From positions 1 through 44,113 of the forward strand of contig JAIQES010000038.1 in NCBI GenBank assembly GCA_020073705.1: 44,113 nt of DNA, read 5' to 3'. Made by a program: the position numbers and the translations under genes. Shown one piece after another: positions 1-44,113 of this stretch; positions within the stretch are counted from its first letter, which is position 1, and each line of letters begins with the position of its first letter. The notes beneath the pieces are model-generated. The model was not told the DNA's origin. It saw only the letters and a program-made list of their open reading frames with translations, and did no database searches. The stretch is from Terriglobia bacterium (GTDB taxonomy: Bacteria; Acidobacteriota; Terriglobia; Acidiferrales; UBA7541).

Positions 1-1
1 G

Positions 2-427
2 CCTGACTGGGCGCCACCGTGCAATCGGCCCAGCGGATGGAGCGGCGGGCCAAAAAGCCCCTGGCCCGGGTGTCCAGCCCCATTGCATATTCGTGCCGGT
101 CACGAAGGTCACGGAAAAAATCCGCGGACGTGTACAGCGAGTTTCCGGATGGGTGGAAAATCTCCGGTTCCAATCCTGGTTGGGCTTTGGCCCCTGAGCA
201 GCTACAAGCAGGCGCTCCGGTTGCATAATGAAGTGCCCGGCATTGTGATTCCCGAGGCGTTATTGAAGCAACTCGAATCCGCAGGAGCCTCCGCGCGCGA
301 CCACGGCTTTGCATTGGCGCGGCGTCTGCTGGACTGGGCCAGGGGCGCGCGAAATCTTGGGATTGCCGGCGCGTACCTGATTCCTCCTTTCAAACGGTAC
401 GACGAAATCCTGGACCTGTTCACCTGA
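2..427 (+). CDS. Methylenetetrahydrofolate reductase, C-terminal end (partial)
   Basis: The last ~85 codons read PILVGLWPL, then HNEVPGIVIPE, then an alpha-helical stretch ending YLIPPFKRYDEILDLF. This is the typical C-terminus of 5,10-methylenetetrahydrofolate reductase, either a free MetF or the fused homocysteine-methyltransferase/MTHFR form. The enzyme makes 5-methyl-THF, the methyl donor used by the methionine synthase encoded just downstream, so the two genes form one pathway unit. The frame is open to the left edge. However, the residues before about position 155 do not resemble MTHFR in any frame, so a frameshift, decay or poor sequence near the contig end is possible. Family call is fairly sure; integrity of the gene is not. 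Confidence 0.75.
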   Translation, partial: PDWAPPCNRPSGWSGGPKSPWPGCPAPLHIRAGHEGHGKNPRTCTASFRMGGKSPVPILVGLWPLSSYKQALRLHNEVPGIVIPEALLKQLESAGASARDHGFALARRLLDWARGARNLGIAGAYLIPPFKRYDEILDLFT

Positions 428-574
428 TTGTCGAGAGTCGAAATTGACCTCCGGGGAAACCGCGCTCAGCGGTAAACTACAAGAGCAATATTGGCAGCAC
501 GATGTTTTGCGTATGGCCTGGCATCCAGCCAACCGGCTGGGTCCCGTGTCCGGCTTGTAAGAGGGAGGCTATCG

Positions 575-4270
<3,696 letters not shown>

Positions 4271-4316
4271 TGCGCGGAGTTCGGATTTTTTGCAGGCGGA
4301 TTTGCATGGTTGGTGA

Positions 4317-4354
4317 GAATGCCGGCTCCCATCAAGAGATGGGAGCCGGCATTC
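4317..4354. terminator. Bidirectional hairpin terminator between metH and the protease gene
   Basis: Perfect 16-bp inverted repeat (4317-4332 with 4339-4354) around a 6-nt loop, lying between two convergent stop codons. Only a short T run (GTTT) follows on the + strand, but stem length and position make it a likely terminator for both genes. Confidence 0.75.
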
Positions 4355-4380
4355 GTTTGAGCGGAGGAGGAAATGCTTCG

Positions 4381-5859
4381 TCAAGCGGCAATGAAGAGGG
4401 TCGAACCTTGCCGATTCACGAGCAGAAGAGGATTCTTGCCAGCCTTATGTAGCGCCGCGTTCAGCTCGGAGACATTCTTAACCGGCTGACGATTCACTTC
4501 TTGGATAACGTCTCCACGGCGCAATCCTGAATCTGCTTCCGGACTAGAGGGACTGATGTCCGTGACAACAACTCCCTTGGTGGTCGAGGGGAGACCCAAC
4601 TGGCTGGCCGAGTCGGAGTCGAGGTTCTCCAAGGTCACTCCTTGGAGAGCATTCTCCGGCGATGTACCTTCTTCGGCTTTCGCCTGCTCTTGCGAACCCG
4701 GCAATTCCCCGAGCTTCACTGTCATTTCGCTCTGGTTGCCATTCCGTAGGATCTTCAGCTTTACGTCCGTATCCGGCTTCATCATCGAAATGTTCATCCG
4801 CAAGTCGTTGCTATCGGCAATCGGTTTGCCGTTGAGATCCAGAATGATGTCACCTCTCTGCATGCCGGCCTTCCCGGCTGGACTGGAAGATTTGACATCT
4901 CCCACCAGGGCGCCACGAAGTTCACTCTGCCCCATCGCCTTAGCAATTGCTGGAGTGACATCCTGGATAACGATTCCGAGATACGCCCGAGTGACTTTGC
5001 CGTGATCGAGAATTTGATCCATGACTTGCCGGGCGAGATTGACCGGAACGGCAAACCCTACCCCCTGGTTCCCGCCGGATCCGTGCGAGATGATTGCTGT
5101 ATTGATGCCAATCAATTCCCCACGATCGTTTACGAGCGCTCCTCCGGAATTGCCCGGGTTAATGGGCGCATCGGTCTGGATGAAATCCTCATAGTCTTCA
5201 ATGCCAAGGTTCCCGCGATTCATAGCGCTGACGATGCCCATTGTGACGGTTTGCCCGACACCGAAAGGATCTCCAACCGCCAGAGCATAGTCGCCCACTT
5301 GTACTTTGGATGAATCTCCGATGGTGATCGCGGGATAACCGGTTCCCTCGACTTTCAACACCGCAATATCCGTTTTGGGATCGGCGCCAACAACCTTCGC
5401 TTGCAACTGGCGCTTATTCGAAAAAGTGACCCGGACGTCCGTGGCGCCATCCACAACATGATTGTTTGTCAGGATGTAACCATTCGGACTAACAATTACT
5501 CCGGAGCCGAGACTTTCTTCGCGTTGTGCGCTCGGACTTGGGAAACGGTTGTCAGAGCCGGGTCCAAAGAATTGCCGGAAAAACGGGTCCATGGGCATGC
5601 CTTCCGGGAGTTGGGCCTGCGCGCGAACGACTTTGGACGTAGATATATTTACGACGTCAGGCAAAACCGACTTCACAATTGGTGCAAAGCCCGTTTTGCT
5701 CGGTCCCTCATTTGCATCGGCTAACTTCAACGAAGCATGTGTATTGGCGGGGAAGAATGCCTGGCTGGCACGAGCCACCGCAAATCCCGCGGCACCGACC
5801 AGAAGAATCATTGCCAGGGCCATTGTCTTGGGCCTTCCCCACAATCTTGACGGTTTCAT
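4381..5859 (-). CDS. Do-like periplasmic serine protease with two PDZ domains (DegP/DegQ family)
   Basis: Envelope quality-control protease of the HtrA family, 492 aa. An N-terminal membrane or signal segment (residues ~13-32) is followed by a trypsin-like domain with the triad H134 (TNNHVVDGA), D164 (KTDIAVLKV) and S238 (GNSGGALVN). Two PDZ domains follow, at roughly 280-370 and 400-490; the second ends at the C-terminus. The start at 5859 has a strong Shine-Dalgarno (AAGGAGAG) 6 nt upstream. It is a single gene, convergent with metH. A 7-bp perfect hairpin sits in its upstream region at 5894-5910. Substrates cannot be told from sequence. Confidence 0.95.
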   Translation of the reverse strand: MKPSRLWGRPKTMALAMILLVGAAGFAVARASQAFFPANTHASLKLADANEGPSKTGFAPIVKSVLPDVVNISTSKVVRAQAQLPEGMPMDPFFRQFFGPGSDNRFPSPSAQREESLGSGVIVSPNGYILTNNHVVDGATDVRVTFSNKRQLQAKVVGADPKTDIAVLKVEGTGYPAITIGDSSKVQVGDYALAVGDPFGVGQTVTMGIVSAMNRGNLGIEDYEDFIQTDAPINPGNSGGALVNDRGELIGINTAIISHGSGGNQGVGFAVPVNLARQVMDQILDHGKVTRAYLGIVIQDVTPAIAKAMGQSELRGALVGDVKSSSPAGKAGMQRGDIILDLNGKPIADSNDLRMNISMMKPDTDVKLKILRNGNQSEMTVKLGELPGSQEQAKAEEGTSPENALQGVTLENLDSDSASQLGLPSTTKGVVVTDISPSSPEADSGLRRGDVIQEVNRQPVKNVSELNAALHKAGKNPLLLVNRQGSTLFIAA

Positions 5860-5893
5860 GTTCTCTCCTTCTCGAATATATCCTTGCGATTTC

Positions 5894-5910
5894 CCAAGCC
5901 TCTGGCTTGG
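5894..5910 (-). promoter_or_regulatory. Hairpin upstream of the Do-like protease gene
   Basis: Perfect 7-bp stem CCAAGCC/GGCTTGG with a 3-nt loop, about 35-50 nt upstream of the protease start. No T run follows on the minus strand, so it is not an obvious terminator. It could be an operator or a leader hairpin; function is unknown. Confidence 0.3.
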
Positions 5911-6131
5911 CTTTGCCAGTTCTCTGTTTCTAGTTCATTAGACGCATCAGAAAAAATGTGGTGAGCGTTCCTCTCGACATGTTCCTCCCACTTTTCCGAA
6001 CGCCGAAATCGTGTTGCCGGATCCCACCTGGAGCCGATAGCGCGTCCAGGCATCACGTTCAGGCATGAGTTTTTCCGCGAGCGAACTAACGATGGCTCCG
6101 TTCATCTGTGCTAGAATTTGGGCTACGTTAC

Positions 6132-6208
6132 AGGCCCGTAGCTCAGTTGGTTAGAGCGCTACCTTGACACGGTAGAGGTCTGCGGTTCGAGTCCGCACGG
6201 GCCTACCA
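6132..6208 (+). tRNA. tRNA-Val (anticodon GAC)
   Basis: Full cloverleaf with an encoded CCA. Acceptor stem AGGCCCG/CGGGCCT, D arm GCTC/GAGC, anticodon arm CTACC-TTGACAC-GGTAG giving anticodon GAC, variable loop AGGTC, T arm TGCGG-TTCGAGT-CCGCA, discriminator A. Its last 45 nt are repeated, with changes, at 10660-10704. A possible -10 (TAGAAT, 6112-6117) lies upstream without a clear -35. Confidence 0.97.
6164..6208 (+). repeat. Left copy of tRNA 3'-end direct repeat (att-like)
   Basis: The 3' part of tRNA-Val from TTGACAC to CCA. It is identical to 10660-10704 over the first 19 nt (TTGACACGGTAGAGGTCTG), over GTTCGAGTC, and over CACGGGCCTACCA. It differs only by two dinucleotides in the T stem. 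Confidence 0.75.
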
Positions 6209-6269
6209 TTCTTTTCAATACTTTAGAGAGTTTTCTTCGGAATCGGACAGAAACTTCACCTGTAATTCT

Positions 6270-6482
6270 TCACGTGTAAGGTGGCCGCTTCGGTCTACAT
6301 AATGGCGGCGGTCTCTCTCCCGTCACCTCGTTAACACGCGCAAGCAGATCCTCTGTATTCAGCGGAACCATACAAACTCGTATGGCATTGGCTTCGGCTA
6401 GTAACGGATTGCGTACCTCTCTATGCGCTGTAAATAGACGCGTTAGCGCCACATGATAACCTAACAGTATGATTGTGATCAA
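6270..6482 (-). pseudogene. Remnant of a response-regulator receiver domain (C-terminal part)
   Basis: A 70-codon frame whose residues line up with the second half of a CheY-like receiver. TAH stands where the conserved Thr/Ala lie. Twenty-one residues later NAIRVCMVPL aligns with the usual GAxxFLxKPF, and LNTEDLLARVNEV matches the last helix. The phosphate-contacting Lys is replaced by Val, the usual Gly by Asn, and the N-terminal half with the phospho-acceptor Asp is missing. I read it as a decayed fragment just inside the island next to the tRNA. Chance resemblance remains possible. The rest of 6209-6672 shows no convincing gene. Confidence 0.35.
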
Positions 6483-6672
6483 AACGTGCTTTCTAGATTC
6501 GTATGATTAACACTCGGAATCATTCGAAGACAGCGAACCGACTCTCGAATAGGCCTGAGGGATTCAAAGGCGGACGGTTCTCCGAGGCTGCGCAATTCGA
6601 TTTTGCAGCACAAAACTGGCAGGGCTTGCACTTTTCTTTGGCCCTCACATTGAACAGATAAGCTTTGGGGCA

Positions 6673-7980
6673 GTGTGTCCAAATGCAAAATTCGAAGGGG
6701 TGCGGCGGCAAATTCCGGCCTGTCGCCGCATTGCCTTGCCGCTCGGATTACTTATGGGGATTCTCCTGGCGACCCGCGCGGCCTCGGGACAACAGCAGCA
6801 GCCTCCAGAGTGGGAGATGCAGGTCCGGAAGTACGTTGAGGCTCACGATTGGACGTCCGCACTGAAGATTGTGGATTCCGAAGTCGCCCTTGCTCCGCGG
6901 GACATGGACATCCGGGCGTGGCGCGCACGAGTTCTGGCGTGGTCTGGGGATCTTTCTGGCGCCGAAAAAGAGTACCTCGCGATCGTCACGGTTGTCCCCA
7001 ATGACCCGGATGACTGGATGGGCTTGGGCAATGTCTATCTCCGGCAAAGCAGGACCGACGAAGCGCTGCGGGCACTGGACCGCGCTGTCGAGCTTGACCC
7101 CAAGCGCGCCGACCTCCGTGAGGCCCACGCTCGAACGTTGCGTGCCGCGGGAGAACGCGCGGAAGCACGCCTCGAGTTTCAGCGGGCGCTCAGTCTGGAT
7201 CCGTCCAGTCCAGATGCCCGCGTCGGACTGGCGTCCCTGAGCATTGAGCGCAAACACGAACTGCGGTTCGGCGAGGGAAACGACACGTTCAATTTCGCAA
7301 ACGCCAATCATGACGGATGGATAAGCCTGATCTCGAATTGGACTCCGCATTGGACGACCAGCGTTTCAGGAGATTTTTTTGAGATATTCGGTGTCAACGC
7401 CGGAAAGTTCGTGGGCAGTGTGACGGGCCGCTTGTCCGGCTGGGGAGCTCTGACCATCGGCTGCGCGGCCGCTCACGACAATGCCGTTATTCCCAGGACC
7501 GAAGCTTTTTTCAACCTCGATCGCGGGTGGAAGATCGGGGAAACGAGGCCCATACGAGGGATTGAATTTGCGTATGGACAGCACTGGTATTGGTATGCGG
7601 CGTCGCGGATTTTAACTGTGAATGGCTCCAGCATTTTATATTTGCCGAACGACTGGACATTGTCCCTGGGAATCACCGACGCGAGAAGCGCCTTTTCCGG
7701 CACCGGGACGCAATGGCGGCTATCCGGGAGCAGTCGCTTGGGATTTCCGCTAGCGCGTTGGGAGGGCAGTTCGCTGTCGGGCAATATTCTATTCGCGGTG
7801 GGCACGGAAAATTTTGCGCACGTAGACCAGATCGGGAGTTTCTCTTCCCATACGTATGGCGGTGGATTGCGTTTCCAATTCGCCCGGTATCAGGACGTGA
7901 CTGGCTACTTCGCCTATCAAAAGCGTACGCAAGACAGAACAGACACGACGTTTGGGTTCAGCTATGGCATCCATTTTTGA
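6673..7980 (+). CDS. TPR-domain outer-membrane beta-barrel protein (YaiO/PgaA-like export porin)
   Basis: A 435-aa exported protein with three parts. A signal peptide comes first (hydrophobic core ~20-36, cleavage near AASG-Q). About four TPR-type helix pairs span ~48-190, with W-x-G-x-x-Y and ALxxLDRAVELDP patterns. The rest, ~195-435, alternates polar and aromatic residues as in a beta barrel and ends in phenylalanine (GFSYGIHF), the usual sorting signal for barrel assembly. TPR plus barrel is the architecture of polysaccharide exporters such as PgaA and BcsC, and the barrel resembles the YaiO type. The GTG start at 6673 is uncertain. It overlaps the HEAT-protein gene by 17 bp. Likely role: outer-membrane exit for the polymer made by the glycosyltransferase two genes on. 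Confidence 0.75.
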   Translation: MCPNAKFEGVRRQIPACRRIALPLGLLMGILLATRAASGQQQQPPEWEMQVRKYVEAHDWTSALKIVDSEVALAPRDMDIRAWRARVLAWSGDLSGAEKEYLAIVTVVPNDPDDWMGLGNVYLRQSRTDEALRALDRAVELDPKRADLREAHARTLRAAGERAEARLEFQRALSLDPSSPDARVGLASLSIERKHELRFGEGNDTFNFANANHDGWISLISNWTPHWTTSVSGDFFEIFGVNAGKFVGSVTGRLSGWGALTIGCAAAHDNAVIPRTEAFFNLDRGWKIGETRPIRGIEFAYGQHWYWYAASRILTVNGSSILYLPNDWTLSLGITDARSAFSGTGTQWRLSGSSRLGFPLARWEGSSLSGNILFAVGTENFAHVDQIGSFSSHTYGGGLRFQFARYQDVTGYFAYQKRTQDRTDTTFGFSYGIHF

Positions 7981-9181
7981 AAAACTCTGGAGGCTCGGCC
8001 CAGCAACTTTCGTGCTGAAGGCCATTTTTGCGGCCATCGTGGCGAACGGGATGCTGCTTACGTTCATTCTGCTTCGACGGACATACCGAAAGTGGTATTT
8101 CGCGAAGCGTGATGCGCGCGTCTACGAATTGCGACAAAGTTGGGAAGCATTGATTTCCGGAGAAATTCCATTCGAGACATGGCGAAGGAAAGCTTTTGAC
8201 AGACGGATCGTCGAAACGATCGTGCTGGACGCGTTCGAAGCAGCCGGGGCAGAAGAATCGGCGCGATTGCTGAAATTTCTCCGAACTAGCGGCTTGATCG
8301 AAAAGCGCATCTTTGAAGCCCGGCAACTCACGGGCTGGCGACGGATGCGGGCGTTGGTGGCCCTTGGGCGTACCCGCGCGCCGGAAGGTATTCCCGCGTT
8401 GGCCGAAGGTTTGCGGGACTCCGCTCTAGAAACTCGGTTGGCATCGGTGCGAGGATTGGGGCGAATGGCCTGTCCCCAAGCCGGTGAGGAGATACTGGCT
8501 TGGCTGGCAGAGCAGGGACTCACCGTGCCAGCGCTGCCGCTACAAAGTGCACTCATGCAATGCTGCGCTGAATGCCCCCAATTGCTGCTTCCCCACGTCC
8601 GGAACGCTCAAGGTCAACTGCGCGAAGTGCTTGGGCGGGTGCTTGGCGAAGTGGCGACTCCATCGCTCGCTTTGGACCTGCTGCAATTCGTAGGCGATGA
8701 CCTCGATGAATTGCGAGCCGCAGCGGCACGGGCAATGTCGCAGTCGCCTTCGGGCCTTGCGCCCGACGTCCTTAATGAGCTGGCGGGCGACCCCGTCTGG
8801 TTCGTGCGCCTACGCGCAATCGTAAGTTTGGGCAAACTATCTCATCGCCGCGCAATTCCTCCGCTGCTGCGTGGGCTGGCGGATTCGAACCGTCTGGTGC
8901 GATTGCGCGCGGCGGAAGCGCTGGTGGGACTCAAGACGGAGATGCTTCCGATATTTGAACAGGTGGTGGCGGCGCAAGATCGCTACGGCATGTACGCCTA
9001 CCTAGCCGCGCTCGAGAATGCAGACTTGCGAGGGAAGCTTGAGGCTGAACTGCAAGCCAGCATACCAGTCAACGAAGAGGAGAAGAAGCGTCTCCTGAAT
9101 GTGCTGCAGGCGGGTAGACTGCCTGCGGAAGATGCTGCAAAAGCGGAGAGAGTCGTCCAGAGCGCAGTGGAACTTCGATGA
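7964..9181 (+). CDS. Membrane-anchored HEAT-repeat protein
   Basis: About 405 aa. One N-terminal transmembrane helix (LGPATFVLKAIFAAIVANGMLL, residues ~11-32) is followed by a basic stretch and then an all-helical region. From about residue 120 it shows repeated HEAT/PBS-lyase-like units (RALVALGRTRAPEGIPALAEGL, RAIVSLGKLSHRRAIPPLLRGL, RAAEALVGLKT). Such repeats are scaffolds, so it may hold the synthase and the exporter together; that is inference from context. ATG 7964 is preferred over the TTG at 7952. The gene overlaps its upstream neighbour by 17 bp and its downstream neighbour by 4 bp (ATGA), so the three genes are probably translated together. Confidence 0.8.
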   Translation: MASIFEKLWRLGPATFVLKAIFAAIVANGMLLTFILLRRTYRKWYFAKRDARVYELRQSWEALISGEIPFETWRRKAFDRRIVETIVLDAFEAAGAEESARLLKFLRTSGLIEKRIFEARQLTGWRRMRALVALGRTRAPEGIPALAEGLRDSALETRLASVRGLGRMACPQAGEEILAWLAEQGLTVPALPLQSALMQCCAECPQLLLPHVRNAQGQLREVLGRVLGEVATPSLALDLLQFVGDDLDELRAAAARAMSQSPSGLAPDVLNELAGDPVWFVRLRAIVSLGKLSHRRAIPPLLRGLADSNRLVRLRAAEALVGLKTEMLPIFEQVVAAQDRYGMYAYLAALENADLRGKLEAELQASIPVNEEEKKRLLNVLQAGRLPAEDAAKAERVVQSAVELR

Positions 9182-10623
9182 TTCGATTTCTGGATATTTC
9201 GAACCACACCCTTTTCTGGTACTACTTAGCCAACAATCTGGCCTATTTGATGATGTTGATTGTGGCGCTGAGGACGAGTGCGGCCCATCAACGAAGGCTG
9301 GAAAGCTATCGCTTGCGGTGGATCGGAGAAACACCGTTGGCGCCGCCAATTACAATCATTGTCCCTGCGCATAATGAAGAAGGTTCCATCCGCGTTGCAG
9401 TGCGAAACCTTCTAGAAAATCATTACCCGCAACTCGAGGTGATCGTGGTCAACGATGGATCAGAAGATCGGACACTCGAAGCGATGCGGGACGAGTTCCG
9501 CTTGCAACCGACCCGAACGGTGTATGTCCCGAAAATGGCCAGCGCGCCAATAAGCGGATTGTATCGAAGCGAGGTGGACGCAAGACTGGTGGTTGTTGAT
9601 AAAAAACCTGGAGGAAGCAAAGCAGACGCGGTGAACGCGGGTTTGAATGCGGCGACTTCGCCTTATGTCTGCGTCGTCGACGCCGACTCGATTCTCGAAC
9701 ACGATGCGCTGCTTCGAATCATGGTGCCCGTCCTGGACGACCCTGAGCACGTCGTAGCGGTGGGCGGAATCATCCGCGTATTGAACGGATCGGAGATCGT
9801 GATGGGACGCTTGCGGCGCGTGCGTCTTCCGCGCAAGAGCATTGAAGTGATCCAGGTGATTGAGTACCTCCGCGCGTTCTTGATTGGCAGAGAGGCGTGG
9901 GCGCAAGGAAACATGCTAATGATAATTTCCGGAGCGTTCGGTTTGTTTCGAACGGACCTCGTGCGCGCGATAGGCGGCTATCGACCGCACTCGATTGGCG
10001 AAGATTTCGATCTTGTGGCACGTTTGCACCGTCACCTGTTGGAACAAAGTGCTGAGTATCGAATTCTTTTCGTTCCGGACCCGATGTGCTGGACTGAAGC
10101 GCCTTCCGACGCGAAATCGCTGGGAAGGCAGCGAGCGCGTTGGCAGAAGGGACTGTTGGACGTGTTGTGGTCCAACCGGGACATGCTCTTCAAATGGCGA
10201 TACGGTCGGATCGGTTTTCTTGCGCTTCCTTACTTGTGGGTGTTTGAGTTATTAGCCCCCGTCATCGAAATCGGAGGGATCGTAACCATCGTTCTTGCGG
10301 CCTGCCTGGGCGCGCTGAGCCGCGAATTCTTTTTTCAGTTCCTGCTTTTCGGCTATGCTTTTGCGACGGTGATTTCAATCGGCTCAGTCTTGCAAGAGGA
10401 AATCACTTACAAACGGTACAATGACTGGCAGGATGTAGCTCGGCTGGTGAGTTACTGTTTTCTGGAGCATTTCCCCTACCGCCAACTGCACATGATCTGG
10501 CGGCTGCAGGGTCTCTGGCAGTACCTGTGGGGGGACAACGATTGGAGACCACTAAAGCGTAAAGGGATGGAGTCCGCGACTATTCCTTTGGTACACCGCG
10601 GTGTGCCTCACGAGGATAGCTGA
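9178..10623 (+). CDS. Processive family-2 glycosyltransferase (polysaccharide synthase, PgaC-like)
   Basis: A 481-aa inner-membrane GT2 enzyme. An N-terminal transmembrane helix (12-31) is followed by the cytoplasmic GT-A domain. It carries IVPAHNEEGS, VNDGS (D93), the metal-binding DAD (168-170), the acceptor-site GED (274-276) and QRARW (318-322), the QxxRW signature of processive synthases such as hyaluronan, cellulose and poly-GlcNAc synthases. Two to three more membrane helices follow at ~345-415. The sugar cannot be read from the sequence. No PilZ domain, deacetylase or hydrolase accompanies it, unlike bcs and pga operons. ATGA overlap with the HEAT gene. Confidence 0.88.
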   Translation: MIRFLDISNHTLFWYYLANNLAYLMMLIVALRTSAAHQRRLESYRLRWIGETPLAPPITIIVPAHNEEGSIRVAVRNLLENHYPQLEVIVVNDGSEDRTLEAMRDEFRLQPTRTVYVPKMASAPISGLYRSEVDARLVVVDKKPGGSKADAVNAGLNAATSPYVCVVDADSILEHDALLRIMVPVLDDPEHVVAVGGIIRVLNGSEIVMGRLRRVRLPRKSIEVIQVIEYLRAFLIGREAWAQGNMLMIISGAFGLFRTDLVRAIGGYRPHSIGEDFDLVARLHRHLLEQSAEYRILFVPDPMCWTEAPSDAKSLGRQRARWQKGLLDVLWSNRDMLFKWRYGRIGFLALPYLWVFELLAPVIEIGGIVTIVLAACLGALSREFFFQFLLFGYAFATVISIGSVLQEEITYKRYNDWQDVARLVSYCFLEHFPYRQLHMIWRLQGLWQYLWGDNDWRPLKRKGMESATIPLVHRGVPHEDS

Positions 10624-10659
10624 ATATTTTAGTTTCACATTTTTCCAAATCACGGCCCT

Positions 10660-10704
10660 TTGACACGGTAGAGGTCTGGAGTTCGAGTCTCCACGGGCCT
10701 ACCA
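10660..10704 (+). repeat. Displaced tRNA-Val 3' fragment (right att-like repeat)
   Basis: Forty-five nt equal in length and register to the end of tRNA-Val: anticodon loop, 3' anticodon strand, variable loop, complete T arm, acceptor 3' strand and CCA. There is no 5' half upstream, so it cannot be a tRNA. The T stem is TGGAG/CTCCA against TGCGG/CCGCA in the intact gene; both sides changed together and pairing is kept. The sequence from here to 10944 shows no gene. Confidence 0.75.
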
Positions 10705-10944
10705 CTTCATTGCGATGGACCTAACCACTTATAGTTTTCCGTGTACCCTTGCGCATACCATATTATGTTCCGCTGGGCCAGCCGGCGACCCATGACTAGA
10801 CGCACCGTTGTTCCAATGTTGGCCGACTGAGATGTTCGATCCGAAACATCCTGGATGACAGTCTATGACAGTGAGGTGGAGATGTTGCAGAAGTTGTCTG
10901 GCGGATCGCGGCCCCCGACGTTCTATATGCATGTGACCGGGCCA

Positions 10945-12216
10945 TTAATGGACGCGGCGGATGCGGGCGCCGATCGAGGAGAGTTTCTCTTCGATGCGTT
11001 CGTAGCCGCGATCAATGTGGTAGACGCGGTCAACGATGGTTTCGCCGCGCGCGACCAATGCAGCCAGAACCAGCGAAGCGCTCGCCCGAAGGTCCGATGC
11101 GATCACGCTTGTGCCGGAGAGCGTGGAAGGGCCGTGGACGATGGCGCGGCGGCCTTCGATCGAAATATTCGCACCCATGCGGATCATTTCGCTGGCGTGA
11201 AGGAAACGGTTTTCGAAGATCGTTTCGGTGATCACCGACGTGCCTTCGGCCTGTGTAGCCAGCGCCATGAATTGCGCCTGCATGTCCGTGGCGAAGCCGG
11301 GATATTCCTCGGTCCTGACGTCGGCAGCGGCCAGCGTTTTCGCGCCGCGGACGGCTAGTGTGCCAGGAGCAGTTTCATGGATCTCGACGCCAGTTTCGCG
11401 CAGCTTGGCGATAACCGAGGCCAGATGTTCGGGAGCGCAACCGGTGAGTTCGAGTGCGCCGTTCGTGATGGCCCCGGCCACGAGAAATGTGCCGGCTTCG
11501 ATGCGGTCGGGAATGACGGTATGCTGGGTTGCGTGGAGTTTCTGCTTTCCGCGGACGCGAATCGTCGGCGTTCCCGCACCCTCGATTTCCGCCCCCATCT
11601 TGATGAGTAGATCCGCCAGGTCGGTAATCTCCGGCTCGCGCGCTGCATTCTCAATTTTAGTTTCACCTTCCGCAAGCGCCGCTGCCATCAGCACGTTTTC
11701 TGTTCCGGTGACGGTGATCTTGTCGAAGATCACGTGCCCGCCGCGCAGGCGGCCGCTGCCCGGAACGCGGGCTTCCACGTAACCATGGGAAGTACTGATT
11801 TCCGCGCCCATTTGTTCGAGCGCCTTCAGATGAAGGTCCACTGGACGCGCGCCGATGGCGCAGCCCCCGGGGAGCGAGACGCGCGCAGACCCAGTGCGGC
11901 CGATGAGCGGGCCAAGCGTGAGGATTGAGGCGCGCATCGTACGAACAAGTTCGTATGGTGCTTCCGCACCATTAATTTTCTCGGCCCGGATGATCATGGT
12001 GGTGGGGGGTAGTTCGGGCGTTTCGACCACCGCGCCCATGTGCGCGAGCAAACGGCCCATTGTGATGATGTCTCGGACTTGCGGAATGTTGTCCAGTTCG
12101 ACGCGCTCGCAGGTCAGCAGCGCCGCGGCCATCGCGGGCAGGGCGGCATTCTTTGCGCCGCCGATGCGTACGGATCCTTCGAGCGGCCTTCCACCTTCAA
12201 TCAGGAATCTATCCAT
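10945..12216 (-). CDS. murA: UDP-N-acetylglucosamine 1-carboxyvinyltransferase (MurA)
   Basis: First committed enzyme of peptidoglycan synthesis; adds enolpyruvate to UDP-GlcNAc in the cytoplasm. About 423 aa, the normal length. K22-N23 in the KNAALPA motif and the catalytic C119 in LPGGCAIGARPVDLH are present, so this is a fosfomycin-sensitive type with Cys rather than Asp. The ATG at 12216 starts at the homology and overlaps the murQ stop by 8 bp, so murA is translationally coupled behind murQ. Pairing de novo synthesis with the salvage enzyme MurQ is unusual and suggests the cluster is devoted to wall turnover. Confidence 0.96.
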   Translation of the reverse strand: MDRFLIEGGRPLEGSVRIGGAKNAALPAMAAALLTCERVELDNIPQVRDIITMGRLLAHMGAVVETPELPPTTMIIRAEKINGAEAPYELVRTMRASILTLGPLIGRTGSARVSLPGGCAIGARPVDLHLKALEQMGAEISTSHGYVEARVPGSGRLRGGHVIFDKITVTGTENVLMAAALAEGETKIENAAREPEITDLADLLIKMGAEIEGAGTPTIRVRGKQKLHATQHTVIPDRIEAGTFLVAGAITNGALELTGCAPEHLASVIAKLRETGVEIHETAPGTLAVRGAKTLAAADVRTEEYPGFATDMQAQFMALATQAEGTSVITETIFENRFLHASEMIRMGANISIEGRRAIVHGPSTLSGTSVIASDLRASASLVLAALVARGETIVDRVYHIDRGYERIEEKLSSIGARIRRVH

Positions 12217-13147
12217 GTGGTCTCTGTGCGGATCTGTTCGCAGTTTGTGTTTGTCGAGCGAGAGCGGCGCGGACGCTGCCGTTTGCCGCGCGCAGCCGGC
12301 GTTGTGCTTCACGCGCGTTGACGCCGGTTTTTAGCATCAGGAGTGCGACCTGCAAATTGTATCCCGACTGACGCAGGGCGCGCGTCGCTTCGTCCACGGT
12401 CGTTCCCGAAGCCTCCGCCAGCATCCGCAGTCCTCTTGCCCGCAACTTCTGATTCGTCAGCGCCACGTCGATCATCCAGTTGTCATAGATTCGCCCCATG
12501 CGAATCATCGATGCAGTAGACAGCATGTTGAGGACCATTTTTTGGGCCGTTCCTGCCTTCATTCTCGTTGAGCCAGTGATGGCTTCAGGTCCCGTGGGGG
12601 TAATGATACTGATCCGAGCAAGACGCACGATGGGTGTCCGCGGGTTAGATGTGATACCCACTGTTACGGCGCCGCAGCGACGCGCGAACTCAAGCGCCCC
12701 GAGGACGTAGGGTGTTGACCCGCTAGCGGTGATTCCGACGACCACATCGTTACGGATCAGACGGCGTGCCGCCAGGTCGCGTCCCCCCTGTGCGCGGTTG
12801 TCTTCGGCGCCTTCGACCGCGCGCGTGAGAGCGCGACGGCCTCCTGCAATAACGGCTTGGACCAAGCGCGCCGGTGTGCCAAACGTCGGCGGAAGTTCTG
12901 CGGCGTCGAGCGTTGCGAGACGTCCGCTGGTTCCCGCGCCGACGTAGAACAGGCGGCCGCCGCGCTGTAGGCTCTGTGCGATGGCATCCACGGCTCGCGC
13001 GATTGCGGGAATCGCACCGGCTACCGCCTTCGCCACGATTGCGTCTTCGCGATGAATTGCCCGAAGAATTTCCGAGGTGGATTTCGCGTCGAGTCCGTGC
13101 GTGTGCGGATTTTGCTGCTCGGTCGCTCCCGGCGTTTTCTTGGTCAT
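12209..13147 (-). CDS. murQ: N-acetylmuramic acid 6-phosphate etherase (MurQ)
   Basis: Cleaves the lactyl ether of MurNAc-6-P to give GlcNAc-6-P and D-lactate in the cytoplasm. The SIS-fold sugar-phosphate site GAGTSGRLATLDAAELPPTF is at 70-89, and the two acidic residues of the E. coli enzyme are matched by E84 and E115 (EGAEDN). The ITGSTRMKAGTAQK signature and a C-terminal helical UBA-like segment follow. 312 aa, normal length; the tail beyond ~290 is basic and variable. Start ATG 13147. The upstream region carries a -10 and a 14-bp palindrome. Confidence 0.96.
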   Translation of the reverse strand: MTKKTPGATEQQNPHTHGLDAKSTSEILRAIHREDAIVAKAVAGAIPAIARAVDAIAQSLQRGGRLFYVGAGTSGRLATLDAAELPPTFGTPARLVQAVIAGGRRALTRAVEGAEDNRAQGGRDLAARRLIRNDVVVGITASGSTPYVLGALEFARRCGAVTVGITSNPRTPIVRLARISIITPTGPEAITGSTRMKAGTAQKMVLNMLSTASMIRMGRIYDNWMIDVALTNQKLRARGLRMLAEASGTTVDEATRALRQSGYNLQVALLMLKTGVNAREAQRRLRAANGSVRAALARQTQTANRSAQRPHG

Positions 13148-13230
13148 CGCTCGCTCACCGATGCGCCGCTTGGATTTCTGTTGATACGCCGCTCCGAGAG
13201 AGAATCATTCACAGGCTGCAAGTATATTTT

Positions 13231-13262
13231 CGCACGCATGCGCCCTATTTCGATGCATCGAA
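13231..13262 (-). promoter_or_regulatory. Candidate murQ promoter with overlapping palindromic operator
   Basis: On the minus strand a -10-like TATACT (13236-13231) lies about 85 nt before the murQ start. A perfect 14-bp palindrome, TTCGATGCATCGAA (13249-13262), covers the place of the -35, which itself is a poor match. A dyad over the -35 is typical of a regulator site. The regulator is not in the window. Confidence 0.4.
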
Positions 13263-13312
13263 TCCGCAAACAATGGCCCATCAGGCAAGGGCGAAGGACT
13301 GTTCATGTGCGG

Positions 13313-16231
13313 CTACCGCGCAGTGGAAACCAGACCAAGCGCCTCGATAACGGCATCATGCACGGCGGGGCGCACGGCCGTGATCTTGTTGTTTGCGCGC
13401 GTGGGATAAACGCGGTTGGTGAGAAGGATGATGAAGAGCTCCCGGTCGGGGTCGATCCAGATCGAAGTGCCGGTAAAGCCCAAATGGCCGAAGCTGCGCG
13501 CGGAAAAGTAGTGGCCGCTTGAGGAATCCGTCGTGGGCGCCATCCAGCCCAATGCGCGTGTGTTGGCGGCAAGTGTCTGGGGGGCGGTGAATTGCGCGAT
13601 CGTCGCGCGGGTGAGCAATCGTTTGTGCGCGTAGATCCCGCCGTTGAGGAGCATCTGGCAGAATACAGCGAGGTCTGGCGCGGTCGCAAACATCCCGGCG
13701 TGCGCGGCAACCCCGCCCATGGCAAATGCGTTTTCGTCGTCGACTTCGCCCCGCAACAGACGTTTGCGATAGGTCGCGTCGTTTTCCGTGGGCGCGATCC
13801 GGCTGGCGAGCGCCTCTTGAGGTTTGAAGATTGTGTTTGTCATGCCGAGGGGCGCGAAGATCCGTTCCCGCGCGAGTTGATCCACGGTCATTCCGGTGGC
13901 TCGTTCGAGAATTTCACCGAGCAGCATGAAATCCAGATCGGAGTAGACCGTTTTTGTGCCCGGCGGATACTCGAGGGGTTCCTTGCATATATTGGCGATG
14001 GCTTCACGGTCGGAATGGATTGTAAGGAAATAGTCCTTGTGCGCGGGAAGTCCCGAAGAATGGGTCAATAGATGGCGCAGCGTAACGCTTCTTCGCCATT
14101 CCGGATTCGGGCCGTCATTCCATCCGGGAATGTAGCGCGCAACAGGCAAGTCAAGCCCCAGGCGGCCTGCCTCCACCTGCATGGCCACAAGCGTGGTGGT
14201 AACCACGGCTTTCGTGAGCGAAGCGGTGTCGTAGATCGTGTCCGGCGTAACCGCTGCCGAGGTTGCGTCATAGGTCTGCCGGCCAAACGGGTGGACGAGA
14301 AGCTCACCCCGATAGCCAACTGCCAGCACGCCACCGGGGAATGCATGATCCGCGACCGCGCGGTCGAGCACGCCGTATGCGGATTTCAGGTTTGCATCGT
14401 TTAACTTTGAGCCGGGGGCGGCATTGCTCGCGCGTAGCTTCATCGAACTTGCTGCGAGGTCGAGCCCTGCTCCAAGCAGCGCAGCACCTGGTATGTTTAC
14501 AGGCAGGCGTCCGCCGATCGGCACTTGGCCGAATAAAGCGCGACCGACGGCGCGTTGGGCTACATCGACGGTGCTGAAGGCAGCGACCCAAGTCTTCGCG
14601 GCCGGGAATCGCTCGACTAGATACGGGCTGCCAAAGCAGGCGACGATGACCGGTTTACCGGAGGCAAGCAGGCGATCCACCACAGCAGCTTCGTCGTCCG
14701 GGAGGCCCACGCTACCCTTGCGGTCAGCAACACGCACAAAAACGGCGGCAATCGCTAGATCGTAGCTATCGGGCGAGGGGAGCTTGACAGTATCTGCGCG
14801 TACGAAACGCGTATCCATCCGCACGGTTGCGAGGGAATCAACCCGCCAGCGAATCTCTTTCTCGAGATCTTCGGCTGGGTAGGCGTCATTGTCGCCGGAA
14901 ACCGCGACGAGCAGGGCCCGCATCGGTTTCGTCGCATCGAGTGGAAGAATATGCTGGTCATCACGCAGGAGCGTGACGCCGCGGCCCGCGATATCCAGCG
15001 CGGCGCGTTCAAATTCAGGCCTATCGAAGTTGCGCGCTAGTGCATCCAGGTCCACGAGCTTTGACTTGTTCAATCCGAGCTTTGCCTTGGCGCGCAGCAC
15101 ACGCATTACCGCCTCGTTGATGCGTGACATCGGAATACGTCCTGAGGCCACCGCATCGCGCACGGCTTCCAGCGCCGCGTCGAGCACTGGCGGGACCAGG
15201 AGAACGTCGGCGCCGGCGAGGATCGACCGCACGGCGACCTCGCCCGGCGAGTAGCGAACCGTTACGCCTCCCATATCGAGCGCATCAGTCACGACCAGAC
15301 CGTCGAAGCCCATTTCGCCCCGGAGCAGATCGGTCGTGATCTTGGACGACATCGTTGCCGGCACGTCGGGATCGGGTTCGAGGGCGGGAACCGAGAGATG
15401 GCCAGTCATGATGGTGCTCGCACCGGCGGCGATGGCTGCACGGAACGGGGCGAGCTCGACTCGGTCCAGATGTGCACGGTCGCTTGTTACGGTCGGCAGA
15501 TCCAGATGCGAATCGGTGCTGGTATCGCCGTGGCCGGGGAAGTGCTTTGCCGTGGCGAGCCCGCCGTTTTCTTCGACACCGCGCACGAATGCGGCGACAA
15601 ACTCGGACACGCGCGCGGGATCTTCGCCGAAGGATCGTGTGTTGACGATGGGATTGTCGGGGTTGCTGTTGACGTCGGCGTCAGGCCCGAAAACCCAAGG
15701 AACGCCCGCTGCCCTTGCTTCGAGCGCCGTGATCTTGCCCATGGTGTAGGCATCTTCCGGGCGGCCGGTCGCGGCAACCGCCATGGCATGAGGGAATGAC
15801 GTGCCTTCCTCGAGGCGCATCGCGGTGCCGCGTTCGAAATCTGCAGCAATCAGCAAAGGAATCTTGGCATGGCTCTGGAGCATATTGACTAGGACAGCCG
15901 TTGGATACACTTGACCGCGCTCGATTCCGAGCGGCGAGCCTTGCGTCTGGATGGCGAACGAGCCGATGTGTTTCTCCTGGACGTCGCGGAGGAGCTCCTG
16001 ATATTCGGCGCTCTCGACGGAGAGGAACCCGCCGTAGCACCACACGGCAAACACTTGTCCAATCTTTTCCTCGAGCGTCATCTTCTTGAGGGTTTGCGCG
16101 ACCCAACGATCGGCCTCGGGAGAAAGTTTCGTCCGGTTAGGCGCGGGCGGTGTGCGCGGAGTCTTCTGTGTGCGGCCTGTGGTAGCCATCAAGAGGAAAG
16201 CGAGCAGCAGGAGCCAACGGCTCAATTTCAC
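13313..16231 (-). CDS. Fused GH3 beta-N-acetylglucosaminidase (NagZ type) and serine hydrolase (beta-lactamase/YbbE type)
   Basis: About 972 aa, secreted. Signal peptide KLSRWLLLLAFLLMATTG, then a GH3 domain. KHFPGHGDTSTDSH (~229-242) holds the NagZ His/Asp acid-base loop and VTDALDMG the nucleophile Asp (~316). An alpha/beta second GH3 domain reaches ~585. From ~620 a class-C beta-lactamase-fold hydrolase follows, with S671-x-x-K674 (SLTK), Y763-S-D and a HxG-type motif (GHLGFTG) near the end. NagZ removes GlcNAc from wall fragments. In Bacillus the equivalent enzymes YbbD and YbbE are separate neighbours. An upstream ATG (16318) is unlikely because a promoter lies inside that extension; GTG ~16231 gives the signal peptide. 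Confidence 0.9.
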   Translation of the reverse strand: MKLSRWLLLLAFLLMATTGRTQKTPRTPPAPNRTKLSPEADRWVAQTLKKMTLEEKIGQVFAVWCYGGFLSVESAEYQELLRDVQEKHIGSFAIQTQGSPLGIERGQVYPTAVLVNMLQSHAKIPLLIAADFERGTAMRLEEGTSFPHAMAVAATGRPEDAYTMGKITALEARAAGVPWVFGPDADVNSNPDNPIVNTRSFGEDPARVSEFVAAFVRGVEENGGLATAKHFPGHGDTSTDSHLDLPTVTSDRAHLDRVELAPFRAAIAAGASTIMTGHLSVPALEPDPDVPATMSSKITTDLLRGEMGFDGLVVTDALDMGGVTVRYSPGEVAVRSILAGADVLLVPPVLDAALEAVRDAVASGRIPMSRINEAVMRVLRAKAKLGLNKSKLVDLDALARNFDRPEFERAALDIAGRGVTLLRDDQHILPLDATKPMRALLVAVSGDNDAYPAEDLEKEIRWRVDSLATVRMDTRFVRADTVKLPSPDSYDLAIAAVFVRVADRKGSVGLPDDEAAVVDRLLASGKPVIVACFGSPYLVERFPAAKTWVAAFSTVDVAQRAVGRALFGQVPIGGRLPVNIPGAALLGAGLDLAASSMKLRASNAAPGSKLNDANLKSAYGVLDRAVADHAFPGGVLAVGYRGELLVHPFGRQTYDATSAAVTPDTIYDTASLTKAVVTTTLVAMQVEAGRLGLDLPVARYIPGWNDGPNPEWRRSVTLRHLLTHSSGLPAHKDYFLTIHSDREAIANICKEPLEYPPGTKTVYSDLDFMLLGEILERATGMTVDQLARERIFAPLGMTNTIFKPQEALASRIAPTENDATYRKRLLRGEVDDENAFAMGGVAAHAGMFATAPDLAVFCQMLLNGGIYAHKRLLTRATIAQFTAPQTLAANTRALGWMAPTTDSSSGHYFSARSFGHLGFTGTSIWIDPDRELFIILLTNRVYPTRANNKITAVRPAVHDAVIEALGLVSTAR

Positions 16232-16273
16232 CACCGTGCAGATTCCAGAATTGACGCCTGCATGTCGCCGATA

Positions 16274-16302
16274 TATATAGCACTCGGCTGGTTTCGAGAC
16301 AA
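16274..16302 (-). promoter_or_regulatory. Sigma70-type promoter for the GH3/serine-hydrolase gene
   Basis: Minus strand TTGTCT (16302-16297), a 17-nt spacer and TATATA (16279-16274). Transcription would begin near 16267, which leaves a leader of ~35 nt to the GTG and excludes the upstream ATG. Confidence 0.6.
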
Positions 16303-16310
16303 ATGCGAAT

Positions 16311-16344
16311 GCAACCATGGATGAATACAGATAAACACGGATGG
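16311..16344 (-). repeat. Dispersed-type repeat, copy 1 (inverted relative to copy 2)
   Basis: Its reverse complement matches 16463-16496 at 25 of 34 positions by hand alignment. It belongs by eye to the 'TCTGTGTTCATCTGTGGTTA'-like sequences often met between genes of environmental bacteria. It overlaps the region just upstream of the GH3 promoter. Confidence 0.5.
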
Positions 16345-16387
16345 AAGGAAGATGGAAGATGTTCGTGCATGAGGAATGTGGTTCACG

Positions 16388-17668
16388 ATGAAGTGTAAGA
16401 CCAAGCCTGCGGCAGAGCGCGCCAGGTCGCCGGTTGTGGCGTTTGTGCTGTCCCTTTTGTTTCTATCTGCGTTCATCAGTGTTCATCAGTGGTTACCGAT
16501 TCCTGCGCAAGCGGCCTCACAGTTCGCGCGCCGCGATGCCCACACGATGACGGGCATTGACGTGCTTGAGGCGGAGAACTTCGCGACGCTGGCTGGGAAA
16601 CGCATCGGACTCATTACAAACCAGACGGGGATTGATCGCAGCCGCCGGAGCACGATTGATTTGCTTGCACATGCGCCGGGTGTGCAACTCGTGGCCTTGT
16701 TCAGCCCTGAGCACGGGATTCGCGGCACCCTGGACGAACGCATCGCATCGACGGTAGATTTAGCCACGGGCCTGCCAGATTATAGCCTTTACGGAGATGA
16801 CGTGCGGCCCACCGATGCGATGCTTGCAGGTCTGGACGCGCTGGTCTTCGATATCCAGGACGCCGGAGTGCGCTTCTACACGTACATCACGACGATGGGC
16901 TATACGATGGAAGCTGCGGCAAAACATCACCTCGCTTATTACGTTCTCGACCGGCCAGATCCCCTTGGGGGCGAGCGCATCGAGGGGCCCATGTTGGATC
17001 AAGAGCGCACGAATTTCGCCGGCTATTTCCCCATGCCTGTGCGGATGGCGATGACGCTCGGCGAGATGGCGCGAATGTTCAACGCGGAAAACAAGATCGG
17101 TTGCGACCTCCACGTCATCTCCATGCAGAATTGGCGGCGCCGGGACTGGTTTGACGGCACTGGTTTGCCTTGGGTGAATCCCTCGCCCAACCTCCGTTCG
17201 GCTGGCGCCGGGATCCTGTATCCCGGTTTGGAGATCCTGCAACCCGGCGGCGTATCCGTCGGACGGGGCACTGGCCGGCCATTCGAACGCGTCGGCGCTC
17301 CTTGGATCCGTGAAGCCGAATTTGTCAACTATTTGAACCAGCGTTCCGTGCCGGGTGTAAGGTTTGAGCCGGAGCGATTCACGCCGGATTCTGGCTTGTA
17401 CAAGGGCGAAATGTGCGCGGGAGCAAGAGTGGTGGTGACGGATCGCGCATCGCTGGAGTCCATGCGGATGGGAATTGAGATTGCCTCCGCGCTGGCGAAA
17501 CTTTATCCCCGTAAATTCGAAGTGCGCAAGATGATCGCTTTGGTGGGAAACGCATCCACGATCAAACGACTTGAGAATGGCGACGCGCCTGCCGCCATCG
17601 TTTCGAGCTGGAAGGCGGAACTCGATGCCTTTCGAAAGATGAGGGCAAAATACCTGCTGTATCGCTAA
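16388..17668 (+). CDS. namZ: Exo-beta-N-acetylmuramidase NamZ (DUF1343, GH171)
   Basis: About 426 aa, exported. DUF1343 proteins were shown in Bacillus (NamZ/YbbC) to release MurNAc from the non-reducing ends of peptidoglycan fragments. Seen here: GIDVLEAENF, GKRIGLITNQTGID, FSPEHGIRG, LVFDIQDAGVRFYTYITTM, the DRPDPLGG motif, WVNPSPNLRS and the late SGLYKGEMCAGA, all typical of the family. The signal peptide is unusual: its core (LSLLFLSAFISVHQW) is encoded by a dispersed repeat, and the n-region is long. ATG 16388 is chosen; GTG 16376 is an alternative. It is divergent from the NagZ-type fusion; the two would act in turn on the same glycan chain. Confidence 0.9.
   Translation: MKCKTKPAAERARSPVVAFVLSLLFLSAFISVHQWLPIPAQAASQFARRDAHTMTGIDVLEAENFATLAGKRIGLITNQTGIDRSRRSTIDLLAHAPGVQLVALFSPEHGIRGTLDERIASTVDLATGLPDYSLYGDDVRPTDAMLAGLDALVFDIQDAGVRFYTYITTMGYTMEAAAKHHLAYYVLDRPDPLGGERIEGPMLDQERTNFAGYFPMPVRMAMTLGEMARMFNAENKIGCDLHVISMQNWRRRDWFDGTGLPWVNPSPNLRSAGAGILYPGLEILQPGGVSVGRGTGRPFERVGAPWIREAEFVNYLNQRSVPGVRFEPERFTPDSGLYKGEMCAGARVVVTDRASLESMRMGIEIASALAKLYPRKFEVRKMIALVGNASTIKRLENGDAPAAIVSSWKAELDAFRKMRAKYLLYR
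16463..16496 (+). repeat. Dispersed-type repeat, copy 2, inside the namZ signal peptide
   Basis: Contains an exact tandem GTTCATCAGT-GTTCATCAGT (16471-16490) followed by GGTTAC. It is the inverted partner of 16311-16344 and encodes the end of the hydrophobic core of the NamZ signal peptide. Confidence 0.5.
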
Positions 17669-17721
17669 GCAGGAAGCAGGATTGTTGGTCGCCCGTACCG
17701 TTGCCGCAGGAACGTAACGGC

Positions 17722-19122
17722 CTATCCTGTAGAGGTGGAGAGCTTCTTCCGCCAGTTGCGGTAAAAAACCAAGCCCGACAAGATTAGCGCGAGGCCGATG
17801 GATGACCGTACGGGCCGCGCGAGCCAAAGCGTAATCGTCAGCGCGACCGCCCCCATCACAAACACCACCGGCACCCACGGATAGCCCCAACATCGGTATG
17901 GACGTGGCAGATCGGCTTCCGTGTGCCGCAGGCGCATCATGGCAACGACCGCAAGGCCGTAGAAAATCCAAGCCGCAAAAATAAACAAAGAAGTGAGGTC
18001 TTCGAACGTTCCGGTCAGCGCAAACACGCTGGCGAGAACGCATTCGAACACGAGCGCGCCAGCGGGCGTTCGGAATCTTGGATGGATCTCCGCGGTTTTG
18101 CGGAAGAAGATGCCATCGCGCGCCATAGCGTATGGCACGCGCGCCCCGGAGAGCGTGGATGCATTGAGCGTGCCGAGCGCGGAGACAGCCATCGCGAGCG
18201 TGACCCAGAGCGCGGCGTTGCGCCCGGATATGCTGGCAACGACATCCGAGGCGACATGCTCCGATCGTGCAAGCGTTGCAAACGGCAGAACCCAATGGGA
18301 GGCCGCGCTGAACAACATGAAGATCGCGCTGCAAAAAAGCACACCTAGGATCAAGGCGCGCGGAATGTTGCGCTGCGGGTCTTCGATTTCCGATCCCACC
18401 AGATTCAGGTCTTCCCAGCCGTCGTAGGCCCATAGCGAAGCCGCCAGCGCGCCAAAGAATCCCGTGAGCGTTGCCGCGCTGTAGCTCGAAGGCAAGAAGG
18501 GATGAAACCCCGCGCCGCCGGGCCGCGCCAGCGCGAAGGCAAGGATGATAATCGCAGCGACTGACGTGACCTTGATAATGGTGAGAATGACCTGCACGCG
18601 GCCCCCGATGCGCACACCGAGATAGTTGATGAATGTCAGGGCTACGAGTGCCGCGACAGCTAATGGTTGTGCCCATGTAACGATGAATGCATAAGGCGCG
18701 TGTGAGAGCGGCATGGAAATCTGCCGCGTATAGATAGGTGCGGCGACAGCAGGGACCAGGAATGCGCAAAATCGCAGAAGTCCCGCGGCAATCGAAGCCA
18801 TCGAGGCGGGACGCCCGACAATCGAGTGCATCCACCCGAACAGAAAGCCCCACATAGGTCCGAGGCCACGGCGCAAATAGGCGTATTCGCCGCCGGCTTC
18901 GGGGATCGCGGCTCCTAGTTCCGCGAAGGCCAGCGCGCCGAACAGCGAAAGGCCCCCGCCGACAATCCATGCAGCGAAGACAATGACCACCGAACCGGCG
19001 TCGGCGGCCATTTCGGCGGGCTTGAGGAAAATGCCCGTCCCGATCATCGTGCCGACAACGATCGCGGCCGAGGTCCACGCTCCCAAACCACGAACGAGTT
19101 CGAGATGTTTGCCGATGGTCAT
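17722..19122 (-). CDS. Amino-acid permease (APC superfamily)
   Basis: A 466-aa inner-membrane carrier with about 12 hydrophobic helices. Helix 1 has the substrate-binding glycine-rich break GTMIGTGIF, and helix 2-3 the FAELGAAIPEAGGEYAYLRR signature of the APC/LAT group. It starts inside the stop of the symporter gene (ATGA, 19119-19122), so the two transporters are one operon. In this setting it may take up amino acids or short stem-peptide products freed from wall peptides; that is inference and the true substrate is unknown. It is convergent with namZ across a 53-bp gap without a clear terminator. Confidence 0.88.
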   Translation of the reverse strand: MTIGKHLELVRGLGAWTSAAIVVGTMIGTGIFLKPAEMAADAGSVVIVFAAWIVGGGLSLFGALAFAELGAAIPEAGGEYAYLRRGLGPMWGFLFGWMHSIVGRPASMASIAAGLLRFCAFLVPAVAAPIYTRQISMPLSHAPYAFIVTWAQPLAVAALVALTFINYLGVRIGGRVQVILTIIKVTSVAAIIILAFALARPGGAGFHPFLPSSYSAATLTGFFGALAASLWAYDGWEDLNLVGSEIEDPQRNIPRALILGVLFCSAIFMLFSAASHWVLPFATLARSEHVASDVVASISGRNAALWVTLAMAVSALGTLNASTLSGARVPYAMARDGIFFRKTAEIHPRFRTPAGALVFECVLASVFALTGTFEDLTSLFIFAAWIFYGLAVVAMMRLRHTEADLPRPYRCWGYPWVPVVFVMGAVALTITLWLARPVRSSIGLALILSGLVFYRNWRKKLSTSTG

Positions 19123-20582
19123 TTTGTTTCGTGAGGAGCAGGGTCAGGGCCACTCGCTGAACTGGCTAGTGTACCGGCCAAGAACGTGATTCCCGCGCCG
19201 GCCAGAACGTACCACGTCCACAACAGCGGCGTGTAGAAGTGAATATAGAGCATCGCGGCAAGCCCCATAAACATGCCGATAAGCACTCCGGAAGGTGTTG
19301 CGCGCCGCAACAGGAACGTGAGAAGGAAAAGCCCGAGCAAGCTGCCGAAAGTGATTGAAGCGATGGTCAATCCTGCCTCAAGCATCGGTCCCCACCGGAG
19401 CGTGCCGAGTACGACGAGAACGATGCCCCAAAACAGCGTCATCCAGCGCGAGAGTCGAAGAAGGCGTTCGGGATTGCCGCCGTCCGAAATCGAGACGCCG
19501 CGCAACTCCCGGAAATCAACTACACTCGACGCGGCGAGGGAATTGAGCGAGCCGCTGGCGTTGGACATGGCAACGGCGAAGATAGCGGCGATGACCATAC
19601 CGCGTACGCCTGAAGGCATCGCGGTGACAATAAAGTCGGGGAAAACCCAATCGTAGCTTTGGCCGGGATGAATGGCAGGCGCGCCGTGCCACGCGTAAAG
19701 CATTACGCCCAGCACCAGAAACAAAGCGAACTGGACGAAGATGATAACGCCGCTTGCGAGGAGCGCGATCTTGCTCTCGCGTTCGGACTTCGCGGCAAGG
19801 AGACGCTGGACGATGGTCTGGTCGGTGCCGTGGCTCGCCATGGTAAGGAATCCCCCTCCGATTACCCCGGACCAAAACGTGTAGGTCTTCGCGGGGTTCA
19901 CCAGACTAAAGGAGAAATCGAATGTGCGAAATTTATTCGTCGCGGCTGCGGCGTGCACCACGGTCTCCCATCCTCCAGGAATCTTATGGAGCAACAAACA
20001 AAACGCGGCGAGTGAACCGGACAGGTAGAGCATGAACTGCGCCACGTCGGTCCAGATCACGGCTTTCATGCCGCCTTCAAACGTGTAAACGAGCACGAGT
20101 GCCATGATCAGGACAACCGAAGTTCGCTGCTCGGCGCCAACGGCCGCTTTGACGACGAACGCGATGGCAGCGATGCGCACGCCTTCCGCTAGAGCACGAG
20201 TCAGCAGAAATGTGGATGCCGCAAGCGCCTTTACTTTTGCGCCAAACCTCCTTTCCATCATCTGGTAGGCCGTATAATATTCTCCACGGAAGAAGTGAGG
20301 CAGGAACAGCAGTACGATTACGACGCGGCCCACTAGGTACCCAAGCACGAGTTGCAAAAATGTGAGATTTCCGGCGAAAGCCAGCGCCGGAGTGCCGATG
20401 ATGGTGAGCGTCGAGGTTTCAGTTGCGGCTATCGAGATCGCCAATGCCCACCAGGACGCCGTGCGGCCACCCAGAAAATAATCCCGGACAGTACGCTGGC
20501 CCCGGCGGAACGCGATGCCAACCAAAGTTACGCCGGTGAGGTATGCGGCAACAATGGCGAGGTCCAGAGGAGTCAGGCGCAT
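19119..20582 (-). CDS. Sodium:solute symporter (SSS family), candidate MurNAc/GlcNAc importer
   Basis: About 487 aa with ~13 membrane helices. Helix 1 is DLAIVAAYLTGVTLVGIAF, followed by RTVRDYFLGGRTASWWALAISIAATETSTLT, the usual SSS signature. GGMKAVIWTDVAQ and the SHGTDQTIVQRLLAAKS loop are also typical. The start at 20582 is preferred over 20654 because a consensus promoter lies between the two. The transcript would leave only ~9 nt of leader, which explains the missing Shine-Dalgarno. Its divergent partner is the MurK/NagK-like kinase, so an amino-sugar substrate is likely, replacing the PTS MurP of other bacteria. Specificity is inference. Confidence 0.88.
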   Translation of the reverse strand: MRLTPLDLAIVAAYLTGVTLVGIAFRRGQRTVRDYFLGGRTASWWALAISIAATETSTLTIIGTPALAFAGNLTFLQLVLGYLVGRVVIVLLFLPHFFRGEYYTAYQMMERRFGAKVKALAASTFLLTRALAEGVRIAAIAFVVKAAVGAEQRTSVVLIMALVLVYTFEGGMKAVIWTDVAQFMLYLSGSLAAFCLLLHKIPGGWETVVHAAAATNKFRTFDFSFSLVNPAKTYTFWSGVIGGGFLTMASHGTDQTIVQRLLAAKSERESKIALLASGVIIFVQFALFLVLGVMLYAWHGAPAIHPGQSYDWVFPDFIVTAMPSGVRGMVIAAIFAVAMSNASGSLNSLAASSVVDFRELRGVSISDGGNPERLLRLSRWMTLFWGIVLVVLGTLRWGPMLEAGLTIASITFGSLLGLFLLTFLLRRATPSGVLIGMFMGLAAMLYIHFYTPLLWTWYVLAGAGITFLAGTLASSASGPDPAPHETK

Positions 20583-20597
20583 GGGGAGAGCCGGGCG

Positions 20598-20626
20598 ATG
20601 ATATGGGCGTGTCCGGGCGGCGTCAA
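20598..20626 (-). promoter_or_regulatory. Sigma70-type promoter for the symporter-permease operon
   Basis: Minus strand TTGACG (20626-20621), 17-nt spacer, TATCAT (20603-20598). Upstream, CGATG (20635-20639) and CATCG (20652-20656) repeat the half-sites of the murQ palindrome, here 12 nt apart. Confidence 0.55.
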
Positions 20627-20714
20627 GAGCGCCTCGATGTGGCGATTTTAGCATCGGCGAAGACGTCGCGAGATCTCTCTGGCAAGTGGCGGCGGCACAA
20701 ACAAACGAGGAACG

Positions 20715-21659
20715 ATGGGTTATTCACTGGGATTTGATGGCGGTGGCACAAAGACGGAGTGCGTTGTGCTCGATGCCAAGGGGACGGTCGTTGGCCAAGG
20801 GCGCGGCGGCCCATCCAACCCGTTGCGCACCGGATACGAGACGTCATTCCATTCGCTCAGCGAGGCAGCTGCCGAAGCGCTCAAGAACGCGAGCCTGCAT
20901 ACGGACAACATTACTGGCGTTTGCGCGGGCCTTGCCGGAGCGGGCCGGCGCAATGTCGTCCGCCGAATGCTGGTTTTTCTGGCGCAGGAATTTCCCGGCG
21001 CGGTCGCACAGGTTGTCACCGACTACGAAATTGCTTTGGAAGCCGCAGCCGGTACGGCTCCGGGCGTGGTGCTGATCGCCGGCACGGGCTCCACAGCCTA
21101 CGGCCGCAATGCGAGAGGCGAGACGGCACATGCAGGCGGGTATGGACCCTGGGTGGGTGACGAAGGCAGCGCGTTCGAAATTGGACGTCGAGCGGTGGGT
21201 GCGGTGGCGCGGACCCGGGACTATGCCGCACCGGTAACATTGCTGACAGAGATGATTCCCGCGGCGCTCGATTGCCCGGACTGGGACGAGCTTATGCAAC
21301 GGATTATGAAGAATCCCGACGAAATCTTTCCGGCGCTGTTTCCTGTGGTCGCTCGGGCGGCAGACGCCGAAGACAGTGCCGCGAAGGAAATTCTGTTCAC
21401 GGCTGCGATCGGCCTGGGAAATCTCGCCATGATCGTCGTGCGCCGTTTGGGAATGAAAGACGAGGAATTTTCGCTGGTAAAATGTGGCGGCGTGTTCGGT
21501 CACAGCCGAATGCTGGACGCGCTTCTGAATTCCGTCCTGATCAGCGGCGCGCTGCGCGCGAAAGTTTCGCGCCTTGAGATTTCTCCGGCCGTTGGAGCCG
21601 CGCGGATTGCCGCTCGCCTCGCCGAACCTCCAGCCCAATCTAACATACATGGCGCTTGA
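20715..21659 (+). CDS. Amino-sugar kinase of the BadF/BadG ATPase family (MurK/NagK-like)
   Basis: A 314-aa ASKHA-fold kinase. The phosphate-1 loop GFDGGGTKTECVVLD is at 6-20. A second phosphate loop, LIAGTGSTAYGRNARGE, is followed by GGYGPWVGDEGSAFEIGRRA, the sugar-site signature of N-acetylglucosamine and N-acetylmuramic acid kinases. VKCGGVFGHSRML is near the end. With MurQ, NamZ and NagZ nearby, phosphorylation of imported MurNAc (and perhaps GlcNAc) is the likely job, giving MurNAc-6-P for MurQ. Start ATG 20715 with GAGGAA upstream. The stop is overlapped by the next gene by 11 bp. Confidence 0.88.
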   Translation: MGYSLGFDGGGTKTECVVLDAKGTVVGQGRGGPSNPLRTGYETSFHSLSEAAAEALKNASLHTDNITGVCAGLAGAGRRNVVRRMLVFLAQEFPGAVAQVVTDYEIALEAAAGTAPGVVLIAGTGSTAYGRNARGETAHAGGYGPWVGDEGSAFEIGRRAVGAVARTRDYAAPVTLLTEMIPAALDCPDWDELMQRIMKNPDEIFPALFPVVARAADAEDSAAKEILFTAAIGLGNLAMIVVRRLGMKDEEFSLVKCGGVFGHSRMLDALLNSVLISGALRAKVSRLEISPAVGAARIAARLAEPPAQSNIHGA

Positions 21660-22419
21660 CGAAAATCCCGGCACTGAGGCCGCCCGCACGGCGGCTCCCG
21701 AATCCATCGCCGTGCTAATCTCGTCGACGAGCGAGGCCGTTCTCCGCGCCTTGATCGAAAATCCTTCACTCGACGAGACGCATGTTTGCCTGCTGCTGGA
21801 GCGGAAGGATCTGTCCGGGGCGTTGCTGGAGGAGATTGCAAAGCGAAAGAGGTGGCGGACGACTTATCGCGTTCGCCGCGCCTTGGCCGGGCACCCACAC
21901 ACACCACGTCTGATCGCCATGCGAATCCTGCGGGACCTGCACTTGATCGACCTGGTGCGGATCAGCCTTATGCCCGCTTCGCGGGGGGAACTGCGGCGTC
22001 TTGCGGAGGAGCGCGTCCTTGCACAATTGCCTCAATTGCCGCTGGGCCAGCGGCTGATGCTGGCGCGGCGAGGGTCGGCACGCATCACGGGCGGACTCAT
22101 AGCGCAAGGACCTGAACAAGTGGCGCGGATAGCGCTCGACAACACGTTTCTGACGGAATCACAACTTCTGAAGACGCTAGCGAAAGAAGCACTGGCGGCG
22201 CAAATTGTCGCCATTATCGCAAAGCATGAGAAATGGTCAAAGCTTGTGAATGTGCGTGCCGCGCTGTTGCGCCATCCGCATTCGCCGATCGAAACTGTCC
22301 TCGCATACGTGCCGGACCTGCCGCGGCGCGATATCGAAGATCTGCTTGGGCTCTCGCGGCTTCCGGCAGGCGTGCGCGTCCATCTGCGCGACGAACTCAA
22401 CCGGCGAGAAAAGCAATAA
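21649..22419 (+). CDS. Helical-repeat protein of unknown function
   Basis: About 256 aa starting at ATG 21649, inside the end of the kinase gene. It is all helical, with recurring units of the type LRALIENPSLDETHVCLLLERKD, VRRALAGHPHTPRLIAMRIL, VARIALDNTFLTESQLLKTLAKE and VRAALLRHPHSPIETVLAYV. Each has an N-P or H-P turn, like leucine-rich-variant or HEAT-type repeats. No signal peptide or membrane helix. I know of no assigned function. The tight coupling suggests co-translation with the kinase, perhaps as a scaffold or regulator, but nothing in the sequence proves it. Confidence 0.75.
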   Translation: MALDENPGTEAARTAAPESIAVLISSTSEAVLRALIENPSLDETHVCLLLERKDLSGALLEEIAKRKRWRTTYRVRRALAGHPHTPRLIAMRILRDLHLIDLVRISLMPASRGELRRLAEERVLAQLPQLPLGQRLMLARRGSARITGGLIAQGPEQVARIALDNTFLTESQLLKTLAKEALAAQIVAIIAKHEKWSKLVNVRAALLRHPHSPIETVLAYVPDLPRRDIEDLLGLSRLPAGVRVHLRDELNRREKQ

Positions 22420-22593
22420 TCCAGGAATTCTGCGGACTTTTCTCCCGTGTGGGGCCGAAGCTTATTTCGAAGACTTGGCGCGTGCGCGCACGCGAGAATC
22501 CCCTTGTTTGCGGAAGAATTCTTTGAGGTTCATACAGGACATCTTGGCGCGGGCGGGTAGTGCGAATACAAACGCGCACACACGAATCGAGCC

Positions 22594-22622
22594 TTGACAC
22601 TCTGCCACATGACACTTAGCAT
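22594..22622 (+). promoter_or_regulatory. Promoter of the PilZ gene
   Basis: TTGACA (22594-22599), 17-nt spacer, TAGCAT (22617-22622). The start codon is 21 nt after the -10, with a GGGGAG Shine-Dalgarno between. The rest of 22420-22593 shows no gene. Confidence 0.65.
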
Positions 22623-22643
22623 CCCCTGCGGGGAGCCAAACGA

Positions 22644-22982
22644 ATGACATCCATTCCGCCGACGGATATCTACGCCGGTATAGAACGCCGTGAGTTTCAT
22701 CGCCGAAAGTTGCAAGAAGTCCTAGAAATTGAATGGGGTTCATCCACATTGACTGGTATCGTCCGGGACATCTCCCCACAGGGCTTGTTTGTTGAATTGA
22801 TGCCGCCGCTTTGGCTGGGCGCGACGTTTTCCGCACGCCTCATGCTGAATCCCATCCTCCCGCTGAATTGCACGGTACGCAGGGTCGAGCCGGGAAAGGG
22901 AAATGCCGTTACGTTCGATCTGCCAGAGGAGAGCGGCATGGAGCAGTTGAAGATGCTGCTGGCCACCCTGCCAAAGCCATGA
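22644..22982 (+). CDS. PilZ-domain protein (probable c-di-GMP receptor)
   Basis: A 112-aa single-domain protein. Both halves of the c-di-GMP site are present: RREFHR (R16 and R20 of RxxxR) and DISPQG (D42, S44, G47 of D/NxSxxG). A short beta-barrel and a C-terminal helix follow. It is expected in the cytoplasm, where it could signal to a partner. The next gene overlaps by 4 bp (ATGA) and codes for a membrane protein, the obvious candidate partner. The glycosyltransferase island has no PilZ domain of its own, so a trans role there is conceivable but unsupported. Confidence 0.88.
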   Translation: MTSIPPTDIYAGIERREFHRRKLQEVLEIEWGSSTLTGIVRDISPQGLFVELMPPLWLGATFSARLMLNPILPLNCTVRRVEPGKGNAVTFDLPEESGMEQLKMLLATLPKP

Positions 22983-23566
22983 CCAGGTGTCTCGATTGCG
23001 GGGCCAACCGGACGGCCGATCAATGTCCCGCGTGCGGGCTGACTTCCGCCGCTGCCGAGCTCGTTGTGCGGCGGCGTCTGATGCAGCGCACGGCTTTGTT
23101 TCTGGTCGGCGTCATCGTATTCGTGGCTGCTAGCCAGGTTTTTCCCGCAGTCGAGCTGGATTCCATTCTTATTTTTGCGGGACTCGCTTTCTTCTGTTCT
23201 CTCGCGCTTGGTTACTGGGTCGACCATCGCGCTCGTAATCGGCAGGAAGTCGAAACCATCAAGCGCATTTACTTCGGAATGATTCCTGTGCCGTGGATTT
23301 TTGCGGCCATGCTTTTTCTGAATGGCCAGCTGGACACTTCACGCCCGATTCGAGTTCCGGCAACCGTGGTCGGGAAATTGTCGGTGGGGAGGTTGCCACA
23401 TAGCCGCCGTCTGGTGGTTACATCGTGGCGTGGCGGACGACGGATCGAACGTATCCCGGTGGATCAAAATGACTACGATCGGTTCCAGAAGGGAGACGAC
23501 ATCGTCATTCAAGCACAGAAAGGGGCATTCGGGGTTCCCTGGGTCTACGGTGTGTACCGCCCATAA
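22979..23566 (+). CDS. Zinc-ribbon membrane protein of unknown function
   Basis: 195 aa. It begins MTRCLDCGANRTADQCPACG, a four-cysteine zinc ribbon, followed by two membrane helices (roughly 43-60 and 65-83). A basic loop, a third hydrophobic stretch (PVPWIFAAMLFLNGQ) and a mostly beta C-terminal domain, likely extracytoplasmic, complete it. Start ATG 22979 overlaps the PilZ stop. I do not recognise the family of the C-terminal domain. It is co-transcribed with the PilZ gene. Confidence 0.75.
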   Translation: MTRCLDCGANRTADQCPACGLTSAAAELVVRRRLMQRTALFLVGVIVFVAASQVFPAVELDSILIFAGLAFFCSLALGYWVDHRARNRQEVETIKRIYFGMIPVPWIFAAMLFLNGQLDTSRPIRVPATVVGKLSVGRLPHSRRLVVTSWRGGRRIERIPVDQNDYDRFQKGDDIVIQAQKGAFGVPWVYGVYRP

Positions 23567-23718
23567 CTAATTCCTCCGACATTAGCCGTGCGGCTGACCG
23601 ACAGTGCATGTTGTTGTCGAGGGTGCCGGCATAGTCTGAAGCGAATCGCTGCCAACACCGGGACCGGGCTGCCTTCGTAACCGTTTCGCGCGTTGCCCTG
23701 TGCTAAATTGATCAAGCC

Positions 23719-24993
23719 ATGAAACGCGTCGTGGTGGTGGGTGCAGGGTTTGGCGGACTACAGGCGATCGCCGATCTCGATCGCATATTGCGTGGCGACC
23801 GCGGCATCGAGATCCTTCTCATCAGCGATCAGAATTATCTACTGTTTACACCTCTTCTTCCGCAGATTGCCTCAAGTTATACGGACCCCCGCCATATCGT
23901 ACAGGCGGTTCGTGAAATTCGCGGAAGGCGTAGGTTTCGATTCCGCCGTGACGTCGTCTGCTTCGTGGATGCGCCGAACCGGCGCCTGGTCCTCGAGTCC
24001 GGGTGGATCGAGTATGATTCGCTCATCCTTGCCCCAGGCTCACGCACGGATTACTTCCATACTCCCGGGGCACGCGAGAACACCTGGGATTACAAGTCTC
24101 TCCAGAACGCGGTCGAACTGCGCGAACGCATCATTGACCTGTGCGAGCACGCCGATCATACCGAGGATCCGAGCGAACGCCGATCGATGCTCACTTTCGT
24201 CGTCGTTGGCGGCGGCTACACAGGCATAGAACTGATCACGGAAATGCGCGATTTCCTGTTCCGTTACGCGGCGCGCACGTATCGCGGAATCCAGGCTTCT
24301 GAGATTCGCCTGCTTGTGCTGGAAGCAACGCAGGACCTTCTTCGGGGAGTCGGACCGAAGCTTGCCGCGCACGCGCGCAAGCGGCTGGATGTGGAAGGAA
24401 TCGAGATCCGCACCTCCTCGCGAGTCACGCGCGTATTTGAGGGCGCAGTCGAAATCAACGGCAGTGAGACTATCGCTACGGACACGGTCATCTGGACGGC
24501 CGGCGTGCGCGCTTCCGAATTGATCGAGTCGTTACCGGGGCCGCATGACCGCATCGGCCGCGCCCTCGTGAACGCGCACCTCGAACTGGAGGGTTACCCG
24601 GAGATATTCGTAGTAGGCGATTCCGCTGCAGCGGTCACGGCCCCCGAAGCACCGCGCGTTGCGCCAGTCGCAATCGAGCAAGGACGCGTTGCCGCGCGCA
24701 ACGTCCGGCATCTGTGGCGCGGCGAGCCGCTCGAGAGTTTCGCGTACGAAGCGCAAGGCATGCTCGTTTCACTCGGGATGAACTATGCCGTGGTGAACAT
24801 TGCCGGCATCAAGGTCAGCGGATACTTTGCCTGGTTGTTCTGGAACGCCGTACACCTCTACAAATTGGTCGGATTGAAGAAACAGTTGCAGGTGGCGGGG
24901 GACTGGGCGCTTGGTCTGATTTTCCCCCGCGACGCTGCCATCGTGCGAAGCCCGCGCCGGTGCAAACTCTGCGGCACTGCAGGCAAGGTTTAA
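23719..24993 (+). CDS. ndh: Type II NADH dehydrogenase (NDH-2 family FAD oxidoreductase)
   Basis: 424 aa. FAD site VVVVGAGFGGLQA (~4-16); NAD(P) site VVVGGGYTGIELITEM near residue 160; the family motif for the flavin tail (EIFVVGDSAAA) near 300. The C-terminal helices that bind the membrane and quinone (AWLFWNAVHLYKLVGLKKQ) follow. It passes electrons from NADH to quinone without pumping protons. The protein ends in CKLCGTAG, a CxxC pair I would not expect at this place in most NDH-2 enzymes. The stop overlaps the convergent NCS1 gene by 4 bp. Sulfide:quinone-type relatives are less likely because the catalytic cysteines are absent from the core. Confidence 0.87.
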   Translation: MKRVVVVGAGFGGLQAIADLDRILRGDRGIEILLISDQNYLLFTPLLPQIASSYTDPRHIVQAVREIRGRRRFRFRRDVVCFVDAPNRRLVLESGWIEYDSLILAPGSRTDYFHTPGARENTWDYKSLQNAVELRERIIDLCEHADHTEDPSERRSMLTFVVVGGGYTGIELITEMRDFLFRYAARTYRGIQASEIRLLVLEATQDLLRGVGPKLAAHARKRLDVEGIEIRTSSRVTRVFEGAVEINGSETIATDTVIWTAGVRASELIESLPGPHDRIGRALVNAHLELEGYPEIFVVGDSAAAVTAPEAPRVAPVAIEQGRVAARNVRHLWRGEPLESFAYEAQGMLVSLGMNYAVVNIAGIKVSGYFAWLFWNAVHLYKLVGLKKQLQVAGDWALGLIFPRDAAIVRSPRRCKLCGTAGKV

Positions 24994-26444
24994 CGCGACT
25001 CAGCGTCGCGCGGGCTGCGCATGATTGCCCAATACAGAAAAAAGCTCACCGCGAATCCTACGAACCAGGCGTAGTCGTAAAGAACGCGCAACGACGGAAC
25101 CAGTAGTCCGATGAACGCCAGTCCCACTCCTGCCGTCAGCGCTGCCATGGCACGCCAGTTGATCCCGTCCGAAAATTCATAAAATCCATGGCGCTGGTAT
25201 AGGTCTTCGACGAGAAGGATTTTCCTCCTCACGATGAAGTAGTCGCAGATCATCACGCCCGCGATCGGCCCGAGAAATCCGGAGTAGCCCACCAGCCACC
25301 CGACAATATAGTTGCTGTAACTGGCGAGCAGCTTCCAGGGCTGAAACACCGCGACGCCCAGCACGCAGGCAATCAGGCCGCCGGTGCGGAAGCTGATCAG
25401 CCGAGGCGAGAGATTCGAGAAGTCGTTCGCCGGCGATACCAGGTTCGCCGCGACGTTTACGTTCAGTGTGGCCAGCAACAACGCCAGCATGGCGATCACG
25501 ATGGCAACGGGGCTACCCATACGCGCGAGCACCTGCACGGGATCCCAGATCGCCTGCCCGAAAATGATCACGGTCGCCGAGGTGACCGCAACGCCGATGA
25601 ATGAATAGAACGTCATGGTTGCCGGCAACCCCAGCGCCTGGCCAAGCATCTGCGAACGCTGGCTGCGCGCATAGCGCGTGAAGTCCGGGATATTCAAGGC
25701 CACGGTGGCCCAGAAGCCCACGACGCCGGTTAGCGATGGAATAAAGAAATGAAAGAATTCGCCGAACGTCTGGAATTTCGACGGGGTAGCCAGCATCGGT
25801 CCGAATCCGCGGACCTTCCACACGGCCCAGGCGAGCAGCGCCACGCCAATCAACAGCAGAAACGGCGCGGTAACGCCCTGTAGGAAGCGTATCGCTCGGA
25901 TGCCCGACAGGATCACGATGACGTGCAGGAACCAGAACCCAGTGAAGCAGATCCACACGCCGGCAGGATAATCGCGCCACGAGGGAACCAACGCGACAAC
26001 CATCGCATGGATCGCTTCGCCGCCGATCCAGGTCTGAATACCGAACCAGCCGCAGGCCACCAGCGCGCGCAAAAGTGCCGGGACGTTCGCTCCCAGCACT
26101 CCGAACGATGCCCGCGCGAAGACCGGGAAGGGAACTCCGTATTTTGCGCCCGCGTGAGCATTGAGAAGCATCGGCGCGAGCACCAGGACGTTTCCCAAGA
26201 ACACGGTGAAGATGGCCTGGCGCCAGTTCATCCCGCCGGCGATCATGCCGCTCGCCAGCATATAGGTTGGAATGTTGACGCTCATCGCAATCCACAGCGC
26301 GGCGTAGTTGTAGGTGCTCCATGTCCGGCGCGAGGCCGGGGTCGGCGCGAGGTCTTCGTTATAAAGTGAGCTGGAGCGTATGGTTTCGGCGTCGCGGATG
26401 TCGGTGTGGATGCCGTTTGGGTCGGGATTTTCGCCAGCGGCCAT
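24990..26444 (-). CDS. NCS1-family permease (cytosine/uracil/allantoin/thiamine type)
   Basis: A 484-aa inner-membrane carrier with 12 hydrophobic helices. The N-terminal LYNEDLAPTPASRRTWSTYNYAALWIAMSVNIPTYMLASGM and the GVPFPVFARASFGVLGANVPALLRALVACGWFGIQTWIGGEA region are diagnostic for NCS1 carriers of nucleobases, hydantoins and related compounds. The substrate cannot be named. No catabolic partner lies next to it. A promoter with an inverted repeat over its -35 lies upstream, which suggests a regulated gene. Confidence 0.92.
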   Translation of the reverse strand: MAAGENPDPNGIHTDIRDAETIRSSSLYNEDLAPTPASRRTWSTYNYAALWIAMSVNIPTYMLASGMIAGGMNWRQAIFTVFLGNVLVLAPMLLNAHAGAKYGVPFPVFARASFGVLGANVPALLRALVACGWFGIQTWIGGEAIHAMVVALVPSWRDYPAGVWICFTGFWFLHVIVILSGIRAIRFLQGVTAPFLLLIGVALLAWAVWKVRGFGPMLATPSKFQTFGEFFHFFIPSLTGVVGFWATVALNIPDFTRYARSQRSQMLGQALGLPATMTFYSFIGVAVTSATVIIFGQAIWDPVQVLARMGSPVAIVIAMLALLLATLNVNVAANLVSPANDFSNLSPRLISFRTGGLIACVLGVAVFQPWKLLASYSNYIVGWLVGYSGFLGPIAGVMICDYFIVRRKILLVEDLYQRHGFYEFSDGINWRAMAALTAGVGLAFIGLLVPSLRVLYDYAWFVGFAVSFFLYWAIMRSPRDAESR

Positions 26445-26488
26445 GAGGGTGGGAATGGCTTCTCGTATGTAAATATAAGTTCCGCGCC

Positions 26489-26531
26489 ATCATCCGTTGT
26501 GCGCGGGAAATCGTCAAGGTGGAATCACCTT
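26489..26531 (-). promoter_or_regulatory. Candidate promoter and operator of the NCS1 permease gene
   Basis: Minus strand TTGACG (26517-26512), 17-nt spacer, GATGAT (26494-26489). An inverted repeat AAGGTG-GAAT-CACCTT (26516-26531) abuts and partly covers the -35. The -10 is weak, so confidence is limited. Confidence 0.35.
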
Positions 26532-26599
26532 TGGGTGTCTGTTGTTCCGATTGAATCAAGAGTCGCCGGGCAGGCCCGTGGGGATCGTAGAAACGCGCG

Positions 26600-27040
26600 T
26601 CAGTATATGCCGCGGCGCAAATCGGGTATTTGTGGAATCTGAATATCGACCACGCGGCCTTCACTGGCCAGTTTCATCCGGATGCGCAACGCGGAGCCGA
26701 TATCGCGCGTGCTCCATTCGGAGGTCGCCAGCGGCTTCTCCGGTTTTTCCGTTTCGCGCCACAGCAGGTCCTTGCCTTTGTGCTCGAGCTGTGTTGGCGA
26801 GATCTCGTATGCGGCCTGATTGCGCACGTAGAACACCAACGCCCGCGAGCCGAGCAGCAGCAGCAGCGGATCGGACCTCTTCCCGGCGCGGTAGAGGTTC
26901 CATTGTTTTGGCGCGCGATCATCGATGCGCAAGATGGCATCCGAAATTGGTATCCAGGTGACCTTCTCGGCGGCGTGCGCGCACATCCCGAGGACGAGGA
27001 ACAACCCTATGAATCCCGCTAATGTTCTTGGACGCGTCAA
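26600..27040 (-). CDS. Small secreted protein of unknown function
   Basis: About 146 aa from a TTG start. A clear signal peptide (TLAGFIGLFLVLGMCAHA, cleavage near AHA-AEK) is followed by a beta-rich domain with VTWIPISDAILRIDDRAPKQWNLY and a basic C-terminus. I do not recognise the family. It starts 22 bp after the exonuclease gene stop on the same strand, so the two are probably co-transcribed. Confidence 0.6.
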   Translation of the reverse strand: MTRPRTLAGFIGLFLVLGMCAHAAEKVTWIPISDAILRIDDRAPKQWNLYRAGKRSDPLLLLLGSRALVFYVRNQAAYEISPTQLEHKGKDLLWRETEKPEKPLATSEWSTRDIGSALRIRMKLASEGRVVDIQIPQIPDLRRGIY

Positions 27041-27062
27041 GTTCAGTCCCGAGTGTTTATCC

Positions 27063-27614
27063 TCAAGTCCAGTCCACCGGCAACCGGCGCGAGTTCACGA
27101 CCACGTACTTCTTCTGCCTGGCAAACGCCATCAGGTCTACGAGCAATTGTACGTCGTTCTCACAATACTTACAGACTTCTTCTGTGCGGCCCTCGCGCCA
27201 CCACTGGACGATTTCCAGCCCGTTTCCGGTTTTCTGGTGTCCCAGCGTTTCCCGTGCGAGGTCATCCAGTTTGATGCGAAATCCAAGCCTGCGTCGCAGG
27301 TCGGTCAAGAGATCGAATGATTTCGGATACAGTTTGTCCACCGGGTGGTATCCGCGAAGCACTTCGAAATCGAACCGGTCCCCGTTGAATGAAATGATGC
27401 GCTCAAACCGGCCTAATTCTGAAATGAGTGCTTTGCTGTCCGGCTCGAACCACCGGCGGAAGCGATTCCGCGCATCCCACGTCACTGCGACCGCAAGGCC
27501 GAATTGCGCGATGTTCAACCAGCCCCCTTCAACTTCATGTGATAGGCGAAGCGTTTCGATGTCGAAGAAGACTTCCTTGTCGGTTTCCGGAAAAAGGCTG
27601 GGTGTGGTTGTCAT
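27063..27614 (-). CDS. Predicted 3'-5' exonuclease, RNase H-like fold (DEDDy)
   Basis: 183 aa, cytoplasmic. The four acidic residues of a DEDD exonuclease are seen as D18 and E20 (FFDIET), D82 (SFNGDRFDFEVL) and D154 with Y150 (YCENDVQLL), the YxxxD form. This matches the YprB-type ribonuclease H-like group of stand-alone exonucleases. Substrate, DNA or RNA, is unknown. It lies between a class III aminotransferase and a secreted protein, all on the minus strand; the neighbours do not suggest a role. Confidence 0.82.
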   Translation of the reverse strand: MTTTPSLFPETDKEVFFDIETLRLSHEVEGGWLNIAQFGLAVAVTWDARNRFRRWFEPDSKALISELGRFERIISFNGDRFDFEVLRGYHPVDKLYPKSFDLLTDLRRRLGFRIKLDDLARETLGHQKTGNGLEIVQWWREGRTEEVCKYCENDVQLLVDLMAFARQKKYVVVNSRRLPVDWT

Positions 27615-27631
27615 CGGGGTTTAACAGACTT

Positions 27632-27706
27632 CTAGTGTTTCTGCGCGTTGCAGTCGATATGCACCGGGTTGATTTCCGTGTAGAAGTCGATTGCGGCGCT
27701 TCGCAT
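27632..27706 (-). CDS. Possible 24-aa peptide between aminotransferase and exonuclease genes
   Basis: ATG 27706 with AGGAG directly before it, giving MRSAAIDFYTEINPVHIDCN and a short tail. Codon choice resembles coding DNA, and the frame continues upstream without stop past the aminotransferase end. It may be a real peptide, the tail of a decayed gene, or chance. Confidence 0.2.
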   Translation of the reverse strand: MRSAAIDFYTEINPVHIDCNAQKH

Positions 27707-27753
27707 CTCCTGCAGGCCTGGGCCGGCGCCTTTCGTATCGCATCTCTTTGAGA

Positions 27754-29070
27754 CTAAACCCGGACTTCTGCCAGCGACTTATCGAGTAAACGAACCGCCT
27801 CGTTTACGTCGGATTTGGCGATGTTCAACATCGGGGAGAGCCGGATGACGTTGCTATAGAGACCGCCCTTGCCGATGAGCAGCCCGTTGTCGCGCGTGCG
27901 TTCGAGCAGTTGCGCGGTGGCTTCCGGAGCGGGCTCTTTGGTGGCGCGGTCTTTTACCAGTTCGAGCGCCAGCATTAATCCCTTGCCGCGAACGTCGCCA
28001 ATCACGGGGTATTTCTGCTGGAGTTCGTCGAGCTTGCCGCGGAAATAGTTGCCAACGGTGTCGGCATTTTCGAGAAGTCTTTCCTCTTCGATGAATTCGA
28101 TCGTCGCCCGCGCCGCCACGGACGTCACTGGATTCCCGCCGAAGGTGGAAATCGTCAGTCCCTGAAACGAGGCCGCAAGCTCCTTCGTGGTGATCGTTGC
28201 GCCGACGGGCGCGCCATTGGCCATACCCTTTGCGCACGTCATAATGTCGGGCGTGACCTCCCAGTGTTCGATGCCAAACCATTTATTTCCCGTACGCCCA
28301 AAACCCGTCTGCACTTCATCCGAGATGAAGAGGCCGCCGTACTTTTTCACGGCCTTGAAGACGATCTTGAAATATTCAGGAGGCGGCGTGATGAAGCCGC
28401 CCACACCCTGGATCGGCTCAGCGATGAACGCGGCAATCTGGCCGCTTGTGCCTGTTTGAATCAGATTTTCGACGTCTTTCGCGCACACCACTTCGCAATC
28501 TGGGTATTTTAACCCCAAGGGGCAGCGGTAGCAGTATGGATTGATCGCGTGCGCGATCCCGACGCTGATGACGCCGGATTTCCGCCAGGGCGCTTGGGCC
28601 GTTATGCTCTTGGCCAATGACGATCCGCCCGCATAGGCGTGCCGCAGCGCGATGACGTCATAACAGCCAGTCGCCATCCGAGCCAGTAGGATGGCTGCCT
28701 CGTTGGCCTCGGTGCCAGAGTTGGTGAAAAAACTGGAGTGCAGCGCGCCCGGGGTAATCTGCGCGACTTTTTCCGCCAGCGCCACGATCGCCTCGTTTGG
28801 GTAGAGCGTGGAAAGATGCTGTAGCCGGTCGATCTGCGCCTTGACGGGACCTGTGACTTTGGGATTTGCGTGTCCCACCGAGATGGTCAGAATGCCGCCG
28901 AAAAAGTCGAGGTATTTGCGCCCCTCGACGTCCCAGACGTATTGCATCGAACCGCGATCGGCCACCAGCGGATGCTGGTAAAAATTCGTCACGGCGGGCC
29001 ATAGATATTCTTTGTGTTTCCGAACCACTTCTTCGCTGCGGCTCGCCGTTTGCTTCATTTGTGTCGTCAC
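27754..29070 (-). CDS. Class III pyridoxal-phosphate aminotransferase (AGXT2/omega-transaminase-like)
   Basis: About 438 aa. The cofactor lysine is K281 in CAKGMANGAPVGA, SDEVQTGFGRTG gives the ring-stacking Asp, and NSGTEANEAA the phosphate site. Members move amino groups from omega-amino acids or alanine to glyoxylate or pyruvate; the exact substrate is open. A four-cysteine cluster, NPYCYRCPLGLKYPDC with a further Cys four residues on, is typical of some bacterial relatives and could bind metal. GTG 29070 is chosen because GAGGAG ends 4 nt before it; the ATG at 29058 and an upstream start at 29100 are alternatives. Confidence 0.92.
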   Translation of the reverse strand: MTTQMKQTASRSEEVVRKHKEYLWPAVTNFYQHPLVADRGSMQYVWDVEGRKYLDFFGGILTISVGHANPKVTGPVKAQIDRLQHLSTLYPNEAIVALAEKVAQITPGALHSSFFTNSGTEANEAAILLARMATGCYDVIALRHAYAGGSSLAKSITAQAPWRKSGVISVGIAHAINPYCYRCPLGLKYPDCEVVCAKDVENLIQTGTSGQIAAFIAEPIQGVGGFITPPPEYFKIVFKAVKKYGGLFISDEVQTGFGRTGNKWFGIEHWEVTPDIMTCAKGMANGAPVGATITTKELAASFQGLTISTFGGNPVTSVAARATIEFIEEERLLENADTVGNYFRGKLDELQQKYPVIGDVRGKGLMLALELVKDRATKEPAPEATAQLLERTRDNGLLIGKGGLYSNVIRLSPMLNIAKSDVNEAVRLLDKSLAEVRV

Positions 29071-29212
29071 AAGACTCCTCTTGAAAGCATCGATGAACAC
29101 CGGTCAACAGAGATTTCGAGCCATCGCTCAGGTCCGCGTGTCCTGCCAGCCGAGTGTACTCCGTGGCAACGTTCTGCGACAAGACTATCGCGCAACACCC
29201 TCGTCTCTCCTG

Positions 29213-29218
29213 TATAAT
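29213..29218 (+). promoter_or_regulatory. Perfect -10 box upstream of the YihY-family gene
   Basis: TATAAT 15 nt before the ATG at 29233. No good -35 is seen at 16-18 nt. Transcription would begin only about 8 nt before the start codon, so the message may be nearly leaderless. Confidence 0.4.
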
Positions 29219-29232
29219 CGCGCCGCCTAGCG

Positions 29233-30048
29233 ATGAAACCGTTCCTCCATCGGTTCTACCGCGCAGTGCTGCGCGTCATTCCTAACTGCGTCACGCAGAC
29301 GCAGGCCATTGCGTTCAACATGTTCCTCGCCTTTTTCCCCATGCTGCTTCTGATCGTGGGCGCCGTCGTGGGTTCCGAGCCTTTCCGACAGGCCCTTCGC
29401 GGCATGATCGTACGTTTGAGGCTTGTCTTTCCACCTGGGAGCCTCACCGTACTCAATAGTTTCGTGTCGCGGCACAGTGTGCATCCCTGGCGATGGATCC
29501 TGCTCGGTCTGGGCGGCACGCTGCTGGCCGGCACGCAAATGATGAAACTAATAATGGAAGGATTTCGAATGGTGCATGGTGATGGGCAGCGGCAGGATTT
29601 TCTCAGCCGCCATCTGCGTGCCCTGCTGCTGTTGAGCGCCACCCTTGTACCGTCGCTGCTCACAGTGAGCTTGATTGTGTTCGGAAGAGAGGTGCGCGGT
29701 TGGATGTTGCATGGTTCTTCGATGCCCGTGCTCATACGTTTGATTTGGAGCGTGGGGTATGTGGCTGGTTCACTCTTGATTGCGATGGTCGTGCTTTCCA
29801 TTATTTATCGCGTAGGCCGGCCGGGTACGCAACATTGGGCCTCGGTCGTGCCCGGCGCGGCGGTCGCTACGGTGCTGTGGTGGGTGGTCAGCATCGCATT
29901 GGGTTTTTATCTGCGCTATGTGCCCTACAGCATTGTGTATGGGGGCCTGGCTGTGACCATTGGTCTCATGATTTGGATGCAACTCACGGCGACGATCCTC
30001 CTGATCGGCGCGGCTTACAACGCCGAGCTGCAGAAATTCCCGAACTGA
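29233..30048 (+). CDS. YihY/BrkB-family inner-membrane protein
   Basis: 271 aa with about six membrane helices. The family pattern is seen in the early QTQAIAFNMFLAFFPMLLLIVGA helix, the middle LLLSATLVPSLL segment, and PGTQHWASVVPGAAVATVLWWVVSIALGFYLRYV with the closing YGGLAVTIGLMIWMQLTATILLIGAAYNAEL. The family was once called RNase BN in error; its true role is unsettled, with transport suggested. Start ATG 29233, divergent from the aminotransferase gene. Confidence 0.9.
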   Translation: MKPFLHRFYRAVLRVIPNCVTQTQAIAFNMFLAFFPMLLLIVGAVVGSEPFRQALRGMIVRLRLVFPPGSLTVLNSFVSRHSVHPWRWILLGLGGTLLAGTQMMKLIMEGFRMVHGDGQRQDFLSRHLRALLLLSATLVPSLLTVSLIVFGREVRGWMLHGSSMPVLIRLIWSVGYVAGSLLIAMVVLSIIYRVGRPGTQHWASVVPGAAVATVLWWVVSIALGFYLRYVPYSIVYGGLAVTIGLMIWMQLTATILLIGAAYNAELQKFPN

Positions 30049-30106
30049 CTTCGTTCCCAAATAGGAGTAGACTGGATTTAATAAATTTCGGCTACGGGAG
30101 GCAGCG

Positions 30107-30376
30107 ATGAGCGAAATGCACGTCGAGTGCTATGCCGGGTATCGAGCCGACCAGCGCCCCATTCGATTCACTCTGCGCGGGCGCGTATTCGAAATCACAG
30201 AAGTCGAAGATCAGTGGTATTCGCCAGGAGCGATTTACTTTCGTGTTCGCACCCAGGACGGCGATTACTTTGTGCTGCGGCATGACGAAGCGCAGGACGT
30301 CTGGAGCCTGGACGCTTTCCGTTCGGCTCGCGAGCGCGGGTCGTTGCCGGAGGCCCCGGAAGTTGGGCTGACCTGA
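30107..30376 (+). CDS. Small protein of unknown function (DUF6504-like)
   Basis: 89 aa, soluble. It starts with GGGAGG well placed before ATG 30107. The sequence CYAGYRADQRPIRFTLRGRVFEITEVEDQWYSP and a YFRVRTQDGDYFVLRHD stretch form a small beta-rich domain. By memory this resembles a group of short proteins placed in DUF6504, next to a Trp-containing tail; function is unknown. Its stop overlaps a further short frame at CTGA. Confidence 0.65.
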   Translation: MSEMHVECYAGYRADQRPIRFTLRGRVFEITEVEDQWYSPGAIYFRVRTQDGDYFVLRHDEAQDVWSLDAFRSARERGSLPEAPEVGLT

Positions 30377-30576
30377 AACGAATAGAACGCGCATCGGTCC
30401 TTGCGCATGCGGCGTGGCATCTCAACACCGACGGCCGTGACCTCACGCTGACCACCGATTTCCTCTCCGTGCTTGGCGAAGTTCTCAGCATTCAGCTAGG
30501 CAGCAAGAATCTCCAGATTGTTTTCCCGAGGTTCGACAATATCCGGGCGAAGTTCCCGCGCCTTCTGAAGGCGTAA
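30373..30576 (+). CDS. Possible 67-aa protein overlapping the preceding stop (CTG start or frameshifted)
   Basis: An open frame with strongly G/C-ending codons and a protein-like sequence (LKRIERASVLAHAAWHLNTD, then DLTLTTDFLSVLGEVLSIQL, ending KFPRLLKA). It has no ATG, GTG or TTG. The only likely start is CTG 30373, inside CTGA, where TGA is the stop of the previous gene. Either it is a coupled gene with a CTG start, or the C-terminal part of its neighbour after a -1 frameshift. I do not recognise the family. Confidence 0.4.
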   Translation: MKRIERASVLAHAAWHLNTDGRDLTLTTDFLSVLGEVLSIQLGSKNLQIVFPRFDNIRAKFPRLLKA

Positions 30577-30619
30577 TCAGGATTTCACGAGGGCTACCCG
30601 GAGGCGCGGGGGCTTATCA

Positions 30620-31207
30620 TCAAGGGCAAGTGCCCAGGCGGCAGCCCCGCTTGCGTTCGTCTGGAATATCTTCAAACCGCTGAGGAATGAATCCGTTGTG
30701 ATTGGGCATTTGAACTTTCGGTAACGTCTTGGCGTCCACGACGTCGCCTTCTTGGATGATACCGCACTTGGAGAGGATGAACGCGGTGAGAGCGTAGACC
30801 TCGTTCGCGTTGAGCGATCCGCCTTGATTACGGGGCATCGCGCGATTGATATAGTCCCAGATCGTCGTAGCAAATGGCCAGTAACTCCCGATGGTAATGA
30901 GAGGTTGAACTGTGGTCAGCGTCCACATGTCAGCCTTGCTTCCTACCAGACGACGCCCAAGCGGAGTGCCTTCCCCAGCCGGGCCGTGACATGAGGCGCA
31001 CTTTGTGGCATAGATTGGTGCGCCTTCCTTTGCGGTTCCGTGTCCGGGCGGCAGTCCCTTCCCGTCAGGCCCGGCAGCGATATCCCAGGCCTGAATTTCC
31101 TCTTTCGTTGGTGTTCTGCCAACATTTGTGTAGGACGGCGTTTGTGCCAGCGACGCACTCGCGGTAAGCAAGACAATCCCAGCAGCGAGAAGGTTAGAAA
31201 ATCGCAT
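30620..31207 (-). CDS. c-type cytochrome, partner of the SoxC-like dehydrogenase
   Basis: About 195 aa, periplasmic. Signal peptide (LLAAGIVLLTASASLAQ), then one haem site C70-A-S-C73-H74, with a Met-containing AMPRNQGG segment as likely sixth ligand. This single-haem form with a leading IQAWDIAAGPDGKGLPPG stretch is like the SoxD/SorB electron acceptors of sulfite and sulfane dehydrogenases. ATG 31207 is chosen (GGGAG 8 nt upstream); its start overlaps the end of the dehydrogenase gene by 14 bp, so it is coupled to it. Confidence 0.88.
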   Translation of the reverse strand: MRFSNLLAAGIVLLTASASLAQTPSYTNVGRTPTKEEIQAWDIAAGPDGKGLPPGHGTAKEGAPIYATKCASCHGPAGEGTPLGRRLVGSKADMWTLTTVQPLITIGSYWPFATTIWDYINRAMPRNQGGSLNANEVYALTAFILSKCGIIQEGDVVDAKTLPKVQMPNHNGFIPQRFEDIPDERKRGCRLGTCP

Positions 31208-32477
31208 TTTGCACGCTCCCATCCCGGTTTACCTTCCAGGGTTGAATGGCATTGAAGCCGGCCAAGATCTGCGACGTTTTTCGAAAATAGTCCACGTCGG
31301 TGCCATAGAGTTTGGCCAGTTCGGCCATCGTCGGTTGGACCATACCCTGATCATCCGTGCAGCGAGATTGGAGGACAGCCTCCTCTCCGTTCCAATTCCA
31401 TGGAATCGAAAATCGAGTGTGCGCCTTCTGAGTCACCGGGTCGTGAAGCTGGGCGTCCTTCCATGTGCGCCCGTCATCGGTGGATACTTCGACCCGGCGG
31501 ATGGCGCCGCCTCCCGACCACGCCAGGCCTGTGATCTCATAGAAGCCACGGACAGGCAGGTGATGTGCACCGGAAGGCTGGGTAATTACGGATTTTGGTC
31601 CCATTTCGAATTTGAACCAACGCGATTTTCCATCTAATCTCAAACTGGGGTATCTGGTCGTTTCCATCATGGCCATGTAAGGCTCATCCACGAGATCGAT
31701 TCGCCTGAGCCATTTGACGTTGTTGATCCCCTCCCAGCCCGGAACTACCAGCCTCAAGGGAAAACCCTGTTCTGGACGCACAGGCTCACCATTTTGACCG
31801 TAAGCCACCAGCGCGTCGTCCATGGCCTTCGCCAGCGGAAAACTCTTGGTGTGTTTACTCGCATCGGCGCCTTCCGCCAGAATCCAGCTCGCGCTTTTTT
31901 GCACGCCAGCTTCTTTGAGCAACAGGGACAGCGGGACTCCGGTCCATTGGCTGCAACTGGTGAATCCGTGCGTATCCTGAGCGGTCGCATTCGGCGAAAT
32001 CCGGGCAGCCCCACCGAGACCTCCCGTAGTGCTGTTCCCGTGGCACTCGATGAAATAAAACCGGGATACGAAAGGCAGGCGTTTCAGATCGTCCAGGGAG
32101 AAAATCAACGGGCAGTCGACCATGCCGTGAATCAACAAACGATGCTCCAGGGGGTTGATGTCGGGCGGCTCGTAACCGTGGGAAACGACGAAGTGAAGTG
32201 ACGCCGGCGTGATCATTCCCACCGAGTCCTGAAGGGGTGTACTAAGTCCGAACGCGTTCGGTTCATCTTTTAGCCGACGCTCTGGATTGTTGATGCTGCC
32301 GTTGCGTACGGAGTTCACGAAATGGGACCGCTCGCCGTAGAGGTGCAAGTCGTCAATGCGTTCCGGAGCCGGCTCGGCCGCAAGTGGACCCGCGCTCGCG
32401 GACGCCCCAACGGCTAAGCCAGCCAGGGCTGCACCGCTCTTCAGAAAGCGCCTGCGATCAGATTGTTTTGGATTCAT
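31194..32477 (-). CDS. soxC: SoxC-like molybdopterin sulfite/sulfane dehydrogenase
   Basis: About 427 aa. A twin-arginine signal (DRRRFLKSGAALAGLAVGA) sends the folded enzyme to the periplasm. The sulfite-oxidase fold is shown by the Mo-ligand cysteine in FIECHGNST and by SCSQWTGVPLSLLLKEAGV, LAEGADAS, AYGQNGEPVRPEQGFPLRLVVPGWEGINNVKWL and the dimerisation domain with GAIRRVEVSTDDGRTW. These segments resemble SoxC more than plant-type sulfite oxidases. ATG 32477 matches the Tat start; an upstream start at 32528 is unlikely. No soxXA, soxYZ or soxB is in view, so sulfite oxidation alone is the safer role. Confidence 0.88.
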   Translation of the reverse strand: MNPKQSDRRRFLKSGAALAGLAVGASASAGPLAAEPAPERIDDLHLYGERSHFVNSVRNGSINNPERRLKDEPNAFGLSTPLQDSVGMITPASLHFVVSHGYEPPDINPLEHRLLIHGMVDCPLIFSLDDLKRLPFVSRFYFIECHGNSTTGGLGGAARISPNATAQDTHGFTSCSQWTGVPLSLLLKEAGVQKSASWILAEGADASKHTKSFPLAKAMDDALVAYGQNGEPVRPEQGFPLRLVVPGWEGINNVKWLRRIDLVDEPYMAMMETTRYPSLRLDGKSRWFKFEMGPKSVITQPSGAHHLPVRGFYEITGLAWSGGGAIRRVEVSTDDGRTWKDAQLHDPVTQKAHTRFSIPWNWNGEEAVLQSRCTDDQGMVQPTMAELAKLYGTDVDYFRKTSQILAGFNAIQPWKVNRDGSVQNAIF

Positions 32478-32573
32478 AAGTGTCCCCAATGTAGGGTGAT
32501 TGTTAGCAGAGGCAGGAGTTGATGTCAATTACGATACGGTGTTAAAAATTCGCCTTTGTTTATACAGACATTC

Positions 32574-32610
32574 AAAAAAAACGGGGCGGACCAAATGGCC
32601 CGCCCCGTTT
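32574..32610 (-). terminator. Intrinsic terminator of the pyrophosphatase gene
   Basis: An 11-bp stem (32579-32589 with 32600-32610) around a 10-nt loop, followed on the minus strand by eight T, partly shared with the stem. It lies 22 nt after the stop codon of the pyrophosphatase gene and separates it from soxC. Confidence 0.85.
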
Positions 32611-32632
32611 GCCATTTCTGCGGAGGCGAAGT

Positions 32633-35095
32633 CTAGCGCTCGGTCTGGCGAATGCGCATGCAATAGAACGACCGGTACACGAATACGTACGACACGGCGA
32701 AGAATGCAGCGGAAAGCAAGTGCGTCAGCATGCCGCCGGTTTCCAAGGTCAGCTTCACGGCCAGCGACACCGCCAGCAGGCCGAACAGCGTGGTGAACTT
32801 GATAACCGGGTTCAACGCCACCGAAGAGGTGTCCTTGAACGGATCCCCGACGGTGTCCCCGATAACCGTTGCGTCATGGAGGGGAGTACCTTTTTGTTTC
32901 AGTTCGACTTCAACGATCTTCTTGGCGTTATCCCAGGCGGCGCCGGCGTTGGCCATGAAGATGGCCTGGTAGAGGCCGGAAATCGCGATGGAGATCAGGT
33001 AACCGATGAAGAAGAACGGCTCAAGAAAAGCGAATGCGAGCGTGGCGAAGAACACCGCGATGAAGATGTTCAGCATGCCCTTCTGAGCATATTTGGTACA
33101 GATCTCGACGACCTTCTTGCTGTCCTCGACAGATGCCTTCTCCACGCCCTCCAGCTTTATGTTCGCCTTGATGAACTCCACGGCCCGGTATGCGCCGGTG
33201 GTCACGGCCTGTGTGGAAGCGCCGGTAAACCAGTAGATCATCGCCCCGCCTGTAATCAGTCCGAGCACGAACGGCGCATGCAGAAGCGAAAGCTTGGCGA
33301 CGTTTTGCGTAAGGCCATTGGTCAGCGCCATGATGATTGAAAAAATCATCGTCGTCGCGCCCACCACGGCCGTGCCGATCAGCACGGGCTTGGCCGTCGC
33401 CTTGAACGTATTGCCCGCGCCATCGTTGGCTTCGAGCAAATCCTTGGCGCGTTCGAAGTTCGCATCGATGTTGAAATCTTTCTTGATTTCCTGCTTGATA
33501 TTCGGGATCTGCTCGATGAGGGAAAGCTCGTACACCGACTGCGCGTTGTCCGTGACCGGGCCGTAGGAATCGACGGCGATCGTAACCGGCCCCATGCCCA
33601 GGAAGCCGAAGGCCACCAGGCCGAAGGCGAACACGGGTGCGGCGATCATTAATCCTGCGAGCCCCAGTTGAGAAAAGAGAAAGCCGACGGACATCAGAAA
33701 GACCATCGCCAGACCAAGGTAGTATCCGGAGAAATTGCCTGCCACGAAGCCGGACAAGATGCCGAGTGATGCGCCGCCTTCCTCCGCTGAAGTCAGGACC
33801 TCTCTCACATGCCGCGACTCGATAGAAGTGAAGACTTTTACCAGTTCCGGAATAATGGCGCCGGCGAGAGTTCCGCAGGAGATGATCGAAGCCAGCTTCC
33901 ACCATTGCGTGGGGTCGCCGCCCAAGCTCGGAATGATGACGGCGGAAATCGCGAAGGTCAGCACGATCGAGACAATCGAAGTGATCCAGACCAGTGAGGT
34001 CAGCGGCGCCTCAAAGTTCATTTCGTCTGCGTGGGTATAGCGCGCCTTGGAAATAGCGCTGTTGATGAAGTAGGCCGTTGGGCTCGCGACCAACATCGCG
34101 ACGCGCATCACGAAGATCCAGACGAGCAACTGCACCTGCACGGTTGGATCCGGGACCCCCAGCAGGATGAAGGTGATCAGCGCGACGCCCGTAACGCCGT
34201 AGGTCTCAAACCCGTCCGCAGTCGGTCCGACTGAATCTCCGGCGTTGTCTCCGGTGCAGTCCGCGATCACGCCCGGGTTGCGCGCGTCGTCTTCCTTGAT
34301 CTTGAACACGATCTTCATCAGATCGGAACCGATATCGGCAATTTTGGTGAAAATGCCACCGGCAATTCGCAACGCGGCCGCGCCGAGGGATTCGCCGATG
34401 GCGAAACCAATGAAGCATTGGCCGGCGTAATCTCTCGGAATGAATAGCAGGATAATGAGCATCATCAGCAGTTCGACGCTGATCAGCATCATGCCGATGC
34501 TCATACCGGCTTCGAGCGGAATCCGGGATATGGGATAAGGTTTGCCGCGCAGCCCAGCGAACGCCGTCCGTGAGTTGGCGAATGTATTTACGCGGATGCC
34601 GAACCAAGCGACTCCGTAGCTCCCGGCAATTCCGATCACGCTGAACAGCAGAATGACGCACACTCGCACGGCTTCATAATGAAGCAACACGCCGAAGTAC
34701 AGCACGATGATGACGGCGATGAAGGCTTCCAGCAGTAGGAGAAACTTGCCCTGCGTGATGAGATACGTCTTACAGGTCTCGTAGATCAGGTTAGAAACTT
34801 CGAGCATCGAGCGATGTACCGGCAGATTCTTCAGGCGGCTGTAAATGGTCAGGCCGAACAGCAATCCGAAGACACAAAACAGAATTCCGACCAATAGCAG
34901 AGTGTGGCCGTCGATACCGAGGAAGCGAACCTGGGAAAGATCAGGAAGTCGCAGGTTGGCCTCTCCGCCGGCGGTTTCCGCAGGCGATTGGGCCAGTGCG
35001 GCAGTTGCGCTCAACAATGTCAGGGCGGCGATTACTCCGCCTACCTTCACAAATCGGCTTCGTAGCGAGCCATCGCCCGCGAGCCAGGTACGCAT
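32633..35095 (-). CDS. hppA: Membrane-bound ion-translocating pyrophosphatase (divergent subfamily)
   Basis: About 820 aa with some 16 membrane helices. Hydrolyses cytoplasmic PPi and pumps H+ (or Na+). The substrate loops are present but altered: DIGSDL with EDDARNPGVIADCTGDNAGDSVGPTADGFETYG (the usual form is DNVGDCAGMAADLFE), DSYGPVTDNAQSVYELS (usually DNAGGIAEM), and GDTVGDPFKDTSS as normal. GNTFKATAK places a Lys where potassium-independent enzymes have it. The N-terminus carries an extra signal-like segment. ATG 35095 has GGAGG 7 nt upstream. The pumped ion cannot be decided by eye. Confidence 0.93.
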   Translation of the reverse strand: MRTWLAGDGSLRSRFVKVGGVIAALTLLSATAALAQSPAETAGGEANLRLPDLSQVRFLGIDGHTLLLVGILFCVFGLLFGLTIYSRLKNLPVHRSMLEVSNLIYETCKTYLITQGKFLLLLEAFIAVIIVLYFGVLLHYEAVRVCVILLFSVIGIAGSYGVAWFGIRVNTFANSRTAFAGLRGKPYPISRIPLEAGMSIGMMLISVELLMMLIILLFIPRDYAGQCFIGFAIGESLGAAALRIAGGIFTKIADIGSDLMKIVFKIKEDDARNPGVIADCTGDNAGDSVGPTADGFETYGVTGVALITFILLGVPDPTVQVQLLVWIFVMRVAMLVASPTAYFINSAISKARYTHADEMNFEAPLTSLVWITSIVSIVLTFAISAVIIPSLGGDPTQWWKLASIISCGTLAGAIIPELVKVFTSIESRHVREVLTSAEEGGASLGILSGFVAGNFSGYYLGLAMVFLMSVGFLFSQLGLAGLMIAAPVFAFGLVAFGFLGMGPVTIAVDSYGPVTDNAQSVYELSLIEQIPNIKQEIKKDFNIDANFERAKDLLEANDGAGNTFKATAKPVLIGTAVVGATTMIFSIIMALTNGLTQNVAKLSLLHAPFVLGLITGGAMIYWFTGASTQAVTTGAYRAVEFIKANIKLEGVEKASVEDSKKVVEICTKYAQKGMLNIFIAVFFATLAFAFLEPFFFIGYLISIAISGLYQAIFMANAGAAWDNAKKIVEVELKQKGTPLHDATVIGDTVGDPFKDTSSVALNPVIKFTTLFGLLAVSLAVKLTLETGGMLTHLLSAAFFAVSYVFVYRSFYCMRIRQTER

Positions 35096-35338
35096 CAGTG
35101 ATCCTCCATCAAGAATTCTCATTCAGGGTAACTGCTTTTCCATATGCCGGCTTCCGGCACACCTCTCCGCCCTGGAGGTCTTCCCTCAGGGCGACGAGAG
35201 TATGGCTTACCGGAATTTCCTGCAGGCCGCCACTCCAAGACTGCATAGGAGCGCTTCCCTCAATTGCCGCCAATGAACTCTGCCTCGGCATTAGCGCGGG
35301 CAAGGACACCCATGATCCAAATACAGGCTACCAAAAAG
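35096..35338 (-). promoter_or_regulatory. Structured 5' leader of the pyrophosphatase gene
   Basis: About 240 nt from the inferred transcription start to the ATG. It holds a long interrupted hairpin (35163-35200: outer 5-bp CTCTC/GAGAG, inner GCCCTG/CAGGGC and AGG/CCT) and a 6-bp GC hairpin with a 3-nt loop (35145-35159). The start codon and Shine-Dalgarno follow about 50 nt later. I could not match it to a known riboswitch class. No gene is evident on either strand. Confidence 0.45.
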
Positions 35339-35344
35339 CATATT

Positions 35345-35373
35345 TTTATAACATGCCGGGCGCGGATGGTCAA
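35345..35373 (-). promoter_or_regulatory. Consensus sigma70-type promoter of the pyrophosphatase gene
   Basis: Minus strand TTGACC (35373-35368), 17-nt spacer, TATAAA (35350-35345). It is the best promoter match in the window. The stretch from 35374 to 35489 shows nothing else. Confidence 0.7.
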
Positions 35374-35489
35374 ACCGTTCCGCTCCGAAATGAGACCTTA
35401 GCCAGGATTTTCACCTCTAAACCTAGATGACCAAAGCCCTGGGCCACTTGCCTGGGCGCGCCATTTGCCTGAGGCAAAACGGTCGAATA

Positions 35490-36443
35490 CTACTGTGCGG
35501 GCGATGCTGGGACGCAGACCTTGTCTGCATGTACGAAATCGACAGAGTGAATCTCGCTTGAGATTTCTACTGGCTCTGCTCCGGCTTTCTTCTGGGGCTC
35601 GGCCAGAAATGTCAGCAGGAACTGATTCTTGAGCTGGTGGCTCATCTTGTCGAGATATGGCGCGAACGCCACAGGAGGCTGCGGTCCCATGAAATAGTAG
35701 GCCTCGCCACCGGTCTCTTCAGAAAGGTCAGAAAGATAATTCTGGCCCCAGTAGATTCGCCAGTAGCTGTGCCCAAAATGCCCCTCACCGGGCGTATAGA
35801 TTGAGTACACAACGACGCCTGCGCACTGAGCGTCATGGATGGCGGCATCCGCATAGGGGTTCGGATATCCGCCCCAGTAAACCGTATCGATCCCGGGGGT
35901 GATCATGAGGACTTCGCGCCGAGGTATGGCGGGATCGGAAGACCATCGCTTTATGAAGTCGGATAGGGAGAGATACGGGCTCCCTCCGGCGCCGTAATAA
36001 CCTAGCGCTGGCCGCAAGGACTTGGCCGCAGCCGTGTGATCCTTCGTGAAATTCTGCGCCAAGGAGACCGTGCCGTTCCGCATATAGCCAACCGCAACGA
36101 GCGTGGTTGGCGCCTGCTCCCCGATGAAGGCCCGGATATCGTTCAGTTGGGATGACAAGCTAAACGCGGAACCTTCGTCAATGAGAATTGCCAAGGCCAG
36201 CCCTGCGCGGTTTCCTGTTGCAGGGACCCAGCCGGTAACCGGCCGGAGATCGTGTCCCTGGTAAACGAGGATGCTCTGCTGCGTGATCATGGGTATCTGT
36301 TTGCCATCCTTCGGTTCTACGCTGACGACAATTTGAACGGGAACGCCCTTGGCTGCTCCCGTTTGCTGAGCAGCCGTAAACCGAGAGATGGACAACATCG
36401 CTATCGCGAGAGAAATTCCTGTAAGGAAATGTCTAGTTTTCAT
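35490..36443 (-). CDS. Secreted von Willebrand A-like protein
   Basis: About 317 aa. Signal peptide (HFLTGISLAIAMLSISRFTAAQ), then a domain with the pattern LALAILIDEGSAFSLSSQLNDIRAFI, VLMITPGIDTVYWG and CAGVVVYSIYTPG. This is the Rossmann-like layout of VWFA proteins that are abundant in Acidobacteriota. The metal site is degenerate: the usual DxSxS reads DEGSA. ATG 36443 is chosen for its GAGAGG 7 nt upstream and the signal peptide. Role unknown; probably cell-surface. Confidence 0.72.
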   Translation of the reverse strand: MKTRHFLTGISLAIAMLSISRFTAAQQTGAAKGVPVQIVVSVEPKDGKQIPMITQQSILVYQGHDLRPVTGWVPATGNRAGLALAILIDEGSAFSLSSQLNDIRAFIGEQAPTTLVAVGYMRNGTVSLAQNFTKDHTAAAKSLRPALGYYGAGGSPYLSLSDFIKRWSSDPAIPRREVLMITPGIDTVYWGGYPNPYADAAIHDAQCAGVVVYSIYTPGEGHFGHSYWRIYWGQNYLSDLSEETGGEAYYFMGPQPPVAFAPYLDKMSHQLKNQFLLTFLAEPQKKAGAEPVEISSEIHSVDFVHADKVCVPASPAQ

Positions 36444-36594
36444 GAGTTGCCTCTCTAACGGGGACTTCCGATTTAGACCTCCCCTATTTAAATCGTATGC
36501 TTCTCCTGTCCTGGGCACAACCAATTTGACACTAGAGCAGGTCCCAGCGAGATCAAGGGGGGCCGACGGCTCCTGCCTACATCTGTAAGATGTG

Positions 36595-37233
36595 TTAGTT
36601 TGCAGGCACAATGCTCAGGTCAATTTCAAAAAAGAAAAGCGCCCTGTGGTCTGTCATGAAGGAGAGATCGGGGATGTAGACGCGGGAGTGCCGGATCGCA
36701 TCAAACTGGTGGTTCATATCAAAGAAGAGAAAACCATGAGTGGTTGCGTGGGGCGGCAGAACGTCGGTTGCGAGCACAACGGAGCCAAGCGAGGCGGCCA
36801 TTTCGTCCCAGGCCTTACCCTTGCCGGACTTTGACCCGTATCCAGGGAAGGACAATGGCCGCCGCGGGATCGATGGATTGGCGTTGGCTTTAAGGAGTGC
36901 GCGGTCGGCAACTTCCTCGGGAGAAAGCGCCGCCAATCGCTGGCCCTCCTCACCCGGCGGAGAAATCACCAGGCGGATCGTTTCGAGGTTGAGGCGGATT
37001 GGTGAATCGTTGTCATTTCGGAAGTAAACGGCGATGGCGACAATTCCAGCCTCGTACGGCGACTTCTTTCCGAACGGTCCTTTGTAACGATCAGCGGAAA
37101 GATAAGGGTCGGCTACAATGAGTAAATTCTGGTGTAGGTCGCGCGTGCGCAGCGTCAGGGGGTCTACCTGCGCGCTTTGCGCGAATGCACCCGGAGGGCA
37201 GAGCATAATCAGCGCGAGAAGTCGGTATAGCAT
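36595..37233 (-). CDS. Secreted protein of unknown function
   Basis: 212 aa. Signal peptide MLYRLLALIMLCPPGAFAQ, then a beta-rich region (AVYFRNDNDSPIRLNLETIRLVI, HATTHGFLFFDMNHQFDAI, ALFFFEIDLS) that looks like an immunoglobulin-like sandwich. I do not recognise the family. It lies upstream of the VWFA-like gene on the same strand with a 151-bp gap, so they may share a transcript and a surface role. Confidence 0.68.
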   Translation of the reverse strand: MLYRLLALIMLCPPGAFAQSAQVDPLTLRTRDLHQNLLIVADPYLSADRYKGPFGKKSPYEAGIVAIAVYFRNDNDSPIRLNLETIRLVISPPGEEGQRLAALSPEEVADRALLKANANPSIPRRPLSFPGYGSKSGKGKAWDEMAASLGSVVLATDVLPPHATTHGFLFFDMNHQFDAIRHSRVYIPDLSFMTDHRALFFFEIDLSIVPAN

Positions 37234-37309
37234 CGCCGTATTTTTCTATGATGCGGGTTCCTGGTGGCAGGTTCCCCGACAATAGGTATCCTCGGAATCC
37301 CACTGCCAC

Positions 37310-37315
37310 TATAAT
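37310..37315 (+). promoter_or_regulatory. -10 box upstream of the LPS operon
   Basis: TATAAT, about 75 nt before the chosen waaA start. No clear -35 at 16-18 nt. It would serve the whole waaA-lpxK-waaF-gmhB-waaC unit. Confidence 0.4.
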
Positions 37316-37390
37316 ATCCGGTTTGCCGGTATGAATGCGATGTTTCCGTGTTCTTGCCCGGCAGGAGACAGCCCACTAGGGCCCTTTGGC

Positions 37391-38746
37391 ATGTATGTAC
37401 TCTACAGTTTGCTGACGGTAGCGGGCATGGCCCTGCTCTCACCCTATTTTCTCGTCCGAGGTCTTATCAGCGATAGATATCGCCGGCACGTTCTGCAACG
37501 CCTTGGATGGCGCTTTCCGCCGGAACTGGGTGGCAGCCATTCGGGTGTCCCGCGCGGGCAAACGATATGGATTCATGCTGTTTCTGTTGGCGAAGTGCTT
37601 GCTGCCGTGCCGCTGGCGCGGCAGCTAAAACAGCGGTACCCGCAACGCCGCCTGGTTGTTTCCACCACCACGGCGACGGGACAGCAGCTTGCGCGCGAGC
37701 GGATGCAATTCGCCGACGCGATCTTTTACTTTCCTTTGGACTGGAAGGGGCCGGTGAGACGCACTCTGAAAACTGTGCAGCCGGCAGCAGTGATCATTGT
37801 GGAGACGGAGATCTGGCCCAATTTCCTGCGTGAATGCCGTCGCGCGGGTGTGTCCGCGATATTCGTCAACGGCAGGCTATCGGAGCGGTCCTTCCGTGGC
37901 TTTCGCCGGGCGATTTCCAATTCGGGCGGCGTGCTGCGGGGTTTTCTGAAGCGCATCTTGAACGATGCCACGCTCTTTCTGATGCAGAGTGAGCTCGATG
38001 CAGCGCGCCTGCTCGAACTCGGCGCAGATGCAAAGCGGGTTGTTGTAGTAGGCAATCTGAAATACGATCTCGATGACCCGCAGGCAAGTCCACTGTCGGC
38101 CTGGCTCGCGGAAGAACTTGCCCGAAACCATCGTCGTCCAGTCCTTGTCGCCGGAAGCGTAATGGCGAATGAAGAAATCCTGATCCTGCGCGCATTCGCC
38201 GATGTCAGGCGGCAATTCCCGCGTGCCATGTTGATTCTCGCGCCGCGCAAGCCGGACCGGTTCGAGGCAGCAGCACAGATTGTCCAGGATTCGCAGCAAA
38301 GACTCGTGCGCCGCAGCAATCTCACGCTCAATGGAGCAGGCAACATGGCTCTGGCTGAACCCGGCAGCATATTGTTGCTCGATAGCTTGGGTGAACTCGC
38401 CGGCATCTATCGCCTTGCGGACGCAGTTTTTGTGGGCGGCTCGCTCGTTCCCAACGGCGGGCATAATATCCTTGAGCCGGCGGCCTTCAGCAAGGTCCCG
38501 ATTTACGGTCCTTCGATGGACAATTTCCGAGAAATGGCTGCGAAGTTTCTTGAGGTTGATGCCGCCATTCAGGTGAACAGTTCGGAAGGTTTGGGAACTG
38601 CGTGGATCGGTTTGCTTAAAGACGAGAATCGTGCTGCGCGGATGGGAGCCGCCGCGCGTGATTTGGTGGAGCGAAATCGCGGCGCGACGGCGCGTGTTTT
38701 GGCCGGCATCGAGCAGATTTTCGACGCATCTAGGGGGCGGGCGTGA
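37391..38746 (+). CDS. waaA: 3-deoxy-D-manno-octulosonic acid (Kdo) transferase (WaaA/KdtA)
   Basis: About 451 aa, inner-membrane associated GT-B enzyme that adds Kdo to lipid A precursor. N-terminal anchor (MYVLYSLLTVAGMALLSPYFL), IWIHAVSVGEVLAAVPL, VSTTTATGQ, VIIVETEIWPNFL with the catalytic Glu region, VGNLKYD, and FVGGSLVPNGGHNILEPAAF near the end are all hallmarks. ATG 37391 is chosen over 37331 because it begins at the family's N-terminus. First gene of the operon; overlaps lpxK by 4 bp (GTGA). Confidence 0.95.
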   Translation: MYVLYSLLTVAGMALLSPYFLVRGLISDRYRRHVLQRLGWRFPPELGGSHSGVPRGQTIWIHAVSVGEVLAAVPLARQLKQRYPQRRLVVSTTTATGQQLARERMQFADAIFYFPLDWKGPVRRTLKTVQPAAVIIVETEIWPNFLRECRRAGVSAIFVNGRLSERSFRGFRRAISNSGGVLRGFLKRILNDATLFLMQSELDAARLLELGADAKRVVVVGNLKYDLDDPQASPLSAWLAEELARNHRRPVLVAGSVMANEEILILRAFADVRRQFPRAMLILAPRKPDRFEAAAQIVQDSQQRLVRRSNLTLNGAGNMALAEPGSILLLDSLGELAGIYRLADAVFVGGSLVPNGGHNILEPAAFSKVPIYGPSMDNFREMAAKFLEVDAAIQVNSSEGLGTAWIGLLKDENRAARMGAAARDLVERNRGATARVLAGIEQIFDASRGRA

Positions 38747-39774
38747 AGCCGGCATCCCGGCTGGACAGGCTGCTTTGGCCGCTTTCTCTGCTGTACTCCG
38801 CAGCCGTTCGGGCTCGGGTCTGGTGCTATAGATGCGCTATTTTCCGGACAAGAAAGCTGCCGGGAACGGTAATCAGTGTGGGAAATCTCACTGTCGGCGG
38901 CACTGGCAAGACTCCGATGGTGTTGTGGATCGCAGCGCGTCTGGCCGGGGAAGGGAAGCACACGGCGATTTTGACTCGCGGATATCGCGGAACGACGGAC
39001 GCGGGTGCGCAGGGTGAACCGCAGAGCGACGAAATCGCGCTCTTGCGTGCGCGCCTGACAGGGAAGGTAAAAATCGGCGTCGGCGCGGATCGGCACAAGA
39101 TTGGCGAGGTCCTCGCGCGGCATGGAACCGATTGGTTCGTGCTCGACGATGGTTTCCAGCATCTGAATCTGGCGCGCGACGCCGACATTGTGCTTGTGGA
39201 CGCCACCGATCCGTTCGGCGGGGGAGCGACATTGCCCGCCGGCCGCCTGCGAGAACCGATTTCCGCACTCCGGCGCGCCAGCATCGTGGTGATCACGCGA
39301 AGCGTGCAGGCGCCGGCGCCCGCGATCGAGGCTATGGTCCGGCGGTACACGAGAAGCCCCATCTTCTACGCCACGACGAAACTTAAAAACGTGCTTCGCG
39401 TTCCGCAGCTTGTGGTCGCGATGCCGCAGCAGGACTGGCCGCGCGCCCGCTTTGCGGCCTTCTGTGGGATCGGAAATCCACCCGCATTTTTTGAAGACCT
39501 GCGCCGCTGGGGATTTCAAGTGCTGGGTGAGCGCAGCTTTGCCGATCATCATGTTTATAGCGCACCGGAAATGGTTGAGCTGGAACGTATGGCGCACAAT
39601 TGCGGGGCTGATGCTCTGCTTTGCACGGAGAAAGATGTGTGGAATCTCCGGCATGTCGTGTTCACATCGGTGCCGGTGTACTGCTGCCGCATATCTCTAG
39701 AATTGCCAGTCGAAGAGTTCAGCGATGCAATCACCAAGGCCATAAGCCGCAGGCGCGAGGGGACTGCGCGATGA
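38743..39774 (+). CDS. lpxK: Tetraacyldisaccharide 4'-kinase (LpxK)
   Basis: 343 aa from a GTG start. Phosphorylates the lipid A disaccharide at 4'. The P-loop is VGGTGKTP (51-58), preceded by the usual VISVGNLT; LDDGFQHLNLARDADIVLVD and LPAGRLREP are also diagnostic. One N-terminal hydrophobic helix anchors it to the inner membrane. It overlaps waaA and waaF by 4 bp each, so the genes are translated in step. Confidence 0.96.
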   Translation: MKPASRLDRLLWPLSLLYSAAVRARVWCYRCAIFRTRKLPGTVISVGNLTVGGTGKTPMVLWIAARLAGEGKHTAILTRGYRGTTDAGAQGEPQSDEIALLRARLTGKVKIGVGADRHKIGEVLARHGTDWFVLDDGFQHLNLARDADIVLVDATDPFGGGATLPAGRLREPISALRRASIVVITRSVQAPAPAIEAMVRRYTRSPIFYATTKLKNVLRVPQLVVAMPQQDWPRARFAAFCGIGNPPAFFEDLRRWGFQVLGERSFADHHVYSAPEMVELERMAHNCGADALLCTEKDVWNLRHVVFTSVPVYCCRISLELPVEEFSDAITKAISRRREGTAR

Positions 39775-40835
39775 AAATTCTAGTGCGCGCGCCAAATTGG
39801 GTGGGAGACGCTGTAATGACGATACCGGCGCTCGAAGCAATCCGGCGTTCACGCGCAGACGCCGAAATTGCAATTTTGGCGCGTCCGGCTGTCACGCAGC
39901 TTTTTCGCGAGCAACCGTTCGCCGACAGGACATTGGAATATGAGAATCGCGGCCGCCACCGGGGCTGGTGGGGTCGCGAAAGACTTATTGCAGAATTGCG
40001 TCGCGAAAGATTCGATCAGGCCGTGCTCTTTCAGAATGCATTCGAAGGCGCGTGGCTTGCGTGGCGCGCGGGAATACCCGAGCGTATCGGTTATGCGCGC
40101 GACGGGCGCGGCCCGCTGCTCACCACGGCGGCTCGTGTGCCGGAAGAGGGAGAAATCCCGCGCCACGAGTCGCATTACTATTTGGAATTGCTTTGCCGCG
40201 CGGGTTGGATCGAGTCCCGCGGTGAACTCGCGCCGATTCGATTGCGGCTAGCGGGATCCGCACGCGAGGCGGCGGAATCCGCGTTACTCCGGGCCGGCGC
40301 AAGGCGCGGCTCGTGGCGTTGCGCGATCGCTCCGGGAGCATCCTATGGCGCGGCAAAGTGCTGGCCGTTGGAGCGGTTCGCATCCCTTGCGGATCGCCTG
40401 ATTTCGGAATGCGGTGCCGATGTGATACTTTTCGGCACGCTCGATGAGAAGGAAATTGCCGCGCGAATCTGCTCGGCCATGGAATTTCGGCCGATTTCAC
40501 TTGTCGGGCACACGTCCATGGGCGATCTCGCGGCGCTTTTTTCGGCGTGTTCGGTTTTCATCGGCAATGATTCCGGCGCCATGCATGTGGCCGCGGCGGC
40601 AGGACTGCCGGTAGTCGGCATCTTCGGTTCGACCGATCCGGAGGGCACGGCTCCTGTGACGCGGCAATTCACCCTGATTCGCAGGCCGGTTTCCTGTAGC
40701 CCATGTTTTCTGCGGAGATGCCCGGTGGATCATCGCTGCATGACACGGATCGATGTGAATTCGGTCTTCGCAGCCGCGCAACGCATTCAGCATGACGCGA
40801 GACACTCTCATCCCTGGAGCAGCCAGAATGCCTGA
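39771..40835 (+). CDS. waaF: ADP-heptose:LPS heptosyltransferase II (WaaF-like, GT9)
   Basis: About 354 aa. The start MKILVRAPNWVGDAVMTIPAL is typical of WaaF, and the GT9 donor site follows with AIAPGASYGAAKCWPLERFASL and FIGNDSGAMHVAAAAGLPVVGIFGSTDPEGTAP. SCSPCFLRRCPVDHRCM near the end is the cysteine-rich segment seen in many WaaF proteins. It adds the second heptose of the inner core in the cytoplasm. ATG 39771 sits in an ATGA overlap with lpxK. Confidence 0.93.
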   Translation: MKILVRAPNWVGDAVMTIPALEAIRRSRADAEIAILARPAVTQLFREQPFADRTLEYENRGRHRGWWGRERLIAELRRERFDQAVLFQNAFEGAWLAWRAGIPERIGYARDGRGPLLTTAARVPEEGEIPRHESHYYLELLCRAGWIESRGELAPIRLRLAGSAREAAESALLRAGARRGSWRCAIAPGASYGAAKCWPLERFASLADRLISECGADVILFGTLDEKEIAARICSAMEFRPISLVGHTSMGDLAALFSACSVFIGNDSGAMHVAAAAGLPVVGIFGSTDPEGTAPVTRQFTLIRRPVSCSPCFLRRCPVDHRCMTRIDVNSVFAAAQRIQHDARHSHPWSSQNA

Positions 40836-41391
40836 AGCACATCCGCTTCGCGGGGCCATTTTCCTGGACCGCGACGGCACCATCTGTGAGGAAATGGGCT
40901 ACGTCAACCACGTCGACCGCCTGCGCATTTTCCCGTTCGCGGCCGAGGCAATCCGCCGATTGAACGAAGCCCGGATCCCCGTTATCGTGCTGACGAATCA
41001 ATCCGGGGTGGCGCGGAACATTTTCCCGGAGTCGCTCGTGCATGAGGTACACAAGAAGATGGTTTCGGAGCTCGCTGCCGGAGGCGCTCACGTAGACGGC
41101 ATCTATTTCTGCCCGCACAAGATGGAAGACGATTGCGAATGCCGCAAACCGAATCCTGGTTTGCTCGACCGTGCGGCTCGCGAGCATGGACTCGACCTCG
41201 CTGCTTCATGGGTTGTCGGAGACCGCTACGCGGATCTCGAGATGGCGCACACGGCGGGGGGCCGCGGAATCCTGGTCATGACTGGATACGGGCGCGGGGA
41301 ATACGAATTGCATCACGCAAGATGGCCCAGGCAACCTGATGCACTAGCGGCTGATCTAACGGAGGCGGTGCGCCGCATTCTCAATGACTGA
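40828..41391 (+). CDS. gmhB: D-glycero-beta-D-manno-heptose 1,7-bisphosphate 7-phosphatase (GmhB)
   Basis: About 187 aa HAD-family phosphatase. Catalytic D14 and D16 in FLDRDGT; VLTNQSGVARN; the zinc-binding cysteine loop CPHKMEDDCECRKP; KPNPGLL; and VGDRYADLEMA. It makes heptose 1-phosphate for ADP-heptose, the donor used by its neighbours on both sides. ATG 40828 with GGAG 8 nt upstream is preferred over 40792; it overlaps the waaF stop by 8 bp. Confidence 0.95.
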   Translation: MPEAHPLRGAIFLDRDGTICEEMGYVNHVDRLRIFPFAAEAIRRLNEARIPVIVLTNQSGVARNIFPESLVHEVHKKMVSELAAGGAHVDGIYFCPHKMEDDCECRKPNPGLLDRAAREHGLDLAASWVVGDRYADLEMAHTAGGRGILVMTGYGRGEYELHHARWPRQPDALAADLTEAVRRILND

Positions 41392-42397
41392 AAGCGAGGA
41401 ACGGTTTCTGGTTGTGCGGCTGACTGCTCTGGGCGACATCTTGCATACGGTTCCCGCAGTCGCGGCGCTGAGGGCTGCGCGGCGGACAGCGCGGATCGAT
41501 TGGGTGGTCGAACGCAAATGGGCGCCCGTACTGGAAGGCAGCCCCGCCATCAGCGAGGTCATCCCATTCGATCGCGGTTCGGCCTTGGGTGCGGTTGCGT
41601 GCGCGCAGCGGTTGCGGCGGAAGCACTATACGTGCGCCATTGATTTTCAGGGACTCTACAAATCGTCGGTCCTCGCCATGCTCTCCGGTGCACCGCGCCG
41701 AATCGGATTTGAGGGCGGTTGGGCGCGCGAAGAAGGAGCTGCTCTGCTGTACACCGAACGCGTCACTCCCGCAGGCCGGCACGTTGCGGAATTGAACTAC
41801 TCGCTGGCCGAGAGAGCGGGAGCATTGCGCCCCCTGAAGCCCGAGTATCCGCTCCGCATCCCGGCCGGGGGTGTGGCATCGGTCCGCGCACGGCTGGCCG
41901 AGCGCGGAATTGGAGATTACATTGTCGTCGGCCCCGGGGGAAGTTGGCGCGCAAAATGCTGGCCGGCGGAACGCTACGGTGAATTTTGCCGTGAATTCGA
42001 GAAGCGCAATGGCTTACCTGCGGTTGTGATTCATGGTCCCGGCGAAGAAACGCTTGCCGAAGAGGTCTGCCGTGCGGCGATTCCGGCAACGCCGATCGTG
42101 ATCGCCACTACGATTGAAGAGTTAATGGGATTGCTGGCTCACGCGCGCTGCGTCATCGCTGCGGATTCCGGGCCGTTGCACCTGGCTGCGGCTCTGGGTA
42201 CGCAGGTTGTGGGGCTGTATGGCCCCACTGATCCTGCGCGCAACGGTCCGTTTGCGCCAGGAGCCGTGATTATAAGTGAGGCGCGGCCTGAGGAGATCAG
42301 CTACAAGCGGCGGGCGTCCTACTCGGCGTCGATGCTTCGGATCACAGTGGAGCAAGTAGTTGAGGCGGCAGATTCCTGCGTGAAAGCTGCTGCATGA
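41384..42397 (+). CDS. waaC: LPS heptosyltransferase I (WaaC-like, GT9)
   Basis: 337 aa. FLVVRLTALGDILHTVPAVAALR at the start is the usual WaaC opening. VVGPGGSWRAKCWPAERYGEF and VIAADSGPLHLAAALGTQVVGLYGPTDPARNGPF form the ADP-heptose site. It adds the first heptose to Kdo. The order waaF-gmhB-waaC places the two transferases around the donor-synthesis enzyme. Overlaps gmhB by 8 bp and the next gene by 4 bp. Confidence 0.92.
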   Translation: MTESEERFLVVRLTALGDILHTVPAVAALRAARRTARIDWVVERKWAPVLEGSPAISEVIPFDRGSALGAVACAQRLRRKHYTCAIDFQGLYKSSVLAMLSGAPRRIGFEGGWAREEGAALLYTERVTPAGRHVAELNYSLAERAGALRPLKPEYPLRIPAGGVASVRARLAERGIGDYIVVGPGGSWRAKCWPAERYGEFCREFEKRNGLPAVVIHGPGEETLAEEVCRAAIPATPIVIATTIEELMGLLAHARCVIAADSGPLHLAAALGTQVVGLYGPTDPARNGPFAPGAVIISEARPEEISYKRRASYSASMLRITVEQVVEAADSCVKAAA

Positions 42398-42939
42398 GTG
42401 GTGCTACCGATTTCTGGATTCGATGGCGAGTCCGAGTGGGATACCCGGTTGGAATTGCAGCGTTCTGCTTTGCAAGGCCACAGCCGAAGTGGCTCCTTTG
42501 CGGGGTGGGAATTGCCGCGCTGGGGTTACTGCTGCGCGGTTACGCCGCGGGGCATCTCCGCAAGCATAAACAATTGGCGACGTCTGGACCCTATGCCTGC
42601 ACGCGAAACCCGCTGTATGTGGGGAGTGTGCTTCTGGGAGCGGGCTTTGCGGTGGCGAGCCATTCCTGGACCTCCGCGGCGTTGCTGGCTGCCTACCTGT
42701 TGGTGTTTTACCCGGCCGTGATTCGTCGCGAGGAGAAGGAACTCAAGGCGCTCTATGGTGCGGCATTTGTCGAATACGCTGCGCTGGTGCCTGCATTTTG
42801 GCCGCGTCTGTCTGGTGCGAAGTTGTCCGGAGAGCGGTTTTCATGGCTGCTCTATCGGCGGAACCGCGAATACGAAGCGGCAATCGGCCTCGCTCTAGCG
42901 ATGGCCGTGCTCGGCTTCCTGATGGTGTGGTGGAAGTAA
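42394..42939 (+). CDS. Isoprenylcysteine methyltransferase-family membrane protein
   Basis: 181 aa with about five membrane helices. LRKHKQLATSGPYACTRNPLYVGSVLLGAGFAV is the AdoMet-binding signature of the ICMT/phospholipid methyltransferase family (TxGPYxxxRNPxY), and RREEKELKALYGAAFVEYAALVPAFWP the matching C-terminal motif. Substrate is unknown; as last gene of an LPS operon (ATGA overlap) a lipid or envelope target is plausible. The 3' 197 bp overlap the convergent ComEC reading frame. Confidence 0.88.
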   Translation: MSGATDFWIRWRVRVGYPVGIAAFCFARPQPKWLLCGVGIAALGLLLRGYAAGHLRKHKQLATSGPYACTRNPLYVGSVLLGAGFAVASHSWTSAALLAAYLLVFYPAVIRREEKELKALYGAAFVEYAALVPAFWPRLSGAKLSGERFSWLLYRRNREYEAAIGLALAMAVLGFLMVWWK

Positions 42940-44113
42940 ATGCAATGCGGTGCTGCGGGCTTGCGTGAAGGAATGTACTTACGATCAGCGCCCGGCCATC
43001 GGTGGTTGCGGTGATTGCCCCATCGCGGTCGGTGCGATAGACGCGCACTCCGGCTGCTTCCAAGCGTTCCAACACATCCTGAGAGGGATGGCCGAAACTG
43101 TTGTTTCTTCCCACGGAAATCGCCGCGATTGCCGGATGCGAACTGGATAGGAACGGCTCGATCGTGGAACTTTTGCTGCCGTGGTGGGCGACTTTAAGGA
43201 AATCGGCCTCTACGGCTTGACCCTCCGAAAGGATTCTCTGTTCCGAAGGCCGCTCAATGTCGCCGGTCAGCAGCATGGATCGGAAACTATCCGACAAGCG
43301 CACGACGAGCGAGTCGTCGTTCTTCGCTGTCTGACCTTCGGTGACGTCTTCCGGCCACAGAATATTTCCGGAAACATTGCCCCGAACGAAAGTGTCTCCT
43401 TGCTTCAAGTGTACGAGGCGAACCCCGCGCTCCCGGGCGAGCGCGAGAATCCGCTCATAGGCGGCGATCTTGATGTCACGGCCGACCCAGAGTTCCTGCA
43501 CTCGAAAATTCTCAAGAATCGCCGGGAGCCCTCCAAGATGGTCCTGGTGCGCATGGGTGAGCGCTACCACATCGATCCGCTTCAGCCCTCGCGACCACAA
43601 ATACGGCGAGACTACGTCTTCTCCGATATCGATTCCGGAGCGCATCCCGCCCGAGGAGAAGTTTCCGAGCGCGCCGCCCCCGTCGATCAGCATCGTGCGC
43701 CCGCCCGGAAATGCGACGAACAGGCTGTCACCCTGGCCAACGTCCAAGACGGTCACCTCGAGGTTCTTGCCGTTGAGATGCGGTGCAAACGGATAGGTTG
43801 CGATTAATGCAGCCGTCGCCAGCAGCACAATTGTTCCGCCCCATTGCCAGCCACGGTGGCGCCGCCGGATCGCAGCAGAAAGGACGATGGTCGCTGCAAC
43901 AAAAATGACGATAAGCAGGAGAGGCGGCCCCGGGATGCGATAACTTGCCCCCCGCCATCGGGCGAACCATTGCACGGATGCTTCAAGCATCGCGAGGACA
44001 AATCCCAGAATCTTTGCAAGATATTGTGCGAGCGCGTGCGATGCCAGCGATGTCGCGAGCGTAAAGAACCCAAGGGGGACGATCAAGGCCGTCAGCAAGA
44101 CTGCGGGAATATT
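42743..44113 (-). CDS. ComEC/Rec2-type competence protein, C-terminal part (partial)
   Basis: Open to the right edge. The visible end of the competence membrane domain (LTALIVPLGFFTLATSLA, then another helix pair) is followed by the metallo-beta-lactamase domain with LDVGQGDSLFVAFPGG, THAHQDHLGGLP, LLTGDIE and VAHHGSKSS. ComEC carries single-stranded DNA across the inner membrane, and the C-terminal domain is thought to act as a nuclease. The natural domain end lies near TDGRALIVSTFL (about 42940); the further ~65 residues, basic and low in pattern, run antisense into the methyltransferase gene and may be mere read-through. Confidence 0.9.
   Translation of the reverse strand, partial: NIPAVLLTALIVPLGFFTLATSLASHALAQYLAKILGFVLAMLEASVQWFARWRGASYRIPGPPLLLIVIFVAATIVLSAAIRRRHRGWQWGGTIVLLATAALIATYPFAPHLNGKNLEVTVLDVGQGDSLFVAFPGGRTMLIDGGGALGNFSSGGMRSGIDIGEDVVSPYLWSRGLKRIDVVALTHAHQDHLGGLPAILENFRVQELWVGRDIKIAAYERILALARERGVRLVHLKQGDTFVRGNVSGNILWPEDVTEGQTAKNDDSLVVRLSDSFRSMLLTGDIERPSEQRILSEGQAVEADFLKVAHHGSKSSTIEPFLSSSHPAIAAISVGRNNSFGHPSQDVLERLEAAGVRVYRTDRDGAITATTDGRALIVSTFLHASPQHRIAFTSTTPSGSRARPSLERGRLPLRIRGSADRAAMKTALRTTSHQTDAAKMQAPAQRIRQMPHHRAP

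Follow-up and report, generated by a model that had tools for sequence, protein, structure and literature searches.

A probable integrase-less element remnant at tRNA-Val(GAC) in a Terriglobia bacterium, bounded by tRNA 3′ ends with different T arms

Transfer RNA genes are classic docking sites of islands. Those with an anticodon-centred attP (Islander class A) make up 2083 of 3919 islands (PMC4383910); a regenerated tRNA and a displaced 3′ fragment in the same orientation mark their ends, and the Islander definition requires an integrase in between. Cis-mobilizable elements (CIMEs) consist of cargo held between attL and attR without integrase or transfer genes, and at target-gene ends they are described to accrete together with IMEs or ICEs (PMC5704250); accretion of CIMEs at tRNA genes is credited there to Pavlovic 2004. 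The closest documented parallel to the locus described here is the ssrA array of Dehalococcoides, in which tandem units each end in a copy of the RNA-gene 3′ end and 15 units without an integration module were read as possible CIMEs (PMC3146451). Lastly, tycheposons are cargo units bordered by tRNA genes, which the account drawn on here (PMC10872708) describes with a tyrosine recombinase.

Here we describe a locus within a 44,113-nucleotide stretch of contig JAIQES010000038.1 (the window), part of a 3.79-Mb genome (G000) that we compared with draft assemblies of its relatives, those with named records being MAGs. We consider it very likely that positions 6209–10704 are what remains of a tyrosine-integrase element integrated at tRNA-Val(GAC), now non-autonomous and probably locked. 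As in class A islands, the ends are marked by a regenerated tRNA and a displaced 3′ fragment in the same orientation, but the interval holds no integrase, and the lack of a recombinase likewise sets it apart from tycheposons as described in that account. With CIMEs it shares attL/attR-bounded cargo free of integrase and transfer genes and a tandem arrangement with a further unit at a single tRNA; it differs from them in its deleted right arm and probable loss of mobility, in att sites whose T arms are unlike by compensated pairs, and in having parent elements known in the family by their integrases only, not as conjugative. Whereas the Dehalococcoides units involve a serine recombinase, the tmRNA gene, crossover in the T loop and a 20-bp repeat, the acidobacterial units involve tyrosine integrases, tRNA-Val(GAC), an apparent anticodon-loop crossover and a 45-nt repeat.

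The tRNA-Val gene and its displaced 3′ end

6132–6208, + strand: tRNA-Val(GAC), intact, CCA encoded, now attL (ARAGORN and sequence)
6164–6170, + strand: TTGACAC, anticodon loop and inferred 7-nt crossover core, left copy (fragment starts and lone 5′-half ends in several genomes)
10660–10704, + strand: attR, the displaced 3′ end of tRNA-Val; T arm TGGAG/CTCCA (sequence matches)

The sole tRNA called by ARAGORN in the window is tRNA-Val(gac) at 6132–6208 on the + strand, with the T arm TGCGG/CCGCA. Its last 45 nt (tRNA positions 33–77) are repeated on the same strand at 10660–10704, where 41 of 45 positions are identical and a 5′ half is missing, as a preliminary description of this DNA had reported. 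The match reached an E of about 1e-11 in a whole-genome search, and chance is a negligible explanation for it: a random 45-mer would be expected to match equally well 8e-14 times per 3.8 Mb. No second such fragment was found in the 3.79-Mb genome, the remaining matches being other tRNAs or short. Gene and fragment share a 19-nt core, TTGACACGGTAGAGGTCTG, and differ in two dinucleotides (6183–6184, CG in the gene vs GA in the fragment; 6194–6195, CG vs TC). These four nucleotides form two neighbouring T-stem pairs, C-G and G-C in the gene and G-C and A-T in the fragment, so that pairing is intact in both copies; on each of these points our sequence comparison agrees with the preliminary description.

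The same description had argued that a decaying copy would not keep paired changes, and a wider sample bears this out. Across 15 distinct 3′ halves from relatives of the genome, the T stem was paired in 98.7% of cases, and double-changed T-stem cells numbered 16, compared with 4.3 in shuffles. With pairing maintained and double changes far above the shuffled level, the fragment is best regarded as a genuine tRNA allele and not as a decayed copy.

The match between gene and fragment starts exactly at the anticodon loop. Most fragments in the family begin at this same point and have 5′ flanks that are not tRNA-derived, and lone tRNA-Val 5′ halves ending at the anticodon loop are also present in relatives. 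Together, these fragment starts and 5′-half ends point to the 7-nt loop TTGACAC as the putative crossover site. In the window, tRNA gene and displaced fragment lie in one orientation on one replicon, the arrangement by which Islander recognises islands, and the duplication spans the anticodon loop to the tRNA 3′ end, which defines the anticodon-loop class of attachment sites; the earlier reading of the repeat as an integration footprint at a tRNA 3′ end is thus supported.

Lone 5′ halves that stop at the loop and continue into non-tRNA sequence occur at L081 10626–10664 (G001:C56), L161 4912 (G011), L162 3256 (G032) and L163 8815 (G042). The continuation in G001:C56, AGCGGC, is the inverted partner of the arm sequence GCCGCT.

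Attachment arms and integrases

6209–6285, + strand: left (P′) attachment arm, type F1 (blastn, arm list)
6257–6265, + strand: arm-type repeat 1, CACCTGTAA, +49 from the tRNA end (motif scan)
6271–6279, + strand: arm-type repeat 2, CACGTGTAA, +63, one mismatch (motif scan)
6215–6285, − strand: possible relic of an integrase-gene 3′ end, open tail ...EELQVKFLSDSEENSLKY* (translation; analogy with G033, G001:C94 and G091:C99)
10648–10659, + strand: stump of the right (P) attachment arm, AATCACGGCCCT (comparison with G001, motif scan)
10705–10728, + strand: F2-type left arm of a second unit, proximal part only, CTTCATTGCGATGGACCTAACCAC; sequence beyond it diverged (sequence comparison, arm list)

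Many genomes of the family carry the tRNA-Val 3′ end outside the tRNA gene as well, some of them in several copies, and the sequences next to these copies form recurrent arms. Window positions 6164–6284, which include the tRNA 3′ end, are 97% identical to a site in G005 over the 121 nt matched by blastn. Left arms of this type (F1) carry a 9-nt repeat pair at +49/+63, and the repeat is identical in kind to that of the right arms, where a pair of YACCTGTAA (9 nt) stands at exactly −104/−92 on the 5′ side of seven fragments (six in the two congeners G001 and G005, one in G064 of genus g5). Type F2 left arms have pairs of another repeat, TCCGTACCG, at +51/+63 and +59/+71. The background of arm repeats in our motif scan was about 0.18 per kb per strand. 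Lambda-type tyrosine integrases bind arms of such layout, and the combination of a tRNA-derived repeat with these arms fits tyrosine-integrase att sites rather than an integron cassette, a reading considered solely for the tandem, cassette-like look of the units.

At the right end of the window's unit, the fragment is preceded by AATCACGGCCCT, which is not tRNA and has close variants at the same position before fragments in related genomes. About 288 nt present in G001 are absent from this end, among them the −104/−92 repeat pair, so that of the two att sites the left retains its arm repeats and the right has lost them. No tyrosine recombinase was found on the contig (whole-genome search with PF00589; Pfam search of the three ORFs), and no homologue of the G005 integrase was found in the genome at E<=1e-25; the interval therefore lacks the internal integrase of an Islander island. 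Given the right-arm deletion and the lack of an integrase, the unit is probably locked, and the island of the preliminary description is not an intact one. The unit does have the related attL and attR bounds of a CIME, and Pfam and NCBIfam searches found no integration or transfer genes within them. It therefore resembles a CIME but is not a proven one, since functional att sites define CIMEs and are doubtful here with the right arm deleted.

Candidate sources of these arms are visible in relatives. G033, G001:C94 and G091:C99 each have an integrase gene whose end lies a few nucleotides from tRNA-Val(GAC) or a fragment of it. An integrase gene of G005 aligns at its 3′ end with the F2 arm for 66 nt, which makes the F2 left arm, at least, the 3′ end of an integrase gene. 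By analogy, the F1 left arm of the window may have the same origin; direct alignment between the F1 arm and a G001 integrase is short, and no intact F1 element with an integrase was found among the relatives. The G033 integrase was considered as a general parent but set aside as the F1 arm's cognate enzyme, because most of its closest homologues are found at a different tRNA (Arg, Pro, Asn, Ala and others). A 400-aa ORF adjoining the G001 fragment, considered as a recombinase, is without a Pfam match. By our own count of domain matches against fragment positions, 10 of 12 att-bounded intervals in the Pfam-searched genomes have no integrase. Among 2.9 million viral contigs, we found no phage carrier of the same tRNA 3′ half.

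The unit may never have integrated as such and may instead have formed by deletion between att sites of a larger tandem array, which would have joined the arms of different elements and removed the integrase, a route to which we give roughly one chance in three. Units that combine an F2 left arm with an F1 right arm do exist (G005:C45 33390–22031; G001:C58, with one F2 site left), and such mixing within single units suggests deletion between att sites within arrays; the frequent absence of integrases from att-bounded intervals is in keeping with this. Against it, G000 and G001 are alike in their order of left arm, cargo and right arm, from which the unit either predates their split or moved whole. 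We regard this route as a refinement of the main explanation, that of a remnant of an integrated element, rather than a contradiction of it. In the locus numbering the mixed units are L071 7032–18391 (G005) and L069 825–9034 (G001). Some fragments are found on long contigs at a great distance from any tRNA-Val (G005:C19 and C36), a distribution that simple tandem insertion at a single gene leaves unaccounted for.

In G004 and G091, tRNA-Val is followed by an F2-type arm like that at 10705–10728, and in G001 and G005 such an arm stands after fragments. Its presence directly behind the displaced fragment indicates that a second, now eroded unit was once there and that 10705 is not original chromosome. 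The preliminary description had proposed that TGGAG/CTCCA joined to the 10705 flank would represent the empty site; as this flank is itself another unit's left arm, such a junction would not be virgin chromosome. We found no empty site in the murA, pnp, htrA and metH neighbourhoods of relatives, where tRNA-Val is absent; the best candidate, an htrA-metH contig of G003, stops at htrA. In none of the relatives examined does murA adjoin tRNA-Val, and it often faces pnp; in G000 it now adjoins the tRNA-Val array. The locus has been rearranged. In G000, murA (window position 10945) and pnp (L206 9333–11468, G000:C78) are on separate contigs, and they are neighbours in several relatives.

The cargo operon

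6673–7980, + strand: TPR protein, possible outer-membrane barrel, weak PgaA/BcsC-type TPR match (Pfam, NCBIfam)
7952–9181, + strand: HEAT-repeat protein (Pfam)
9178–10623, + strand: family-2 glycosyltransferase, PgaC/IcaA-like (Pfam, NCBIfam)

The three overlapping genes at 6673–10623 form a predicted operon that resembles an exopolysaccharide synthase/export set; the NCBIfam match of the glycosyltransferase scores 131.7 bits, below the equivalog cut-off of 422.3. In the congener G001, the equivalent operon is on contig C52, with an F1 left arm on one side and an intact right arm on the other; DNA identity is 88% over 4296 bp, and G001 has about 4.3 kb of extra sequence between left arm and operon. 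The glycosyltransferase is 90% identical between G000 and G001, against 76% for the G002 copy, although murA shows no such difference in these comparisons (80% and 81%). This closer relationship of the cassette between G000 and G001 fits lateral movement of the att-bounded cassette as a unit. Near the operon copies in G002, G021 and G032, no tRNA-Val fragment was seen.

The operon also occurs beside an intact tRNA-Val, and this arrangement bears on whether the fragment could be the decayed remains of a second full tRNA-Val gene downstream of the operon. In G008:C40 (L076 4895–9500), the homologous TPR-HEAT-glycosyltransferase operon precedes an intact tRNA-Val by about 330 bp instead of following it. 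The window's fragment, by contrast, sets in precisely at the anticodon loop, is complete from that point and has a perfect T stem; its 5′ flank is arm sequence common to fragments in G001, G005, G064 and G091, and a scan of the G008 region detected no arm repeats. We therefore consider a decayed second tRNA gene highly improbable and favour a 3′ end displaced by integration.

T-arm exchange and the history of the locus

According to the preliminary description, one of the two 3′ ends came from a tRNA of another lineage, and the host tRNA may carry the foreign T arm. The first part stands, in that the two 3′ ends derive from tRNAs with different T arms; the second probably has the direction wrong for the present-day locus. 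The resident TGCGG/CCGCA arm is typical of the genus, being found in all four full tRNA-Val genes seen there (G000, G002, G004 and G005). TGGAG/CTCCA is present as a fragment in G005 and the window; the only full genes found to have it are those of G065 and G083, MAGs of another genus, and a scan of 84,980 species with one genome each returned it in only 3 records. When the window's 5′ half is joined to the fragment, the result is a valid tRNA-Val identical at 77 of 77 nt to that of G083 and G065. This identity with the tRNA-Val of another genus indicates that a foreign 3′ end passed through the locus, as the displaced copy; the exotic allele is the one at 10660 and not the resident arm.

The opposite assignment makes the fragment the host's native 3′ end and the T arm of the resident tRNA-Val the foreign one. 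It draws on the canonical polarity of integration, whereby the gene is restored by the island and the old fragment is moved away (PMC4383910), so that until the last insertion the gene contained the copy now displaced. The distribution of the two arms within and outside the genus speaks against it, and another unit's arm stands directly 3′ of the fragment, so the fragment was probably element-borne too. We consider this assignment unlikely. Under the usual polarity, the displaced 3′ half belonged to the gene until the last insertion, and it had most likely been brought there by the older unit.

The sequence of events that we favour for the integrated element is as follows. An element with its own tRNA 3′ half would have undergone recombination with the host gene in the 7-nt anticodon loop, joining the host 5′ half to the element's TGCGG/CCGCA 3′ half and leaving the tRNA functional, while the earlier resident 3′ half (TGGAG/CTCCA) would have been pushed to the far end, at 10660–10704. 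The insertion would have occurred in front of an older unit, whose left arm starts at 10705 and whose import from another lineage the displaced 3′ half probably was. The unit has no integrase; the attachment arms and the three-gene exopolysaccharide-like operon are all that is left, as in most neighbouring units of relatives, and a deletion has taken the right arm's binding repeats. The footprint, the arms, the cargo held in common and this deletion are seen directly in the sequences; the crossover chemistry and the order of events are inferred, and past mobilisation may have relied on an integrase acting in trans.

More broadly, it is a tentative proposal, at somewhat less than even odds in our judgement, that elements carry tRNA-Val 3′ halves between genera and that their integrations overwrite the host T arm, which would make the resident gene a product of successive chimeras and the 10660 copy a past allele of another genus. 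A further 3′ half, with T arm AGGAG/CTCCT and acceptor CGTGCCT, spans two genera (L087 26–70 and L210 8130–8169 in G003; L251 713 and L252 4809 in G091); a tRNA made from it and the usual 5′ half would have a single mismatch in the acceptor.

In the literature searched, we found no papers on compensated T-stem exchange by integration. The island type is a known one, and its record of T-arm exchange is unusually legible: identical exchanged 3′ halves leave a tRNA unmarked, and here compensated T-stem differences label each half. Matching the displaced half to the whole tRNA gene of another genus gives a readable history under repeated integration, and tRNA-Val(GAC) emerges as a candidate docking hub for the whole family of these acidobacteria, where cargo units without an integrase are many.
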